DNA of 61,446 bases from Scytonema tolypothrichoides VB-61278 (GTDB lineage: Bacteria; Cyanobacteriota; Cyanobacteriia; Cyanobacteriales; Nostocaceae), in the NCBI RefSeq assembly GCF_000828085.3, contig NZ_JXCA02000001.1, positions 1,069,641 to 1,131,086 of the forward strand, given 5' to 3'. The translations under genes were made by a program, and so were the position numbers. How positions within the stretch are numbered: the stretch's first letter is position 1; each line of letters begins with the position of its first letter. The notes below the pieces were generated by a model that did not search any database, was not told the origin of the DNA, and worked only from the letters and a program-made list of their open reading frames with translations. This document shows, piece by piece, positions 1-61,446 of this stretch.

Positions 1-1
1 T

Positions 2-391
2 GCAATTGATGCTTTGCTGAAGTTAATCGCCGACTCTCAGGATGCATCTACCCGTTGGCACGCAGCATACAGCTTACAAATTATTTTGGCAGCGGATCAG
101 ATGGCAAAAGTTGTCACTACTTTGAGCAATGACTACCAACCAAAATATGTGTGTAACAGAGTCCTCTGGCATTGTGGCCAAAATATGTCTTATTCAGCTT
201 TTTATCAAGCTTGGCATCATCGCTCTCATATAAGATTAATTACTACATTTCTTCAATATTATCGACGGGACATTGTTATACTCATTGCTTCAGCTTTATT
301 AGGATGGGCTTTAGGGCAACTCAGCTTCATGGCTTTACATAGCGTGAATAATCCAGCTAATGATGTGCACAGACAACAACAAATTCGTTAA
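2..391 (+). CDS. C-terminal end of a HEAT-repeat NTPase-type protein (5' end outside window)
   Basis: The reading frame is open from base 2 and the first in-frame start-like codon is only a TTG at 14, so this is the 3' part of a longer gene. The first ~35 residues look like a HEAT-type helix pair (LLKLIADSQDASTRWHAAYS). The following SYSAFYQAWHH stretch resembles the tail of cyanobacterial NACHT/HEAT NTPases. A hydrophobic segment near residues 85-108 (DIVILIASALLGWALGQLSF) is a likely transmembrane helix, after which the chain ends with a polar tail. The family assignment is by recognition of the tail motif only; the ATPase part cannot be seen. Confidence 0.55.
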   Translation, partial: AIDALLKLIADSQDASTRWHAAYSLQIILAADQMAKVVTTLSNDYQPKYVCNRVLWHCGQNMSYSAFYQAWHHRSHIRLITTFLQYYRRDIVILIASALLGWALGQLSFMALHSVNNPANDVHRQQQIR

Positions 392-516
392 CTTTGATAA
401 ACCAGCGCTCAACATTTACAATCCTATTTCACTCATTCAACCTAATTTGCTAGAACATATTGTAGGGTGACTCAGAAAGAAAATTATGAAAGAATAAAGA
501 GAGTCAGGAGTAAAAA

Positions 517-723
517 ATGACTAGCCAGACAACCTACACCGAAGCTTGCAACAACTTTGACAAAATTTATGACGAGGCAATCACAGGTCGTGAACCTGTA
601 GTTGTGACTCGTGATGGTTCTGAAAGCGTATCCGTCATTCCGACTGCGGAACTAAATAGCATCATAGAAACAGCATACTTGTTTCAGTCACCAGAGAATG
701 CAGCACGTCATAGCGATCGCTAA
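517..723 (+). CDS. Phd/YefM-family antitoxin, shortened and without a toxin
   Basis: 68 aa. The N-terminal half has the YefM pattern YTEACNNFDKIYDEAITGREPVVVTRDG followed by a VSVIPTAELNSIIETAYLFQSPENAAR segment, split here as two recognisable blocks; this is the DNA-binding and dimerisation fold of type II antitoxins. Family members usually run to 80-90 aa with a toxin-binding tail; this one stops right after SPENAAR at a GCGATCGC octamer. A good ribosome site (AGGAG) precedes the ATG. No YoeB/Txe-like toxin frame follows; GC-rich repeat sequence begins instead. It is probably a degraded, orphan antitoxin that may still bind DNA. Confidence 0.75.
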   Translation: MTSQTTYTEACNNFDKIYDEAITGREPVVVTRDGSESVSVIPTAELNSIIETAYLFQSPENAARHSDR

Positions 724-825
724 ACAGGTACTCTCCGTAATTTGAGCAGATAAACTCGTTTTGCCAATCGCGCTCAATGAAGGTATTGGTAAAAGAGAGT
801 TGAAGGCGAGGCTGTTGTCGCCGCT

Positions 826-875
826 TGTACGAGTGCGCGAAGGCGCACGCTGCGCGATCGCCCTACTGGAATCCT
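826..875. repeat. GC-rich palindromic dispersed repeat
   Basis: Stretch with nested palindromes (GCGCGAAGGCGCACGCTGCGC, then GCGATCGC) in otherwise AT-rich sequence. It is the same style of element as those at 1381-1450, 6420-6490 and 14455-14525. No coding potential is seen. Confidence 0.6.
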
Positions 876-938
876 TCAGTGTGACTTCTCGTCCTCATTC
901 GATAGTTAAGCGCCACATAACCTAATTCCACATATTCT

Positions 939-1205
939 ATGATGGAGCAAAGGAATAGCTATAACCCTATGACTCCAGTAGTAATTAAACCCTCATCCTG
1001 GCTAACGACTGGTATTCGAGTTGAGAAAGTCAACAATCTCAATCTTTTCAAATTTACTGAAGAACTCGGTTCACGTATGCAAGAACTTCTGGATAAGAAA
1101 AAAGCGGATTTACTGACAAAAGAAGAAGCCGCTGAACTGGAAGCTATTGGAGAATTAGACATGATTTTCAGCTACATCAATGCTATAACTGTGTCCCAGT
1201 CGTGA
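939..1205 (+). CDS. small conserved-type protein paired with an HNH endonuclease gene
   Basis: 88 aa from ATG 939; ATG 969 (MTPVVIKPSS) is an equally possible start. The protein is acidic/basic mixed, with a helical KEEAAELEAIGELDMIF segment. I do not recognise a named domain. Its stop codon overlaps the GTG of the following HNH frame by four bases (GTGA at 1202-1205), so the two were translationally coupled. In cyanobacteria short proteins of this type often sit directly before small HNH nucleases; here the nuclease is broken, so the partner may be an orphan. Confidence 0.6.
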   Translation: MMEQRNSYNPMTPVVIKPSSWLTTGIRVEKVNNLNLFKFTEELGSRMQELLDKKKADLLTKEEAAELEAIGELDMIFSYINAITVSQS

Positions 1206-1310
1206 CTCTTCCTAATAGTATCCAAGAATTTATACGCCAACGCGCTGATTTTCGATGTGAATACTGCCATTATCCGGAATTTCTCAGTACATCTCCCGGC
1301 AGATCGCTTT
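1202..1310 (+). pseudogene. N-terminal remnant of a small HNH endonuclease
   Basis: About 35 residues match the start of cyanobacterial HNH nucleases: a helix IQEFIRQRADFRCEYCHYPE with the first zinc-binding CxxC pair (CEYC), then FLSTSP. The catalytic HNH block expected immediately after is absent. The frame instead runs into low-complexity and GC-rich repeat sequence up to 1492. The gene is therefore truncated and cannot encode an active nuclease. Confidence 0.7.
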
Positions 1311-1376
1311 CATCTCCAACTTCTACCACCTTCTACCACAATGTTAATACGCGCCTTGCATCATTCATAACGTATC

Positions 1377-1525
1377 ACCCTTCGGGTATCTCCTGCGGAG
1401 ACGCTGCGCTAACGCCAGATGCCTGCGGAGGGAAACCCTCCCGCAGCACTGGTCTCACCTCACCCCGCCCTCACGGGTACCCCTCTCCTTAACAAGGAGA
1501 GGGGCAGGGGGTGAGGTAATTGAGC
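1377..1525. repeat. GC-rich dispersed repeat replacing the HNH gene body
   Basis: Contains the recurring cores CCTGCGGAGACGCTGCGC and CCTCACCCC...GGGGTGAGG. The latter forms a long inverted repeat around an AACAAGGAGAGGGG loop. It starts where homology to the HNH family stops, which suggests the repeat marks the deletion junction. Confidence 0.55.
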
Positions 1526-1536
1526 CGCAATTTAAG

Positions 1537-2220
1537 TTAATTTTTTTCCACAACTGTCAGCCGCCCTTCTTTATACGCTTGCCGCAGCGCGACAGCTTCA
1601 GCCACAATATGCTGTGCACTCAACCCCTCCTCATCTATCATCTTTTGTAAAGTCGTCCCAGTTTGCTCATCCGTTTCGTGAATTGGTGGAATTTGGCAGT
1701 ACCTCCCGCCATTCTTTGTGCGTCGCCAAATACTTGGTTTTTCAGGTTTACGTTCTTCAGGAATCCGCTGTTCTTTCATCAGACAGCGTACAGCTTCCTG
1801 AGTGATTGCAGTTAAGTCTAAAAGCTTATCTATAATTTGTTTGTATTTATTGCTATTCTGAGCTAGTTGATACACAGTGCTTGGTTCAATTTCTGCTAAT
1901 TCTTGGGGCGAAAACTTTTGAAATGCTGCTGCAATCTTGAGATATTTTTTTTCTTCACCCTTCCAACCATAGTCAATCAGTAATCTTTTATACTCTCTCA
2001 CAGAGCGCTTCTGTTTTTGCTTGGCTAACCAAAAGGCATGACGCAAAATTGTTTCAGTAGCATCAGCAAGCATTTGGAAAGAAATACTATCATCCACAAT
2101 GCTTTTGAGCACAGTAGCTCTTTCTTCTAAATATTGTTGGTTGAAGTCTGATTTTGCAATTGCTTGTTTCTCATCTGGGATTGCAATTGCATTCTTCAGT
2201 GGTGTCATCATGGTACTCAA
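1537..2220 (-). CDS. hypothetical protein, charged and helical
   Basis: 227 aa, highly charged and predicted mostly alpha-helical, with no signal peptide or membrane segment. The middle carries many Lys/Arg/Glu residues (WLAKQKQKRSVREYKRLL) and the C-terminal third has an alternating helix ending in AEAVALRQAYKEGRLTVVEKN-like sequence. I do not recognise a family. Codon use looks normal for the window. It stands alone, with GC-rich repeats on its 3' side. Confidence 0.6.
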   Translation of the reverse strand: MSTMMTPLKNAIAIPDEKQAIAKSDFNQQYLEERATVLKSIVDDSISFQMLADATETILRHAFWLAKQKQKRSVREYKRLLIDYGWKGEEKKYLKIAAAFQKFSPQELAEIEPSTVYQLAQNSNKYKQIIDKLLDLTAITQEAVRCLMKEQRIPEERKPEKPSIWRRTKNGGRYCQIPPIHETDEQTGTTLQKMIDEEGLSAQHIVAEAVALRQAYKEGRLTVVEKN

Positions 2221-2689
2221 TAATACTGGATTTTTAGAAGTTCATTGTGTCCTATGGACATAGAGACAAGAGGACAGTGCCTTCACAGGAGATCGTCCAT
2301 GTGAAAGCACAGCGCAACTGGCGATTCTCTCATAGGAGCCGTCCTTTTGGAAGCATCGCCAAGACCAAAATTTCTTACTATAGAACAATTGTACTAACTT
2401 TTTGGCAGGAGTAATCGCCAAACATACTCATCTTTTGAAAGATATGATGAAAATTAGATACATCCAAAACTCTGTTGACAGAGGGGTACTCATGCATATC
2501 TTGCAATACTCCGCAATCTGCTAGTAGTTAAGTCGCATAACTGAAGTTGGTCGATCCTAGCAGAAAAATATTGGTCTCCACTACTGGTGTCAAAAAAAAG
2601 AATTCTTTCTTCTGACATAGTTATGTTAGGGAACTTTAACGATTATTTTATGAGTCCTTAATATAAGCTTACATATTTAAAGAGACATT
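2221..2689. other. intergenic region without recognised genes
   Basis: Contains an imperfect internal duplication around 2325-2390 (CGATTCTCTCATAGGAGC-like) and an AT-rich leader for the next gene. No RNA gene or convincing short frame was seen. Confidence 0.5.
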
Positions 2690-3214
2690 ATGGTTCTATC
2701 TATTACAGTTCAATCGCCTACAAAGAAACCAACCTTACAATTTGGTGCTTGTGGTCAAATTGTTAAAGATATGCAGAAAGCCTTAAATCGGAGGCTTGCT
2801 CAACTAGATACTGTATCAGTATCTCCTTTGTCGGTTTCTACCGTAGGTTACTTTGACCACCAAACCAGAGATGCTGTGAAATACTTGCAGTGTCTGGCTT
2901 TCTTAACTATAGACGGAGTTGTGGGACAACAAACTTGGGCATATTTGTCCAACGGATTTGCTGGCTTGCCAATACTAAGTTTTGGCAGTACTGGAACTGT
3001 TGTGAAAGCTGTTCAAGAACCTCTAAAAGCTGGTGGCTACTACTTTGGTAGGATTGATGGTATTTTTGGAGCAAAAACCGAGGCTGCAGTTTTGGCTTTT
3101 CAAGCAGAACACTGTTTAGAAAGCGAAGGTATCATTGAAGCTTTGACTTGGAATGCGTTAAGCAAGTTAGATAGCCATGGCTCTCATTGCAAGATTAACG
3201 CATTTCGTGGGTAG
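2690..3214 (+). CDS. protein with two peptidoglycan-binding (PG_binding_1) domains
   Basis: 174 aa. Two copies of the PG_binding_1 repeat are visible: residues ~18-90, ending DGVVGQQTWAYL, and ~98-165, with FGSTGTVVKAVQ, IDGIFGAKTEAAVLAFQ and EALTWNAL. Each has the typical F-x-G-x-x-T-x-x-A-V-x-x-F/L-Q core. No signal peptide is evident, as in the three related single-domain proteins at 32.7-34 kb. The domain normally anchors proteins to cell-wall peptidoglycan. No catalytic domain is attached, so the role is likely binding or scaffolding. Confidence 0.8.
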   Translation: MVLSITVQSPTKKPTLQFGACGQIVKDMQKALNRRLAQLDTVSVSPLSVSTVGYFDHQTRDAVKYLQCLAFLTIDGVVGQQTWAYLSNGFAGLPILSFGSTGTVVKAVQEPLKAGGYYFGRIDGIFGAKTEAAVLAFQAEHCLESEGIIEALTWNALSKLDSHGSHCKINAFRG

Positions 3215-3590
3215 TGAAGTACTAACGACCTTCTGTTTTTGGAATTTTGAATTCCACTAAAAATATTTTTTAATTTTTAATTGATAATTTGGAATGAGGG
3301 CGCAGCGAGAGTCATGTTATCTGATGCGCTCTTGTTATCAGGGAATAGGGAACAGGGAATAGGGAACAGGGAACAGGGAACAGGGAACAGGGAACAGGGA
3401 ATAGGGAACTCTTAACTCTTAACTCTGAACGCTTAACTTTTAATAAGAAAGAATTCAGTCTTAACTGTCTTCCAACTTCCGACTTCCGATTTCGGACTTC
3501 TTGACAGTAAAAATGTCAGCATTGTATCTGAAAAAAGGATGTTGATTCATATATGAATTAACAAGTCCTTTTTTACAAAAGCTGAAGCAA
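3215..3590. repeat. intergenic region with STRR heptamer array
   Basis: Bases 3341-3408 are about ten head-to-tail copies of GGGAACA/GGGAATA, a short tandemly repeated repetitive (STRR) sequence typical of filamentous cyanobacteria. A second heptamer run (CTTAACT) follows at 3410-3437. The remainder is AT-rich with no gene seen. Confidence 0.8.
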
Positions 3591-4103
3591 ATGAAAAATT
3601 TAGCTTACGGTATAGTACTGTCATCTTGCTGGCTAACATCATGGGTTGTATCTTCTTTAGCTGTCAATGACGTTGTATCTGCCAATAAAATCAATACTAA
3701 AACGATTGCTATTGAAAAAGCGGAGTTTGGGGTTTTAAGAGACGATCGCGACGGTAAAATGTCCTTTCTGCCCACAACAAAAGTGCCACATCAAGAAGGA
3801 AAACGGTACGGATGGCGTATTCAGCTTAAGGACAACCAAAATGAAGTGACATGGAAAGAAGTTCTGCGATTACCGAAACTTCCAGAAACTTGGAGTACAA
3901 GTAGTGGCGAAAATTTTGTCATATCAACTGATGGCACGGAAGCAGTGACAAAGCGCACACAATCGGCAAAAAAAGGAGTCATTGAAAACTTTTGGACTGT
4001 TGCTTCTGGCGATCCTACTGGTAAACATACAATAGCAGTCTACATTGATAACCGTCGCATTGGTTTTTTTGAGTTTGAGCTTGTTTCCCCGAAAAACAAG
4101 TAA
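3591..4103 (+). CDS. secreted hypothetical protein
   Basis: 170 aa. The N-terminus has a short basic start (MKNLAYG), a hydrophobic core and a likely signal-peptidase site near residue 30 (SSLAVNDVVSA). The mature part is beta-rich: WKEVLRLPKLPETW, then repeated strands ending IDNRRIGFFEFELV. This resembles an extracellular or periplasmic Ig-like fold, but no named family is recognised. It is not in an operon. Confidence 0.65.
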   Translation: MKNLAYGIVLSSCWLTSWVVSSLAVNDVVSANKINTKTIAIEKAEFGVLRDDRDGKMSFLPTTKVPHQEGKRYGWRIQLKDNQNEVTWKEVLRLPKLPETWSTSSGENFVISTDGTEAVTKRTQSAKKGVIENFWTVASGDPTGKHTIAVYIDNRRIGFFEFELVSPKNK

Positions 4104-4332
4104 CAGTTATCTGTCATCAGTTAGGTTCGGACTTCCCTAATTTCTTCAACGAGTGTATTAGGTATGATATATCTGAAACTTGATAAATCTCAAAGAAAAC
4201 TTCTGTTGATATCAGTCGGTCTCAAAAGAAACTTTGGTTGATTGCAAGCAAACATCTATATTATATGTAGAAATTCAGAAACTTTGACTGTTGACCTAGG
4301 TACAAAGCAAGGCGTAAAGTAGTAGCGAGTTA

Positions 4333-4350
4333 CGACCTTCCACTAGGTCG
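4333..4350 (+). promoter_or_regulatory. short hairpin in the serC leader
   Basis: CGACCT-TCCACT-AGGTCG is a perfect 6-bp stem 24 bases before the serC start. It is nested inside a looser inverted repeat (AGGTAC near 4297 with GTACCT near 4366). No known regulator is inferred. Confidence 0.35.
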
Positions 4351-4373
4351 CATCCATAACTGAAGTACCTTGT

Positions 4374-5537
4374 ATGTCACCACATCTTACTCCTCCAACA
4401 ACAAAGCCACAAGTTCCTAATTTCTCATCTGGTCCTTGTGCGAAACGTCCTGGCTGGTCTGTTTCCAAGCTGGAAAATGCTTTTGTAGGTCGCTCTCACC
4501 GTTCTGAGGATGGCAAAGCTCGTATCAAAGAAGTCATTGAGCGCTCCAAAACAATTCTCGGTGTTCCTGCAGATTATCGCTTGGGCATTGTTCCAGCTTC
4601 CGATACAGGCGCAGTGGAAATGGCATTGTGGTCCCTGTTAGGAAAGCTACCCCTTGATATCTTGGCGTGGGAAAGCTTTGGTTTGGAATGGGTTAAAGAT
4701 GTTGTAGATGAACTGAAGTTGCCTAATCTCAACGTTCTCAAGGCAACTTATGGCAGTTTGCCAGACCTCAACCAAGTTGACTTTAGTCATGACGTGGTAT
4801 TTTTGTGGAATGGCACGACATCAGGTGTTAGGGTGCCTAATGGCGATTGGATCAAAGATGACCGTCAAGGTTTGACGATCTGCGATGCAACTTCTGCCGT
4901 TTTCGCGATGGAAGTACCGTGGCAGAAGTTAGATGTTGTGACTTACTCGTGGCAAAAAGTGCTGGGAGGAGAAGCCCAGCATGGAGTCATCGTGCTTTCA
5001 CCCCGTGCTGTTGAACGCCTGGAAAGTTATCAACCTGCTTGGCCCATTCCGAAACTCTTTCGTTTGGCACAAAAAGGCAAGTTGATTGAAGGAATTTTCA
5101 AAGGCGACACAATTAACACACCATCAATGCTGTGTGTGGAAGATGCTCTTGATGGATTACTCTGGGCAGAAAGTATTGGTGGACTTCCCGGCTTGATTCG
5201 TCGCAGCGAAGCAAATTTGGCAACAATTGCCCGTTGGGTTGAGCAAAGTGATTGGGCGGCTTTCTTGGCAGAGAAACCAGAAACCCGTTCTTGTACTTCG
5301 ATTTGCCTCAAGATTGTTGATGATTGGTTTACAGGCTTAAGTCCAGAGAAGCAAGCAGAAACCTCTAAAAAAATTGCCAAACTTCTCCAAAAGCAAGAAG
5401 TTGCTTATGATATCGCATCCTACCGTTCTGCACCGCCAGGAATCAGGATTTGGGGTGGGGCGACAGTAGAAACGACAGATATTGAAGCGTTGCTACCGTG
5501 GTTGGATTGGGCATACGCGACTGTTAAACAGGAGTAG
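4374..5537 (+). CDS. serC: phosphoserine transaminase
   Basis: 387 aa, full length for the archaeal/alphaproteobacterial-like branch of SerC. It is a PLP enzyme that converts 3-phosphohydroxypyruvate and glutamate to O-phosphoserine and 2-oxoglutarate in serine biosynthesis, in the cytoplasm. The N-terminus [13 protein letters not shown] carries the substrate-binding SSGP motif. The PLP lysine is K195 in SWQKVLGGE, with the cofactor-facing DATSA just before it at 171-175. It is monocistronic, preceded by a small hairpin and followed by a convergent GFA-family gene. Confidence 0.92.
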
Positions 5538-5656
5538 GAAGAACACAGAACGCAGAACACAGAATATTCTCATGAATGAATTCTCTTGACTTTATTCTGA
5601 GTTCTGACCTATGTGTTGGTGAGTTCTTGTTCGGTAGGAACAGTTTTTCTATGGTT

Positions 5657-6112
5657 TCATGAATGGTGTTGGGCCCATTTCTCCCACAAAGGACGTACAT
5701 CTGCTGGTTGTCCCTCATAATTGAGCATCTGATCTGAAATTACCACCCACGGCTGAGCGCTATTTGTCCAAAGGTTACCCACAGGACGTAACCAACTCGT
5801 GTCATCCAGCGTTCCTGCTTTGACGTTGATGGTTTCTCGATTATAAGCCCGCTCATGGAACAATCGCGTTCCGCAGTCACTACAGAACAGGCAAGTCACC
5901 TCACGTCCACTATCGGCTTTACGTGTCCAACCCTTCGGTTGTCCTTGAACAATGACAACAGCATCTCGTGGCACAGTCAGGGACATTCCAAAAGCGCTGG
6001 AAGATTGTTTCTGACATTCCTTGCAGTGGCACAGATAGAGAGTCAACGGTTCAGCACGGATTTCATAGCGAATTTGTCCACATTGACAGCCGCCGGTATA
6101 AGTCGCGTTCAC
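5657..6112 (-). CDS. GFA-family (glutathione-dependent formaldehyde-activating-like) zinc protein
   Basis: 151 aa. It has the full cysteine set of the GFA/CENP-V fold: C9 and C11 in GGCQCG, C28-x-C30-xx-C33 in CHCKEC, and C74, C77, C80 in CLFCSDCGT, which bind two zinc ions. The family is named for glutathione-dependent formaldehyde activation, but most members have no proven activity and many are thiol-binding proteins. It ends convergently with serC and has its own promoter region beyond 6112. Confidence 0.85.
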   Translation of the reverse strand: MNATYTGGCQCGQIRYEIRAEPLTLYLCHCKECQKQSSSAFGMSLTVPRDAVVIVQGQPKGWTRKADSGREVTCLFCSDCGTRLFHERAYNRETINVKAGTLDDTSWLRPVGNLWTNSAQPWVVISDQMLNYEGQPADVRPLWEKWAQHHS

Positions 6113-7146
6113 AGCTTTTCTCCTCCTTGCTATTCACTGCTGCCTGATTGTACCCAAAGCTGTTCCAATCTTGAAGTTAAAAAATCTTTGCTTACTTTTC
6201 CGGAATTGGTATTCATCTGGTGGTAGATATTATTAACCTAACCACTTATATCTGAACTTCTTATATTGAGCCAAAGTGGAGATAACTCCACTGTCTATTA
6301 TTAAAGCCCAGTCATAATGACTGGGCTTTTGGCTATGGGCTAACGCAATGATTTTCTTTGACCAGAACTAGGGGGATAGGGGAGTGGGGGGGTCAGATCC
6401 TAAGCCCTATGCCCTATGTTCGGGCACGCTGCGCGTATGGAACAGCGGCACGCCTTACGGCTAACGCCCAGAGGGCGTTAGCGTAAGCCATAGAGATCAG
6501 GAGATACAAAGCAGCATCCCCGCAGGACTTATCATTGAGGACTGCTATAGCGTGTAGCTGCTTCTGAAAATAGGCTCATTTTTTGAGTTTCAACGCAAAT
6601 ACAAGCACTTCACTGTTCACCCACGCTTTATTGCTCTTTTTTTTTACGTACTTGTATGTTATTATTAGTTATATAATATACTTTTAAAATACGGAGGATT
6701 GTTCCGGTTTCTAGTGTCACTTTCTTACATACATTTATTGATCCATGAATAATTTATCCTGTTAGCTGCAAGATATGAGCCTACAAAAGCTCCTCATGCC
6801 CTTGTTCTCACTTCTTGAGGCTTGGTGCAAAATGTGAACTTTGGAACCCGGAGGATGAGGCGACTCATATAACCAAAACTGATTCAGTAGCGATTAGGCG
6901 TATGGAACAGCGGCATGCTTTGCGCTTAGCCTAGTCCCAAGGGCAATTGCTAACACTGAATAAAGAGGTAAAAATATCCGAATAGCTTGTACAGCAGTCC
7001 TTTGGAAAAAGATACAATCAATTAACCGAGGAAAGCTTAAAGCATTCAAGAAATTTGAATTGAAAAAGAGAAGCAACACCAGACGCCAATCCGAAGGTTG
7101 CCTCTCTAGTTTCCGTAAAACCCATTAGAAATGGATTTCCACAACT
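6113..7146. other. long intergenic region with repeats and one terminator
   Basis: Holds a strong terminator-like hairpin at 6303-6330 and two copies of the repeat core GCGTATGGAACAGCGGCA (near 6434 and 6899). A GC-rich stretch lies at 6420-6490. The rest is AT-rich, and the short open frames here do not look like genes. Confidence 0.5.
6303..6330 (+). terminator. Rho-independent terminator-like hairpin
   Basis: AAAGCCCAGTCA-TAA-TGACTGGGCTTTT forms a 12-bp stem followed by T4. A second small hairpin, GTGGA-GATAAC-TCCAC, lies ~25 bases upstream. Together they could be the 3' end of an unannotated small RNA; no gene on the plus strand precedes it closely. Confidence 0.6.
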
Positions 7147-7446
7147 ATGGTAAACCAAATTGTAGACATTGTAGATACTCTGAGTTACCCAGAGTTAGCC
7201 GGACTTCTCACGGCTTGTGGGTATGCTATTCGAGAGCAAACGAAACTTTCTAGGGCTTTGCTTGAACTCAGTTTTGAAATTTCTAAACTGCATGATAAAA
7301 AAGGCTTTTTTAGTTCTGAATATCAGGATGTGGTGAACGATATAGACTTAGCACTTTTAGCCGGTTTGTGTGCTGTAAAATTGACTCAGATGGCTACAGT
7401 CATTGAGGAAATAAATCGAAGATATCATGAAGTTTTTGTAGATTAA
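7147..7446 (+). CDS. small hypothetical protein
   Basis: 99 aa, acidic, predicted all-alpha (TLSYPELAGLLTACGYAIRE, then SRALLELSFEISKLHDKK). No signal or membrane segment and no recognised domain. The start is the first ATG after a stop. It is isolated between two long non-coding stretches. Confidence 0.5.
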   Translation: MVNQIVDIVDTLSYPELAGLLTACGYAIREQTKLSRALLELSFEISKLHDKKGFFSSEYQDVVNDIDLALLAGLCAVKLTQMATVIEEINRRYHEVFVD

Positions 7447-7775
7447 TAAGGATGAAAATTCGTATCAAATTCAGTCAAAAACTCAGGTATGGAAAAGCTA
7501 ACATTTTGTCATCAAAACAAATCTACTAATTGATGCCAAGCTTCTAGAAACTTATCAAACCGAAATGATAAAATCAGTGAACAGCTACCGTAGCTATTCA
7601 CTGATTGAAAACGCTATCCAAGATGGTCTAATTTATCAATAAACGGCATAGTAGAGGATATTTGAAATTTTGAATTGCTTAGCACTATCCTACTGAGCTC
7701 AAAGATACAGAAGAAGCTCACCCGTAGCGACTTGTAAAAACGAAAGCTTGATCACCCAACACGACTAAAAAGATA

Positions 7776-7846
7776 ACAAAAAGCACTCAGGAGTGTTACC
7801 GTGTTTCCACCCTAAGCGCTTTCTGTTTTACACTTGCTCCTCACAC
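7776..7846 (-). ncRNA. putative small RNA, copy B of a tandem pair
   Basis: On the minus strand the element begins GTGTGAGGAGC and ends in a terminator hairpin: a 12-bp stem AAAGCGCTTAGG / CCTGAGTGCTTT containing two G-U wobbles, a single bulged base, a 3-bp GTG/CAC stem, a loop GAAACACGGTAA and a T5 tail. On the plus strand the two wobbles would be mismatches and the T run is broken (TTTCTG), so the minus strand is the likely transcript. It shares architecture with copy A 160 bases away. No sRNA family name can be assigned from sequence alone. Confidence 0.6.
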
Positions 7847-7891
7847 ACTTCTAAAAAATAACATTCACTTTATCAAAGAGCAAGTAACCTA

Positions 7892-8060
7892 GGTGACACT
7901 TTCAAAACTGAACCTTCTGTGTTCCGTTCAGCAAAGCAAAAAGCGCTTGAACGTCTGGCCGTGTTTCGACTTCAAGCGCTTTTTGTTTTCAACTTACTCC
8001 TCACACTACATAAACAATATCACGAGTTAAATGAGATCACAAATCTAATGGGTGACACTT
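7892..8060. repeat. 159-160 bp tandem duplication unit boundary markers
   Basis: GGTGACACTT occurs at 7892-7901 and again at 8051-8060, the same spacing as the two small-RNA copies. The flanking sequence therefore also belongs to a tandem duplication that has since diverged in its AT-rich part. Confidence 0.55.
7936..8006 (-). ncRNA. putative small RNA, copy A of a tandem pair
   Basis: On the minus strand the element begins GTGTGAGGAGT and ends in a terminator: stem AAAAAGCGCTTGAA / TTCAAGCGCTTTTT, one bulged base, a 3-bp GTC/GAC stem and the loop GAAACACGGCCA, then T5. Compared with copy B the inner pair C-G has become G-C (compensatory), and bulge position and loop start are conserved. A TATTGT -10-like box at 8014-8019 would place the RNA start near 8006. 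It is downstream of the purH hairpin and so is probably transcribed on its own. Confidence 0.65.
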
Positions 8061-8082
8061 CAGCAACTGCTCTACTGTCTTA

Positions 8083-8113
8083 AGACATAGAATCTGAATT
8101 TTTTTCTATGTCT
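8083..8113 (-). terminator. hairpin behind purH
   Basis: AGACATAGAA and TTCTATGTCT form a 10-bp stem with an 11-base A/T-rich loop 45 bases after the purH stop. There is no clear T tract on the minus strand, so termination strength is uncertain. Confidence 0.4.
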
Positions 8114-8157
8114 CTTGGGTTACTTTTCAGTTGACATCCCTCTTAGGGAAGAGATTT

Positions 8158-9741
8158 TTAATGTAGGAAGTGACGGATACCCGTGAACACCATGACTAAA
8201 CCCAGTTCATTAGCAGCGAGTATGGAATCTTGATCTCGCAAACTTCCCCCTGGTTGCACAATAGCCTTAATTCCGGCTGCGGCTGCTGTTTTGACTGAAT
8301 CATCAAACGGGAAGAATCCATCGCTGGCGAGAATTGCTCCTTTGGCTTTTTCTCCAGCTTGTTCTAAAGCAATTTTAACTGAACCAACACGGTTCATTTG
8401 ACCTGCACCCACACCTAAAGTTGTGCGATTGCGCAAAGCGCAGACGCCTAAAGGCGTATCGCCACTCACAACAATCGCATTAGACTTAACATGCTTGCAA
8501 ACTTTCCAAGCAAACAGCAATTCTTCTAACTCATCATCACTTGGTTTCTTTTCGGTGACGATTTGCCATGTACTAGTGTTGGCTACCGCGTCATCTGAAG
8601 CTTGCAGGAGAAAACCACCTGCAATGACTTTTACGGTTTCTTTCGGTCCACTCTTCAAGTCTGGTAAAATTAATACTCGCACTTTTGATTTAGCAGCCAA
8701 AATATCTTGTGCTTCCGCATTACAACTTGGTGCAACCACACATTCTAAAAACGTTTTTGTTAACTCAGTAGCAGTTCCAGCGTCAATTGGACGGTTTAGG
8801 GCAACAATTCCACCAAAAGCAGAAACAGAGTCAGCGTTGAATGCTTTTTGGTAAGCTTCTTGGATACTATGTCCTAAAGCGACACCACAGGGATTGGTAT
8901 GTTTGATAATTGTTGCTGCGGGTGTATCGGTGAATTCAGAAATGATGCGTCGTGCGGCTTCTAAATCAACCAAGTTATTGTAACTGAGTTCTTTGCCTTG
9001 AAGTTTAGTAGCAGCTGCCCATCCAGTTGAAGTTGTACCAGTTTCATACCAGGCTGCACTTTGATGAGGATTTTCGCCGTAACGGAGAGATTGTAGTTGT
9101 TTGCCCGCAAGGGTGTACTGTTGAGGTGATTCTGCCTCTTTGCTTACACAGGAGAGGTTACTACTCAGGTATGCGGCGATCGCCTGATCATAGCTAGACG
9201 TATGCAAAAATCCCTTTAACGCACACTTTTGTCGAAACTCTAGAGATGGTTCACCATTTGAGCGGTGCATTTCCTGTAAATATTCCTTATACTGCGCTGG
9301 TTCGCATAAAATTGTGAGATGAGCAAAGTTTTTTGAGGCTGCTCTGAGCATAGCAGGACCACCGATATCAATTTGCTCGATCGCCTCAGGTAAAGTCACA
9401 CCTTGTTTTGCGATCGTCTGTTCAAAAGGATAAAGATTCACCACAACCAAATCAATCGGGCGAATTTGGTTATGTTCCAAATCTGCTATGTCTTCGGGTA
9501 CATCTCGCCGTGCTAAAATCCCGCCATGTATCCGAGGATGTAGAGTTTTCACTCGACCACCTAGGATTTCTGGAGAACCTGTGTAATCAGCAACTTTTGT
9601 GACTGGTAGTCCTGCATCTTTCAGTGCTTTGGCTGTTCCGCCACTGCTGATAAATTCAAAGTCAAATTCTTCTACTAAGCTACGGGCAAGGTCAATTAAT
9701 CCGGTTTTATTCGATACACTCAGCAGTGCTAGACGCGCCAT
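8158..9741 (-). CDS. purH: bifunctional AICAR formyltransferase / IMP cyclohydrolase
   Basis: 527 aa from the ATG at 9741 (MARLALLSVSNKTGL), the usual PurH N-terminus; an in-frame ATG at 9804 would add 21 residues with no family match. The enzyme catalyses the last two steps of IMP synthesis. Residues 1-~190 are the MGS-like cyclohydrolase domain (FEFISSGGTAKAL, GGRVKTLHPRIHGG). The rest is the AICAR transformylase domain with SLRYGENPHQSAAWY, the catalytic KHTNPCG and a C-terminal QPGGSLRD. It is monocistronic. Confidence 0.95.
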   Translation of the reverse strand: MARLALLSVSNKTGLIDLARSLVEEFDFEFISSGGTAKALKDAGLPVTKVADYTGSPEILGGRVKTLHPRIHGGILARRDVPEDIADLEHNQIRPIDLVVVNLYPFEQTIAKQGVTLPEAIEQIDIGGPAMLRAASKNFAHLTILCEPAQYKEYLQEMHRSNGEPSLEFRQKCALKGFLHTSSYDQAIAAYLSSNLSCVSKEAESPQQYTLAGKQLQSLRYGENPHQSAAWYETGTTSTGWAAATKLQGKELSYNNLVDLEAARRIISEFTDTPAATIIKHTNPCGVALGHSIQEAYQKAFNADSVSAFGGIVALNRPIDAGTATELTKTFLECVVAPSCNAEAQDILAAKSKVRVLILPDLKSGPKETVKVIAGGFLLQASDDAVANTSTWQIVTEKKPSDDELEELLFAWKVCKHVKSNAIVVSGDTPLGVCALRNRTTLGVGAGQMNRVGSVKIALEQAGEKAKGAILASDGFFPFDDSVKTAAAAGIKAIVQPGGSLRDQDSILAANELGLVMVFTGIRHFLH

Positions 9742-9865
9742 ATTTCCTGGGTTTCCTTTGGTGTAAATACAGTTAGTGCAGATGCTTATTATATAAACCG
9801 CCAACGAGTGAACAAAACACTTCTACTAGAACAGGTGTTTGGAGCGGCTGAAGACGAACCATCAC

Positions 9866-9893
9866 CTGGAATACAATAGTTGTATTGAGTCAT
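9866..9893. repeat. 28-bp palindromic direct repeat, copy 1
   Basis: CTGGAATACAATAG-T-TGTATTGAGTCAT; the centre AATACA...TGTATT is an inverted repeat. A second copy with one base change lies at 10336-10363. The two copies flank the DUF3303 gene. Confidence 0.7.
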
Positions 9894-9944
9894 TGATGAT
9901 AGAGTGCGTTAAGCTAACGAACGTGGTTACTGAGGTCAAAATCA

Positions 9945-10217
9945 ATGCTCTATATGGTCATCGAATACTTTAATGCAGGTGCGGCTGTTGACATCTATCG
10001 TCGTGCTCGCGATCAAGGTCGTCAATTACCACCGGGTCTTGAGTATGTAGACAGTTGGGTAGACCTAGACTATTTCAGATGCTTCCAACTCATGCGAACT
10101 GATGACCGAGCCTTGTTTAATACTTGGATTGAAGCATGGAGCGATCTTGGTCATTTTGAAATTATTCCAGTACGGACTTCAGCGGAGGCAGCCCAACACG
10201 TCGCAAATAAGCTTTAG
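9945..10217 (+). CDS. DUF3303-family small protein
   Basis: 90 aa, a compact alpha/beta ferredoxin-like fold typical of DUF3303: MLYMVIEYF strand, the IYRRARDQGRQLPPGLEYV segment, DYFRCFQLMRTDD, then LFNTWIEAWSDLGHFEIIPV. The function of the family is unknown. It lies between two copies of a palindromic 28-bp repeat, one ~55 bases before its start and the other ~120 bases after its stop, suggesting a mobile or duplicated cassette, or shared regulation with the next gene. Confidence 0.75.
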   Translation: MLYMVIEYFNAGAAVDIYRRARDQGRQLPPGLEYVDSWVDLDYFRCFQLMRTDDRALFNTWIEAWSDLGHFEIIPVRTSAEAAQHVANKL

Positions 10218-10335
10218 CGGTGTACGATGTTCGTGATTGGGAAACAAAACTTCTCAATATGATGGATGTAAGCGAATATTTTGACCAACTGTCACGTTGT
10301 GGATTACCAAGACATCATTACAATTGAAGCATCGT

Positions 10336-10363
10336 CTGGAATACAATAGCTGTATTGAGTCAT
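10336..10363. repeat. 28-bp palindromic direct repeat, copy 2
   Basis: Same sequence as 9866-9893 except one base in the centre (AATAGCTGTATT). It sits 42 bases before the start of the GC-rich membrane protein gene. Confidence 0.7.
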
Positions 10364-10404
10364 CCAAAAGAAGTGTGATCGTTCCACGACAAGCTGGAGG
10401 TATC

Positions 10405-11262
10405 ATGTGGCTGAAAGTTCTCGTCATCGTTGTGCTTTTACTCGCTGCCAGCCTCGCGGGTACACTCGTCTACGGTGCCTTTCGCTGGGAAGCAGGTACT
10501 CGGGAATTGCGATCTCGCCTGGAAGCAGCGCGTGTGCCGGTTCAGCCTCAGATTGTTAACTTCCGTGAGTTCGATCACCTGCCTGCGCCAGTGGAACGCT
10601 ACTTTCGTAAAGTTCTCAAAGACGGGCAGCCGATGGTGGCTGGCGCATATGTGCGGCACAGTGGCACCTTCAACATGGGTGAGACGACGAACCAATGGAA
10701 GCCGTTCACCTCGGACCAGCGAGTGGTTACCCAGCGCCCAGGTTTTGACTGGAATGGTCGGGTTGCAATGGTGCCAGGCATACCAGTGCGGGTGCATGAC
10801 GCCTACGTAGCTGGTGAAGGCATTCTGCATGCCGCGCTATTCGGGCTGTTTTCACTGGTCAACCTGCGAGGCACGGGCGATGTGGCCAAGGGTGAGCTAA
10901 TGCGCTTCTTCGCTGAGGCAGCCTGGTATCCCACAGCGCTGCTGCCCAGCCAGAACGTGCGTTGGGAAGAAATAGATGATCGCTGTGCCCAAGGCGCCAT
11001 CACTGAAGGCGCCATTAGCCTAACCATGCTCTTCACATTCAACGAGCAGGACCTGATCGACAGTGTGCGGGCAGAAGCACGCGGGCGCACGGTGGGCGGT
11101 AAGGTCATCCCAACGCCGTGGCACGGCCGCTTCTGGAACTACGACGAGCGCGGCGGTATGCGGGTGCCCCTTGATGGCGAGGTGGCATGGCTACTGCCTG
11201 AGGGCGCTAAGCCTTACTGGCGGGGTAGCATCACAGAGATCATCTACGAATTTGCCCGCTGA
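10405..11262 (+). CDS. DUF6544/DUF6920-like membrane-anchored protein, probably acquired
   Basis: 285 aa from ATG 10405 (MWLKVLVIVVLLLAAS), which places a clean N-terminal membrane anchor at the start; an upstream in-frame ATG at 10297 adds residues crossing the palindromic repeat and is unlikely. The soluble part has the pattern HLPAPVERYFRKVLKDGQPM, GFDWNGRVAMVPGIPVRVHD and, near the C-terminus, TPWHGRFWNYDERGGMRVPL, as in proteins usually called DUF6544/DUF6920. The base composition is clearly more GC-rich than all neighbours. This is a good sign of recent transfer from a GC-rich bacterium. Function unknown. Confidence 0.75.
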   Translation: MWLKVLVIVVLLLAASLAGTLVYGAFRWEAGTRELRSRLEAARVPVQPQIVNFREFDHLPAPVERYFRKVLKDGQPMVAGAYVRHSGTFNMGETTNQWKPFTSDQRVVTQRPGFDWNGRVAMVPGIPVRVHDAYVAGEGILHAALFGLFSLVNLRGTGDVAKGELMRFFAEAAWYPTALLPSQNVRWEEIDDRCAQGAITEGAISLTMLFTFNEQDLIDSVRAEARGRTVGGKVIPTPWHGRFWNYDERGGMRVPLDGEVAWLLPEGAKPYWRGSITEIIYEFAR

Positions 11263-11493
11263 ATGAGCGTCAATGTCAACAGTGGTTAGCTCTTGTGCAT
11301 TGAACAAGACATGGAAACGAATAGTGACGTCATTGTCCTGCTCGACATCGAAACGCATAATGAGGTTTATTTAACTGCGTCGGTAGTTGCGGTGCCATAA
11401 CAAGTCGCTACATGAGAATTGAGGTATGCAAAAATTTTGATCTTGTCATTGCATACGTTTTATGCTTGACTGTCCTTTGTCCGTCGTCATCTG

Positions 11494-11545
11494 TAATGAC
11501 TAAGGACCAATGACCAATGACCAATGACTAATAACTAATGACTAA
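11494..11545. repeat. STRR heptamer array overlapping a start codon
   Basis: Head-to-tail AATGACC/AATGACT/AATAACT units. The ATG of the following esterase (11538) is the ATG of the last repeat unit. Confidence 0.75.
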
Positions 11546-12161
11546 CACTCTAGAGTTTATCAGTGTACCTCCAACAACAGGGCAACCACCAAAGGGTTTA
11601 ATTGTCACTTTACACGGTTGGGGTGCCAATGCTGAAGATGTGGCGTCTTTATCGCGGTTTTTTAATTTGCCAGATTATCAGTTTCTGTTTCCGAATGCAC
11701 CTTTTCCTCATCCTAATTCTTCTGTTGGAAGAGCATGGTATGACCTTCGTACGGAAAATATGTATCAGGGGTTAACTGAAAGTCGGCAAATCCTAACAGA
11801 TTGGTTGCTATCTTTAGAGGGTAACACTGGTGTGCCTTTGTCGAGGACAATTTTGAGCGGATTTTCTCAAGGTGGGGCTATGACTTTAGATGTAGGATTA
11901 AAGTTACCTCTGGCTGGTTTAGTTTCTTTAAGTGGTTATTTACATCGAGACATAGAAATGCAAAATATAGCGTCTCTACCACCCGTTCTCATTATGCATG
12001 GAAGACAAGATACAGTTGTCCCACTACAAGCTGCTGTTTCAGCACGGAAAACTCTTGAATCTCTCGGGGCGGCAGTAGAATACTATGAGTTTGACATGGG
12101 TCATGAAATCCGACCAGAAATGCTAGAGTTGTTACGAAATTTTGTTATTGTCAATGCATAA
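11538..12161 (+). CDS. alpha/beta hydrolase, phospholipase/carboxylesterase family
   Basis: 207 aa, full length for the family of small serine esterases. The catalytic triad is visible: S110 in GFSQGG, D158 in GRQDTVVP and H189 in GHEI. The oxyanion region HGWGAN is at 26-31. The likely reaction is hydrolysis of carboxylic esters or lysophospholipids in the cytoplasm. No signal peptide is present. Its start codon and immediate leader are made of STRR repeat units, so expression may vary with repeat number. Confidence 0.85.
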   Translation: MTNTLEFISVPPTTGQPPKGLIVTLHGWGANAEDVASLSRFFNLPDYQFLFPNAPFPHPNSSVGRAWYDLRTENMYQGLTESRQILTDWLLSLEGNTGVPLSRTILSGFSQGGAMTLDVGLKLPLAGLVSLSGYLHRDIEMQNIASLPPVLIMHGRQDTVVPLQAAVSARKTLESLGAAVEYYEFDMGHEIRPEMLELLRNFVIVNA

Positions 12162-12341
12162 ATACTCGGAATTTGTCTTTGTTTAGTTGGGGTTACCAAA
12201 TTTTTACGCATTCTCTTAGAAATCCTAAAAATTTTCACGAAATTATCACTTCACTTGTGAGTAATATATATTGGGTGGCTGCGTCAAGCGCAACTCAACC
12301 CATGCTGGATGCAAATGCTGCTAATGCGAGGGGCAAGCACT

Positions 12342-12554
12342 ATGAAAACTCTAAGCATTTCTAAGAGAGAAATTGCTACTATCACTCCACAAGAGGTGGA
12401 AGTGTTAGCTACACGTCTGGAGCAGGATAATTACAGTAATGCTTTTGAAGGTTTGAATGATTGGCATTTACTGCGAGCGATCGCCTTTTCGCGTCCAGAG
12501 TTAGTTGAATCATACATTCACCTCTTGGATTTAGAACCCTATGATGAGGCGTAG
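12342..12554 (+). CDS. DUF2555 protein
   Basis: 70 aa from ATG 12342 (MKTLSISKREIATITPQEVE). The sequence ATRLEQDNYSNAFEGLNDWH and the following LLRAIAFSRPELVESYIHLL are the DUF2555 signature found in nearly all cyanobacteria. Function unknown. Its stop codon (TAG) is directly followed by the ATG of coaBC, so the two are co-transcribed and probably coupled. A longer frame beginning at 12309 has no family match in its extra residues. Confidence 0.85.
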   Translation: MKTLSISKREIATITPQEVEVLATRLEQDNYSNAFEGLNDWHLLRAIAFSRPELVESYIHLLDLEPYDEA

Positions 12555-13757
12555 ATGTCTCAGAAGAAACGGGTTCTGATTGCAATAGGCGGCGGTATCG
12601 CCGCCTATAAAATCTGTGAGGTTGTTTCCACTTTGTTTAAAATTGGAGTGGAAATAAAAGTTATTCTCACTAATTCAGCACAAAAATTTATTACGCCTCT
12701 GACTCTGGCAACCCTTTCCCGCCATCCAGCTTATACAGATGAAAATTTTTGGCAATCAACTCACTTTCGTCCATTACATATTGACTTGGGTGAGTGGGCA
12801 GATTTAATCGTGATTGCACCTCTAACAGCAAATACATTAGCAAAGTTAGCTTATGGTATGGCTGACAATTTGCTCACAAATACTGTTTTGGCTTCCACTT
12901 GTCCCGTACTGCTAGCGCCAGCAATGAATACTGATATGTGGGAACAGCAAGCGGTGCAGCGCAATTGGCAACAGGTATTGACAGATGGTCGATATCATGG
13001 TATGCGTACAGGATCGGGGTTATTGGCGTGCGATCGCGTCGGTGCTGGTAGAATGGCAGAACCCCCAGAGATTATTACTTATGTCCAATCCTTGTTACAC
13101 ACCGCTGGGAAGCGAGATTTGGTAGGTAAGAAGGTGTTGATTAGTGCAGGGGGAACGCGAGAGTATCTTGATCCAGTAAGGTTTATTGGCAATCCTTCCA
13201 CAGGGAAAATGGGGTTAGCTTTAGCACAAGCAGCACTGCACCGGGGAGCAAGCGTGACATTAATACATGCCCCGGCGAGTTGGGATGTACCATTAGGAGT
13301 GCAAGCAATCTCTGTTGTGAGTGCTGACCAAATGCGAGCAAGTATGGTGGAGTACTTACCGAATGCGGATATGATTATCATGTCGGCGGCAGTGGCGGAT
13401 GTCAAGCCACGGGAGTACAGTAAACAGAAATTGCCAAAAAAATCCCTTCCGCAAGCTTTACCTTTGGAACCCGTACCAGATATTGTTGCAGAATTGGCAC
13501 GTCTCAAACAACCACATCAACAATTAGTTGGGTTTGCGGCACAAACAGGGGATATTGTCACACCAGCACTAGAGAAATTGCACAGTAAAAATCTGGATGC
13601 GATTATTGCTAATCCTATAGACGAAGTGGATAGCGGTTTTGGAAGTGATAATAATCGAGCCATATTTTTGGATCAGCAAGGACAAAGAATAGAAATTCCT
13701 CCTTGTTCCAAATTAGAAATGGCTCATCATATTTTTGATGTGTTGGGAAAGAAATAA
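12555..13757 (+). CDS. coaBC: bifunctional phosphopantothenoylcysteine decarboxylase / phosphopantothenate-cysteine ligase
   Basis: 400 aa. The N-terminal flavoprotein domain (1-~180) has IGGGIAAYK for FMN binding, the PAMN motif ([11 protein letters not shown]) and the active-site cysteine in [14 protein letters not shown]. The C-terminal ligase domain (~190-400) has [24 protein letters not shown] and the dimer-loop lysines KQKLPKKS. It makes 4'-phosphopantetheine in coenzyme A synthesis. It directly follows the DUF2555 gene. The sequence after the stop is in the same frame and contains a protease remnant. Confidence 0.95.
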
Positions 13758-14405
13758 CCAAACAAACTGACAACTCACCAAAAAGGCGATAAATTACCTT
13801 TTGAAATTAAAGTATCTGGCGCACCTACTGGTCAAGGTAAAGATGTTGCGGTAATAAAGATAGAAATCAAAAATGCGCCTGTCTTAAAGCTAGCTGATTT
13901 CGAGCAAGTGCAAACCCAAGATAAAATCGTCGCAATGGGATATCCAGGTATTAATCCTAACATTTTAAAGAAAAAATCCTTTGCAGAAGCGACCACTACT
14001 AGCGGTGAAATTTCCGCCAAAAAGCAACTAGCTAATGGTTCACCTGTTTTCCAAATCAGTGCCTCTGTAACGCATGGTAACTCAGGTGATCCAGTACTTA
14101 ACGAAAAAGGCGAAGTCATTGGTATGACTACCTTTGGTGGAGAACCCGTCAACGGTCAAGAAGTCTCTGGCTTTGCCTTTGCATTCACCAGCAATACAAT
14201 TATGGAATTTGTACGACAAGCTGGTGTGAGTAACGAAGAAGGAGCAATTGACAAGTTGTACCGCGATGGATTGCAACTTTACAGTCAAGGTGAATATACT
14301 CAAGCAATTGAGAAATTTGAAACCGTCAAGCGATTATTCCCGCAACATTCGGAAGTTGATAAACTCATTCAAGAATGCCAAGGAAAAATTGTTGTAGCTA
14401 GGTAA
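13758..14405 (+). pseudogene. C-terminal remnant of a trypsin-like serine protease with a TPR tail
   Basis: The frame is open directly after the coaBC stop and in the same frame. It begins mid-domain with KGDKLPFEIKVSG and then GKDVAVIKIE (the catalytic Asp region). The nucleophile region reads THGNSGDP where the family has GNSGGP, so the serine is kept but the oxyanion glycine is replaced. A single TPR-like repeat (LYRDGLQLYSQGEYTQAIEKF) ends the chain. The N-terminal signal and catalytic His are missing and there is no good start codon (GTG 13908 is inside the domain). An inactive relic. Confidence 0.75.
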
Positions 14406-14950
14406 AAAAGCGAGTGATATCACGTCCGGCTGATGACTGACGATATGTCCGCAGCGAGTGGAACGTAGACGCCGAAGAAAGCTGCGTATGCCCAGAGGTC
14501 GCGCTACGCGCTTCGCTGCGGACAATTTTCAAACGGACTTGATGTGATATCTGTGGCTTTGGCGATCGCCTTCTCAGTAAATTCTCTAAAAATATCTTCT
14601 TGATATTTCTGTGATATTTTTTAAAGCCAATTTGTCAAGATTTCTAATTGAGGCAATTCCATAGTCTGTTATTACCAGTCAGTATGTAACTAAGTTGACT
14701 TATTGCATAAAGTAATTATGTAGAGTTATTGTTATTGATTTTCTATTAGTTATTCACCTTAGTAATTGGTTTAACAAAACAGCACTGAAAGTTTATCTGA
14801 ACTTCAAGAAGAAAAAATCTAAGTTTCGTTATGAAAGAGCTAAAGTTTTGTTAAGATGCAAATGCTAGTGTTCTATAGACGGAAAATGCCAATCACGGTG
14901 TGGAGAAATAAATAGGTACTAGCACTACATAAGTTCCGGTAGACAAAACA
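14406..14950. other. intergenic region with a GC-rich repeat
   Basis: Bases ~14455-14525 are a GC-rich dispersed repeat (TAGACGCCGAAG, GGTCGCGCTACGCGCTTCGC). The remainder is AT-rich with no feature recognised other than the leader of the small gene at 14951. Confidence 0.5.
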
Positions 14951-15109
14951 ATGACTAGTTATATTTTTTTCGATGACGCCCTCCAAATGCTTGTAAACGC
15001 CTTCTTGGCTTCTGTACTGCTACTTATGGTCATATCTTGCTTAGGTTTGGCAGTTATCGAAACAATGGAAAAAACAGGTATTCGCCTAGACACGAAACGA
15101 CTTCACTAA
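14951..15109 (+). CDS. 52-aa single-pass membrane protein
   Basis: A short frame starting ATG at 14951 and ending TAA at 15109. The translation begins MTSYIFFDDALQMLVNAF, has one strongly hydrophobic stretch (LASVLLLMVISCLGLAVI, residues ~19-36) and a positively charged tail (RLDTKRLH), consistent with an N-out/C-in membrane helix. Base composition and codon choice look coding. No strong ribosome site is seen and no family is recognised. Confidence 0.45.
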   Translation: MTSYIFFDDALQMLVNAFLASVLLLMVISCLGLAVIETMEKTGIRLDTKRLH

Positions 15110-15336
15110 CCTGAGTCTTTGTGTAGAGACTATCAGCACAGGGGCTTTGGTAAGGTAAGGATCCGCTCATAAGAAGTCAAAAATTTATTCTTTGTCGAAA
15201 ACCATTGAGTTCAAGTGTTCGCTAGCAAGAAAACTTGGGAACACTGAAACTATAGAAGTCTCACAGCGTTGCACAATGACGAACCAGTACGAGTGAGTGT
15301 ATCGCGATTGAGACGCTAGCAATGGAGTAAACTGTA

Positions 15337-15783
15337 ATGGGTCTATTCGACAAAATGTTTGGTAGAGAAAGCCAAGTTCAAGAAGCACTCAGTCAAGCGG
15401 AAGCAATTGCAGCAATTGCTTTGGCTGCAACAGCCTCAGATGGAAACCTCTGTGATGAGCAGGCACGTGGTATTTTGTCAGTGCTGTCGAGTATGAAGCT
15501 TTTCAGATATTATTCCAACGATGAAATAAACAGGATGTTTGAGAAACTCCTGAATATTCTGAGGTGGGAAGGCATAAATGCTTTGTTTCATTCAGCCAAA
15601 GAATCCTTACCCTACGACTTGCGAGAAACAGCTTTTGCGATCGCGACCGATTTGGTTTTAGCCGATGGAGTCTCTCCTCAAGAAGAGCTTGAGTTTTTAA
15701 ACGATTTGTCTCAAGATTTGGGAATCTCTGGTTATATCGCTATACAAATTGTGCAAGTGATGTTAATTAAAAATCGCGGATAG
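15337..15783 (+). CDS. TerB-family (tellurite resistance-like) protein
   Basis: 148 aa, all-helical. It has the TerB features: an N-terminal MGLFDKMFG, then AEAIAAIALAATASDGNLCDEQ and a second, similar half (ETAFAIATDLVLADGVSPQE) with a DG metal-binding turn in each. TerB-like proteins bind divalent metal and occur at membrane-associated stress complexes; the single-domain cyanobacterial versions have no proven role. It stands alone, followed by GC-rich repeats. Confidence 0.85.
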   Translation: MGLFDKMFGRESQVQEALSQAEAIAAIALAATASDGNLCDEQARGILSVLSSMKLFRYYSNDEINRMFEKLLNILRWEGINALFHSAKESLPYDLRETAFAIATDLVLADGVSPQEELEFLNDLSQDLGISGYIAIQIVQVMLIKNRG

Positions 15784-16260
15784 CCCACCCCACGGGAAAG
15801 CCCTTACGGGTTCGGCACTTCCTACCCTACGGGAAGCCGCCCAGAGGGCGTCTACAAGTCGGGGAACCCGCCCAACGGAGTGCATCACCAGTTGCTAGCT
15901 TTGAGGAATTCTCAAAGCGGCACGTTTTTCTAGTATATACCTTTTCACTGTTTGAAAGTTGTTTTGATTCTAAATTTCATAAAAATATATAAAAATATTA
16001 AATCTTTTAACTTTATATTGTCAGCAAATTTGGATGCTGTCGGGAAGGAGGATCCTCTACACCCTCACACCCTTACCTTCGCACCCGTTTTGGCATTGAC
16101 TGGGCTGTCTTGTTGAATTTAAACGATAAATTTTGGATTCCAAAAGCTCTAAGTGTTATGCTGTAAGGCATTTCACTTGCATACAACTAGGGGGTTAGAC
16201 AACCTCCTAGTACTGATTTTCTTCCAGATTTCACTCTGAATTTAGAATCTTAAATTGCTT
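15784..16260. other. intergenic region with a GC-rich repeat
   Basis: Bases 15783-15890 are a dispersed repeat with CCTACGGGAAGCCGCC and CAGAGGGCGTCTAC cores. The rest is AT-rich with no gene seen. Confidence 0.5.
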
Positions 16261-17616
16261 ATGCCTTTCTCTGCCACCACTAGCCAACTGATTGAAGTTC
16301 TTTGTGCGAAAGCAGCAAACTTATCTGAAGCTGCTTTGGCAAATTTCAGCAGTGGAATCCAAACAGATTCCCGTATACTCAGCAGGGGTGAAGTATTCGT
16401 GGCTTTACGCGGTGAAAAGTTTGATGGACACGATTTTGTGCCAATGGCAATAGAAAAAGGTGCTTTGGCTGCGATAGTTGATTTTGAATACGATAATTCT
16501 AAATTTCCCGTCTTGCAAGTCAAAGACACGCTCGAAGCATATCAAAAAATTGGTAGGTGGTGGCGTGAGCAGTTTTCTATTCCAGTGATTGGGGTTACAG
16601 GTTCTGTGGGTAAAACCACAACCAAGGAATTGATTGCTGCTACTTTAGGAACACAAGGAACAGTCCTCAAGACTCATGGAAATTACAATAACGAAATTGG
16701 AGTGCCAAAAACGCTCTTGCAATTGAGTGCAGAACATGATTTCGCCGTTATTGAAATGGCGATGCGGGGAAAGGGGCAAATTGCTGAATTGACAGAAATA
16801 GCGCGTCCGACTATTGGTGTCATTACTAATGTGGGAACTGCGCACATTGAGTTACTCGGTTCAGAGGAGGCTATAGCTTCGGCAAAATGTGAGTTACTAG
16901 CCCAAATGCCTAAAGATGGTGTGGCGATTCTCAATTACGATAATCCGCTATTAATGGAAACAGCTGCGAGAGTGTGGCAAGGAGAAGTTTTGACTTATGG
17001 CTTTTCTGGTGGCGACATTCATGGCAATTTAATTGATAGTGACACGTTGGAAGTAACAGGAATGCAATTGCCTTTACCATTACCAGGACGACACAATGCA
17101 ACTAACTTTTTGGCAGCTTTAGCGGTGGCAAAGGTGCTGGGTATTGATTGGTCGTGTTTGAAATCGGGTGTGAGGGTTGATATGCCGGGGGGGCGATCGC
17201 AACGTTTTACTTTGCTCAATGATGTGGTAGTCTTAGATGAAACTTATAATGCTGCACCAGAAGCTATGCAAGCAGCGTTACATTTATTGGCAGAGACACC
17301 AGGAAAACGACGGATTGCTGTGTTGGGTGCAATGAAGGAATTGGGAGAGCGATCGCACCAGTTACATCAGCAAGTAGGAGAAACGGTACGAAAATTAAAT
17401 TTAGATGCTTTATTAGTCTTGGTGGATGGAGAAGATGCTTTAGCCATCGCCAAAAGTGCTGAAGGCATTTCTCAGATGTGCTTTGCAACTCATGCAGACT
17501 TAGTTGCCTCCTTAAAGACTTTTGTGCAAGAAGGTGATAGGATTCTCTTTAAAGCAGCACATTCAGTGGGACTAGATAAAGTGGTGAATCAGTTCCGTAC
17601 AGAATTTGCCAAATGA
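16261..17616 (+). CDS. murF: UDP-N-acetylmuramoyl-tripeptide--D-alanyl-D-alanine ligase
   Basis: 451 aa from ATG 16261; the upstream TTG at 16255 is not needed. A cytoplasmic Mur ligase that adds D-Ala-D-Ala to the UDP-MurNAc tripeptide using ATP. The N-terminal MurF domain has GIQTDSRILSRGEVFVALRG, the P-loop GVTGSVGKTTTKE is at 111-123, and the central domain has VKTHGNYNNEIGVP-like and NVGTAHIELLGS motifs. The C-terminal domain starts with the DETYNAAPEAM block. It stands alone here. Confidence 0.95.
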   Translation: MPFSATTSQLIEVLCAKAANLSEAALANFSSGIQTDSRILSRGEVFVALRGEKFDGHDFVPMAIEKGALAAIVDFEYDNSKFPVLQVKDTLEAYQKIGRWWREQFSIPVIGVTGSVGKTTTKELIAATLGTQGTVLKTHGNYNNEIGVPKTLLQLSAEHDFAVIEMAMRGKGQIAELTEIARPTIGVITNVGTAHIELLGSEEAIASAKCELLAQMPKDGVAILNYDNPLLMETAARVWQGEVLTYGFSGGDIHGNLIDSDTLEVTGMQLPLPLPGRHNATNFLAALAVAKVLGIDWSCLKSGVRVDMPGGRSQRFTLLNDVVVLDETYNAAPEAMQAALHLLAETPGKRRIAVLGAMKELGERSHQLHQQVGETVRKLNLDALLVLVDGEDALAIAKSAEGISQMCFATHADLVASLKTFVQEGDRILFKAAHSVGLDKVVNQFRTEFAK

Positions 17617-17703
17617 ATTTTGTAGTTCTTAGCTCATGACTAATCGCGAATTGTGAATCGTGCAATTAGCAAGTAGCGATTAACAAATAATAATTACTAA
17701 GTG

Positions 17704-18273
17704 ATGAACATTAATCTACCGCTAGAAACACAACGTCTTATTCTCAGGGATTTGACAAAATCAGATTGGCAAGGAGTGCATAACTACGCCTCTGATCCAG
17801 AAGCTGTTCGCTATTTACCTTTTGGTCCTAACAGCGAAGAAGATACCAAGTCTTTTTTGCAAAGAGAGATGAAATTACAACGGCAACAACTCCGTCAGCA
17901 TTTCACTTTAGCAATTACTTTAAAAGATGACAAACAATTCATTGGTACCTGTCGCATTTCCATTACAAATCCAGAAAAGCTAGAAGGTGATATTGGATAC
18001 TGTATCAGTAAGGAATTTTGGGGTCAAGGATATGCAACTGAAGCTGCACGAAAACTCTTAAATTTTGGTTTCCAGCAACTCAATTTGCATCGAATTTTTG
18101 CAACTTCTGACCCAAACAATATTCTCTCAATGCGAATTTTGGTAAAAATTGGGATGCGACAGGAGGGGTATTTGCGAGAGTATGAATGGGTTAAGGGTGA
18201 GTGGCGAGACCGCTTGCTATATGCCATCCTTGAGCGTGAATGGATACAGATGCAAATTCGTGATGTTGAGTAA
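17704..18273 (+). CDS. GNAT N-acetyltransferase, RimJ/RimL type
   Basis: 189 aa from ATG 17704, immediately after an in-frame GTG. It starts LPLETQRLILRDLTKSDW, the usual RimJ/RimL opening, has the acetyl-CoA loop EFWGQGYATEAARKLL at ~110-125, and the LHRIFATSDPNNILSMRIL block that follows in this family. It likely acetylates an N-terminal amine or small substrate; the target cannot be told. A 12-bp hairpin lies 200 bases downstream. Confidence 0.9.
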   Translation: MNINLPLETQRLILRDLTKSDWQGVHNYASDPEAVRYLPFGPNSEEDTKSFLQREMKLQRQQLRQHFTLAITLKDDKQFIGTCRISITNPEKLEGDIGYCISKEFWGQGYATEAARKLLNFGFQQLNLHRIFATSDPNNILSMRILVKIGMRQEGYLREYEWVKGEWRDRLLYAILEREWIQMQIRDVE

Positions 18274-18732
18274 AGTGCTCAAAATTTTCAGGAACTTTCA
18301 AACCTTTAACTTTATAAAATGCCCCATGCTCTAGTTGTAAATAGAGAAAAGAAGAGCGCAAATCTTTGAACACAAAATTAGAGAACAACTTGAAAATAAT
18401 CTGTTTAAAAATGTGAAATTTCTCAGAAAAAGTGCTCTTAAGTAGGTCAACATAAAAAACGTAAAATCTAGAAACCCGGTTTCTTGAATCAACCGGGTTT
18501 CTGACACCACAAATTTTAATTTTGTGGTTCTACTTATCAGTAAAACCGTTTCACTTTAAAGTTGATACATATGGACAAGTAGGGGGAGTAGGGGGAGTGA
18601 AATGTATCAGGATTTTCGTGAAAGGCTATAACTGCTTCAATTGGTGATAACCACTGGTCATTACCCATACTCACAAGAACAATAAACAATGTGGCTCAAA
18701 GAACCACATACCTCATTCTCTGACCAGATTGT
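18274..18732. other. intergenic region with a strong hairpin
   Basis: Contains the 12-bp hairpin at 18470-18502 and a GTAGGGGGAGTAGGGGGAG direct repeat near 18580. No gene seen. Confidence 0.5.
18470..18502. terminator. bidirectional terminator-like hairpin
   Basis: AGAAACCCGGTT and AACCGGGTTTCT form a perfect 12-bp stem with a 9-base loop. It lies between a plus-strand gene ending at 18273 and a minus-strand gene ending at 18733, as expected of a shared terminator. The T tract is short. Confidence 0.55.
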
Positions 18733-18930
18733 CTAGATTGTCAATGCTTGTATTTGTATTTGGCGTCCTAGGTCATACTCTTTCACAATCCAATCCAGAA
18801 CATCATTGATCAGGTTGAGCAAGTCTTCCTTTCTGAAGGGACGGTCATAAACCATATCTCGCATATTTTGACTCGCGTGAATGTACGCGATACTCATGAT
18901 TGCGTCTGCCCTTTGGGCAATTGCACTCAA
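18733..18930 (-). CDS. small hypothetical protein
   Basis: 65 aa. The C-terminal half (RPFRKEDLLNLINDVLDWIV then KEYDLGRQIQIQALTI) has a regular amphipathic helix and looks coding. The N-terminal part is less convincing, and the true start may be an internal ATG such as MRDMVYD. No domain recognised. Confidence 0.4.
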   Translation of the reverse strand: MSAIAQRADAIMSIAYIHASQNMRDMVYDRPFRKEDLLNLINDVLDWIVKEYDLGRQIQIQALTI

Positions 18931-19055
18931 GCTGCAATCCTAGCCAATGCCTTTCCCTCTTATCTAGAGAATCCATAGGCAACTCCTCACTTATGACTCC
19001 CCAAGCAAGAGCGTATTATCTACGCATAACAGACAATTGAGAACTGCAATCAAAC

Positions 19056-19078
19056 ACAAAAACCCGCCAAAGCGGGCT
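19056..19078 (-). terminator. Rho-independent terminator of the 51-aa gene
   Basis: On the minus strand: CCCGC-TTTG-GCGGG followed by TTTTTG, 43 bases after the stop codon at 19121. Confidence 0.7.
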
Positions 19079-19120
19079 GACACACAACAAAACTATGAAT
19101 TAGAACAAAAAAATCTTGAC

Positions 19121-19276
19121 TTAGCTAAAATACTTCATTTCTGCTTCCAGCTGGCGAACTAAACTGTCGTCGCCTTTGGCTTTAGCTACTTCTAAGCGAT
19201 GTTGTAAACTTCTGATGATATTGAGTTGATGGGCTTTCCGTGCTTTTTTTACGACTTCCACTCTGTCCTTAATCAT
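19121..19276 (-). CDS. conserved 51-aa coiled-coil protein of cyanobacteria
   Basis: A short gene reading MIKDRVEVVKKARKAHQLNI, then IRSLQHRLEVAKAKGDDSLV and RQLEAEMKYFS. The heptad-like spacing of hydrophobics and alternating charges predicts one long helix. I recognise this as a type of small protein common in cyanobacterial genomes, without assigned function. It has its own terminator 43 bases downstream and is divergent from the SAM hydrolase gene, with ~130 bases between the two starts. Confidence 0.75.
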   Translation of the reverse strand: MIKDRVEVVKKARKAHQLNIIRSLQHRLEVAKAKGDDSLVRQLEAEMKYFS

Positions 19277-19409
19277 TTTAATGATTTACCTATTGTGTTT
19301 CTATAAATGTCTACTTTTCCTAACATAACACATTTTTAGTAGCTTATGTTACAGAAAAAATAAATTTAATATACATTAATCAACCAGAAACATATTGTAT
19401 CTTGTTTTC

Positions 19410-20186
19410 ATGATCACTATGCTCAGCGATTTTGGCGATCGCGATATTTATGTCGGCGTAATGAAAGGAGTCATCTCCCAAATCAACCCAGAACTGAGAG
19501 TTATCGACTTGACCCATCAAATTCCACCGCAAAACATTGCAGCGGCTAGGTTTTGCTTGATGAATGCTTACCCTTACTTTCCGAATGGGACAGTGCATTT
19601 GGCAGTCGTCGATCCGGGTGTAGGAGGAAGGCGACGGGCGATCGCAGTAGAATTTGCCAATGGGTTTCTGGTAGGACCAGATAATGGAATCTTTAGCGGA
19701 TTATTGAGTCAAAGTCCGGCGAACGCAATTGTAGAATTAACAAACCCTGATTACTGGAGAACCCCTCAACCTAGTAAAACTTTTCACGGCAGGGATATTT
19801 TTGCACCAATAGCTGCACACCTGAAGAGCGGAGTCCCCTTGACAGAACTGGGGAATCTCATTGATTCCGCAGCTTTGGTACAATTGGACATAACAGAATC
19901 TATTTTAACAAAAACTGGTATTGTAGGTTCTATCCAATATATTGACCACTTTGGGAATTTAGTCACCAATATTCCAGGGAGTGACTTGCAAGGCAAAACT
20001 TGGTGTGTGAAAGCAGGTGGGTTAATAATCAGAGGATGTGAAACTTATAGTGATGTCAAAGTTAGAGATGCGATTGCATTAGTTGAAAGTCACGGGTGGG
20101 TAGAAATTGCAATCAATAGCGGTAACGCGCAGTCACAGTTACGCCTCCAGGTGGGAGATAGGGTAGAACTTGCTTTTGAAAACTAG
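19410..20186 (+). CDS. S-adenosyl-L-methionine hydrolase (adenosine-forming), DUF62 family
   Basis: 258 aa from ATG 19410 (MITMLSDFGDRDIYVGVMKG); the frame is open from 19395 only as a TTG. The family motifs are in place: LSDFGDRD for substrate binding, the HLAVVDPGVGGRRR loop, VGPDNGIFSGLL and, in the C-terminal beta-barrel, YIDHFGNLVTNIPG. Hydrolytic members cleave SAM to adenosine and methionine and are related to fluorinase/chlorinase, which need a halide pocket. Hydrolase is the default call. Confidence 0.9.
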   Translation: MITMLSDFGDRDIYVGVMKGVISQINPELRVIDLTHQIPPQNIAAARFCLMNAYPYFPNGTVHLAVVDPGVGGRRRAIAVEFANGFLVGPDNGIFSGLLSQSPANAIVELTNPDYWRTPQPSKTFHGRDIFAPIAAHLKSGVPLTELGNLIDSAALVQLDITESILTKTGIVGSIQYIDHFGNLVTNIPGSDLQGKTWCVKAGGLIIRGCETYSDVKVRDAIALVESHGWVEIAINSGNAQSQLRLQVGDRVELAFEN

Positions 20187-20302
20187 GGGTTTTTTGTCAG
20201 ATGAGTTTGAGCCTTAGGAAAGGTTCTTATTATAGAAATTGTAGGTAAAAAATTTTTTGGTTATCACGACCAACTCATTCAAATCCTAAATCTAAAACTG
20301 AT

Positions 20303-20956
20303 ATGATTCAGCAAACAGTATCTGCACCAGAAATTTATCAAGGTCAGTTTGGCGAATTTACGATCACTGAGGGCGATCGCACAGGCGTAATCATCTACCG
20401 CGCCGGGTTAATGGTAGCTGCAGTGAGTTTTGCCATAGGTAGCGCTTTGGTTTTGCTAAACAATAATCCAGATTTTAAACTACTCACACCTTTGTATGCC
20501 TTTTTCAGTCTCGCTCTTGGTGTCAGTTTACTAACCATTCACATATACATGGCATTTCTGCACCGAGTTTTACAAGTTTTTTGGGTTATTGGGAGTGTAA
20601 CCTCAATCATACTGGCATTATCTAGCAGTGAACCTTTAGCTATAACCATTTACACTCAACCCCTCACCTTGCTGGGAGTAGGCTTTATCTTTGCAGCCTT
20701 GACAGGGATTTACTTCAAAGAAGCATTTTGCTTTAATCGTTTTGAAACTAAAATACTGACACCCATGATTCCATCGCTATTGCTGGGACATATGCTTGGT
20801 ATTTTGCCAATACAGGCAGAAAAGGTAATACTCGGACTGTGGGCAATTTTGTTTTTGGTATTTGCCTTACGCAAGGCAATACAAGCAATTCCTCCGGATA
20901 TTGGAGATAAATCTGTGTTTGAATATCTGAAAGCAAATCGTTCAGAAAAGGTTTAA
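20303..20956 (+). CDS. DUF2301 integral membrane protein
   Basis: 217 aa with six or so hydrophobic segments (starting VIIYRAGLMVAAVSFAIGSA, then LYAFFSLALGVSLLTIHIYM and others). The N-terminus carries FGEFTITEGDRTGVIIYRAG and the middle GIYFKEAFCFNRFETKILTP, both characteristic of the cyanobacterial/plastid DUF2301 family. Function unknown. The stop codon overlaps the start of the next gene by one base (TAATG), so they form an operon. Confidence 0.85.
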   Translation: MIQQTVSAPEIYQGQFGEFTITEGDRTGVIIYRAGLMVAAVSFAIGSALVLLNNNPDFKLLTPLYAFFSLALGVSLLTIHIYMAFLHRVLQVFWVIGSVTSIILALSSSEPLAITIYTQPLTLLGVGFIFAALTGIYFKEAFCFNRFETKILTPMIPSLLLGHMLGILPIQAEKVILGLWAILFLVFALRKAIQAIPPDIGDKSVFEYLKANRSEKV

Positions 20957-21642
20957 TGCCTGCAAAAGTTTTTTACAAAAAGCAAAAATTCCCCAAAATT
21001 CGCTTACTCAAACGGCAAGAAATCTGGACGCTTACCCTTCAAGGATGGGTGAGTTTGTTCGCAACTGCCGCTCTTTTTTTGGTTTTCACGATAACTCACA
21101 TACATTCATTTCTGGCAGTCACTTCTCCCATCAAAGCGGATGCACTGGTTGTGGAAGGATGGGTAACAGACGAAGCACTTCAACAAGCATTTACCGAATT
21201 TACCAACGGTTCCTATCGCCAAATTTTTACAACAGGAATTCCGGTGGAAAGAGGGTTTTATCTGGCTGAATACAAGAATTATGCAGAAATTGCTGCAGCC
21301 ACTTTTAAAAAACTAGGCGTCCCAAAAGAAAAGCTAGTTGTTGTTCCTACACCTGATGTTATTAAGGATCGTACTCATGCATCTGCTGTGGCATTTCATC
21401 AAAAGCTATTAAATTCAACTGACCAGGTAGAATCAGTTAATCTGTTTACGAATGACGCCCATGCCCGTAGAAGCTGGTTGATATACAAACAAGTCCTTGC
21501 TCCCGTCAAAGTGGGTGTGATTGCTGCGAACCCATCGGGTTATGATCCAAACAGATGGTGGGTTTCAAGCGAAGGTGTGCGAACAGTCATTTCTGAAATG
21601 ATTGCTTTTATTTATGCGCTGTTTGTAAATTGGAAAGCTTGA
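20956..21642 (+). CDS. YdcF/SanA-like DUF218 membrane protein
   Basis: 228 aa. One N-terminal transmembrane helix (LFATAALFLVFTITHIHSFL, ~residues 34-53) precedes a DUF218 domain: ADALVVEGWVTDEALQQAF, then a conserved polar block VVPTPDVIKDRTHASAVAF, then FTNDAHARRSWLIYKQV. DUF218 proteins are linked to cell-envelope maintenance but their chemistry is not settled. It overlaps the DUF2301 gene by one base. Confidence 0.8.
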   Translation: MPAKVFYKKQKFPKIRLLKRQEIWTLTLQGWVSLFATAALFLVFTITHIHSFLAVTSPIKADALVVEGWVTDEALQQAFTEFTNGSYRQIFTTGIPVERGFYLAEYKNYAEIAAATFKKLGVPKEKLVVVPTPDVIKDRTHASAVAFHQKLLNSTDQVESVNLFTNDAHARRSWLIYKQVLAPVKVGVIAANPSGYDPNRWWVSSEGVRTVISEMIAFIYALFVNWKA

Positions 21643-21863
21643 ATAATATAGCAGTGCTAAATGAGATTGTAAATCGCCTCATGAGAACAGGGAATAGGAA
21701 ATAGGGGACAGGGAACAAAAACTATACCTAGCTGAGTAAAAATCAAATAGAATTTCTATATTTTATGGTTGTCCAATGAAGATGACACTTGCCAAAACTT
21801 GTACCTTTATTAGCTTGCACACAATGGTAACTATTTTAAACAGCCTGATTGCGATCGCACACG
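21643..21863. other. intergenic region with a dispersed repeat copy
   Basis: Contains a GGGAATAGGAAATAGGG STRR fragment near 21692 and, at 21716-21766 on the minus strand, a copy of the repeat ending GCTAGGTA(T/C)A. No gene seen. Confidence 0.5.
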
Positions 21864-22200
21864 CTAAAGTTCTGTTTGTAGAGTCGGTTTATCGAAACCA
21901 AACCTGCTAAACAGCCAGTGATACCATTCTTGGTTGGTTGTAAAAATTTTTAAGGCTGACTCCAAATCGACATCTAAATCTTTATTTTGAATATCGATAA
22001 TTAATTTATAAGTGAGTTCCAAGTGAATTCTATCCGGCTTAGAAAATAAGACGAATTCTCCTAATGGAGAATTGTTGAGTTGACTTACTTTTTCGTTAGC
22101 AACAGTACTCTTAATTTCACTTGGTTTAGTATAAAGCCCAAGTCTTGGCGTGCCAAAAAGCGGTAGAGTGCTTCATTCGCGTTCGGAGAATAGCCAAACT
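21864..22200 (-). pseudogene. 3' part of a broken gene (frameshifted)
   Basis: On the minus strand a clear protein-like frame ends at 21864 with NQEWYHWLFSRFGFDKPTL. It reads back through EFVLFSKPDRIHLELTYKL to LYTKPSEIKSTVANEK, and continues only in another frame as GYSPNANEALYRFLARQDLG. One frameshift near 22140 therefore splits it. Further upstream homology is cut by the GC-rich repeat at 22201-22325, beyond which GETYQVAIVN appears to be the preceding piece. I do not recognise the family. It lies directly after the AarF/UbiB gene and its first piece overlaps that gene's end. Confidence 0.6.
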
Positions 22201-22325
22201 TGTAGACGCGTTTGCGCAGCGCCCCCTTAGGGGCTAGCGGCTTCCCGCAGGGTAGCAACTGCCGCCCTAGTGGGAACTTACGGCTATCGCAGCGTGTCCG
22301 GAGGACATACCCGAAGGGTGTACGC
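22201..22325. repeat. GC-rich dispersed repeat inserted in a gene
   Basis: Core GCGTTTGCGCAGCGCCCCCT with GGGGCTAGCGGC, plus CGTGTCCGGAGGACATA. It separates two protein-like pieces on the minus strand (GETYQVAIVN and FGYSPNANEAL) that look contiguous in the ancestral gene. The same core recurs inside the ATP adenylyltransferase gene at 26978-27046. Confidence 0.65.
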
Positions 22326-22351
22326 AGTTCACGATGGCTACTTGATAAGTT

Positions 22352-24415
22352 TCACCCAGCAGGTAAAGATAATCTTCTAGACTGAGTTAAATCACTATCT
22401 TGAACGCTATCCACTTCTGGTGAAGCCAACAATTGCCGAATGAACCTTGCTACAGCTTTCTGTGCTAACTGGTTGGCGAGTTGTTGACTTAAACGCTGCA
22501 CTCCCGGATTGAACAATAATTGAGTAATTTGAGGTACGAGTTGTGTTGCGTCAAAACCACGGGTTTGTTGGAGAATATTCAAAATACGTTTGATATGTTC
22601 CAACGTTTGTTGTTGTTCAGTACTAGCAGCAGGAGTTTCATTAACTGCTGTTATCCCAACTCTTTCGCGTAGTAAGTAAGTAAAGTTATGCAAAACATTT
22701 TTTGTTAAAGCATCGAATCCTTTAACAATTTCATCCACTAGTTTCTCGCGAATAAAAGCGCCGCGTTCGGAAGACAAAAAGTCTAGTGCTTGATTTGTGA
22801 CTAAGTTAAAGTCATAGTCTTGACTATTACGAGCATTACGTAATAAGTTTTCTAAACGATTCCAGCGAAATTTACCTTCTTTAAACAGCAAATCTTGTAA
22901 GGATGCTCTTAATTCCGGCGCTGGATCGGTTAACAGACGTTTAGCAACATAAGGATAAGCTTCGCTGAGGACTTTGAAGTTAGGATCAATATAGATAGCA
23001 ATTCCTTCCAAGGTTACTAATGAACGAATAATCAAAGCGTAGTATGGTGGTACACGGAAGGGATATTCATACATTAAAGCTGAGAGATCATCAGTGATGC
23101 TTTTGATGTTTAACTCAGCAACACTGGCTCCTTGAGCATCAGCAAATACATTAGCAAAAGCTGGAATAATTGGTGTTAAATCTGTCTCTGGAGATAAGAA
23201 ATCTAATTTGACGTAGTCTTTTGCCAAGCCCTCAAAATCACGGTTGACAACATGGACGATCGCCTCAATCAAACCATAGCGCTGCTGTGGCTGAATCTCG
23301 CTCATCATCCCAAAGTCAAGATAAGCCAATTGCCCATCAAATGTCGCGAGTAAATTACCTGGGTGAGGATCAGCGTGGAAAAATCCATGTTCCAGCAGCT
23401 GGCGTAGCGAACACTGCACACCAACTTCTATTAAATAACGAGCATCTATACCTAAATTCCGAAGTTCTTCTGTCTCAGTTAATTTAACACCATCAATCCA
23501 CTCCATCGTCAAAACACGACGATTGGTGTATTCCCAATAAATTTTTGGCACATAGACATCTTTCATGTGACCATAAAGCTGGTAGAAACGCTCAGCGTTC
23601 TCTCCTTCGTGAATGTAGTCCATCTCTTCAAAGATGCGATCGCCTAATTCATCAAGAATACCAACAAGGTCACTCCGCACCCGTTTAAATGTTTTCTTCG
23701 CCCATGCAGCGAGTTTGCGTAAAAGATACAAATCAATGGTGATACTTTCTCTCAAGTCCGGACGTTGAACTTTAACAGCGACTTGTTCACCAGATTTGAG
23801 CTTTCCTTTATAAACTTGACCTAAGGAAGCAGCAGCAATTGGTTCACTAGAAAGTTCAACGTAAATCTCCTGGGGAGGTAACCCCAACTCTTCTTCAATA
23901 AAGCGATAAGCAATTTCGTTAGGAAAAGCTGGTAACTTGTCTTGCAATCGAGTCAGTTCTTCCAAATAAACAGGAGGAACCAAATCCGGTCGAGTGGATA
24001 AAGCTTGTCCAATTTTGATGTAAGCGGGTCCGAGTTTGGTCAACAATTCTCGCAACTGAACTGCTCGCTTTAAGTCATTTTTAACAACAACTCCCCGCTT
24101 GCTATCCCACCATAATCCCACAGCAAAGGTCACAGTTGATGTCAAAACTGTGATAATCCGCCGGAAAACTTGCAGAGGTCTTTTTTTGTAGTGCGCGGAA
24201 ATCTCCTGGGGATTGTAAGGTATTGCTTCAGAGTGAGTTTTTCTAGTGACCAGCACTTGAGTTTCTTGGGTTCTCTCTGAAGCTTGTAAGTTAACAACTT
24301 GGACAAGCGCACGATTTTCTCTTACTTGTTCTGTATTCGACAGTTCGCCTGGGTTGGAGGTGACGCGAGTGTCTTCTATGAATTGGGAAGTTGGGAGAGT
24401 TGTCTTAGCATTCAT
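22352..24415 (-). CDS. ABC1/AarF/UbiB-family protein kinase-like protein
   Basis: 687 aa from ATG 24415 (MNAKTTLPTS); ATG 24433 adds six residues. The ABC1 kinase-like core is complete: the KxGQ motif in YIKIGQALSTRPDLVP, the Ala-rich loop AAASLGQVYKG, the catalytic FFHADPHPGNLLA and the metal-binding LDFGMMSE. Cyanobacterial and plastid members associate with thylakoids and prenyl-quinone metabolism. The long C-terminal region (~last 200 aa) is helical, and its last ~20 codons overlap another, broken reading frame. Confidence 0.9.
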   Translation of the reverse strand: MNAKTTLPTSQFIEDTRVTSNPGELSNTEQVRENRALVQVVNLQASERTQETQVLVTRKTHSEAIPYNPQEISAHYKKRPLQVFRRIITVLTSTVTFAVGLWWDSKRGVVVKNDLKRAVQLRELLTKLGPAYIKIGQALSTRPDLVPPVYLEELTRLQDKLPAFPNEIAYRFIEEELGLPPQEIYVELSSEPIAAASLGQVYKGKLKSGEQVAVKVQRPDLRESITIDLYLLRKLAAWAKKTFKRVRSDLVGILDELGDRIFEEMDYIHEGENAERFYQLYGHMKDVYVPKIYWEYTNRRVLTMEWIDGVKLTETEELRNLGIDARYLIEVGVQCSLRQLLEHGFFHADPHPGNLLATFDGQLAYLDFGMMSEIQPQQRYGLIEAIVHVVNRDFEGLAKDYVKLDFLSPETDLTPIIPAFANVFADAQGASVAELNIKSITDDLSALMYEYPFRVPPYYALIIRSLVTLEGIAIYIDPNFKVLSEAYPYVAKRLLTDPAPELRASLQDLLFKEGKFRWNRLENLLRNARNSQDYDFNLVTNQALDFLSSERGAFIREKLVDEIVKGFDALTKNVLHNFTYLLRERVGITAVNETPAASTEQQQTLEHIKRILNILQQTRGFDATQLVPQITQLLFNPGVQRLSQQLANQLAQKAVARFIRQLLASPEVDSVQDSDLTQSRRLSLPAG

Positions 24416-24433
24416 GTAGCCATACCACAGCAT

Positions 24434-24921
24434 CTGAGTCGTTTTGTTAATTATTGTAACAATATCTTGTGCAAAAATGTAATTTTTATTAAGAAACGGA
24501 GGAGAGTAATAAATTCAAAAACTACAACCTCTTACTTAGGAGTACCCCACTGGCGGCACACCGCCCGTTATAAATGAAAGAAACGCTCTTTCGGTGTTAA
24601 GCGTTAAGCGTTAAGAGTTCCCTGTGTTTCTTAAGAGCTATTTTTCCATTCAGGAACTCTATCGTCAGCACAATTTATACTCAAGTTAAACTAAACTAAA
24701 TTTGGTAGACTTCAATTAGTCGTACTAGTCCGATGGTATGAGATATTGCTAACTGCTTAAATCAGTGAACAGTGAACAGTGAACAGTGACCAGTACCAGC
24801 CGCAGTGAACAGTGAAACTGATACTGGGCTTCCTTAATAATTGCTAACTGCTAACCGTTCATTTATAGTCTCCCACAATTGAATTGAATCCGGCGTCTGC
24901 CTTCATGGAGAATTTGATTGA
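24434..24921. repeat. intergenic region with STRR repeats
   Basis: Contains AGTGAACAGTGAACAGTGAAC units (24763-24817) and GTTAAGCGTTAAGCGTTAAG (24596-24613). The divergent promoters of the UbiB-like gene and recN must lie here. No gene seen. Confidence 0.6.
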
Positions 24922-26670
24922 ATGTTGTCTCTATTGCAAATAGAAAATTTTGCCCTGATTGACCAATTAGAATTGGAATTTGGGGCTGGACTCAATGTTT
25001 TGACAGGGGAAACCGGAGCGGGAAAGTCGATTATTTTAGATGCGATTGATGCTGTATTGGGTGGTAAAGTCTCCAGTCGTGTCATTCGCAGTGGCACAAC
25101 TCGGGCAATGATAGAAGCGACGTTTAGCTCCAATTCAGCATTAACCGCTTGGTTGAGCGAACAAGAAATAGATTTAATCGAAGATAATTTTATAATTATT
25201 AGCCGAGAAATTGCAGCGACCTCAAGTAATATTCGCAGTCGATCGCGCGTTAATGGAGTATTGGTTAATCGAGCGCTGATGTCCGGACTCAGAGAACGTC
25301 TGGTGGAAATCACCGCTCAAGGGCAAACTGTACAAGTAGGACAATCTGCTCAAGTCCGCGAGTGGTTGGATATGTACGGTGGTGATTCCCTGATGCAGCA
25401 GCGACAGCTTGTCGCTGCTGTGTATTTAGAGTATCAAAAAGCACGTTTATTATTAGAAAAACGCCGGACATCAGAACGCGATCGCCTCCAACAACTCGAC
25501 TTACTAACATATCAAGTACAGGAACTCAAAGCCGCGAATCTTAGTGAACCTGATGAATTAGAAAAACTTTTACAAGAACGAGAACGCCTCAATCATGTCG
25601 TAGAGCTACAACAGATGAGTTACAAAGTTTACCAGGCTTTGTACCAAAATGATGCTGAAACTCCAGCAGCAGGAGATTTGCTCGGAGACAGTGAAATCAC
25701 ATTGAGCGACATGGTAGAATATGATACGCAACTGCAACCGCTGCTGGAAATGGTGAGAGATGCTCAAGCAACCTTGGCAGAAGTAGGACGACAAATTAAT
25801 ACCTATGGGGAAAATTTGGAAGCAGATCCGCAGCGCTTAGAGGAAGTAGAAGAGCGTATTCAGGAATTAAAGCAAATCTGCCGTAAGTACGGTTCGACTC
25901 TGACTGAAGCGATCGCTTATTACCAACGCATCCAAGGAGAATTGGCTGAACTTAATCATAGCGACCAATCAATCGAAAGTTTAGAACAACAAGAAAATCT
26001 TTGTTGGGAAAAGCTGACTCAAGCTTGTCAGAAGTTAACTCTTCTGCGGCGTACCACTGCGGCTGTTCTAGAAGCAGAACTCATCAGAGAACTGAAACCT
26101 TTGGCTATGGAAAAGGTACAGTTTCAAGTTGAGATTGTACCAACTTCCCCAACCGCAGCGGGAGCAGATAAAATAACCTTTTTGTTTAGTCCGAACCCAG
26201 GAGAACCCCTGCAACCCTTAACACAAATTGCTTCCGGGGGTGAAATGAGTCGTTTTTTATTGGCGCTCAAAACTTGCTTTTCTCAAGCTGATGAGAATGC
26301 AACACTGATATTTGATGAAATTGACGTTGGGGTTTCTGGACGTGTTGCACAGTCTATTGCGGAAAAATTGCATCAGTTAGGCGAAAGTTCTCAAGTATTA
26401 TGTGTTACACACCAGCCTTTGGTTGCAGCAATGGCAGACCGACATTTTCGAGTCGATAAGCAAGTTATCACCCTCGAACCAGGTGACAAAACAAACAACG
26501 GATATCCCGAACAACGTACTGTTGTGCGAGTCACAAGCCTGGATAATTTAAACAAGCGTCGAGAAGAACTAGCACAGTTAGCTGGTGGGAAATCGGCGCA
26601 GGAGGCGATCGCTTTTGCTGAGTCTTTGTTGACGCAAGCAGCTAGCCACCGTCGCGGAGAGCGAAAGTGA
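24922..26670 (+). CDS. recN: DNA repair protein RecN
   Basis: 582 aa, an SMC-like ATPase of double-strand break repair. Walker A is GETGAGKS at residues 29-36. A long coiled-coil region (~150-380) carries many Glu/Arg/Leu heptads. The ABC signature is IASGGEMSRFLLALK and Walker B is TLIFDEIDVGVSG, followed by the H-loop region CVTHQPLVAA. The N-terminal LSLLQIENFALIDQLELEF is diagnostic of RecN. It stands alone. Confidence 0.95.
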   Translation: MLSLLQIENFALIDQLELEFGAGLNVLTGETGAGKSIILDAIDAVLGGKVSSRVIRSGTTRAMIEATFSSNSALTAWLSEQEIDLIEDNFIIISREIAATSSNIRSRSRVNGVLVNRALMSGLRERLVEITAQGQTVQVGQSAQVREWLDMYGGDSLMQQRQLVAAVYLEYQKARLLLEKRRTSERDRLQQLDLLTYQVQELKAANLSEPDELEKLLQERERLNHVVELQQMSYKVYQALYQNDAETPAAGDLLGDSEITLSDMVEYDTQLQPLLEMVRDAQATLAEVGRQINTYGENLEADPQRLEEVEERIQELKQICRKYGSTLTEAIAYYQRIQGELAELNHSDQSIESLEQQENLCWEKLTQACQKLTLLRRTTAAVLEAELIRELKPLAMEKVQFQVEIVPTSPTAAGADKITFLFSPNPGEPLQPLTQIASGGEMSRFLLALKTCFSQADENATLIFDEIDVGVSGRVAQSIAEKLHQLGESSQVLCVTHQPLVAAMADRHFRVDKQVITLEPGDKTNNGYPEQRTVVRVTSLDNLNKRREELAQLAGGKSAQEAIAFAESLLTQAASHRRGERK

Positions 26671-26760
26671 TACAAACGGCTTTGGATTGAGGGCTTGAAA
26701 CTCTGACTTAAAGCGGTCTAATTACTCCAGGACCTACGTAAAATACCTCTGAAACTCTTA

Positions 26761-26792
26761 TTCCTCTGTGTCCTCTGCGTCCTCTGCGGTTC
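26761..26792. repeat. octamer/nonamer tandem repeat
   Basis: CCTCTGTGT-CCTCTGCGT-CCTCTGCGG, three imperfect 9-base units in the recN / adenylyltransferase convergent gap. Confidence 0.6.
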
Positions 26793-26836
26793 GTTATTCC
26801 GTGACTCGTGGGTAACTCCTGTAGTCAATCTACTCC

Positions 26837-27835
26837 CTACTTTCTTGCTACGGCGACTTCCTGTAGTAATGTCATAGGTCCAAGGTCTTTGAGAATCTGC
26901 ATTTGTTGCTCGTTTCGTACGAAAAGCGAACCTGCAAATCCTAATGAGTTTACGGCAATGGATTCAAAAGATTCATGCGATAGCGTTTGCGTAGCGCCCC
27001 CTATGCCTGCGGCACGGCTACGCCTATCGGGGCTAGCGCTGCTGCTTTCAGCAGATCGCGGTACAATCAACATCCATTCCCTTGTCGCCAGAAGATTATA
27101 AGCACCAGATTGTTTTCCACTGTTTTCTAAACCGACGGCGTGTAGCAGAGTGCGGTAGTGTGAGAGTGTGGCTTCAGCCGCTTTGAATGGAGATTGTACC
27201 CAAAGAGGCTCTAGCTTTGTAAAGGCGTGTACAAAAGGAAGTTGTGGTATAGTGGCAACAGAGTCTTGAAATTGAGCGGAAGCCAACAGAGGTTCAATCG
27301 GTATCTTCCACTCATTGGGTATGAGTGGAAGTGGAACCAGTTGCAAATGCTTGTGTCGCTGACTAGCACCTGCAATTTTGCCAGCATTATAAAAGACTAA
27401 ACCATCAAACTCAGCCAGACACGCCCACATTGCGGCAAAATCTTGCAGAGTGAGTAGAGTTTCTTGTTCCTCAAAAGCACGAGTGATGAGCAGCAAGTGA
27501 TAGTCAGTAACGTTAAATTTGTTTAAGATACATACGTGAGTTTGAGAAATTTCTGCTACAAACAAATCCTCCTCGTAAGGAAGAAAAGGATTAAATTCTT
27601 GACCGGAGGAAGTTTGTGTTTGTTGTTTTTGCTTAACAGCTTCTTTGCGAACCAGGTTAGATAAGACTCGCACCAAGAAGCGAACACCATCTTGTTCTAT
27701 GAACTCAAATTCTGTTGGTATTGTCAGCAACGCCCCACATTGTAAAGCGTACTCAGTCTGTTCTTTGACACGTTTCCATAAAGTGCCTGGTTTCAGTAAA
27801 ATTTCTTCATGTATAGTTTGTTTTTCTTCTGGCAT
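26837..27835 (-). CDS. ATP adenylyltransferase (diadenosine tetraphosphate phosphorylase-like, HIT superfamily)
   Basis: 332 aa from ATG 27835 (MPEEKQTIHEEILLKPGTLW). It carries the GALLTIPTEFEFIEQDGVRF and NPFLPYEEDLFV blocks, and the catalytic histidine motif SQRHKHLQLVPL (HxHxQ), as in Ap4A phosphorylase II. It would split Ap4A with phosphate to ADP and ATP. Near the C-terminus, residues ~262-286 (SSSASPDRRSRAAGIGG and neighbours) have low complexity. They are encoded by a GC-rich dispersed repeat (26978-27046) lying in frame inside a region that otherwise reads MLIVPRS...HESFESIAVNSLGFAG. Confidence 0.88.
   Translation of the reverse strand: MPEEKQTIHEEILLKPGTLWKRVKEQTEYALQCGALLTIPTEFEFIEQDGVRFLVRVLSNLVRKEAVKQKQQTQTSSGQEFNPFLPYEEDLFVAEISQTHVCILNKFNVTDYHLLLITRAFEEQETLLTLQDFAAMWACLAEFDGLVFYNAGKIAGASQRHKHLQLVPLPLIPNEWKIPIEPLLASAQFQDSVATIPQLPFVHAFTKLEPLWVQSPFKAAEATLSHYRTLLHAVGLENSGKQSGAYNLLATREWMLIVPRSAESSSASPDRRSRAAGIGGATQTLSHESFESIAVNSLGFAGSLFVRNEQQMQILKDLGPMTLLQEVAVARK
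26978..27046. repeat. GC-rich dispersed repeat inside a coding region
   Basis: Core GCGTTTGCGTAGCGCCCCCT ... GGGGCTAGCGC, nearly the same as at 22208-22240. It preserves the reading frame of the ATP adenylyltransferase and adds about 23-25 residues. Confidence 0.7.
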
Positions 27836-27975
27836 GATAGCGCGAATAGAGAGTGTGAAAAATAACTTAGTAGGTCGGTACAAATAAAGTTAACGATGTT
27901 TTGGCTGTCATTAGTCATTAGTCATGACGTTTTTACATTTTTTAACATAGTTCTGTTTATTTCTACTGATCTACT

Positions 27976-28869
27976 TTATGCATTAATTTTTAAAAACCGT
28001 TGCAACAAACCAATGACAACCTCAGGTCTTTCCAAATGGGATAATACTCCTGCATCTGGGATTGTATGAAAATCACGAATTGCATTGCTATTTAACTTCC
28101 TCAAACGCTGTCCTAGCTGAACACTGGTAAATTGTGCCTTCTCACCCCACAATATTACTGTAGGAATAGTCAGTTGTTGAATATACAAACTCAAGTCAAA
28201 ATAAAGGTTACCTTGTAAAAATGCCAAGGCTGCAAATTTAGCATTCGGCTGTTTTGCAGAGGCTAAGAAAGCTTGTACCATTTCTTCAGAAACTCGTTCT
28301 GGTTTGGCAAACAAAAAACTTTGTAAAAAGTTGCGTACCGCCAGTTCATTTTGAGCGCCAACAGTATAAATGAAATCATCCAAGAGTGGTATGTTGATCA
28401 GTCCAAGTGGAAGTCTGCGTCCTGCACCTTGCCCAAAATCATCAAATCCAGAGGGACATACCAAAAACAGGGCTTGAAATAAAAAAGGGTGAGCGATCGC
28501 GAGGCGAATCATCAAAGCACCTGTTAATGAAGACGCAATCACCGTTACTGGTGGACGACAAGTATGTCTAATAAACTCTGCAATACTCGTCAAATAATCG
28601 TTAATTTGGTAATCTCGCACAGGATGTGCAGATTCACCCCAACCAATTAAGTCCGGCGCTATAATCTCGTACTTAGCTGCAAAAGCAGGGTAAACTTTAG
28701 ACCATTCATAAGCACAAGCCCCGCCACCAAAGTTATGGAGAAAAACTAGAGGTAAATTTTCTGTCTCAGCAATCAACCAAGGTGCAGTCGTTTGGGTGTA
28801 GTAAGTCATAAACCCCACAGAGGTATGAACGACTTTTTGTCCAAAGCCAGGGGGTTGAAACTGGAGCAT
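27976..28869 (-). CDS. alpha/beta-fold hydrolase
   Basis: 297 aa. The fold is clear: LPLVFLHNFGGGACAYEWSK oxyanion region, APDLIGWGES, nucleophile serine in VIASSLTGALM, an acidic residue after strand 6 in ILWGEKAQFT, and the catalytic His in DAGVLSHLERPE. The nucleophile elbow reads SSLTG rather than the usual GxSxG, as in several cyanobacterial plant-like hydrolases. Substrate unknown. It is separated from the adenylyltransferase gene by 140 bases. Confidence 0.85.
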   Translation of the reverse strand: MLQFQPPGFGQKVVHTSVGFMTYYTQTTAPWLIAETENLPLVFLHNFGGGACAYEWSKVYPAFAAKYEIIAPDLIGWGESAHPVRDYQINDYLTSIAEFIRHTCRPPVTVIASSLTGALMIRLAIAHPFLFQALFLVCPSGFDDFGQGAGRRLPLGLINIPLLDDFIYTVGAQNELAVRNFLQSFLFAKPERVSEEMVQAFLASAKQPNAKFAALAFLQGNLYFDLSLYIQQLTIPTVILWGEKAQFTSVQLGQRLRKLNSNAIRDFHTIPDAGVLSHLERPEVVIGLLQRFLKINA

Positions 28870-29213
28870 AGTTTGCTACCCTCGTGAATATGTGTTTCTA
28901 GTGGCAAGTTAAAGCCTGGTGGCGTATAGGTCAAGGTTGTTGGCTACAAATCAAATAATTATGGCGTATCACTTTTGTGCTTGCCATTTTTTGCCTGCAT
29001 ACTCCCAATGCTTTCATAATATCAATATTGATGATTAATGTCATGAGTTATTAATTTTTCAGATGTATATAGGACTACTATTTTGTTTTGGCTCAGCTAG
29101 GTACACCTTAAAGAGCCTTTTTCCTTTGTCTCTCTTTCTTTAGTTGTCTTTCTACAAAATACGTTATTGTTAAACAAGCTCGAATAGTTAAAAAAGCTTC
29201 GGGTTATTTTTTG
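28870..29213. other. intergenic region with a dispersed repeat
   Basis: Contains a copy (29066-29110) of the ATATAGGACT...CAGCTAGGTACAC repeat also found at 21716 and 43562. This is the 5' side of the TnpB remnant, where the element's left end and the missing N-terminal part would be expected; no left-end hairpin was recognised. Confidence 0.5.
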
Positions 29214-29939
29214 ATGTTGACATTAGAGTGTGATGTGAGCGTAGCAGCACCACCAGCTTTTGGTCATCCGATTGGAATTGACTTGGGGCTAGACAAATTT
29301 GCAGCTACAAGTGATGGCGCATTAATTGAACGTCCACGCTTTTTGAATACACTGCACCGCAAGTTGAAATTACTGCAACGCAGGCTTAGGAACAAAAATA
29401 TTGGTTCAAATAATCGCCATAAGCTTAACTGTAAAATAGCTCGACTTCATCAACGTATTTCTGATACTCGTAAAGACTGGCATTTTAAGCTAGCCCATAA
29501 GCTTTGCGATGGAATTGGAATGATGTTTGTTGAAGATATTGATTTTCGTGTATGGGCTAAAGGTATGTTTTGCAAACATACGTTAGATGCAGGCTTTGGT
29601 CAATTCGTCTCAATCCTGCAATGGGTCTGCTGGAAGCGAGGTGTCCACTTTGCGAAAGTGGATAAAGACTACACTTCTCAGGTTTGTCCACAATGTGACA
29701 CCCATACCGGAAGAAAAGAATTGAAGGATAGGGTTCATTCTTGTCCTGAATGCGGCTACACAACGCATCGCGATGTGGCGGCTGCACAAGTGATCCGTAA
29801 TAGGGGGATCTCTGGGCTGGGACGCAGCCTAGATGAAAACGCCTGTGGAGACGGTGAGACCAGCGCTGCGGTCCTTGTTTCCCGACAGCCAGGCGACTGG
29901 CGAACCCGGAGGGTCTGGCGGGGGCTGGTAACAGTCTAG
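29211..29939 (+). pseudogene. tnpB: N-truncated IS200/IS605-type TnpB (RuvC and zinc finger only)
   Basis: 242 aa against ~400 for full TnpB. The frame opens with MLTLECDVSV, normally ~160 residues into the protein, so the N-terminal wedge/REC part is gone. The nuclease half is complete: RuvC-I Asp in GIDLGLDKF, RuvC-II Glu in MFVEDIDF, four zinc cysteines in CPQC and CPEC, and RuvC-III Asp in HRDVAAAQVI. TnpB uses an RNA made from the element's right end; that end follows directly (hairpin 30059-30079). No TnpA gene is present, so the element is non-autonomous. Confidence 0.85.
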
Positions 29940-30089
29940 TTAAGAGTCGAAAAAGCAGGAACAAAGGTGGAGAGGCACGACTTCAGGAGCCAGTACTGCG
30001 GACGGGTTTCCCGTCCCAGGTATCTGGCGTTTCTGCCTCGTAACATCCTTTTGAGAATCCTCGTGCATTTATGCCGAGGAGTACGTCAA
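29900..30089 (+). ncRNA. candidate omega-RNA / right end of the TnpB element
   Basis: The 3' end of tnpB plus ~150 bases form the place where right-end (omega) RNAs are made. The final structure is a hairpin CCTCG-T-GCAT-TT-ATGC-CGAGG (30059-30079) followed by AGTACGTCAA. A TCAA right cleavage site is known for IS608-like elements. The same arrangement occurs in the element at the right edge of the window. Confidence 0.5.
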
Positions 30090-30160
30090 ATGGTGGTGAA
30101 CTGATGAAGAATTATCGTAATAATAATGATTATGGAACAGCAACAAGTAAGATATGAATC

Positions 30161-31642
30161 GTGACTAACAACAATCGCTCTCAATGGGATTTAGGCAGAT
30201 TCATCCAAACCCTGACTTATTTTGAGGTCGTCCCTTTTGTCAACTGGGTACAGGATTTGATTCAAGGTCGTCTTAATAGTAGCCAAAATATACCTGATGG
30301 AGCAAAACAAGTGGGTGTGATATTAGTAGCAGGTGCGACGGGTGGAGTTGGTCAGCGAGTGGTCAAACGACTGCTGGATGGGGGTTATAAAGTACGTGCA
30401 CTCGTGCGAGACATCGACAAAGCACGGTCAATTCTTAGTGATAATGTTGAATTAGTTGTTGGAGATATTACTAAGCCAGAAACTTTAAATTCCCTAGTTA
30501 TGGCTAATATCCAAGCGGTGATATGCTGCACCGCCGTACGCGTGCAACCAGTAGAAGGAGATACGCCAGAACGGGCTAAATACTATCAAGGCATCAAATT
30601 TTATCAACCAGAAATTGTTGGCGATACCCCTGAAAATGTAGAATACCAAGGTGTGAAAAACTTGGTAGAAGCTGCTGCTAAATATCTGCCCAAAGCAGGG
30701 GAAAAACTATTATTTGATTTTACAAAACCATCAACCGAATTAAAGAATACCTGGGGTGCGGTGGATGATGTGGTGATGGGTGGCGTGAGTCAAAGTCAAA
30801 TCCAATTGGTGGAAGAAACAGCTTTGTTTGCTGGTAATGTCTCAACTGCGAACTCTGGAGGGTTTGCTTCTGTAAGAACGAAAAATTTCGCGCCTCCCTT
30901 CAATCTTTCTGGTTACGAAGGTGTAGAATTGCGCTTAAAAGGTGATGGTAAGCGTTATAAATTTCTTTTGCGTACAGAAACACAATGGGATGGTGTTGCC
31001 TACAGTTACTCTTTTAATACAGAAGCTAATACCTGGATAGATGTTCGCATTCCCTTTGCCCAGATGATTGCGGTATTTCGTGCCAAAACTCTGAAAGATT
31101 CTCCGCAAATTGATCAAAGCAAAATTTGCTCTTTTCAACTGATGCTGAGCAAGTTTGAATATGATGGTGAGTTAAATCCCCAATTTTCTCCTGGTGGTTT
31201 TGCTTTGGAAGTGAAATCAATGAAAGCTTATGGTGGGGTAAATTTACCACAGTTTGTCTTAGTCAGTTCAGCGGGTGTGACTCGTCCTGGTCGTCCTGGA
31301 ATCAATTTAGATGAAGAACCGCCAGCAGTCAAATTAAATGACCAACTAGGAGGAATTTTAACATGGAAGTTAAAGGGAGAAGATACTTTAAGAGAAAGTG
31401 GAATTCCTTACACGATTATTAGACCATGTGCACTGACTGAGGAAGCAGGGGGTAAGGAGTTTATTTTTGAGCAAGGTGACAATATCAAAGGAAAAATCAG
31501 CCGCGAGGATGTGGCTAAGCTTTGTGTAGAAGCACTACAACAAACGAAAGCGTCTAACGTTACATTTGAGGTGAAACAGGGAGAAAATACTGCTAGTTCT
31601 ATCGATTGGCAAAGGTTATTTTCTCAACTGCAACCAAACTAA
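30161..31642 (+). CDS. NAD(P)-binding SDR protein with an inserted CIA30 domain
   Basis: 493 aa from GTG 30161. Residues ~50-170 are an NmrA-like Rossmann domain (VILVAGATGGVGQRVVKRLL, dinucleotide-binding GATGGVGQ). Residues ~185-355 form a CIA30 (complex I intermediate-associated protein 30) beta-sandwich: LLFDFTKPSTELKNTWGAVD, DDVVMGGVSQS, GYEGVELRLKGDGKRYKF. The Rossmann fold then resumes (FVLVSSAGVTRPGRPG, YTIIRPCALTEE). Such fusions occur in cyanobacteria and chloroplasts and are thought to act in assembly or stability of photosynthetic complexes; a precise reaction is not known. Confidence 0.88.
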   Translation: MTNNNRSQWDLGRFIQTLTYFEVVPFVNWVQDLIQGRLNSSQNIPDGAKQVGVILVAGATGGVGQRVVKRLLDGGYKVRALVRDIDKARSILSDNVELVVGDITKPETLNSLVMANIQAVICCTAVRVQPVEGDTPERAKYYQGIKFYQPEIVGDTPENVEYQGVKNLVEAAAKYLPKAGEKLLFDFTKPSTELKNTWGAVDDVVMGGVSQSQIQLVEETALFAGNVSTANSGGFASVRTKNFAPPFNLSGYEGVELRLKGDGKRYKFLLRTETQWDGVAYSYSFNTEANTWIDVRIPFAQMIAVFRAKTLKDSPQIDQSKICSFQLMLSKFEYDGELNPQFSPGGFALEVKSMKAYGGVNLPQFVLVSSAGVTRPGRPGINLDEEPPAVKLNDQLGGILTWKLKGEDTLRESGIPYTIIRPCALTEEAGGKEFIFEQGDNIKGKISREDVAKLCVEALQQTKASNVTFEVKQGENTASSIDWQRLFSQLQPN

Positions 31643-31685
31643 CGCTAGGGTGTGTGAGGTACTTCATATTAAACGAAGATTAAAC

Positions 31686-31750
31686 CAGTGAACAGTAAAC
31701 AGTGAACAGTGAACAGTGAACAGGAACTGATAACTGATAACTAATAACTG
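31686..31750. repeat. STRR heptamer array
   Basis: AGTGAAC units (31686-31722) followed by TAACTGA units, in the gap before the 31807 gene. Confidence 0.75.
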
Positions 31751-31806
31751 TTAAACGAAGAGGTTGTGTGAGCAACTTTGGATAAGTTTTACGGAGTAGG
31801 AAAGTA

Positions 31807-32184
31807 ATGAAACGTATTGGGCTGATGGCGTTAGCCCTATTTTTGTTGATTATGCTTTGGGGCGGAGTCTTTTCAAACACCGCTTCATCTCAACAAATAG
31901 AATCTCGCTTCTACAACTTAGAAGCGGATTTTAATCGTTTGGAGTCGCGGATTAATCGTATTGAGGCGCTGTTAGGTCAAAGTGGGCGTTCGTCCCTTTG
32001 GGACGGGCGCTCTGCGCCCTCGCCCTCTGGCGGCGTCACCACTACACCATCCACACGTTCTGGAAGAACTGTATCGCCGCAAGAACGAGAGAAGATGTTT
32101 GATAGACTAGCAACTCTGGTGATAGAACTCAAGCAGCAGGTTAATGCACTAGAAGGGCGAGTTGCTAAATTGGAGAAACGCTAG
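31807..32184 (+). CDS. membrane-anchored/secreted coiled-coil protein with a repeat-derived linker
   Basis: 125 aa. It has an N-terminal hydrophobic segment (LMALALFLLIMLWGGVF) as signal or anchor, then two coiled-coil stretches: SQQIESRFYNLEADFNRLES at ~28-47 and LVIELKQQVNALEGRVAKLE near the C-terminus. The Ser/Gly/Pro-rich linker between them (RSSLWDGRSAPSPSGG) is encoded by a GC-rich dispersed repeat at 31984-32038 that stays in frame. Likely periplasmic; function unknown. Confidence 0.7.
   Translation: MKRIGLMALALFLLIMLWGGVFSNTASSQQIESRFYNLEADFNRLESRINRIEALLGQSGRSSLWDGRSAPSPSGGVTTTPSTRSGRTVSPQEREKMFDRLATLVIELKQQVNALEGRVAKLEKR
31984..32038. repeat. GC-rich dispersed repeat inside a coding region
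   Basis: CGTCCCTTTGGGACGGGCGC forms a hairpin, followed by TCTGCGCCCTCGCCCTCTGG. Composition and palindromes match the non-coding repeats elsewhere in the window. Here it encodes the linker of the coiled-coil protein. Confidence 0.65.
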
Positions 32185-32374
32185 GTTGTTGTAGCGTTGG
32201 TACTTGGAATGGAAAATCAGATTGATAGACCGAATTTTTTATGCATGAGAACGGCATAAATTAATTTTGCTGTCAACTATTAAGTTGCACTTAATTTAAG
32301 CCTTATCTTGCTAAATTTGCGTTGATTAAATTAGTCGAATACTAAAGAATAGGGACAGTTGATTCACAATCGTT

Positions 32375-32672
32375 GTCAAACATCTTTTGTGGGTGGGAGC
32401 AGTTGTAGTCATGGATAATTTGTTAGTGCATCATGCACAGGTTATTCAAGACGTAATTGAATCTGTGGGTGCAAAAGTTGTATTTTTGCCTGCTTATTCA
32501 CATGATTTGTCCCCCATCGAATTATACTGGTCAAAACGCGGATCAGTGTTTGCGTACCCCAAAAGCTCGAACCCACCAAGCTCTTAAGCACATTTATCCC
32601 TTGATTGTTACTAAGCAAATCTTATGTGATGATGCTTCGGGCTGGTTTGCTGATTGTGGTCTATTCATATGA
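32375..32672 (+). pseudogene. IS630-family transposase C-terminal remnant
   Basis: The frame WVGAVVVMDNLLVHHAQVIQ continues to FLPAYSHDLSPIELYWSK, holding the second Asp (VMDN) and the final Glu (SPIE) of the IS630 DDE site. After YWSK the sequence shifts frame and continues as RTPKARTHQALKHIYPLIVT up to the stop at 32672. The N-terminal two thirds are absent. It sits inside the leader of the first peptidoglycan-binding gene unit. Confidence 0.75.
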
Positions 32673-32753
32673 AAACCGCTGTCATTTTGTACAGGGGAAG
32701 GAAAGAACCTTCACCTTCAAAATAACTCTACCCAACTTTAATCCAGGAGAATT

Positions 32754-33002
32754 ATGTCTACTCAAACTCAACCTCTTCTGCAAAAAGGTAGCAAAGGTCC
32801 AGAAGTCACCCGTCTGCAAAACTTGCTAAATCAAGCTGACCGCAAAAAAAACTTCGGAAATCCTCCTCCGCTACAAGTTGACGGAGAATTTGGAGGTAAT
32901 ACTGAGACTGCTGTTAAGAACTTCCAAAAATATTATGGATTAACTATCGATGGAGTTGTTGGTCCTAAAACCTGGGCGAAATTGACCGAAGCAGCAGGTT
33001 AG
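32754..33002 (+). CDS. single-domain peptidoglycan-binding protein, copy 1
   Basis: 82 aa, one PG_binding_1 domain: LLQKGSKGPEVTRLQNLLNQ, then VDGEFGGNTETAVKNFQKYY and LTIDGVVGPKTWAKL. No signal peptide. The ribosome site AGGAGAA is well placed. It is the first of three tandem paralogues with near-identical leaders and the only one with an intact G/C-rich terminator (33036-33074). The likely role is binding cell-wall glycan or, without export, another ligand. Confidence 0.88.
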   Translation: MSTQTQPLLQKGSKGPEVTRLQNLLNQADRKKNFGNPPPLQVDGEFGGNTETAVKNFQKYYGLTIDGVVGPKTWAKLTEAAG

Positions 33003-33035
33003 TGTCTTAGCTTTCTATCGGATTTAGAAGTTATT

Positions 33036-33074
33036 ACCCCCGTCTATTTGTTACCTCAAGCAGACGGGGGTTTT
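33036..33074 (+). terminator. Rho-independent terminator after copy 1
   Basis: ACCCCCGTCT ... AGACGGGGGT, a perfect 10-bp stem with a 19-base loop, followed by TTT. Confidence 0.75.
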
Positions 33075-33184
33075 AGCTTTGAGATGATTTTCCTAAAATT
33101 AACTGCATAAGTTGATTTTTCCGTCAACTGCAGAGGGGAAGGAAATAACTTTCACCTTCAAAACAACTTTAACTCAGGAGAACT

Positions 33185-33433
33185 ATGTCTACTCAAACTC
33201 AACCTCTTCTGCAAAAAGGTAGCCAAGGTCCAGAAGTCAGATATTTGCAAGACTTGCTGAATCAGGCTGAACGCAAAAAAAACTTCGGAAGTCCTCCTCC
33301 GGTACGAGTTGACGGAGTATTTGGAGCTAATACTGAGACTGCTGTTAAGAACTTCCAAAAATATTATGGATTAACTATCGATGGAGTTGTTGGTTCTAAA
33401 ACCTGGGCGAAATTGATCGAACTAGCAGGTTAG
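33185..33433 (+). CDS. single-domain peptidoglycan-binding protein, copy 2
   Basis: 82 aa, very close to copy 1 (differences such as KGSQGPEVRYLQDLLNQAER and VDGVFGANTETAVKN). Same leader and ribosome site (CAGGAGAAC). Its downstream hairpin is the same sequence as copy 1's but has lost several pairs (GCAAACGGAG in place of GCAGACGGGG), so transcription may read on into unit 3. Confidence 0.88.
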   Translation: MSTQTQPLLQKGSQGPEVRYLQDLLNQAERKKNFGSPPPVRVDGVFGANTETAVKNFQKYYGLTIDGVVGSKTWAKLIELAG

Positions 33434-33466
33434 TGTCTTAGCTTTCTATCGGATTTAGAAGTTATT

Positions 33467-33506
33467 ACCCCCGTCTATTTGTTACCTCAAGCAAACGGAG
33501 ATTTTT
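33467..33506 (+). terminator. decayed terminator after copy 2
   Basis: The left arm ACCCCCGTCT is intact but the right arm reads AAACGGAGAT, leaving a short imperfect stem followed by TTTTTG. Confidence 0.5.
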
Positions 33507-33709
33507 GCTTTGAGATGATTTTCCTAGAATTAAATGTTCTTGGGTAATGATGGCTGAGACTATCTTGAAATGGAGAATCAGGATAATAAGCCGAGTTTTG
33601 CATGAAAACTGCATAAGTTGATTTTGCTGCCAACTATTACTTTTGCAGGGGGGAAGGAAATAACTTTCTCCTTCAAAGGAACTTGACTCAAACTCAACAC
33701 AGGAGAATT

Positions 33710-33958
33710 ATGTCTACTCAAGCTCATCCTATTCTACAAAAAGGTAGCAAAGGTGAATCAGTCAAACGTTTGCAAGACTTGCTGAATCGAGCTGATCGTA
33801 AACAAAACTTCGGAGATCCTCCTCCTTTAAATGCTGACGGAGATTTTGGAAACAATACAGAGACAGCTGTTAAGCTCTTCCAAAAATATTATGGACTATC
33901 TATCGATGGAATCGCTGGTCCTAAAACCTGGGAGAAATTAGAGCAAGTAGTACGTTAG
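33710..33958 (+). CDS. single-domain peptidoglycan-binding protein, copy 3
   Basis: 82 aa from ATG 33710 (MSTQAHPILQKGSKGESVKR), preceded by CAGGAGAATT; the frame is open further upstream (33683) but the paralogues fix the start. The domain is intact: NADGDFGNNTETAVKLFQKY and LSIDGIAGPKTWEKL. It is the most diverged of the three. It ends before its own hairpin ACCGTCTTTC...GAAAGACGGT (33975-33999). Confidence 0.88.
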   Translation: MSTQAHPILQKGSKGESVKRLQDLLNRADRKQNFGDPPPLNADGDFGNNTETAVKLFQKYYGLSIDGIAGPKTWEKLEQVVR

Positions 33959-33974
33959 TGTCGTAGCTTTCTCA

Positions 33975-33999
33975 ACCGTCTTTCTTTGAGAAAGACGGT
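33975..33999 (+). terminator. terminator hairpin after copy 3
   Basis: ACCGTCTTTC-TTTGA-GAAAGACGGT, a 10-bp perfect stem, unrelated in sequence to the hairpins of copies 1 and 2; no strong T tract. Confidence 0.55.
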
Positions 34000-34045
34000 G
34001 AGAAATTACTCTTACACCCATATACCCTTAGTCTTGATCGAAATT

Positions 34046-34090
34046 TCAAGCCCCAGACCGCCACGCGCAGCTTGCGGCGCTGCGCGATTT
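34046..34090. repeat. GC-rich dispersed repeat
   Basis: GCCACGCGCAGCTTGCGGCG with CGCTGCGCGATT; non-coding, between the triplication and the 75-aa gene. Confidence 0.5.
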
Positions 34091-34177
34091 ATTGATGGGG
34101 TTTCCCCTACACCCGTTTTGCTGACTCGTCGGGGTGCTACGTCTAGTCGTCTAAAGATTTACTTTATAAATGGTCTG

Positions 34178-34405
34178 TTACTTGTAGTAACAGTGTTCAA
34201 TCCAAATTCGCATTTCTTCTTCAGAACCAAAACAAGCAGAACGTCCTGTTAATGGATCATAGGCGTGCCAAGAAAAAGTACGACCACAACGGTCTGATTC
34301 TTGCCATACTTGCAGTTCAGAACCGCTAAACAGCCATGTAACAACACCTTGCCAAATGTTTTTCATTGTTGGCAATATTTCTTTGGAAAACTTAATGATT
34401 TTCAT
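34178..34405 (-). CDS. small conserved cyanobacterial protein
   Basis: 75 aa. Tryptophan-rich: IWQGVVTWLFSGSELQVWQE, then WHAYDPLTGRSACFGSEEEM and RIWIEHCYY. The block DPLTGRSACFGSEEEMRIWI is a pattern I recognise from small hypothetical proteins of filamentous cyanobacteria; function unknown. An internal Met (residue 14) is a possible alternative start. Divergent from the MocR regulator gene. Confidence 0.7.
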   Translation of the reverse strand: MKIIKFSKEILPTMKNIWQGVVTWLFSGSELQVWQESDRCGRTFSWHAYDPLTGRSACFGSEEEMRIWIEHCYYK

Positions 34406-34563
34406 AGCAAAATGACTTGAGAGAAGTTTAGAGGTTTTGAGTGATGAGTCGCAAATGCTGAGTCATTCATCGCACTCACTCATTTCTCATAACTGTTGGG
34501 TGAACTATTACTTTTACCTTCGCTCAAGAATTTATAACTGAGAAGGTACAGTTTTTGCAGATT

Positions 34564-34575
34564 TGTACTAGTACA
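34564..34575. promoter_or_regulatory. palindromic operator candidate, site 1
   Basis: TGTACTAGTACA, a perfect 12-bp palindrome, 129 bases upstream of the MocR-type regulator start. A TTGACA -35-like hexamer follows at 34586. Confidence 0.55.
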
Positions 34576-34617
34576 GTTAAGCCTCTTGACAACTGTTCTA
34601 TTAAAAATTCCACAAAC

Positions 34618-34629
34618 TGTACTAGTACA
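34618..34629. promoter_or_regulatory. palindromic operator candidate, site 2
   Basis: A second exact TGTACTAGTACA, 54 bases from site 1 (about five helical turns), with mirrored flanks (TTGTAC...ACAGTT versus AACTGTAC...ACAA). Confidence 0.55.
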
Positions 34630-34692
34630 ACAGAAGAAAAATCGTTTATATTGCCAGTATTGATGATTTTGTTGTCATTAATGGTGCGCCAG

Positions 34693-36186
34693 ATGAAGAT
34701 TTTATTAGAGAAACAATCGTCTAAACCTATATATTTGCAGATACGCGATCGCATCAGTCGTCTCATTAAATCTGGCGCACTGCAAAGTGGCGATCGCCTA
34801 CCCTCAATCCGCTGTTTGGCACAAAGTTTGCAAGTTAACAAACTCACAATCATTGAAGCTTATAACGTTCTAGAAGCCGATGGTGTTGTGTGTGCGCGTC
34901 AAGGAGCAGGATATTTTGTCAGTAGCGTTTCTGTTCCTTCTGCCAATTTGAAATCAACATTTGCCCCTGCACAAAATGTCATAATTCCAGAGCAAGGAGG
35001 AAGTTGTTTTTTTGATATGTACACGACTGGGGTGCACGCACAATCTCAGCCAGGAATTATTAACTTTAGTCTTGGTTTTCCTCATCCACCAAAAGATATA
35101 GATTTAATTGCTAGACGAGCACTTAGACAAACTCCAGATAGCTTATTTCAATACGATTTGCCTCAAGGACAACTGACTCTGCGCAGGCAAATTGCTCAGA
35201 TGTTGATTCAACAGGGAATGGAGATATCGGCAGATAATTTGATTATTACCAATGGCTCAGAACAAGGGCTATCATTGGCATTGCAACATCACATACAACC
35301 AGGGGACTGGGTGATTGTTGAGAGTCCTACATATTTTGGGGCGATCGCCATCCTGGAAAAATTAAAAGCCAAAATTATAGGTATTCCCATGACTGCGGAG
35401 GGGATGAATTTAGAGTTATTAGAGCAGTATCTCAAAAGTCATCGCCCAAAATTAATTTATACCATCAGTACCTTACAGAATCCTACAGGGATAACGACAA
35501 CTCAAGCACATCGCCAAGAATTACTCTCTTTAGCAGAAAAATACGAGTGTCCGATTTTAGAAGATAATGCTTATGAAGGACTATGTTTTGAAACGGTACC
35601 ACCACCAATTAAAGCTTTCGACAAACAAGATTTGGTGACTTATATAAACACTTTTTCTAAAACTTTGATGCCTGGTTTACGAGTCGGTTATATGGTAGTG
35701 ACAGGCAAATATTATCAAGAAATTCTTGAGCAAAAATTGCTCCATGATTTTCATACATCCACGATTTCCCAAGCAATAGTCAGCGAGTACTTAGCATCAG
35801 GACATCTCCGCCGTCACCTCAAGCAAATGCGTGCAGAACTTCTTCAAAGCCGTAATCTTATGCTTCAAGCCTTGGAGTGTTACTTTCCCGAAGAAGCACG
35901 GTGGACTGTTCCCAATGGTGGATTATTTCTTTGGGTGCAATTACCTGAGAATATTCCTACTAAGACAATTCGCATCGAAGCCTTATCTCAAAATGTCTTA
36001 GTTGCTTGTGGTTCAGGGTTTTTCCCAGACAAGAAAGGTTATCCAGCTATGCGGTTGAGTTATTGTCTCACACCGGAGGAGATTGAAAAAGGTATTTCTA
36101 GATTGGGTAAATTGTTGAAAAAACATCTTTACAAAGGGTGTGAAAGGATATCTAATAAGCATCAAAGACTTGTTCACAGCATTTAG
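34693..36186 (+). CDS. MocR-type regulator: GntR DNA-binding domain fused to a class I aminotransferase
   Basis: 497 aa from ATG 34693 (MKILLEKQSSKPIYLQIRDR). The frame is open to 34555, but that part contains the two palindromic operator sites and has no family match. Residues 1-~75 are a winged helix (SGDRLPSIRCLAQSLQVNKL). Residues ~125-480 are an aminotransferase fold with ITNGSEQGLSLA, the NPTG motif (TLQNPTGITT), ILEDNAYEG and the PLP lysine in TFSKTLMPGLRVGY. MocR proteins sense PLP or amino compounds and usually control a neighbouring gene; here autoregulation is likely. Confidence 0.88.
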   Translation: MKILLEKQSSKPIYLQIRDRISRLIKSGALQSGDRLPSIRCLAQSLQVNKLTIIEAYNVLEADGVVCARQGAGYFVSSVSVPSANLKSTFAPAQNVIIPEQGGSCFFDMYTTGVHAQSQPGIINFSLGFPHPPKDIDLIARRALRQTPDSLFQYDLPQGQLTLRRQIAQMLIQQGMEISADNLIITNGSEQGLSLALQHHIQPGDWVIVESPTYFGAIAILEKLKAKIIGIPMTAEGMNLELLEQYLKSHRPKLIYTISTLQNPTGITTTQAHRQELLSLAEKYECPILEDNAYEGLCFETVPPPIKAFDKQDLVTYINTFSKTLMPGLRVGYMVVTGKYYQEILEQKLLHDFHTSTISQAIVSEYLASGHLRRHLKQMRAELLQSRNLMLQALECYFPEEARWTVPNGGLFLWVQLPENIPTKTIRIEALSQNVLVACGSGFFPDKKGYPAMRLSYCLTPEEIEKGISRLGKLLKKHLYKGCERISNKHQRLVHSI

Positions 36187-36228
36187 ATAAGCTAATATTT
36201 TGTATTCCTGTTTAACATACAGCAGAAT

Positions 36229-36256
36229 TCAGGAGTCAGGAGTCAGGAGTCAGAAG
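36229..36256. repeat. STRR heptamer array
   Basis: Four units of CAGGAGT downstream of the MocR-type gene. Confidence 0.7.
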
Positions 36257-36444
36257 TAAAAAGGGCTTAAAGTCTGGCTTTTAGCTCTCAGTGTTGTACT
36301 TCATTTACTTGCAATGTGCTGTATCTGAGTGATAATTCATCCAGAAGATAGATGGAGTGATGAAGCAAAACTATCTCTTGGAGAGAAGAAATGACATTCC
36401 TATACTTCCTAAAATGTCACAAGTGTTAAATACGGAGTTTAGTT

Positions 36445-36642
36445 ATGTCTTATCCAGAAAACGAAAAATCTCAAGAACAAAGCACTGACGCTTCCGGTGG
36501 TTATCAAACCACTATTGACGAAGAAACCCGCAAGACAGGGGCTGCAACTGAAGTTGGTGCTAAAGAGTCTGCAAAACCAGAATCTGGCGGTAGCGACCAA
36601 TTTGTTGAGGGTGCTCCCAATCAGGGAACCGAAAAGCGTTAA
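36445..36642 (+). CDS. small hydrophilic, probably disordered protein
   Basis: 65 aa, nearly free of hydrophobic residues: rich in E, G, S, K and T (STDASGGYQTTIDEETRKTG). A conserved-looking start (MSYPENEKSQEQ) follows GGAG at a proper distance. Composition is like stress-related hydrophilins; no named domain recognised. Convergent with the GMC oxidoreductase gene. Confidence 0.6.
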   Translation: MSYPENEKSQEQSTDASGGYQTTIDEETRKTGAATEVGAKESAKPESGGSDQFVEGAPNQGTEKR

Positions 36643-36760
36643 GCTTCAATTCAACTCAAACCTGTCGTATTCACAAAATCACAGGTGGAATTGTGTGATA
36701 CAAACTGCACTTTTTCCACCTATTTTTTGTAATACCCCGTGATTTGATATCACACTCGCA

Positions 36761-38335
36761 CTAATTCAACCGTGAAATCAAATGTTCGCCAACGCGCAAC
36801 GCATTAGCCATAATCGTCAGCGCAGGACTCACACCGGAACTAGACGGGAAGAAACTGCTATCTACAATGTAGAGATTATCTACATCATGGGTGCGACAAT
36901 TAAGGTCGAGAACAGATGTTGTCGGATCTTCTCCAAAGCGACAAGTCCCACTCTGATGCGCGACAACTCGAATAGGCGTATTGCTATAAGGATAAACGCT
37001 TAACGGGAAGACTGCATTTTTTGTAGTTTTGTCTATAGCTTTCAACACCTCTGTCCAATGATAAATCAGACGATCATGAGCCTCGAAATTATTGGGCGTG
37101 TAATCCAGATGTAGCTTGGAACCTTGCACGCGCACTCTATTGTTGGAGTCAGGTAAATCTTCTGTTTGCAACCACCAACCTATTGTACGTGTTGCCAACT
37201 GTTGTAGTCCAAATCCCGGTATTAATCTTGATAGAAGAGACAACAAAGGCGGTGCTTCAGCAGGAATCATATCTTGAAGAATATTACCTGTATTTTGAAT
37301 ATGACCCATCGGATATTCAAAATCTGAGTCTCCCCAATAAAAATCGTGGACGCAAATCGTCTTTTGGAACACAGCAGGGTTGGGTGTAGCAGTGAGTTGG
37401 ACGACTGCTGAGAGTAGGTGTTTCATGAAATTGCGTCCCACCTGATCTGAACTATTTGCTAGTCCGGTGGGGTGTTTTTCATTCGCCGATCGCAACAACA
37501 AAGCTGCTGAGTTCACAGCACCACACGCCAAGACGACAATATTACCGAAAAATAGATAAGATTGACCAGCAATTTCCGCTTCAACAGCTTGCACTTCTCG
37601 ACCAGACGGACTAGTGTGTAAACACACAACTTTCGCGTCAGTTTTGAGAGTAACGTTAGGAAATTCTAAAGCCGGGACAACTCCTGAGACTTCAGCATCA
37701 GCTTTACCATCAATCTTACAAGGAAAGCCATCACAAGTTTTACAGCGAACACAAAGACTCTCATTCACATCACTTTCATTCAGCCTCAAGCCCAAAGGCA
37801 GATATCCTGGATGCAGTCCTTGATTAGAGATAGCATCACAAATTTGCTGCATCCGGGGTTCGTGGCTTATTGGAGGATAAGGATAATCTTCACTCCTAGG
37901 AGGCTCTGTTGGATCGTCTCCTTGTTTACCATGAACAAAGTACAGCTTTTCTGCTTCTGTGTAGTAGGGTTCAAAGTCTTGGTATTTTAGAGACCATTCT
38001 GGAGAAATACCGTCTTGATGTTGAACCTTCTCAAAATCCTTTTCTCGCATCCGTAACAAAGCCGCACCATAAACCTTGGTGTTCCCTCCTACCCAATAGT
38101 TGGTTTGAGGACGAAAAGGCTCTCCAGAAATATCGTACCACTGTTCATGAGTGTGATAACGTCCTTTTCCAAAAACCTCTCCGGCATTCCAATTATCATT
38201 TTCTTTGGGTAAGAAATTGCCTCTCTCCAGGACAAGAATTTTCTTACCTGTTGGTGCAAGTTTGTGTAATAATGTACCTCCACCCGCACCTGTACCGACG
38301 ATAATCAAATCATAGTGTTGGTCATCAATAATCAT
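36761..38335 (-). CDS. GMC-family oxidoreductase
   Basis: 524 aa. An N-terminal FAD-binding Rossmann motif (LIIVGTGAGGGTLLHKL, ADP ribose Glu in VLERG), the substrate domain, and the C-terminal GMC block with GTCRFGEDP, THDVDNLYIVDSSFFPSSSG and NPALT-like SPALTIMANAL. Residues ~192-208 hold a four-cysteine motif CVRCKTCDGFPCK, unusual for simple GMC enzymes but seen in some cyanobacterial members. It follows ctaE by 83 bases on the same strand and is likely the last gene of the oxidase operon; it oxidises an alcohol, sugar or lipid. Confidence 0.88.
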   Translation of the reverse strand: MIIDDQHYDLIIVGTGAGGGTLLHKLAPTGKKILVLERGNFLPKENDNWNAGEVFGKGRYHTHEQWYDISGEPFRPQTNYWVGGNTKVYGAALLRMREKDFEKVQHQDGISPEWSLKYQDFEPYYTEAEKLYFVHGKQGDDPTEPPRSEDYPYPPISHEPRMQQICDAISNQGLHPGYLPLGLRLNESDVNESLCVRCKTCDGFPCKIDGKADAEVSGVVPALEFPNVTLKTDAKVVCLHTSPSGREVQAVEAEIAGQSYLFFGNIVVLACGAVNSAALLLRSANEKHPTGLANSSDQVGRNFMKHLLSAVVQLTATPNPAVFQKTICVHDFYWGDSDFEYPMGHIQNTGNILQDMIPAEAPPLLSLLSRLIPGFGLQQLATRTIGWWLQTEDLPDSNNRVRVQGSKLHLDYTPNNFEAHDRLIYHWTEVLKAIDKTTKNAVFPLSVYPYSNTPIRVVAHQSGTCRFGEDPTTSVLDLNCRTHDVDNLYIVDSSFFPSSSGVSPALTIMANALRVGEHLISRLN

Positions 38336-38418
38336 AGGATTTCTCCTCTTTTAAGGCTGTAGATAAACAAGTAAAACCCAAATTTGACAACTTAAAAAAA
38401 TGATTTATCAACCTTCCT

Positions 38419-39021
38419 TCACTGCCAGATATAAATGAGAACAAACAAAATAATCCAAATGACATCAACAAAGTGCCAAAACAATGATGTCGCATTTACA
38501 CCAAAGTGACTTGAATCATAATTACCCGGAATAAACGAGCGAGCAAAAATTATTGTTTGTAAAATGATTCCAGTCAGAACGTGCAAACCGTGAAAACCAG
38601 TCAACAAGTAGAACGTCCCACCAAAAACACCGCTGGTAAAGCCAAAAGCAAGATGATTCCATTCAATCGCCTGTCCAACAAGGAAGTAAGTTCCCATTGC
38701 CATTGTTGTTAAAAGAAACAGACGAAATTGATTCAAATTGTGACGTACTAAGGCACGTTCTGCGAGATAAATCACAAAGCTACTGGCAACAAGAACTACC
38801 GTATTAATAGCGGGATCTTTAATTTCTAATCCAGAAACACCAGCGGGTAACCAGTCGGGAGTTGTTGTTTTGTAGACAATATATCCGGCGAAAAAACTTA
38901 AGAAAATGACACTTTCTGAGAGTAAAAACACAACAAAGCCGAACATTTTGTTGCCTTCTTCGTCGTGGGTATGCTCATGCAAAGGTTCCTGTATCTGTTC
39001 TGAAATCATGGAACTATCCAT
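38419..39021 (-). CDS. ctaE: heme-copper oxidase subunit III
   Basis: 200 aa with five transmembrane helices. Family marks: NKMFGFVVFLLSESVIFLSF (helix with the conserved Glu), AIEWNHLAFGFTSGVFGGTF and TGFHGLHVLTGII, ending SLFWHFVDVIWIILFVLIY. Length fits the short, five-helix subunit III. It lies 109 bases after ctaD in the same operon. Subunit III stabilises the oxidase and supports proton uptake. Confidence 0.92.
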   Translation of the reverse strand: MDSSMISEQIQEPLHEHTHDEEGNKMFGFVVFLLSESVIFLSFFAGYIVYKTTTPDWLPAGVSGLEIKDPAINTVVLVASSFVIYLAERALVRHNLNQFRLFLLTTMAMGTYFLVGQAIEWNHLAFGFTSGVFGGTFYLLTGFHGLHVLTGIILQTIIFARSFIPGNYDSSHFGVNATSLFWHFVDVIWIILFVLIYIWQ

Positions 39022-39130
39022 TGATGAAATTCTCCTTTACTTGACGGCTGATTATTTGTACTTATTCGTTGGTAGTTAGTACAACTAACCACCAACAGTA
39101 ATTACAAGAAATACGTTTATTTCTCTCAAT

Positions 39131-40813
39131 CTACGATTTGTGATGATGAACTTGACCAGCAGCAGCGACTAATGGTTCAGATTTCCCATAACCATATGGT
39201 TCAGAAATTATCACAGGAATTTCTTCAAAATTCTCTACAGGTGGTGGTGAAGAAACCAACCACTCTAGTCCAATTGCCCGCCAAGGATTTTTAGGAGCCT
39301 GCTTTCCATGCATCCAGGAAGCTATCATATTCAGAATGAAAGGTAAAGTGGACATTCCTAATAAAAACGCTCCAAGACTGGCAACAATATTCCAGAATTC
39401 ATACTCAGGAGCGTAGGAAGAAACGCGACGCAACATTCCTTGTAATCCTAATGGATGCATTGGGAAAAAGTTAAGATTAGTGCCAATAAATGCGAGCCAA
39501 AAATGCAACTGACCCCAGCCTTCATAATACATACGTCCAGTCATCTTGGGGAACCAGTGGTATATAGCAGCAAACATCCCCATTGTCACTGTCCCATACA
39601 AAACGTAGTGAAAATGACCCACCACATAATATGTATTGTTAACGTGAACATCAATTGGAACAGAAGAAAGTGTAATGCCAGTTATTCCTGCAAACACGAA
39701 CAATATTAATCCACCTAACGCGAATAGCATTGGTGTATTTAACCGCAACTTACCTCCCCAGATAGTTGCAACCCAAGCAAAAACTTTAATACCTGTAGGC
39801 ACAGAAACGAACATTGTCGAGAGCATAAAAATCATCCGCATCCAGCCCGGAGTTCCACTCACATACAAATGGTGTACCCAAACTAAAGCACTGACTCCAG
39901 CAATCAAGAGTGATGAAATTGCAACGACTTTGTAACCGAACAGAGGTTTACGAGCATACACAGGAAAGATTTCTGAAAAAATCCCGAAGACGGGCAGAAT
40001 AATGACGTAAACCGCAGGGTGAGAATAGAACCAGAAAAAGTGTTGGAAAAGAACTGCATTACCTCCCTTTGCAGGGTCAAAAAAGCTCGTTCCAACTGTT
40101 AAGTCAAACAGAAGCATGACTGCGCCTGCAGTTAAGGCAGGGAGTCCAAAGAGTTGGATAATCTGGGCGCTAAAGACTGCCCAGACAAACAGAGGCATCC
40201 GGAAGAATGTCATGCCTGGTGCACGCATCTTGACAATAGTTGTCACAAAGTTGACTGCTCCCATAATCGAGGAAACCCCCGATATTGCCACAGCCAAAAG
40301 CCAGACAAATTGACCATTGATCAATTGACCTGAGGGGTTTTGCAAACTGACAGGAGGGTAAGACCACCAGCCTGCTTGTGCTGGACCACCTGGAACAAAG
40401 AAGCTCGCCATCAGCAAAATTCCGGCTATGGGAACCATCCAGAAGGCAACGGCATTCAAGCGGGGAAATGCCATATCTCGCGCCCCAATCATTAACGGCA
40501 CAAGGTAGTTGGCAAAACCTACCAATACTGGAAACGTCCAACCGAATAACATCACTGTGCCATGCATAGTAAACATAGCATTGTAGACTGTGCGATCAAC
40601 GAGGTCTGATTCCGGGGTAATCAGTTCTCCCCGAATCACCATTGCAAATATGCCGCCAACAAGGAAGAAAATGAAAGCAGTGACGATGTACTGGATACCA
40701 ATGACCTTGTGATCAGTGCTAAAGCTGAAGTATCGTTTCCAGCCTGTTGCGGCTTCGTGGTGAGGTTTTCCACCACTATTTAGATTGATGTCTTTAATAG
40801 AAATATTAGTCAT
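39131..40813 (-). CDS. ctaD: heme-copper oxidase subunit I (A2-type, YS motif)
   Basis: 560 aa, 12 predicted helices. All metal ligands are visible: heme His H84 (FTMHGTVMLF) and H402, CuB H265, H314 and H315 (WVHHLYVSG), high-spin heme H400 (VGHFHYV), and the cross-linked Tyr Y269. The helix-VI motif is FYSHPAVY, so the proton-donor Glu of A1 oxidases is replaced by Ala267 and a YS pair precedes it, as in A2-type enzymes. It reduces O2 to water while pumping protons. It sits between ctaC and ctaE. Confidence 0.95.
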   Translation of the reverse strand: MTNISIKDINLNSGGKPHHEAATGWKRYFSFSTDHKVIGIQYIVTAFIFFLVGGIFAMVIRGELITPESDLVDRTVYNAMFTMHGTVMLFGWTFPVLVGFANYLVPLMIGARDMAFPRLNAVAFWMVPIAGILLMASFFVPGGPAQAGWWSYPPVSLQNPSGQLINGQFVWLLAVAISGVSSIMGAVNFVTTIVKMRAPGMTFFRMPLFVWAVFSAQIIQLFGLPALTAGAVMLLFDLTVGTSFFDPAKGGNAVLFQHFFWFYSHPAVYVIILPVFGIFSEIFPVYARKPLFGYKVVAISSLLIAGVSALVWVHHLYVSGTPGWMRMIFMLSTMFVSVPTGIKVFAWVATIWGGKLRLNTPMLFALGGLILFVFAGITGITLSSVPIDVHVNNTYYVVGHFHYVLYGTVTMGMFAAIYHWFPKMTGRMYYEGWGQLHFWLAFIGTNLNFFPMHPLGLQGMLRRVSSYAPEYEFWNIVASLGAFLLGMSTLPFILNMIASWMHGKQAPKNPWRAIGLEWLVSSPPPVENFEEIPVIISEPYGYGKSEPLVAAAGQVHHHKS

Positions 40814-40842
40814 TTGTTATTTGTCCTTGCAAAACTCACAAA

Positions 40843-41754
40843 TCACAACGGATTGCTGTAATTGACTAGAGGAGGCTGTGCAGGCTCAACTGTAGCCCAG
40901 CCAGTTTTGATAGGTTCTTGTGTTTTCTGGATATACTCAGCAGCAGCTTGATTGGGTGCAGCAGATGGCTTTTGAGTTGCTGCTTGTGCAAGCCATTGAG
41001 CGTAATCTTCAGGGGATTCAACAACAACATTCGCCTGCATGGTAGCAAAGTAAGTACCGCTAAATTGGGAATCGGTTAATCGATATTTGCCTACGCGAAT
41101 GGGGGTGAATTCAAAATCAATTGTGCGTTTGGGAATGATGTCTTGCTTGAGTCGGAAAGCGGGAATATAAAAGCCGTGGATCACGTCTTCTGATTGCAGT
41201 GCTAAACGAACGCGGCGATCGCTAGGCAAATGCAATTCGGTACTAGTGATACCTTGATTGGGGTAGCGAAATACCCAAGCCCACTGTTTAGCATTGACTT
41301 CAATATTTTCCACAGGTTCAGTTGAGGAGTCAACAGGCGCAGCATAAGCTGATTCCATCCCCATTGGTGTATGCAGGTGCACAATTTCCATTGGACCACG
41401 AATTGCCATTTGGTCGTAAACTTGATAGCTATAGCCTGCAATCCATAACACAACTAAAATTGGGATAGCTGTCCAGACAACTTCCAGTGTGACATTTCCT
41501 TCAATCGGAGGACCATCTTTAAAGTCATATCTACCAGCTCGATGGAAAGTCACGGAGTATATAACAGTTGCAGTCACTCCAACAAAGATGAATGCGCCCA
41601 GTGTGACAAGAAAGCTGAACAAATCATCTATCAATTGCGATTCTGCTGCAGCTTGTGGGGGAAGCCAAGAATAAGCCTGCTGTCCTACCCAGAGACTGAT
41701 AAGAGTGAGGGCGATCGCACTTACAATGAGTCTCAAAACATTCCAGATTTTCAT
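40843..41754 (-). CDS. ctaC: oxidase subunit II without a CuA site (alternative terminal oxidase type)
   Basis: 303 aa from ATG 41754 (MKIWNVLRL); ATG 41760 adds two residues. Two N-terminal membrane helices and a cupredoxin domain. The copper motif that normally reads CxExCxxxHxxM reads DSQFSGTYFATM (228-239): both Cys, the Glu and the second His are lost and only Met239 remains; the earlier His (VIHGFYIP, H193) is kept. Loss of CuA is the mark of quinol-type subunits and of the cyanobacterial alternative oxidase (ARTO/cox3). The chain also has a C-terminal tail rich in Ala/Pro/Gln. Confidence 0.92.
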   Translation of the reverse strand: MKIWNVLRLIVSAIALTLISLWVGQQAYSWLPPQAAAESQLIDDLFSFLVTLGAFIFVGVTATVIYSVTFHRAGRYDFKDGPPIEGNVTLEVVWTAIPILVVLWIAGYSYQVYDQMAIRGPMEIVHLHTPMGMESAYAAPVDSSTEPVENIEVNAKQWAWVFRYPNQGITSTELHLPSDRRVRLALQSEDVIHGFYIPAFRLKQDIIPKRTIDFEFTPIRVGKYRLTDSQFSGTYFATMQANVVVESPEDYAQWLAQAATQKPSAAPNQAAAEYIQKTQEPIKTGWATVEPAQPPLVNYSNPL

Positions 41755-41815
41755 AGTCATTAGTCATCAGTCATCAGTTATCACTCACTAGTCATCAGTC
41801 ATTAGCAAAGAACAA
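41755..41815. repeat. STRR array at the ctaC start
   Basis: Units of TCATTAG/TCATCAG on the plus strand (CTAATGA/CTGATGA on the minus strand). The upstream ATG candidate of ctaC (41758-41760) lies in the last unit, and the ribosome-site region is repeat sequence. Confidence 0.7.
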
Positions 41816-41836
41816 ATGACTAAAGACTAGAATTAT

Positions 41837-42442
41837 TTACTTGAGTAGCGTATTGGGGTTTTGACCCAATCGCAACAACATATCAGCGGTATTATGTACC
41901 CCAAACTCAGCAGCCAGTTGCGCCCCTAGTGTTCCATGTAAGTACATTAAAAACATGATTGCGAACCCAGAAAACAGATAACTCCATTGCACTTGTTGGC
42001 TTTCGTCCTTGCACCAAACATAGCGCTGTAATCCTCTCCAGACTGTCATGCCAACAATCATTGCTAATAACAAAACACCACCCACACCATGCCAAAGCAT
42101 TGTTTCCATTGCTTGTAATCCCCAAGCACTCTTCATATTAGATGGTGGATTTGCGAGCATGATTTCGTAAAAGCCTGCTGTCACGGTAAAAAAGCTAATA
42201 ATGGCTGAACCCAGCATATTGTACCAGCCAACATCAAAGAAGTTAGAACGAACAGCCTTAATTGCCAAAAACTTGAAAACTAAAGTTTGTAACGGGAACA
42301 ATACACCTACGGAATCAAAGAGAATAGCGAGAATAAACAAACCTAGAGTGAGGTGAACTAAGTTAGGATGAATTGGTATTGCATAGGGCAATCCGTTTGC
42401 GCCAACATGTGTTTTGAATTGGTCAATAATTTCAGCGTTCAT
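41837..42442 (-). CDS. DUF2231 membrane protein (second of a pair)
   Basis: 201 aa with four hydrophobic segments. The DUF2231 signature is the helix IHPNLVHLTLGLFILAILFD with two conserved histidines, followed by a second pair in TMLWHGVGGVLLLAMIVGM. The family is found beside terminal oxidases and cytochromes and is suspected to bind heme, but the function is unproven. It overlaps the preceding DUF2231 gene by four bases (ATGA) and leads into ctaC. Confidence 0.85.
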   Translation of the reverse strand: MNAEIIDQFKTHVGANGLPYAIPIHPNLVHLTLGLFILAILFDSVGVLFPLQTLVFKFLAIKAVRSNFFDVGWYNMLGSAIISFFTVTAGFYEIMLANPPSNMKSAWGLQAMETMLWHGVGGVLLLAMIVGMTVWRGLQRYVWCKDESQQVQWSYLFSGFAIMFLMYLHGTLGAQLAAEFGVHNTADMLLRLGQNPNTLLK

Positions 42443-42939
42443 TGTAACAACCCCTCTTTTAGAGCTTCAACAACTGGTACTGTATGCAGTCCATAGACCC
42501 AAACCAATTTGTCTCCGAGATACACTTGTACGCCAACCAGAAGAGTTAAAATCAGTCCTAGTGTAAGATAAGAAAACGGTATCTTGTTTGGGGTGCGGAT
42601 ACGAATCACATAGCGCCAAGCTGTAATAGATGCAAGAATTCCTGAAAGCGACCAGCCAAGCAGCGTATGAAAATTCAGCACTGACTCAACAGCATCGTAA
42701 GGCTCTGCCAAACCAGCTTCAAACTGACCAAAAATGATAGCAATGAAGATGGAAATTGTAGCGAAAAACATATTCCACCAACTCACTTCAAAAAGACGGT
42801 ATTTGCCTGTGAAATAGCCAATAAAATCGCAAACAAAGGCAAACAATACCATCGCAATTACGAAGTGTACAACGATGGGGTGAATTGTATCCGGATACGG
42901 TAAATAGTGGTCGTTCAAAGCCGGAAGATACTCAAACAT
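42439..42939 (-). CDS. DUF2231 membrane protein (first of a pair)
   Basis: 166 aa from ATG 42939 (MFEYLPALNDHYLPYPDTIH); the frame is open to 42999 but the added residues match nothing. Same signature as its neighbour: IHPIVVHFVIAMVLFAFVCD with paired histidines and LNFHTLLGWSLSGILASITA. Four helices. First gene of the oxidase operon, so the pair is probably an accessory to the CuA-less oxidase, for instance in quinol supply or heme insertion (inference). Confidence 0.85.
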   Translation of the reverse strand: MFEYLPALNDHYLPYPDTIHPIVVHFVIAMVLFAFVCDFIGYFTGKYRLFEVSWWNMFFATISIFIAIIFGQFEAGLAEPYDAVESVLNFHTLLGWSLSGILASITAWRYVIRIRTPNKIPFSYLTLGLILTLLVGVQVYLGDKLVWVYGLHTVPVVEALKEGLLQ

Positions 42940-43058
42940 ATTTTTCTCCAAGACATATTTTCTGAATGATTTGCCACTGCAAATTATGTATTCAGTCAAA
43001 AGTTTTGAGACTAAAAATTCTCATACTGAATCAAATTAAGGTTCTACGACGTTTCATA

Positions 43059-43077
43059 TTTGTCAATTCTTGACAAA
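43059..43077. promoter_or_regulatory. inverted repeat upstream of the oxidase operon
   Basis: TTTGTCA-ATTCT-TGACAAA, a perfect 7-bp inverted repeat about 120 bases before the first DUF2231 start. It has the size of a dimeric regulator site; the TTGACA inside could also serve as a -35 element. Confidence 0.4.
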
Positions 43078-43561
43078 AGAAATTTTTAGAACTTTCTGTA
43101 AGCCGTTGTGGAGAGTGTTTAACAGTTATCAGTTATCAGTTACCAGTTAGCAGTTATCAGTCCCTGTTCACTGTTCACTGTTCACTGTTAAGAGTTTCCT
43201 GTTCACTGTTCATTGTTTACTGATTGAATGAAAACCTACTATTTAACAAAGTGAAGTTTGAGTCATCCAGCGTGCAATTAACACGCACAATGATTCGATA
43301 CCTACTTTGAGGTTCAGATACTCAATCATTAAGTCAGAAAATAGCCACAGGTTTTAACCAAAAACCTGGTTCAATCGCAGCCCCATGCCCAATCAATTTG
43401 CATTTTTGTGGTAATTTATTCCCCTGGGCTGTTTACCACTGTTACCTATCTTAAACTTATGTAAATAAGATTTATGTATTCTTTGATAGTTTTATATTTT
43501 TTTTATTTTGTTATAATGGGACAATAAAATCAACTTTTTTTATCTCTTTGAAAATTGAGAA

Positions 43562-43613
43562 GATATAGGACTCATATTTGATTTTTGACGAAGCTAGGTA
43601 CACTTTATGTTCC
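43562..43613 (+). repeat. dispersed AT-rich repeat, copy 3
   Basis: ATATAGGACTCATATTTGAT ... AAGCTAGGTACACTTTATG. Related copies at 29066-29110 (plus) and 21716-21766 (minus). Confidence 0.6.
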
Positions 43614-43734
43614 CTGTTAAGAGTTAAGAGTTCCCTACCTCTACGAATCAATTCACCCTTCGGGTATGCCTGCTTTCGCCTGACGGCTTTAGCCCTTTGG
43701 GCGTGCGCTTTGCGCATACGCCAGAGCAAGCGTG

Positions 43735-44261
43735 AGGGAAACCCTCATCAAGCCGGTTGTCGTCACCAAATCAAACCGGATTCCTCTAGCACAAAGAATC
43801 GTAGAATCAGGCCTACCAACAATGGTGATGTAAACGCTTACAGATAGTTTGTTCCAAGAAGCAAAGACAGATGGTAGCAACTGGTTGAGTGCGGTCCACT
43901 TGTACTACCCTAACCATTTGTCAGCCGAGGAAAAAATTGGCAAGTACTTTGTTACGGTACACTCACTTGTAGCAGGTATAGATAAAATTAATCAACGGGC
44001 GAGTGCCATTGTCAATACGATGATTGTCCGAGAACCGATGGTGCGCTTTTGTTGAGGCTACCAGAATACGACGCAGTGCTATTCACCATCTGTAACTACT
44101 TTAGGGATTGTTGTAAGCAAACCAAGCACCTTAAAGGACGGGGCTTGGTAGTAGCCTGCGAGTTGTTGATGCCCAGAGAACAATATAAACAACCCGAACC
44201 TCTAGTGAAAAAAAAGATGCTAATTCGCGGCATAGATTATCTTATTCCATCCAGTCTATGA
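43735..44261 (+). pseudogene. degenerate coding sequence of unknown family
   Basis: One frame reads LIKPVVVTKSNRIPLAQRIV to TMVM, a stop, then TDSLFQEAKTDGSNWLSAVH and HLSAEEKIGKYFVTVHSLVA up to EPMVRFC and a stop at 44055. The adjoining frame continues RLPEYDAVLFTICNYFRDCC to GIDYLIPSSL at 44261. The composition looks coding across both frames, with an internal stop and a frameshift, so this is probably one decayed gene. I do not recognise the family. The upstream edge meets a GC-rich repeat. Confidence 0.35.
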
Positions 44262-44935
44262 CGCAGGAGTCCTTAGTTTATAAGGGTTTTGTCGAGAATA
44301 AACATAGCATCCTGGCATGGTTAGGGGAAGTTTGAGCTGCGTTGGCAGTTTGGGGAATATTCTTCTGCATGTGATCTTATTCCTCAATGAGAACAAAGCT
44401 TTTTATAAAGCTCGATTTTTTGTAGCTGTTCTTGTCTGGTAGCTTTGAAGTTTTTCGTGTAAAGTAATTATCTTGTAGATAAACCGTCTTCGGCTCCGTC
44501 CTCATGGACGGAATATTTTGCGTTCAGTCTCTCGCTCACTATGCACATATTTATTGAAATAGTAGTGCTCAAAGCAATTATCAGGAATTTCCTCTATCTC
44601 GAATGTCTTGATGGTGTCAGTATAGCTGTAAAAAAACTCTGTGCGAACACCATGAATTTGGATAATTTTTTTTGTCAAATTCGATTGATAGAGGTGGTGA
44701 TATCTACATGATATCTAAGGGCTTATCCAGAGTTCGGGCAATAACTCTGCGGCACTGGTGCCCAAAGTAACTCACCGCCGCCCCGTTCCAGAAAGAACGC
44801 TTAAGCCTGTTTTTGGTGTGAACTTTGCTTTGGCAGAACAAGGGCGATGGGCAAAGCCCCGCCAGAGGCGAACGCACACAAATCCCAAAAAACTTGGGAT
44901 ATTGTTCCAAGTTTTTTATAATAGAATCAAAAATT
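44262..44935. other. intergenic region
   Basis: AT-rich with a GC-rich patch at 44705-44880 (GCGGCACTGGTGCCC, GGGCGATGGGCAAAGCCC palindromes). A strong hairpin at its end (44887-44917) is listed separately. No gene seen. Confidence 0.45.
44887..44917 (+). terminator. Rho-independent terminator directly before a gene
   Basis: AAAAAACTTGG-GATATTGTT-CCAAGTTTTTT: an 11-bp perfect stem ending in T6, only 18 bases ahead of the ATG at 44936. It either ends an upstream transcript or acts as an attenuator of the following gene. Confidence 0.7.
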
Positions 44936-45967
44936 ATGAAACCGAAAAAAGTAGAAATTGTCACCATTAAAACTCCAAAAGAGCCATCTCTGAGTGGTTC
45001 CGAAGGAGTATCACCTGAATTGGAACAAACCACTGATTCAGAACAAACTACAGCCGACGTAGCGCAAGAACACAAAGACGACCCTGAACAAACTACTGCT
45101 TTTGCAGAGGAAGAGAAGCCGGAAATAGAGGAACCTGGTGCCATCTTTCAAGCTGTTGGAGTTATTACTGGAAAGGTCGTTTTTACCGAGGAGAACAAAA
45201 GTACTATCATAATTGGGAACAAAGAGTATCCCCTCTTTTACGCACCCAAGAAACAGCGGGCATTTGATGCACTAAAGAAAGAGGTACAGGCAACGGGCGA
45301 AGCCACTCAACGGTTGGTTGTTTACCCGCGTTTTACGCACTTCCCTAGACGCGATCAACCGCCTCAGGTTTCGTTTCAAGTCGTCGGGTTTGACAAAGGA
45401 CGTGAAACAAAGGGGGCGGCATCCGAGGAACTTTCCGACATGGAGTTCAAACTCTGTGGATTGTGGCAGTTCATCCCGGTTTGCCCTACTCCCTGCATCT
45501 CTATATTCCGAAATTTTACCAAAGAGCGGCTGGATCATGTTAAAAAATCAGAACCAGCAAAAAAAGTAAAATTCATGAAAGCAAGCCACCTGCCACTATT
45601 TTGGAGGGATGCGCCAGTTCCGCCGTTCAGATTCAATCCCAAAGCTGAGAAAGAACAGCAAGGCAAGCCAGTTTTCGTGCAGATCAAAGCTAAATTTCTG
45701 CCTGCGCGTGATGCTTTTGCTTTTGATTCGTTGCTGGGACTGCCGTTGGAGAAGCCACCCAAGTTCTTAAAAGTCAGCAAGGAAGATAAGGCAACAGCGT
45801 TAAAGGCGAAGAGGGACGCTGAAAGGGCTGCTGGCAAGGATGTTGGAAGACAGCAATTCAAGCCACCGCATTCAATCAAGCCCAAAGCTAATTTTAGTGA
45901 AAAACCAATGGGCGAAAAACCAATCATCGAAAAACCAAAGCCGAAACCAAAACCACAACAACAGTAG
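44936..45967 (+). CDS. hypothetical protein with a K/P-rich tail
   Basis: 343 aa from ATG 44936 (MKPKKVEIVTIKTPKEPSLS). The N-terminal ~75 residues are acidic and disordered (EQTTDSEQTT, EQTTAFAEEEKPEIEEPG). The middle ~80-280 is a beta-rich, globular-looking domain starting AVGVITGKVVFTEENKSTII and FYAPKKQRAFDALKKEVQ, which could be an OB-like fold. The end is a Lys/Pro-rich tail (KPKPKPKPQQQ). I do not recognise the family. It is flanked by two strong terminator hairpins. Confidence 0.65.
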   Translation: MKPKKVEIVTIKTPKEPSLSGSEGVSPELEQTTDSEQTTADVAQEHKDDPEQTTAFAEEEKPEIEEPGAIFQAVGVITGKVVFTEENKSTIIIGNKEYPLFYAPKKQRAFDALKKEVQATGEATQRLVVYPRFTHFPRRDQPPQVSFQVVGFDKGRETKGAASEELSDMEFKLCGLWQFIPVCPTPCISIFRNFTKERLDHVKKSEPAKKVKFMKASHLPLFWRDAPVPPFRFNPKAEKEQQGKPVFVQIKAKFLPARDAFAFDSLLGLPLEKPPKFLKVSKEDKATALKAKRDAERAAGKDVGRQQFKPPHSIKPKANFSEKPMGEKPIIEKPKPKPKPQQQ

Positions 45968-45973
45968 TCAAAA

Positions 45974-46004
45974 AGAAACTCCCTCGTATACCAAGGGAGT
46001 TTCT
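45974..46004. terminator. terminator between convergent genes
   Basis: AGAAACTCCCT-CGTATACCA-AGGGAGTTTCT, a perfect 11-bp stem, seven bases after the stop at 45967; it may also serve the minus-strand cobI gene ending at 46060. Confidence 0.7.
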
Positions 46005-46059
46005 GCTAGTGGGGGACTTTACTCTGTCGGTTTCGGACCCCCTACACCCTTAGTTTTGG

Positions 46060-46764
46060 TCAAAATTGACTCTTACTCGGTACCAGAATCATCGAAAAGT
46101 AAGGCACTTGGGCTGGATCTACATCATCTAAGGAGATGATTCGCTGGTTTGCCATCGTTCCTCGTTCAATGTAACGCGCCCGTGACAACAGCCCTAATTT
46201 ATGTAACACTTCACGAACTTTTGTTAAATGCCGTCGCAGCTTGATAATAACAGCAGCATCGGCATTTAACAATTGTGCTTCTAAAACTTCGGCTGGTAAA
46301 GGGGCTGGTAGAACGCTGAAAACATCGTTACGATAACTTAAGGGAACTCCCAATGCTGAAGCACACCCCATTGGTGAAGAAACCCCCGGCACGACTTCTG
46401 CTTCAAATTGCTCTGACAAACGTGTAAAAATATACATAAAAGAGCCGTAAAATAACGGATCTCCCTCGCACAGTACCACCACATCCCGTCCACCGGCAAG
46501 ATGTTCTGCAATAGGGATGACAACCTGATCGTAAATCGGTAGTGCTGCATATGGATCAAGAGCGCGGGGGAGATGATACTGTACCTCGATTTGATTGCCA
46601 GGGAGGTATTGAGCTACGATACCTCTAGCAATACTCTCCTTATCTTCTGCAGATTGATAGGCGACTACTGGGCAAGAACGTAATAGCCGCAGTGCTTTTA
46701 GTGTCAGAAGTTCTGGATCCCCAGGACCTACTCCAACTCCGTAAAGACGACCTTTGTTCATCAT
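46060..46764 (-). CDS. cobI: precorrin-2 C20-methyltransferase
   Basis: 234 aa, a SAM-dependent tetrapyrrole methylase that adds the C-20 methyl group to precorrin-2 on the way to cobalamin. The glycine-rich start LYGVGVGPGDPELLTLKALR, the VVLCEGDPLFYGSFMY loop and the VVPGVSSPMGCASALGVPLS block are the class motifs; the DPLFYGS form fits CobI/CbiL. Its first codons overlap the end of cobH by four bases, so cobH-cobI are coupled. Confidence 0.92.
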   Translation of the reverse strand: MMNKGRLYGVGVGPGDPELLTLKALRLLRSCPVVAYQSAEDKESIARGIVAQYLPGNQIEVQYHLPRALDPYAALPIYDQVVIPIAEHLAGGRDVVVLCEGDPLFYGSFMYIFTRLSEQFEAEVVPGVSSPMGCASALGVPLSYRNDVFSVLPAPLPAEVLEAQLLNADAAVIIKLRRHLTKVREVLHKLGLLSRARYIERGTMANQRIISLDDVDPAQVPYFSMILVPSKSQF

Positions 46765-47390
46765 TCTTCCTCCGTTGCTAAGGCGTTAACTGCGGCGGCG
46801 GCGATCGCACTCCCACCCCGCCGACCATGTAATGTCATAAATGGCACACCAAAACTATCTGCAGCCAGTGCGGCTTTCGATTCTGCCGCCCCTACAAACC
46901 CAACCGGAAAACCCAGAATTAGTGCTGGTTTAGGTGCCCCGGCGTACAGCATTTCTAGTAACCGGAACAAAACGGTAGGTGCATTGCCAACTGCTACCAC
47001 TGCCCCTTCTAACACTGGTAACCACAATTCCAAAGCAGCAGCAGAACGCGTGGTTTCCAGTTTTTGAGCAAGTTCTGGCACATCCGGATGATTGAGGGTA
47101 CAAATCACTGAATTGTCTGCTGGTAGTCGTCGCCGCGTAATACCTTCTGCCACCATTCGACAATCACACAAAATCGGTGCCCCTGCTGCTAAAGACTGTC
47201 GCCCAGATTCCACAGCTGTTGGTGAAGCTGCTAAATCATAAACAATATCTGTCATCCCACAAGCATGAATGAGACGCACGGCTACATTTGCGACATCCGG
47301 GGCAAGTACAGACAGATTTGCCTCAGAACGAATAATGGCAAAGGATTTGCTATATATTTCGTTACCGTTTTTTATATAGTTAATAGTCAT
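46761..47390 (-). CDS. cobH: precorrin-8X methylmutase
   Basis: 209 aa, converts precorrin-8X to hydrogenobyrinate by moving a methyl group from C-11 to C-12. The catalytic His is H42 in RLIHACGMTD. Other family blocks: APILCDCRMVAEGITRRRLP, AVVAVGNAPTVLFRLLEML and LILGFPVGFVGAAESKAALA. It overlaps cobI by four bases. A 163-base gap containing a GC-rich repeat separates it from cobG upstream. Confidence 0.93.
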   Translation of the reverse strand: MTINYIKNGNEIYSKSFAIIRSEANLSVLAPDVANVAVRLIHACGMTDIVYDLAASPTAVESGRQSLAAGAPILCDCRMVAEGITRRRLPADNSVICTLNHPDVPELAQKLETTRSAAALELWLPVLEGAVVAVGNAPTVLFRLLEMLYAGAPKPALILGFPVGFVGAAESKAALAADSFGVPFMTLHGRRGGSAIAAAAVNALATEEE

Positions 47391-47411
47391 TTGTTAGTTT
47401 TTAATTCTTAA

Positions 47412-47515
47412 ACGAACCGCCTTAGCGCAGCGTGTCCGCAGGACATAGACAAGCCAGCACGGCGCAGGAGGGTCTGCCGACCTAGGCGTCTGGCGTCGCC
47501 AAGGACGCCAAGAAT
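47412..47515. repeat. GC-rich dispersed repeat between cobG and cobH
   Basis: Contains AGCGCAGCGTGTCCGCAGGAC and GGCGTCTGGCGTCGCC palindromes. It interrupts the cob operon but lies in the intergenic gap. Confidence 0.6.
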
Positions 47516-47553
47516 AAAGATAGGTAATTTTGTAGTATTGAAGAAAGTAGTTG

Positions 47554-49095
47554 TTAGTTGTTTGTTTGTTTACTAACGACTAACCACTCTCTTTTCTCAA
47601 ACAACCGTTGCAAGTCTGCAATAATATACTGGTTGACAAATTCCCGAAATGATTGATTGGGAGTATTACGTTCTGCCATATATATTTGCAGCATCCGTTC
47701 TACCACTTGAGGTAATTGTGCAAAAGTTACCCAGCTGTAAATTTCTCGTCCAAATTTTTCGTTACTATCACCGTCACCTACATAGACTTTATAGCCTTCC
47801 ACTACTTCCCCTTTATTTTCAATATTGAGACCAACAAGGGTAATATCGCTCTTGCTATGCTGTGCACAGGATTTTTCGCAACCTGTAAAGTGAATGTTGA
47901 TTGGTTGGTCGAGAATCAGGCGACTGTCCAAATATTCCGCTAATGCTAGGGCGTGACTTTTGGTATCTGTCGCTGAAGACCCACATCCTGTATTGCCAGC
48001 GCAAGCAACTAAAGCACTGTGAATGTGAGTTGCAGACCAATGCAATCCTAAGTTTTCGATTTTACTTTGTATATTGGGAATCCACTGTTGAGGAATATCT
48101 GATATCAAGAGATTTTGCCAAGGTGTCAACCTCAGTTTACCACTAGCGTAGGTTTCAGCAATATCCGCTAAACCACGCATTTGCCCAGTGTCTAACCTAC
48201 CAACGGGTACCACAACACCAATGTAGGATAATCCTTTGTGTCGTTGGGGATGGACACCTATGTGCTTATATCGAGTTGGGTTCAGTTGTCGTGAGTCAGA
48301 AGGCGACAAGGAGAATTCCCCTTGTGTGTTTGTCTGTTTCTCCTGGAGAACCCGCCGCAGTGGATAGGAAAGATGAGATTCAACTTCTTGGAGAAATTTT
48401 TCTATACCTAAGTTGTTCAAAATTTCCCAAAGACGCGGCTGACGCGATTTGCGATGAGGAATAGTGTTCTGAGTCTTTACTGTTAAATGCTGCAAATAGA
48501 CTTTTGCTAATGCAGCGACAACCTCAATACACTCCTCTGGTTTCAACACAATATCTGTATCAATAAATGATTCAAACAGTGATGTACCCAAATTCAGCTT
48601 GAGGCGGAAGTAAACGTTCTTATCAACCATAACTGCACTCAAGACGATATCATTGGTGCGATCGCCTATTGACACAGAACCACCGCCATCAAAAGCAACG
48701 CTAAATTTTGGTGAAAGTGGTGCTAACTCGGTGTGATTAGTAATGTAATTATCTAATTCACAAATCAGCGGTTGAGTGTCGATAAGTTCGTATAAGTCGA
48801 TCCCAGCCGTGGGACTACCCATGATATTACGCAAATGGTCAACCTCTGGAATAGCTGAAGCTACACCAATCTTCTGTAGAACTCTTAAAACCTCACCGGG
48901 AATCTCTGTACGAATTGCACGGATTTGAAGATTGGCACGATTGGTAATATTCGTGTAACCTTCTCCAAACTCGTCAGCTAAGTCAGCAATGACACGAAAC
49001 TGCTGACTCGTCAATATTCCTCCAGGTATGCGGATGCGAGATAATGTACCGTCTCGCGCGGATGTTTGATAAAAAAGACCAGGACAACCAGACAC
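47554..49095 (-). CDS. cobG: precorrin-3B synthase (oxygen-dependent)
   Basis: 513 aa from the GTG at 49095, which follows GGGGAAGGAG at the right distance. A frame is open to GTG 49155, but that codon touches the end of the riboswitch aptamer with no ribosome site. It has the sulfite/nitrite reductase-like fold with [4Fe-4S]-siroheme cysteines: CAGNTGC and GCEKSC near the C-terminus, plus the early ITNRANLQIRAI block. It oxidises precorrin-3A with O2 to precorrin-3B, marking the aerobic cobalamin route. First gene of cobG-cobH-cobI. Confidence 0.9.
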   Translation of the reverse strand: MSGCPGLFYQTSARDGTLSRIRIPGGILTSQQFRVIADLADEFGEGYTNITNRANLQIRAIRTEIPGEVLRVLQKIGVASAIPEVDHLRNIMGSPTAGIDLYELIDTQPLICELDNYITNHTELAPLSPKFSVAFDGGGSVSIGDRTNDIVLSAVMVDKNVYFRLKLNLGTSLFESFIDTDIVLKPEECIEVVAALAKVYLQHLTVKTQNTIPHRKSRQPRLWEILNNLGIEKFLQEVESHLSYPLRRVLQEKQTNTQGEFSLSPSDSRQLNPTRYKHIGVHPQRHKGLSYIGVVVPVGRLDTGQMRGLADIAETYASGKLRLTPWQNLLISDIPQQWIPNIQSKIENLGLHWSATHIHSALVACAGNTGCGSSATDTKSHALALAEYLDSRLILDQPINIHFTGCEKSCAQHSKSDITLVGLNIENKGEVVEGYKVYVGDGDSNEKFGREIYSWVTFAQLPQVVERMLQIYMAERNTPNQSFREFVNQYIIADLQRLFEKREWLVVSKQTNN

Positions 49096-49155
49096 GCTTA
49101 CAACTCCTTCCCCGTGCGACGCGGAGAGCAGATAATCATTGTGTCTACAAGACAC

Positions 49156-49250
49156 CTTTGGAGCCGGTATTCTGACTAGGGTTTACCCATTACAGCTGCG
49201 GCACAGTCCCGGAATCTCACCGGAATTTCCCGACTCTAAGTTTGTGTAGT
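49156..49250 (-). promoter_or_regulatory. cobalamin riboswitch upstream of cobG
   Basis: On the minus strand the class signature is readable in order: GGGAAATTCCGGTGAGATTCC, ACTGTGCCGCAGCTGTAAT, then the B12-box-like AGTCAGAATACCGGCTCC (49160-49177). Downstream, GTGTC-TTGTA-GACAC forms a hairpin, and CTCTCC can pair with the GGGGAAGGAG ribosome site of cobG. This suggests adenosyl- or other cobalamin represses translation of cobG. Confidence 0.9.
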
Positions 49251-49315
49251 TTAGCATGAGATAATACCCTTACATCTTTTTGCCAAATCTTCTTAATTCT
49301 TCCATCAATCATTAG

Positions 49316-50521
49316 ATGCAGAAATGGTTATCAGTAGTAGGTATTGGTGAGGATGGGTTATCGGGATTGAGTGCTATCGCCCGTTCTCTCCTTGAGCATG
49401 CACAAGTGATAGTCGGGGGAAAACGTCATCTCGCCATGTTACCACCAGACGATTCACGAGAAAAACTCATTTGGACTTCCCCCATCAGTCATTCTATAGA
49501 AGAAATTCTCCGTCGCCGGGGTCAATCTGTGTGCGTCTTGGCAAGTGGCGATCCCATGTGTTTTGGTATCGGTGTCACTCTCTCCCGCCATATTCCCATT
49601 TCTGAGATGACTATCATCTCTGCCCCTTCATCCTTTAGCCTTGCCTGTGCCAGACTAGGATGGTCACTCACCGAAGTAGAGACATTAAGCTTAAATGCTC
49701 GTCCCCCTGCTCTCATCCAAAGTGCTATCTACCCAGGAGCACGTCTTCTCATTTTAAGTGAAGGCAAGGAAACCCCGGCTCTTGTCGCTGAAATATTGAC
49801 AAAACGTGGTTTATGTGGTAGTAAAATTACTGTCCTAGAACACATGGGCGGTTCTCAGGAGAGAATGATCGCAGGCACAGCCGCATCATGGACAACAACA
49901 GAACTGGCTGATTTGAATACCATCGCTGTAGAGTGTATTGCCGATGCTGGAGTTATCCCCTTACCTCGGCTGGCAGGACTACCAGATGATGCGTATCATC
50001 ATGATGGACAATTGACTAAGCGTGAAGTGCGAGCCATAACACTTTCTGCTTTAGCCCCCACACCGGGACAGTTGTTGTGGGATGTGGGTGCGGGGTGTGG
50101 TTCTATTGGTATTGAGTGGATGCGGAGTCATTCTCGGTGTCGGGCGATCGCCATTGAACAAAACTCCACCCGACTACAATATATTGCTGACAACGCCTCT
50201 GCTCTTGGTACACCTCATTTACAAATTGTTGCTGGCATTGCTCCCGCTGCGTTGAAAGACTTGCCTCAACCCGACGCCATCTTTATTGGTGGTGGTGCAA
50301 CGGCAGAAGGTTTATTTGAGGTGTGTTGGGAAGCTTTGCGTCCGGGTGGGCGTTTTGTTGCTAATGCTGTGACAGTTGAAAGTGAGCAGAAGCTGTTGCA
50401 ATGGCACAATCAGGTAGGTGGGGAATTGATTCGTGTTGCTGTTCAACGGGCTGCACCTATTGGCGGGTTTTTGGGGTGGAAGCCGATGGTGCCGGTGACG
50501 CAGTGGGTGGTGAGGAAGTAG
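49316..50521 (+). CDS. cobL: precorrin-6Y C5,15-methyltransferase (decarboxylating)
   Basis: 401 aa with both halves fused. The N-terminal CbiE-type methylase (1-~200) has SVVGIGEDGLSGLSAIARSL and VLASGDPMCFGIG. The C-terminal CbiT-type methyltransferase (~225-400) starts GQLTKREVRAITLSALAPTP and has the SAM loop WDVGAGCGSIGIEW. It methylates C-5 and C-15 and removes the C-12 acetate carboxyl. It is divergent from cobG with ~220 bases between starts. Confidence 0.94.
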   Translation: MQKWLSVVGIGEDGLSGLSAIARSLLEHAQVIVGGKRHLAMLPPDDSREKLIWTSPISHSIEEILRRRGQSVCVLASGDPMCFGIGVTLSRHIPISEMTIISAPSSFSLACARLGWSLTEVETLSLNARPPALIQSAIYPGARLLILSEGKETPALVAEILTKRGLCGSKITVLEHMGGSQERMIAGTAASWTTTELADLNTIAVECIADAGVIPLPRLAGLPDDAYHHDGQLTKREVRAITLSALAPTPGQLLWDVGAGCGSIGIEWMRSHSRCRAIAIEQNSTRLQYIADNASALGTPHLQIVAGIAPAALKDLPQPDAIFIGGGATAEGLFEVCWEALRPGGRFVANAVTVESEQKLLQWHNQVGGELIRVAVQRAAPIGGFLGWKPMVPVTQWVVRK

Positions 50522-50782
50522 TTGGAAAGGAATATTCTTTCGAGTTATGTATTAGTGGACAATGCTTGATTTGGATTGTGTCGTGTATCAGGTCAAGCAG
50601 CTTTTTTTGGGGTTGTTTTCTAAAAAAAATATGCAAAATATGATGTAAAAATGCCATGTATTACCCATAAATATGAAGATATAGTCATTGTAGAAGAAGT
50701 GGCAACATAAAACTCTATGGAAAGTCTCTTTGAACAGAGCTCTGTTCATTGAACAGATTTTAATTTAAATGGAGTGAATTGC

Positions 50783-51277
50783 ATGAAATTAGTAATAGTA
50801 TTGACCTCCTTACTGATAGGTTTCGCCAGTTCGTTAGGAATATCAGCATTGCTCGCTTTGTCATCATTTGCCGCACAAGCAATACCCACCACGTCAAATG
50901 CTCAAATCGCTTCTCAGCCGCCGCACAGATCAGAAAAACAACTGGTGATGACAGAAGACAACGCACCTTATTCTGAGTTGATGATGAATGGATGGCGCGG
51001 TTTTAGCAAGGAGGAAGCGCTTCGTTTATTTGGTAAAGCAAAGTCAAGGGCACAGGGTTTCAAAGACCCAAAACGAGTACAAGAAGCTGAAGACGCTATC
51101 AAAAACGTAGATCAGATTGATTTTGCAGCAAACCGAAGAAAAGCCGCAGACAATCTAGAAAGGGGTGTCTCCGGTATGCGAGAAGAAGGCAGAATAGATG
51201 ATGCCAATGCGCTCCAATTTTTAGCTAATAGAGTTCGTAGCGGCGAAGTGAAAGGTATCTATGATATGATGCGTTGA
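50783..51277 (+). CDS. secreted hypothetical protein
   Basis: 164 aa from ATG 50783, preceded by GGAG. A signal peptide (MKLVIVLTSLLIGFASSLG, cleavage near AAQA) leads to a helical, charged mature part: YSELMMNGWRGFSKEEALRL, KAKSRAQGFKDPKRVQEAED and a C-terminal ALQFLANRVRSGEVKGIYDM. No named domain. It sits alone after cobL. Confidence 0.6.
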   Translation: MKLVIVLTSLLIGFASSLGISALLALSSFAAQAIPTTSNAQIASQPPHRSEKQLVMTEDNAPYSELMMNGWRGFSKEEALRLFGKAKSRAQGFKDPKRVQEAEDAIKNVDQIDFAANRRKAADNLERGVSGMREEGRIDDANALQFLANRVRSGEVKGIYDMMR

Positions 51278-51566
51278 CGTGCACATTTCACTAGTGCATG
51301 ATGACGAAAGTTTCCGTTCACTTTTAGAGATGGGGCGAATAGGGAGGGCTGTTTCACTCCCTAAAAAGCTTATCTTTGCAAGGGATGTCAAAAAGGTAAA
51401 AATGTCAAAAAACTTAAAACTATTATCCTTGGCTCTAGTAGTCTGTCAATTTTGAGTTGAGGGATACAGAAACACGTACATACAAACTGTTGCAAATAAT
51501 TTCGCTTCCTGACTTACCCAGAAGATAACTAGAATAGGTAGCAGTCGCACTACTAACACCGAAAAG

Positions 51567-51809
51567 ATGAAAGCACAAGAAGTGATGGGAAATGTTGATG
51601 AAAAAGGTCAACTGTCTCTAGACGAACCTCTAGCCGTAGAAAAGCAAAGCCGTGTCCGGGTAATTGTATTGTTTGTAGAAGAAGGGATAGATGAGGATGA
51701 TGAATCTAAGGAAGTAGTATTAGAGAGTCTTCGCAAGTCGCTTGAGGAAGCAAAAGCTGGTAACACCAGATCAATTTCTCAATTGTGGGATGGAATAGAT
51801 GCCGAGTGA
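51567..51809 (+). CDS. antitoxin of a type II toxin-antitoxin pair
   Basis: 80 aa, acidic. Start MKAQEVMGNVDEKGQLSLDE with a beta-strand that resembles small cyanobacterial antitoxins, then a Glu/Asp-rich linker (EEGIDEDDESKEVV) and an amphipathic helix ending RSISQLWDGIDAE, as expected of a toxin-binding tail. It overlaps the RelE-like toxin gene by 11 bases, the usual antitoxin-first order. Confidence 0.7.
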   Translation: MKAQEVMGNVDEKGQLSLDEPLAVEKQSRVRVIVLFVEEGIDEDDESKEVVLESLRKSLEEAKAGNTRSISQLWDGIDAE

Positions 51810-52146
51810 ACCTCCCTCAGTTGAAATTAAGTTTACTGATGAATTTAAGCGCCGACTACGCACTCTCTCCAAAAAGTATCGTCAAATTCGGTCTGATGTG
51901 CAGCCAGTCATTGAACAACTCCAAGCAGGCGAATTTCTGGGAGATCAGATTCCAGGAACAGACTATACAGTTTTTAAGGTGCGAGTCCGCAACAGTGATA
52001 TTCAAAAAGGTAAAAGCGCTGGTTATCGATTAATCTATCAGCTTGAGTCACCCACAAGTGTTATCCTATTGCTGATTTACTCCAAGCTTGATCAAGCAGA
52101 TGTTACAGCAGACGAAATCCAGGCTGTAGTAGAAGGATTTCAATAG
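51799..52146 (+). CDS. RelE/ParE-family toxin
   Basis: 115 aa. Core motifs of the RelE fold: EIKFTDEFKRRLRTLSKKYR, the VFKVRVRNSDIQKGKSAGYR strand pair with basic residues, and LIYQLESPTSVILLLIYSKL. The conserved Arg and Lys residues needed for mRNA cleavage in RelE-like toxins are plausible (R67, R69, K75) but not proven. It overlaps its antitoxin gene. Confidence 0.8.
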   Translation: MPSEPPSVEIKFTDEFKRRLRTLSKKYRQIRSDVQPVIEQLQAGEFLGDQIPGTDYTVFKVRVRNSDIQKGKSAGYRLIYQLESPTSVILLLIYSKLDQADVTADEIQAVVEGFQ

Positions 52147-52203
52147 GAAGGCATTGCACTTCAAATTTCAGTTTGTCACTCTCAAACCTCACAAGGAGTC
52201 GCC

Positions 52204-52452
52204 ATGACGCTTGAGTTGTATAAGGAGGTTGCTTTAACTCTCGACTTGAGCGAATATCAGCTTAGAGCGGGTGATATTGCAACGTTAATTGATTTCGTTC
52301 CTCATCCTACTGGTGGAGAAGATGGGTGTCTACTGGAGGTATTCAATGCGGTGGGTGAGTCAATTGCAGTGGTTACTGTACCAGTATCTGCTGTTGAAGC
52401 CTTGCGTGCCGACGAAATTCTAACTGTACGTTCCCTAGCACAAGCCGGTTGA
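52204..52452 (+). CDS. DUF4926 protein
   Basis: 82 aa, five short beta strands: ALTLDLSEYQLRAGDIATLI, DFVPHPTGGEDGCLLEVFNA and VVTVPVSAVEALRADEILTV. It fits DUF4926, small proteins of unknown role that often sit near toxin-antitoxin genes or a putative nuclease. The ribosome site AAGGAG is well placed. It follows the RelE-like gene by 57 bases. Confidence 0.75.
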   Translation: MTLELYKEVALTLDLSEYQLRAGDIATLIDFVPHPTGGEDGCLLEVFNAVGESIAVVTVPVSAVEALRADEILTVRSLAQAG

Positions 52453-52482
52453 TGTGCTTGACATATTCCATTAGCTTACTGA

Positions 52483-52704
52483 TTAGCGGACAACTTCAAC
52501 TCTATCTTCTGGAACAGACTCACCTCGCTCTTGCAGAATTTGGATGTAGAGAGCGATCGCTTCTTCAATATTTGCTACAGCTTCCTCACGAGTTTTCCCC
52601 TGGCTAATGCAACCTGGCAAACTCGGTACCTCGACGACAAAATAACCATCTTCACCAGGATACAGCAGTACTTTGCGCTTAGATTCGGCTTGAGATTTTG
52701 CCAC
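52483..52704 (-). CDS. HicB-family antitoxin without HicA
   Basis: 73 aa with the HicB core VLLYPGEDGYFVVEVPSLPG, CISQGKTREEAVANIEEAIA and LYIQILQERGESVPED. HicB binds and inhibits the mRNA-cleaving toxin HicA. No HicA frame (a ~60-aa double-stranded-RNA-binding-like protein) is present within 100 bases on either side, so it is an orphan or acts elsewhere. Confidence 0.85.
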   Translation of the reverse strand: MAKSQAESKRKVLLYPGEDGYFVVEVPSLPGCISQGKTREEAVANIEEAIALYIQILQERGESVPEDRVEVVR

Positions 52705-52796
52705 TGTTATTGATCAAGACTTACTTGGTAACTTTATCCAAATCCTAACACTCAATCAAAGTTTCACACTTTTTCTGATTGATCTACCCCACATAT

Positions 52797-53453
52797 TCAA
52801 TTCGCTCTTCCCTGTGCAATCATCGCTTCAAATTCTTCTAATGCCTGAAGATTTCCCAGCTGCCAAGCACGTTCCACTAAACCAGGAATAATTTCCACCA
52901 GAGGCATTTCATCAAAAATGGGACTAGTGTTAGATCTTAAGTAGATTGCATCTGTGAGCACATAGATATTCAGCCTACCGCGATCATAAACCCAAACTTC
53001 TGGGACACCAATTGCTCTATATGCATCGAGAGTCGTTTTGGAAGTGACATTTGTTTCGATTGCTAAATCTGGTGGTGGATCGTCAGCTTCCAGGCGACGA
53101 CGACCAATCATGCGTTGATAATTCTTAATATAAAAGCAAGCATCAGGTTCAACTCCTGCTGTATTTTCGCGTTTAAAGGTAGTGGAACCAAAAGGCTGGA
53201 ATCGAATGCCTTTAGCCTTGAGCAATGTTTTGACAATATCAGAAAGAAGGTCTCTGGGAATTTCGTGTTCAGGTAAAGGAGCCATGATTTCTAAAGTACC
53301 CTTGCTATAGGCGACTCTCGCGCTGCGATGTTCTCCCAATTCCTGCAAAATCGACTCAAATTCCTGCCAACTCACGTTTGGGATGGTGACTGCACTACCA
53401 GGTGCCAACTGGATCTGGCTAACGGGTTTGACAACAAGAGTTACAGCAGTCAT
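52797..53453 (-). CDS. Uma2-family (DUF820) putative endonuclease
   Basis: 218 aa. PD-(D/E)xK fold marks: GVEPDACFYIKNYQRM, the PPDLAIETNVTSKT strand with the acidic residues, and YRAIGVPEVWVYDRGRLNIY. Uma2 proteins are very numerous in cyanobacteria, are presumed nucleases, and are often associated with mobile DNA; the substrate is unknown. It lies between the HicB gene and cobK. Confidence 0.85.
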   Translation of the reverse strand: MTAVTLVVKPVSQIQLAPGSAVTIPNVSWQEFESILQELGEHRSARVAYSKGTLEIMAPLPEHEIPRDLLSDIVKTLLKAKGIRFQPFGSTTFKRENTAGVEPDACFYIKNYQRMIGRRRLEADDPPPDLAIETNVTSKTTLDAYRAIGVPEVWVYDRGRLNIYVLTDAIYLRSNTSPIFDEMPLVEIIPGLVERAWQLGNLQALEEFEAMIAQGRAN

Positions 53454-53484
53454 AACTTAAAAATGGGAAACAATCTCTCAAATT

Positions 53485-54228
53485 TCATAGTAGCTGATTC
53501 ACCAACCACGTCACAGCACTCTCCACATTGTTAACTTGTTCTCCTGGTGGAATTGCTGGACGCTTCACCATGACTACCCTCACCCCAAGCTCTCGCGCTG
53601 CAATAATCTTGGCATAGGTAGCATCACCACCGCTATTCTTACTGACGACTGTATCAATTTGATAGTCAATTAAGAGTTTTCGCTCATTGTCTAGGGCAAA
53701 GGGACCGCGATCGCACAATATCACCCCAGATGGCACCAATGCATCAGAATCAGGAAGCTCAATAAGTCGCATCAAAAACCAAATATCCTCCAGACTGGCA
53801 AAAGGTGCAAGTTGCTGCCTACCGATAGTCAGGAATACCCGTTTGGCAAATTCAGGTAATACAGCAGCTGCTGCTTCCACACTATCAACCTCAACCCATT
53901 GGTCAGTGGAAAGACGCTCCCAAGCAGGACGGATGAGCATCAGATGGGGTATTTTACAAGTAGCAGCAGCTGCTGCTGCATGAAAAGAGATTTGCTTAGC
54001 AAAGGGGTGAGTCGCATCAATAAGCACATCTATTTTTGCTTCAAGTAAGTATTCAACCAGCCCCGCTTGACCACCAAAACCTCCAATACGTATCATTCCT
54101 GCTGGCGCATGTGGTTGACTGGTGCGACCAGCTAAAGATGTGATAACTTCTACCTCTGGGAGAACCGAGGCCTTAGCTGCCAATTCTGTCGCGTCACCTG
54201 TTCCGCCAAGAATAAGAAGATGCTTCAT
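53485..54228 (-). CDS. cobK: precorrin-6A reductase
   Basis: 247 aa, NADPH-dependent reductase of precorrin-6A in aerobic cobalamin synthesis. The start HLLILGGTGDATELAAKASV is the nucleotide-binding loop. Other blocks: RTSQPHAPAGMIRIGGFGGQ, VLIDATHPFAKQISFHAAAA, VFLTIGRQQLAPF and VVSKNSGGDATYAKI-like near the C-terminus, all typical of CobK/CbiJ. It is ~3 kb from cobL, separated by the toxin-antitoxin/Uma2 block. Confidence 0.93.
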   Translation of the reverse strand: MKHLLILGGTGDATELAAKASVLPEVEVITSLAGRTSQPHAPAGMIRIGGFGGQAGLVEYLLEAKIDVLIDATHPFAKQISFHAAAAAATCKIPHLMLIRPAWERLSTDQWVEVDSVEAAAAVLPEFAKRVFLTIGRQQLAPFASLEDIWFLMRLIELPDSDALVPSGVILCDRGPFALDNERKLLIDYQIDTVVSKNSGGDATYAKIIAARELGVRVVMVKRPAIPPGEQVNNVESAVTWLVNQLL

Positions 54229-56280
54229 ATTTACGATAGCTAAAGTCTTAGCGCATAAGACTGAATACTTACTATAAAACTTTCAATACCAAATAAAGAT
54301 TCCGGTTTTTCGCAACAAACTACTCGGGAGTATTTGCAAAGTATTTAAGGATGGTTGACCGATACCTTGGGCTACATCGCCCTAAATGGATAAAATCAAG
54401 CTAAGAATATTTTCTTCCATCGAAAGTCAGAATTCTGAACAAATAGTCAATGTCTATATAAAATCGATTGATTTTTTTGCCTAGCCTTACTTAAAGCTTT
54501 CAATTCAACAAATCACTAACAAACAGAAGATCCAATAGTGTTCTTAGTTTTTTCCCATTATGACAAAGACTATTTTTTCATCTCAAATGTTCCTAAATTA
54601 TATAAGCTTTATCAAAGTTACATAAAAGTTGTCAATACCCTTGGACAGACTAGATTTTGTGGCAGTATATTTTTTTATTGTGGTTTACTTCGCACTGACT
54701 GCCAAGAAATACATTGTCATTATTGCTTGCTTTTGCATTAAATTTTTGTACTCTTGGCTGAATGTAAAGGCGGTTGCATCTGAGTGTAAGTCACTTTACC
54801 TGTAGATACAAGTATAGTTTTGGTATCTATATTTTGTTGTTTGTATATTATTCGTATGTAGCATGAACAAACTATTGTTCAGTGAGTACTTATTATTTTT
54901 CTATTTTCTACACTTCAATACATAAATATTTCATGAATTCGATATTTTTAGTTAAGTCAGTTAAGTACAAACACTGAAATCAGAAAAATTTCAAATTCTC
55001 TAACAAACCATACTGGAAACAAGGCGATTATTTACGTTTCCTTGGCTGGCTCATAGTAGTTTTCATACATGTTTCAACTTTTTTTGCAAAAATTATAGTA
55101 ATCTAAATAATAGTGAGTATATTACTTACCATCTACCCATTAACTGAAGTTTTCTATTTTTTCAGGTTATTTACTCAATTTTTTGAGTCTCACTGGAAAT
55201 TATTGAAGGTGGCACTCAAAACTTTCCAGGGTGACGCATTGTCCCCTAAAAATTGGGCAGCACGCCAGGTTCTACAACGGGGGGAACCCCCGCAACAAAC
55301 TGGCTCCTTTATACAACGAGTATCCAACTACGCCGACAGATCAAGAAAACTAAGGCTGCCCAATTTTTTACGTGTTAGACCCCGTGACGATTCGTTACGA
55401 AACAACGTCACATTGTGTTACCAGTATGTATGATGAAAATACCTTTTTATGAAACAGTTGCCTTTGCGCCTCATGACGCAACGTTTGTGTATGAGTTATG
55501 ACTACAATCACTACTTGTATAAGTTTTCTATTCTTATAATTCAAACAAGCATCTACTTAGGCTAGGCAAAACTTGGCGGACAGCCATATGGGAATAATAG
55601 GTAGAGACGGGAATATACCTCTCCTTGTTTACAGAAGTTTCAGTGAAGTCGAATAGTTTTGGTATGGAAAAATACTCTAGAACGGTCTATTTGAGAAATA
55701 GCTATCCACTTTCCAAATTTTTTGTGGTACCTCATGATGCTGTAAACTTTCCGGCTAAGTACACGTCACCATAAAACGGGTTCGGAATTGGCTTAAGAGA
55801 TAATTAATTTCCCTGTTTTGGCATAATTTTGATTTCCGAACCCTATTAATGATGAGTTGTACTAAGTGTACTCCTCAGTACAATCAATGTAGATAAGTAG
55901 CTCAAACTCTGTGTATAAGCCATCTGTAATTTCTCCCGATCTCTCATACAAGAGCAGTAAAACTAAGTAAAACCTTACCTTAAACCCTCAAAGCTAGCGA
56001 ACCAGGAATTAGGCATCTCCAACCATTGCTCTCCTTTTGGGGAGGGCTGTTCGTTTTCAGCGATTGAGTACTGCAATCTGACATCTGTTATTGCTTTGTC
56101 TAAACAGGTGTAACTCATGCTTCAGCAACTACTTAACAAGAGAAAGTAGAAGTTTATGGCAACAATATAGAGTCAAAAAACCCCAAGTTGCTAGTTACCA
56201 ATAGCATCATTTTTCTACTCTTTAGCCACGAGTACCTATCTTCGTATCCTTGTCATTCTTTCAGTCAAAAATTTTTCTTT
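54229..56280. other. 2-kb stretch without a recognised gene
   Basis: Strongly AT-rich for most of its length. It contains a GC-rich repeat at 55240-55340 (GGGGGGAACCCCC palindrome, then GGCTCC) related to the one at 57790-57840, and a CTCTCCTTTTGGGGAG hairpin near 56030. Short open frames (54538-54741, 55113-55433) have no family look and the latter is repeat sequence. The promoter of the PATAN response regulator must be at its end. Confidence 0.5.
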
Positions 56281-57354
56281 ATGAATATGACGACACTTCC
56301 TATTGGTAGATACAGATTTTTTCAAGCATTACAACCACTATCCTTACTAGGAAAAATGACTAGTAAACCTCTGAGTGGTTGTTGGCAAGTGTTTAGTCCG
56401 TCAGCTTCTTGGTCAATCTATTTAGATGAAGGTAAATTGATTTATGCCTGCTACACAGATAAAATGTTTGATGTCATTTACAGGCATTTACAGTGTTTAA
56501 GTGAGCAAATTCCTAATCTCAATAGTGGAATTTGTAAACAGTTCGAGGCGTTCTTTGAGACTGGACTTAACAATCAAGGAATAGAAAATCTAGATTATTT
56601 AGCTATTTGCTGGCTCGTGAATCAAAAGTATATGACTCCTGAGCAAGCAGGAATGTTAATAGAGCAATTAGCGATAGAAATTCTTGAACCATTTCTGAAT
56701 ATCAAAGAGGGAAGTTATGAATTTAGTTCGGAAAATTTCCTCAATGATATGCCAAAATTTTGTCAACTTGATTTACGTTTAATTGTTGAAAATTGTCAAA
56801 ATCAAACACAAGAACAGGAAAATACGACATCACGCCGGATACAACGTCGATTCCAATCTTTTTCCTCAAAAATCAGACAGTCAAAAGCCAAACTCGAACA
56901 AAAGTTTACAAATTTCACCAGTCCTGAAACAGTAGATTTTAATAATGATCGTCAATTCCAACAGAATTTCCAAAAGCATTCTCACACAAAGAGTTATACA
57001 ATAATCTGCATTGATGATAGTCCGGTTATCATCAATTCTATCACCAATTATTTAGATAATAAAATATTTTCTGTGATTGGAATAGATGATTCTTTAAAAG
57101 CTTTAATGCAAATTATCCGCATTAAACCTGACCTCATTTTACTAGATATCGAAATGCCAAACTTAGACGGTTATGAACTGTGTACCTTGTTACGAAAACA
57201 TTCATACTTTCAGAACACGCCAGTGATTATGGTTACGGGCAGAGCAGGATTAATAGACAGAGCAAAAGCAAAGATGGTTAGAGCTACTGGCTATCTCATC
57301 AAGCCTTTCACACAAGTAGATTTGCTGAAAATTATCTTTCAACACATAGAGTAA
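56281..57354 (+). CDS. PatA-like response regulator (PATAN/DUF4388 plus receiver domain)
   Basis: 357 aa from ATG 56281 (MNMTTLPIGRYRF); the upstream frame adds a stretch without homology. The N-terminal ~190 residues are a PATAN domain (LSGCWQVFSPSASWSIYLDE, FEAFFETGLNNQGIENLDYL). A basic linker follows. A receiver domain occupies ~238-355 with acidic pair ICIDDSP, phospho-acceptor LLDIEMPN and LIKPF lysine. PatA-type proteins act in pilus-based movement (PixG/PilG-like) or heterocyst patterning. The usual CheY, CheW, MCP and CheA neighbours are absent except for an Hpt fragment. Confidence 0.85.
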   Translation: MNMTTLPIGRYRFFQALQPLSLLGKMTSKPLSGCWQVFSPSASWSIYLDEGKLIYACYTDKMFDVIYRHLQCLSEQIPNLNSGICKQFEAFFETGLNNQGIENLDYLAICWLVNQKYMTPEQAGMLIEQLAIEILEPFLNIKEGSYEFSSENFLNDMPKFCQLDLRLIVENCQNQTQEQENTTSRRIQRRFQSFSSKIRQSKAKLEQKFTNFTSPETVDFNNDRQFQQNFQKHSHTKSYTIICIDDSPVIINSITNYLDNKIFSVIGIDDSLKALMQIIRIKPDLILLDIEMPNLDGYELCTLLRKHSYFQNTPVIMVTGRAGLIDRAKAKMVRATGYLIKPFTQVDLLKIIFQHIE

Positions 57355-58244
57355 TCTATAAATGATGTTATGTCAAACTCGCGCTAAGTTCACCTAGCTT
57401 AGTTAGTTTGTTGTACATTCAAAGAGTTTAATCTTGCGAGGCTTAGTAGATTAATTTTCATGAAAAAAACATTTCATTTCACAAAAATTATAACAGTTTG
57501 CGGTTAAATACAGTTAGTTTTGACCTGACTTCAACTCGTCTTCTATAATTCGACTATGTACAAGTTTTTAGAGGACAAGGCATTTGTAGAGCAATACAAT
57601 TCATACCAAATTCTAGTAAGTCCGCACGCTTAAGAACATGTCTGGTATAGCTGCACCTGTGCCAGAGAGTAAATGTTGGGTTCCACTTTGTTCTAACCCC
57701 AGAACCAGGGCGTAAGCGCAAAGCGTAAGCGTCTGGTGGAGGAGATACAAAGCAACGTCTCTGACAGGAGAGGAAAAACGCTAGTTCCTAACAAAGGCGT
57801 CTACAACAAGGAGAACCACTAGAACGGACTGGCTCCTCAAGCAACAAAATCTTAATGTTTAGTTTCACGCATCAGTTCTTATAATAAAAACAAAACTTGA
57901 CAATCACTTTTGTAGGAATGCTCATAATGAGCAGTTTTTATTTTTATATTAGCTTCAAAATATATCAGGGTCATCAAAAGTGATGTATCTCCTCATATAT
58001 CTCTCCTCATATATCAGGGTTATCAAAAGTTAAGTATCTTATCTTGACAATTAGAAATATCTTAAAGCGATTTTAGATTATTCAATGATTGACAGGTTCT
58101 AAGATTTGCTACTATAAATTATCTCATTTGATTAGATCACTAACACCACACCTTGAAATTGCTAAACAGGTACAAAAATTAGTCATGTTTTCTTTGGCAA
58201 TTGGAGATGACTAATGACGATTAATAAATGAACGAAAAAATACT
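57355..58244. other. intergenic region where chemotaxis-type genes are missing
   Basis: Holds a GC-rich repeat (57700-57850, with AACAAGGAGAACCACTAG and GGCTCC) and a 2x direct repeat at 57959-58038 (ATATCAGGGT-ATCAAAAGT-A-GTATCT). No CheY, CheW or MCP remnant can be read in any frame. Confidence 0.5.
57959..58038. repeat. two-copy direct repeat
   Basis: ATATCAGGG(T)-ATCAAAAGT-AGTATCT-like unit appears twice around a CTCCTCATATATCT spacer, 55 bases apart. Confidence 0.55.
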
Positions 58245-59045
58245 ATGTTACGAGACAAGGAACTACAAACTCAGTTGCAGTTTTTAGAGGAAGTAACTAA
58301 CTGCCTCAATACTCTAGAAACTGTATTATTAGAAGTCAAATTTAATCGTGAAATTGCTCTATCAAAAATCAATGCCGGAGTGAGATCTGCTCATTCCATA
58401 AAAGGTAGCGCAGGCATGATGGGATTTCAGACGTTAAGTGTCTTAGCTCACCGATTAGAAGATTCTTTTAAAGTTTTGACAATTCAGAAAGAACTTTTAG
58501 AACTTGACGCTGATTTGCAAAGCTTACTTCTAGCTGGAGTAGATTGGTTACGCCAAATAGTGAAACTACATTCAGAAGGTTATACTATCGATGAACAATG
58601 GTTAGCAACCTTTTGTTATCCAGTTTTTGAAGAGTTACAAGATCGTTTGGGCTGTTTGATTTCTGAGGATACCATAACAATACTTTCACCAGAGAGTGCG
58701 TTACAAGACATTATTCGCTTATTGTTTAAAACAGAAGTAGAAGACTGTCTACAACGCCTAGAATCATTGATTTTAAATACTGAAAAGTCTGTTTTGCGAC
58801 ACGAAGCTAATCTCATGGCAATAGAGTTAGGTGGTTTGGGGGAAATGCTTCAGCTACAAGCTTTTACTCAGCTTTGTAAATCCATAACTGAGAAATTAGA
58901 AGCAGCAGAAGAAGTTGAAGAAATTGCACAGTCAGCCTTGCAAGCATGGCGACAGTCACAAACCTTAATACTCACAAATCAAATTGATAGTTTACCAACA
59001 GAGATTACCCATCAGTTAGTAAATTCTCTCAATAGCTGGGTGTGA
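58245..59045 (+). CDS. Hpt-domain fragment of a CheA-like hybrid histidine kinase
   Basis: 266 aa. Residues ~1-110 are an Hpt domain with the phospho-acceptor H50 in RSAHSIKGSAGMMGF. Residues ~155-245 look like the second Hpt-like or linker repeat (IIRLLFKTEVEDCLQRLESL). Full PixL/PilL-type kinases continue with P2, dimerisation, HATPase and CheW domains (over 900 aa); here the frame ends at a stop after NSLNSWV. It can receive phosphate but has no kinase domain. It is probably a relic that once partnered the PATAN regulator. Confidence 0.7.
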   Translation: MLRDKELQTQLQFLEEVTNCLNTLETVLLEVKFNREIALSKINAGVRSAHSIKGSAGMMGFQTLSVLAHRLEDSFKVLTIQKELLELDADLQSLLLAGVDWLRQIVKLHSEGYTIDEQWLATFCYPVFEELQDRLGCLISEDTITILSPESALQDIIRLLFKTEVEDCLQRLESLILNTEKSVLRHEANLMAIELGGLGEMLQLQAFTQLCKSITEKLEAAEEVEEIAQSALQAWRQSQTLILTNQIDSLPTEITHQLVNSLNSWV

Positions 59046-59134
59046 AGCCGCTAGTTTTGATCTGGAAATAAGCAAATATCCGGAAAGAATAATCTTTGGG
59101 ATGTATAACAAAGGCTAGATACTAGCTGAAGAGT

Positions 59135-61195
59135 ATGTCCGTGGCTACACACACTCGTCGAAATCTTTTCCGAAGGATTGGTTTAAGCGTCATCGCTTCT
59201 CAGATTGCAGTGACATTGCTATACGGTTCCTCAACCTTGCTTTTTAGCAGCACTTGCACAGCACAAACCCCCACTGATCCGCAAATAGCACCACTGATTG
59301 AGAAGTTAAAGTTAGAAGGCGAAAAAAATCGCCCGATTCGCAAGGGCGCTGCTGATGCTATCACAAAAATAGGTTTACCAGCTATTCGTCCCCTCGTTCC
59401 TACGTTACGGGGTAACAGAAATGGACGAGTTCGCTGGTATATTGGTGAGAGTCTGGAGAATATAGCTGGTGAACTTCAGGACAAAGCAAAAAAATTATCG
59501 GACTCACAATTGCAACAAGCAATATCAGACTTGGAGGAAGCATTACGGGCTTTAGAATATAACAAAACCAAGTTTCCTCATGATTCTTTCATAGACAAAA
59601 ACATAGCACGTGTTCGTCGTCCTCTCAGTGCTTTGAAAACCGAAAAAGAAATCCGCTCACTCTCACTACTCAGAAAAACATTTGAGTCAATTTTCAAAAA
59701 TCAATGGTTATTAGGAACGGAGATTTACCTTGTCTTCTTTCCTTCTTTGTGGTTCCTCGTTCTCCGACTCCGTCCCCTATGGCTGCTACGAATTAACGAT
59801 TTTCTCAAACCATACGAATTTAAACTACCGGAAACATGGGGTGGTGCGCCTGTGCGAATTCGTGACTTACTGTTTTTCAGTCTTTTTAGTCACCGCCACA
59901 GAGTTCTAGATGCATGGGTTACTAAATATCTCACAACAGCTTATCAGCAGTTTCATCAGAAAAATACAGTAGGCGAACGCGCTATCCACATTCCTGTTCT
60001 TGCGATCTTGAATGACAAAAAAATAAATTTCCTTATTGGGAATTCTTTACAGTCAACTTTCAGCAAAAATCGCGGTTGTTTACTCATCTGCGGTGAAGGG
60101 GGAACCGGAAAAACTAGCCTAGCTTGTCAGATAGCTAAGTGGGGAATGGAGGGAAGTCTTTGTGAACACAAGATGCTGCCAGTTTTAATAGAGGAAGAAC
60201 TGAACTTAAAACTTGAGACAGGTAAACAACCTTTACTGGAAGCAATTAGCGGACAACTGCAAGACTTAATTGATGAAGCTACACCCATCTCTGAAGAATT
60301 GCTCAAACACCTTCTACAACAGCGTCGCATTTTGGTGATTATAGATCATTTCTCAGAAATGAGCGAAGCGACGCAACAAGAGATTAAGCCTCAGTCTCCA
60401 GATTTTCTAGTCAATAGTCTGGTGATAACCTCACGCCGCCAGGAAGATATCAAAGTCACTCATAGTATCCTCAAGCCATGCGGTATTGAGAGTTCTGGGC
60501 TAGTCAAGTTTATGGAAGATTACCTAGAAAAGCGAGAAAAACGTACTCTCTTCACTAATCCAGAACTTCTTGATGCCTGTAGCCACCTTTCGCGTCTGGT
60601 TGATAAGCGAGAAATTACCCTTCTACTGGCAAAATTATATGCTGAACAGATGATAGTCGCCTATGAAGATGGAAAACGCGACACTTTGCCTAAATCTATT
60701 CCCAATTTGATACTCGACTACATCAATAGGCTAAATGCCAGTGTGACAGAGGAGCAATTTGATGACGCCACTGTCCAACAAGATACCAAAATCCTTGGTT
60801 GGGAATCCCTCAAAGCAACGTATCGACCAGCAGATGTCAAAATTCAAGATGTGATGCAAGAATTGGGAGGTGACAATGCTAAAACTCGTCTTAAATATTT
60901 AGAACAACGCCTGCATCTTATCCGCACTATCCCTCCAGCTAAAACTGAAATCCGCTTTTCCCTCGATCCCTTAGCTGAATATCTTGCTGCATTCCGCTTG
61001 TTAGATATTTATGGTACAGACGAAAATCATTGGATTAATTTCCTTACAGACGTAGAAGATAAAACCAAGAATAGACAGGAAATTAAAGGCTTTTTGATAG
61101 CAGTACGAGATTGCCACTTAGCCTTGATAAATCATACCCACATATCAGACTTCGTAACAGACGAACTCAGTAGAATAATCCAACTTGTACCTTGA
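59135..61195 (+). CDS. membrane-anchored HEAT-NACHT (STAND) NTPase, 3' end cut by an IS
   Basis: 686 aa. The N-terminus has a signal/anchor helix (~14-38), HEAT-like helices at ~50-115 (AADAITKIGLPAIRPLVPTL) and a coiled stretch. A second hydrophobic helix at ~195-218 is followed by a cytoplasmic NACHT ATPase: Walker A CGEGGTGKTS (319-328), Walker B ILVIIDHFSEM, sensor LVITSRR. A helical region follows (LDPLAEYLAAFRLLDIYG). STAND ATPases act as switches in signalling or phage defence. The stop codon TGA is part of the TTGA at an IS200/IS605 end, so the native C-terminus is probably missing. Confidence 0.8.
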   Translation: MSVATHTRRNLFRRIGLSVIASQIAVTLLYGSSTLLFSSTCTAQTPTDPQIAPLIEKLKLEGEKNRPIRKGAADAITKIGLPAIRPLVPTLRGNRNGRVRWYIGESLENIAGELQDKAKKLSDSQLQQAISDLEEALRALEYNKTKFPHDSFIDKNIARVRRPLSALKTEKEIRSLSLLRKTFESIFKNQWLLGTEIYLVFFPSLWFLVLRLRPLWLLRINDFLKPYEFKLPETWGGAPVRIRDLLFFSLFSHRHRVLDAWVTKYLTTAYQQFHQKNTVGERAIHIPVLAILNDKKINFLIGNSLQSTFSKNRGCLLICGEGGTGKTSLACQIAKWGMEGSLCEHKMLPVLIEEELNLKLETGKQPLLEAISGQLQDLIDEATPISEELLKHLLQQRRILVIIDHFSEMSEATQQEIKPQSPDFLVNSLVITSRRQEDIKVTHSILKPCGIESSGLVKFMEDYLEKREKRTLFTNPELLDACSHLSRLVDKREITLLLAKLYAEQMIVAYEDGKRDTLPKSIPNLILDYINRLNASVTEEQFDDATVQQDTKILGWESLKATYRPADVKIQDVMQELGGDNAKTRLKYLEQRLHLIRTIPPAKTEIRFSLDPLAEYLAAFRLLDIYGTDENHWINFLTDVEDKTKNRQEIKGFLIAVRDCHLALINHTHISDFVTDELSRIIQLVP

Positions 61196-61446
61196 CACTC
61201 TCCGGGCTAAAGCCACGGAGATTCTCCCATCTAGCCCAATCCCCCGTGGAACTGTATTCATGGAGTTGCCCCCTACCGTTTCTGGAACTACCTCACGGTA
61301 GTGTTAGGGGAGAGTCGAAACTCTGGGGACTGCCAATACCCCATACTATCTATCAGCTACGACCATTACAGTCTTTACCTCTGGCAAGATTTCGCGTAGC
61401 TTTCTATAGATAGATAGATAGAACTTCAGTGGTTGCTTTTTTCTCG
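61192..61446 (-). mobile_element. right end of an IS200/IS605-type (TnpB) element, rest outside window
   Basis: On the minus strand the sequence ends with the hairpin CTCCG-T-GGC-TTTA-GCC-CGGAG (61200-61220) and then AGTGTCAA, the same layout as the TnpB right end at 30059-30089. The ~220 bases before it are the expected region of the 3' end of tnpB and its right-end RNA. The plus-strand frame across it is an artefact. The tnpB gene itself lies beyond 61446 on the minus strand. Confidence 0.6.

Follow-up and report, generated by a model that had tools for sequence, protein, structure and literature searches.

The Cyano-1 motif (RF01701) is the motif of the Yfr2 family of small RNAs (sRNAs; PMC8400943), which are described as having a 12-nt loop on a long stem and a bulge at position -4 (PMC2662882); what is attributed here to papers cited by PMC number refers to excerpts of these papers. 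In Nostoc sp. PCC 7120, the nearest studied case, Yfr2 rises under nitrogen deprivation and binds Yfr1 in vitro, as seen by gel shift (PMC6974561). Prochlorococcus Yfr2 cancels the repression by Yfr1 in an E. coli reporter system, recovered 404 peaks in a pull-down, which were assigned to 302 mRNAs, and is shielded by Yfr1 from RNase E in vitro (PMC6778093). The excerpts of the same paper call the yfr2 loci unconserved; they also state that the yfr2 promoters in Prochlorococcus are bound by PMM1637, a regulator of the GntR type that cyanobacteria have in common, and that CGRE1, a marine picocyanobacterial motif, is found in the MED4 genome only at yfr2 genes (PMC6778093). The PMM1637-type protein is called PlmA in reviews (PMC6243067, PMC7344720). 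Another short sRNA of heterocystous cyanobacteria, NsiR1, is encoded in a tandem array upstream of hetF (PMC3610870).

Here we describe a pair of minus-strand elements in a window of Scytonema tolypothrichoides VB-61278 (the host), the window being the whole stretch of 61,446 nucleotides (61 kb) that was analyzed. The comparisons below make it very probable that the pair represents two tandem yfr2 genes behind purH, which would most likely relieve Yfr1 repression by pairing of their tails; we infer that the pair is transcribed and acts as a decoy in the host organism. The pair is a known RNA of low novelty, to which a promoter element and a second target of this element add somewhat. The features are listed in Table 1.

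Table 1. Features of the yfr2 locus and associated loci. Coordinates are those of the window unless a separate locus is named.
Feature	Coordinates	Strand	Evidence
yfr2 copy A (purH-proximal), Yfr2/Cyano-1 sRNA gene	7935..8010	-	RF01701 45.2 bits; R1 87.3 bits (not independent, as the copy is among the sequences from which R1 was built); fold -25.0 kcal/mol
yfr2 copy B (distal), Yfr2/Cyano-1 sRNA gene	7775..7850	-	RF01701 52.6 bits; R1 88.2 bits (not independent, for the same reason); fold -27.6 kcal/mol
Copy A 5' tail GTGTGAGGAGT	7996..8006	-	11-nt perfect Watson-Crick complement of the unpaired Yfr1 motif
Copy B 5' tail GTGTGAGGAG	7837..7846	-	10-nt perfect complement of the Yfr1 motif
Copy A bulged hairpin with U-run end (terminator-like)	7937..7985	-	Fold; loop start GAAACACGG at 7959-7967
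Copy B bulged hairpin with U-run end (terminator-like)	7777..7825	-	Fold; loop start GAAACACGG at 7799-7807
Copy A upstream element CAGTTGCTGAAGTGTCAC, candidate PlmA (GntR) operator	8052..8069	-	Motif search
Copy B upstream element CAGTTTTGAAAGTGTCAC, candidate PlmA (GntR) operator	7893..7910	-	Motif search
purH (AICAR transformylase/IMP cyclohydrolase), in front of the yfr2 pair	8158..9744	-	ORF; Pfam PF01808 and PF02142
Third, solitary yfr2 copy	L003 1501-1568 (host C2)	-	No upstream element
Second RNA, about 165 nt	L219 1283-1460 (host C10, near 117971)	-	Same upstream element as the yfr2 copies

Identity and structure of the yfr2 pair

Both copies exceed the gathering score of RF01701 (41 bits, Rfam 15) and, as judged by this match, are Yfr2/Cyano-1, an already known RNA and not a new RNA type. 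The novelty implied in an earlier, sequence-only reading of the region therefore falls, and a new RNA class was ruled out by the same match. The host copies have in common with the described family the Yfr1-complementary tail, the bulged hairpin, the 12-nt loop, the presence of multiple copies, and Yfr1 in the genome. The loop, three pairs and 1-nt bulge on the 3' side, present in both copies, fit the wording of PMC2662882 in loop size and bulge position. The host genome carries three copies, compared with four Yfr2 repeats in Nostoc sp. PCC 7120 (PMC6974561); the third copy is solitary, lies on another contig and scores below the gathering threshold (36.7 bits). In contrast to the NsiR1 array, which it resembles in being a tandem array of short sRNAs in heterocystous cyanobacteria (PMC3610870), the host pair matches Cyano-1 and follows purH, the two being set apart by description, not by sequence.

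RF01701 was found in all 147 genomes sampled from the host's family, the host included, and was above cut-off in 146 of them. In a sample of the phylum it was found in 139 of 291 genomes (122 above cut-off), all 139 belonging to the window's class; among the negative genomes that were listed, two came from this class and 18 from outside it, and 132 further negatives were unlisted. A solitary 70-nt match scoring 60.8-71.7 bits was seen once in each of 29 out of 30 relatives, which represent one genome per genus of the family; these solitary copies are perhaps a second yfr2 class.

The window contains GTGTGAGGAG at exactly two places, 7837-7846 and 7997-8006, both on the minus strand and 160 bp apart, with 0.11 occurrences expected from shuffling and two occurrences in none of 100 shuffles of the window. 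Folding of the minus strand yields, in both copies, a long stem, a 1-nt bulge on the 3' side, a 3-bp inner stem and a 12-nt loop starting with the same nine-position segment (Table 1), with energy z scores of -2.9 for 7935-8010 and -4.3 for 7775-7850. These results bear out most of what the sequence-only reading had claimed: two minus-strand elements 160 bp apart with a common 5' segment, which is found at both and nowhere else in the window; the bulge, inner stem and kept loop start; and the exchange of GTC/GAC for GTG/CAC in the inner stem, which is genuine, the innermost pair being GC in 22 and CG in three of 25 homologues. The elements were also correctly located, with limits (7776-8006) slightly too narrow in comparison with those of the family model (7775-7850 and 7935-8010). 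The claimed strand asymmetry holds for 7775-7850, where the minus strand folds at -27.6 and the plus strand at -14.3 kcal/mol, but not for 7935-8010, where the two strands are about equal (-25.0 and -26.4 kcal/mol, respectively). The gene-free gap, said to be about 700 bp long, measures 711 bp, from the ORF end at 7446 to the purH stop at 8158, and is devoid of any ORF of at least 80 aa.

Several smaller features flank the pair. The 99-aa ORF at 7147-7446 on the plus strand faces it; at E 0.001 it matched no Pfam family. At 7572-7606 on the minus strand, downstream of the two yfr2 copies, a 16-pair stem with a 3-nt loop is followed by a T-rich tail and is terminator-like. A scan for the sigma-70 consensus on the minus strand of 7450-8170 found no promoter-like site. 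The two yfr2 hairpins, with a 12-nt loop above the limit of 8 of the terminator scan, were absent from its output.

Covariation and conservation

We aligned 25 homologues, three of them the host copies, 21 from other genomes of the family and one from another family (alignment A1). For the copy A hairpin, 98.9% of 449 stem cells are paired in this alignment and two-sided changes occur in 13 of 18 pairs (39 such cells). Slid versions of the structure pair 38-57% of the cells, a comparison in which the true register is favored, since the structure was taken from one A1 sequence. None of 500 shuffles reached any of five covariation measures, a count that should not be read as a probability since the A1 sequences are related. 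All ten positions of the tail and eight of the nine positions of the loop start are invariant. The Yfr2 hairpin structure is held by covariation. The earlier reading had proposed a functional minus-strand RNA that is neither a protein gene nor a plain purH terminator, and the match to a curated sRNA family together with the covariation in A1 upholds this; it had also suggested looking for homologues with unpreserved stems, and with nearly all stem cells paired in the 25 homologues this check brought no refutation.

The purH neighborhood

The pair lies on the same strand as purH, and its first copy is about 150 nt behind the purH stop; the longest ORF reading of purH starts at 9804. From A1 we derived a model (R1), with which we searched 80 purH loci of named genomes; these were the best 80 of the 565 that the window's purH had found, and some have short flanks. 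Same-strand yfr2 genes were identified behind purH in 39 of these best 80 loci, amounting to 86 copies with one to four per locus; 29 of the 39 positive loci had two or more. The first copy was located 65-254 nt behind the purH match, the copies were spaced by 134-171 nt in 32 of 47 cases (758 nt at most), and GTGTGAGGAG was kept in 85 of the 86 copies. Thirty seven of the 39 loci come from genera that we take to be heterocystous, the exceptions being Trichocoleus (L108) and an uncultured cyanobacterium (L102), and four of the 41 loci without yfr2 presumably belong to Nostocales (L095, L101, L106 and L144). With 39 of 80 purH loci followed by yfr2, and nearly all of these 39 from genera taken to be heterocystous, an array of yfr2 genes behind purH can be called common in Nostocales, even though the excerpts of PMC6778093 call yfr2 loci unconserved. 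Our literature search found no paper dealing with both Yfr2 and purH.

The upstream element

Both array copies are preceded, 42-43 bp before the model start, by CAGTTnnnnAAGTGTCAC. The sequence CASTTNNNNAASTGTCAC occurs three times in the 7.9-Mb genome, once in front of each array copy and once at C10:117971, and its backwards control does not occur; in the 30 relatives there were 87 matches versus six for the control, three palindromic places being counted on both strands. Taking the host and the relatives together, 34 of 90 element matches sit 41-45 nt before same-strand yfr2 genes, of which there are 105; elements were found at 28 of 61 array members and at six of 44 solitary genes. At least five of the 30 genomes had been inspected before the element search, and there may be overlap between the remaining ones and the named genomes of the purH loci.

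In the host, the element consists of an exact half-site and, facing it at a distance of 4 bp, a shortened arm (CAGTT). A search for the half-site GTGACASTT, with one mismatch allowed and 20-100 nt upstream of yfr2, was positive for 92 of the 137 distinct Nostocales genes, including both host array copies (3.2 in shuffles), for 33 of 50 genes in family f25 (1.1 in shuffles), which is taken as the marine picocyanobacteria, and for 13 of the 34 from other families (0.8 in shuffles), Nostocales and f25 being the sets where the motif was spotted. Two outward-facing half-sites were present in nine of 51 f25 promoters, and an inward pattern in eight of 34 promoters of other families. The upstream element and its second target, described below, may be a new extension of the known Yfr2 system.

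PlmA is named for plasmid maintenance. A palindromic form of the element, considered as a possible link to this function, was seen in three relatives (L230, L243 and L250). In L250 it is located within the coding region of a gene with weak HTH-type matches, near a DNA methylase; a scan of five proteins of this contig found no partition family above cut-off and one weak ParA-HTH match below it.

Predicted pairing with Yfr1

Yfr1 of the host (62.1 bits in the Rfam search) precedes an ORF with a WCGPC motif, which, read by eye, suggests a thioredoxin-type protein. In this Yfr1, the segment TCACTCCTCACACCACACT is predicted to be unpaired and shows complementarity to the tail of each of the three yfr2 copies, over 11 nt in copy A, 10 nt in copy B and 10 nt in the third copy. 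The tails themselves are unpaired by prediction, with the qualification that the minimum-energy fold of copy B, as opposed to its centroid, pairs part of the tail in a 3-bp helix. The energy of the whole-molecule duplex with Yfr1 is unremarkable, shuffles being as good in 23 of 300 cases for copy A, 107 of 300 for copy B and 105 of 300 for the third copy; the case for pairing therefore rests on the unpaired tails. In a co-folding test of the unpaired segments, which was done after the whole-molecule test had come out non-significant, an equal gain with Yfr1 was reached by none of 200 shuffles of the 25-nt tail for each of the three copies. The motif ACTCCTCACAC has seven occurrences in the genome, compared to two for the reversed control; one of them is the complement of the copy A tail, and among the six other sites only Yfr1 matched Rfam.

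Given this complementarity and the printed results on Prochlorococcus and Nostoc Yfr2, we read the pair as Yfr1 antagonists in two doses. Each copy probably has its own promoter and its own terminator, the stable bulged hairpin being expected to end the RNA. The unpaired 5' tail would pair with the exposed Yfr1 motif, which would relieve the repression by Yfr1 of its mRNA targets, and the presence of two copies would raise the dose of Yfr2.

An alternative is that the copies, as members of the Yfr2 family, act mainly by direct pairing with numerous mRNAs, the GAAACACGG loop being one possible site of contact, and that binding by Yfr1 mostly serves to control Yfr2 and not the other way round. 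The number of mRNAs pulled down by Prochlorococcus Yfr2 implies that decoy action may not be the main role of Yfr2; the shielding from RNase E by Yfr1 (PMC6778093) points the same way, as does the loop start, nearly as conserved in A1 as the tail. We nevertheless consider this alternative unlikely, as Yfr2 restored the expression of a Yfr1-repressed reporter (PMC6778093) and the tail is kept in all but one of the copies behind purH. It is highly improbable that one copy is a decaying duplicate without function: copies A and B agree at only 54 of 76 positions in a gap-free comparison, but their differences leave the stem paired, the tail is intact in both, and both have the upstream element at nearly equal distance. 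Least credible of all are mere tandem terminators of purH or of its read-through, a reading suggested by the strand, the closeness to the purH stop and the U-run ends of the hairpins, since a terminator needs neither a conserved 5' tail nor a 12-nt loop nor an upstream element, RF01701 is a curated sRNA family, and a plain purH terminator is ruled out by the third host copy on another contig (L003), the solitary copies of relatives, the kept tails, and the conservation and covariation in A1.

A second RNA with the same upstream element

Fifty six element matches did not belong to previously listed yfr2 genes; 44 of them were examined, in 41 loci (40 and L219). A conserved segment of about 165 nt, starting with GTGCAAGGAGTGATACC and having a terminator-like hairpin at its end, was present in 24 of the 41 loci (the host and 23 relatives). 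Among the other 17 loci, L244 is a yfr2 gene cut by the contig end and 16 are mixed. This second RNA was thus seen, through the element, in 23 of the 30 relatives searched first. A model of it (R2), built from loci that had been chosen through the upstream element, identified it at E 0.01 in 23 of another 25 genera of the family; of five genomes outside the family, one was matched (weakly, with 47 bits).

The loci identified by R2 provide the cleanest test of the association between the element and the second RNA, as they were found without the half-site. This set comprised 24 loci with 52-130 bits from 23 family genomes, one assembly repeat being counted twice and weaker extra matches being left out. 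The half-site preceded 23 of the 24 loci and was exact in 22, in all of which it started 48-51 nt upstream; shuffles gave 0.6.

The second RNA is apparently an uncharacterized conserved RNA. Four loci tested, including L219, had no meaningful Rfam match up to E 5, and a search of papers with three short strings of the RNA found none; predicted Nostoc sRNAs are listed by coordinate in PMC4734099. Three candidates were considered. 6S RNA was ruled out, the single RF00013 match of the genome being at C1:589075-589258. A small protein was rejected as well: the frame that opens at a conserved ATG-like position varies in length from 5 to 49 aa among 24 sequences, three of which carry CTG, GTG or ACG there; since both frame length and start codon vary, we treat the segment as RNA. 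NsrR1, with a printed size of about 110 nt in the excerpt of PMC6166021, was judged unlikely, being set apart by size, not by sequence.

RNAalifold predicted 38 pairs for the second RNA, eight of them with two-sided changes, and the covariation term was small (-1.8 of -28.6 kcal/mol). At the 5' end, 8 nt are complementary to the Yfr1 segment, a match reached in none of 5000 shuffles; its AAGGAG also resembles a ribosome-binding site. The whole-molecule duplex with Yfr1 was not special, 32 of 300 shuffles being as good.

A possible link to PlmA

A PlmA-type GntR gene gave one match in each of the 30 genomes examined; the match in the host has 47% identity to the gene of genome G231 over its residues 2-326. 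The host thus has in common with the PMM1637/PlmA-CGRE1 system a PlmA-type GntR gene and the half-site GTGACASTT before yfr2. It differs in that the CGRE1 system is marine picocyanobacterial, whereas the host element has a shortened arm, the two being likened by description, not letter by letter. The CGRE1 motif was reportedly presented by Lambrecht in 2018.

In f25, the half-site was found at most 200 nt before plmA in 16 of 18 genomes (1.0 in shuffles), two of which had been inspected beforehand. Before plmA it was seen in one of eight genomes of other families and in none of three Nostocaceae, including the host, one truncated locus being skipped; a half-site before the plmA gene itself is not known to be required for membership in the regulon. 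One half-site marks plmA and yfr2 in f25 and likewise yfr2 in Nostocales, which supports PlmA control here. Speaking against it are the lack of the site before plmA in Nostocales and the restriction of CGRE1 in MED4 to yfr2 genes (excerpts of PMC6778093), so that the site before plmA of f25 either falls short of CGRE1 in strength or is something other than CGRE1. From these patterns we infer that PlmA may control both yfr2 copies through the upstream element.

A broader proposal, put forward tentatively and with slightly more doubt than belief, is that in heterocystous cyanobacteria PlmA, a regulator specific to cyanobacteria, has a very small regulon of RNAs under its direct control via elements built on the half-site GTGACA(C/G)TT, comprising yfr2 behind purH and the second RNA of about 165 nt with its Yfr1 complementarity, and so feeds carbon/nitrogen status into the Yfr1 network. 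PlmA is reported to bind the PII-PipX complex. Bound in this way, PlmA could pass carbon/nitrogen status to the Yfr1 network through two RNA antagonists; if true, this would link PII-PipX signaling to the cell-wall network of Yfr1. The presence of the element at just three sites in the 7.9-Mb genome provides a short and testable list of candidate PlmA targets outside the marine picocyanobacteria.

Other features of the window

The host genome has five GntR-domain matches, one of them in the window at 34732-34920 on the plus strand, within a long frame that by eye resembles a MocR-type regulator. A cobalamin riboswitch (RF00174, 44 bits) is located at 49145-49253 on the minus strand of the window and precedes the minus-strand ORFs 47554-49155, 46761-47390 and 46060-46764, which by eye appear to be cobalamin-synthesis genes.
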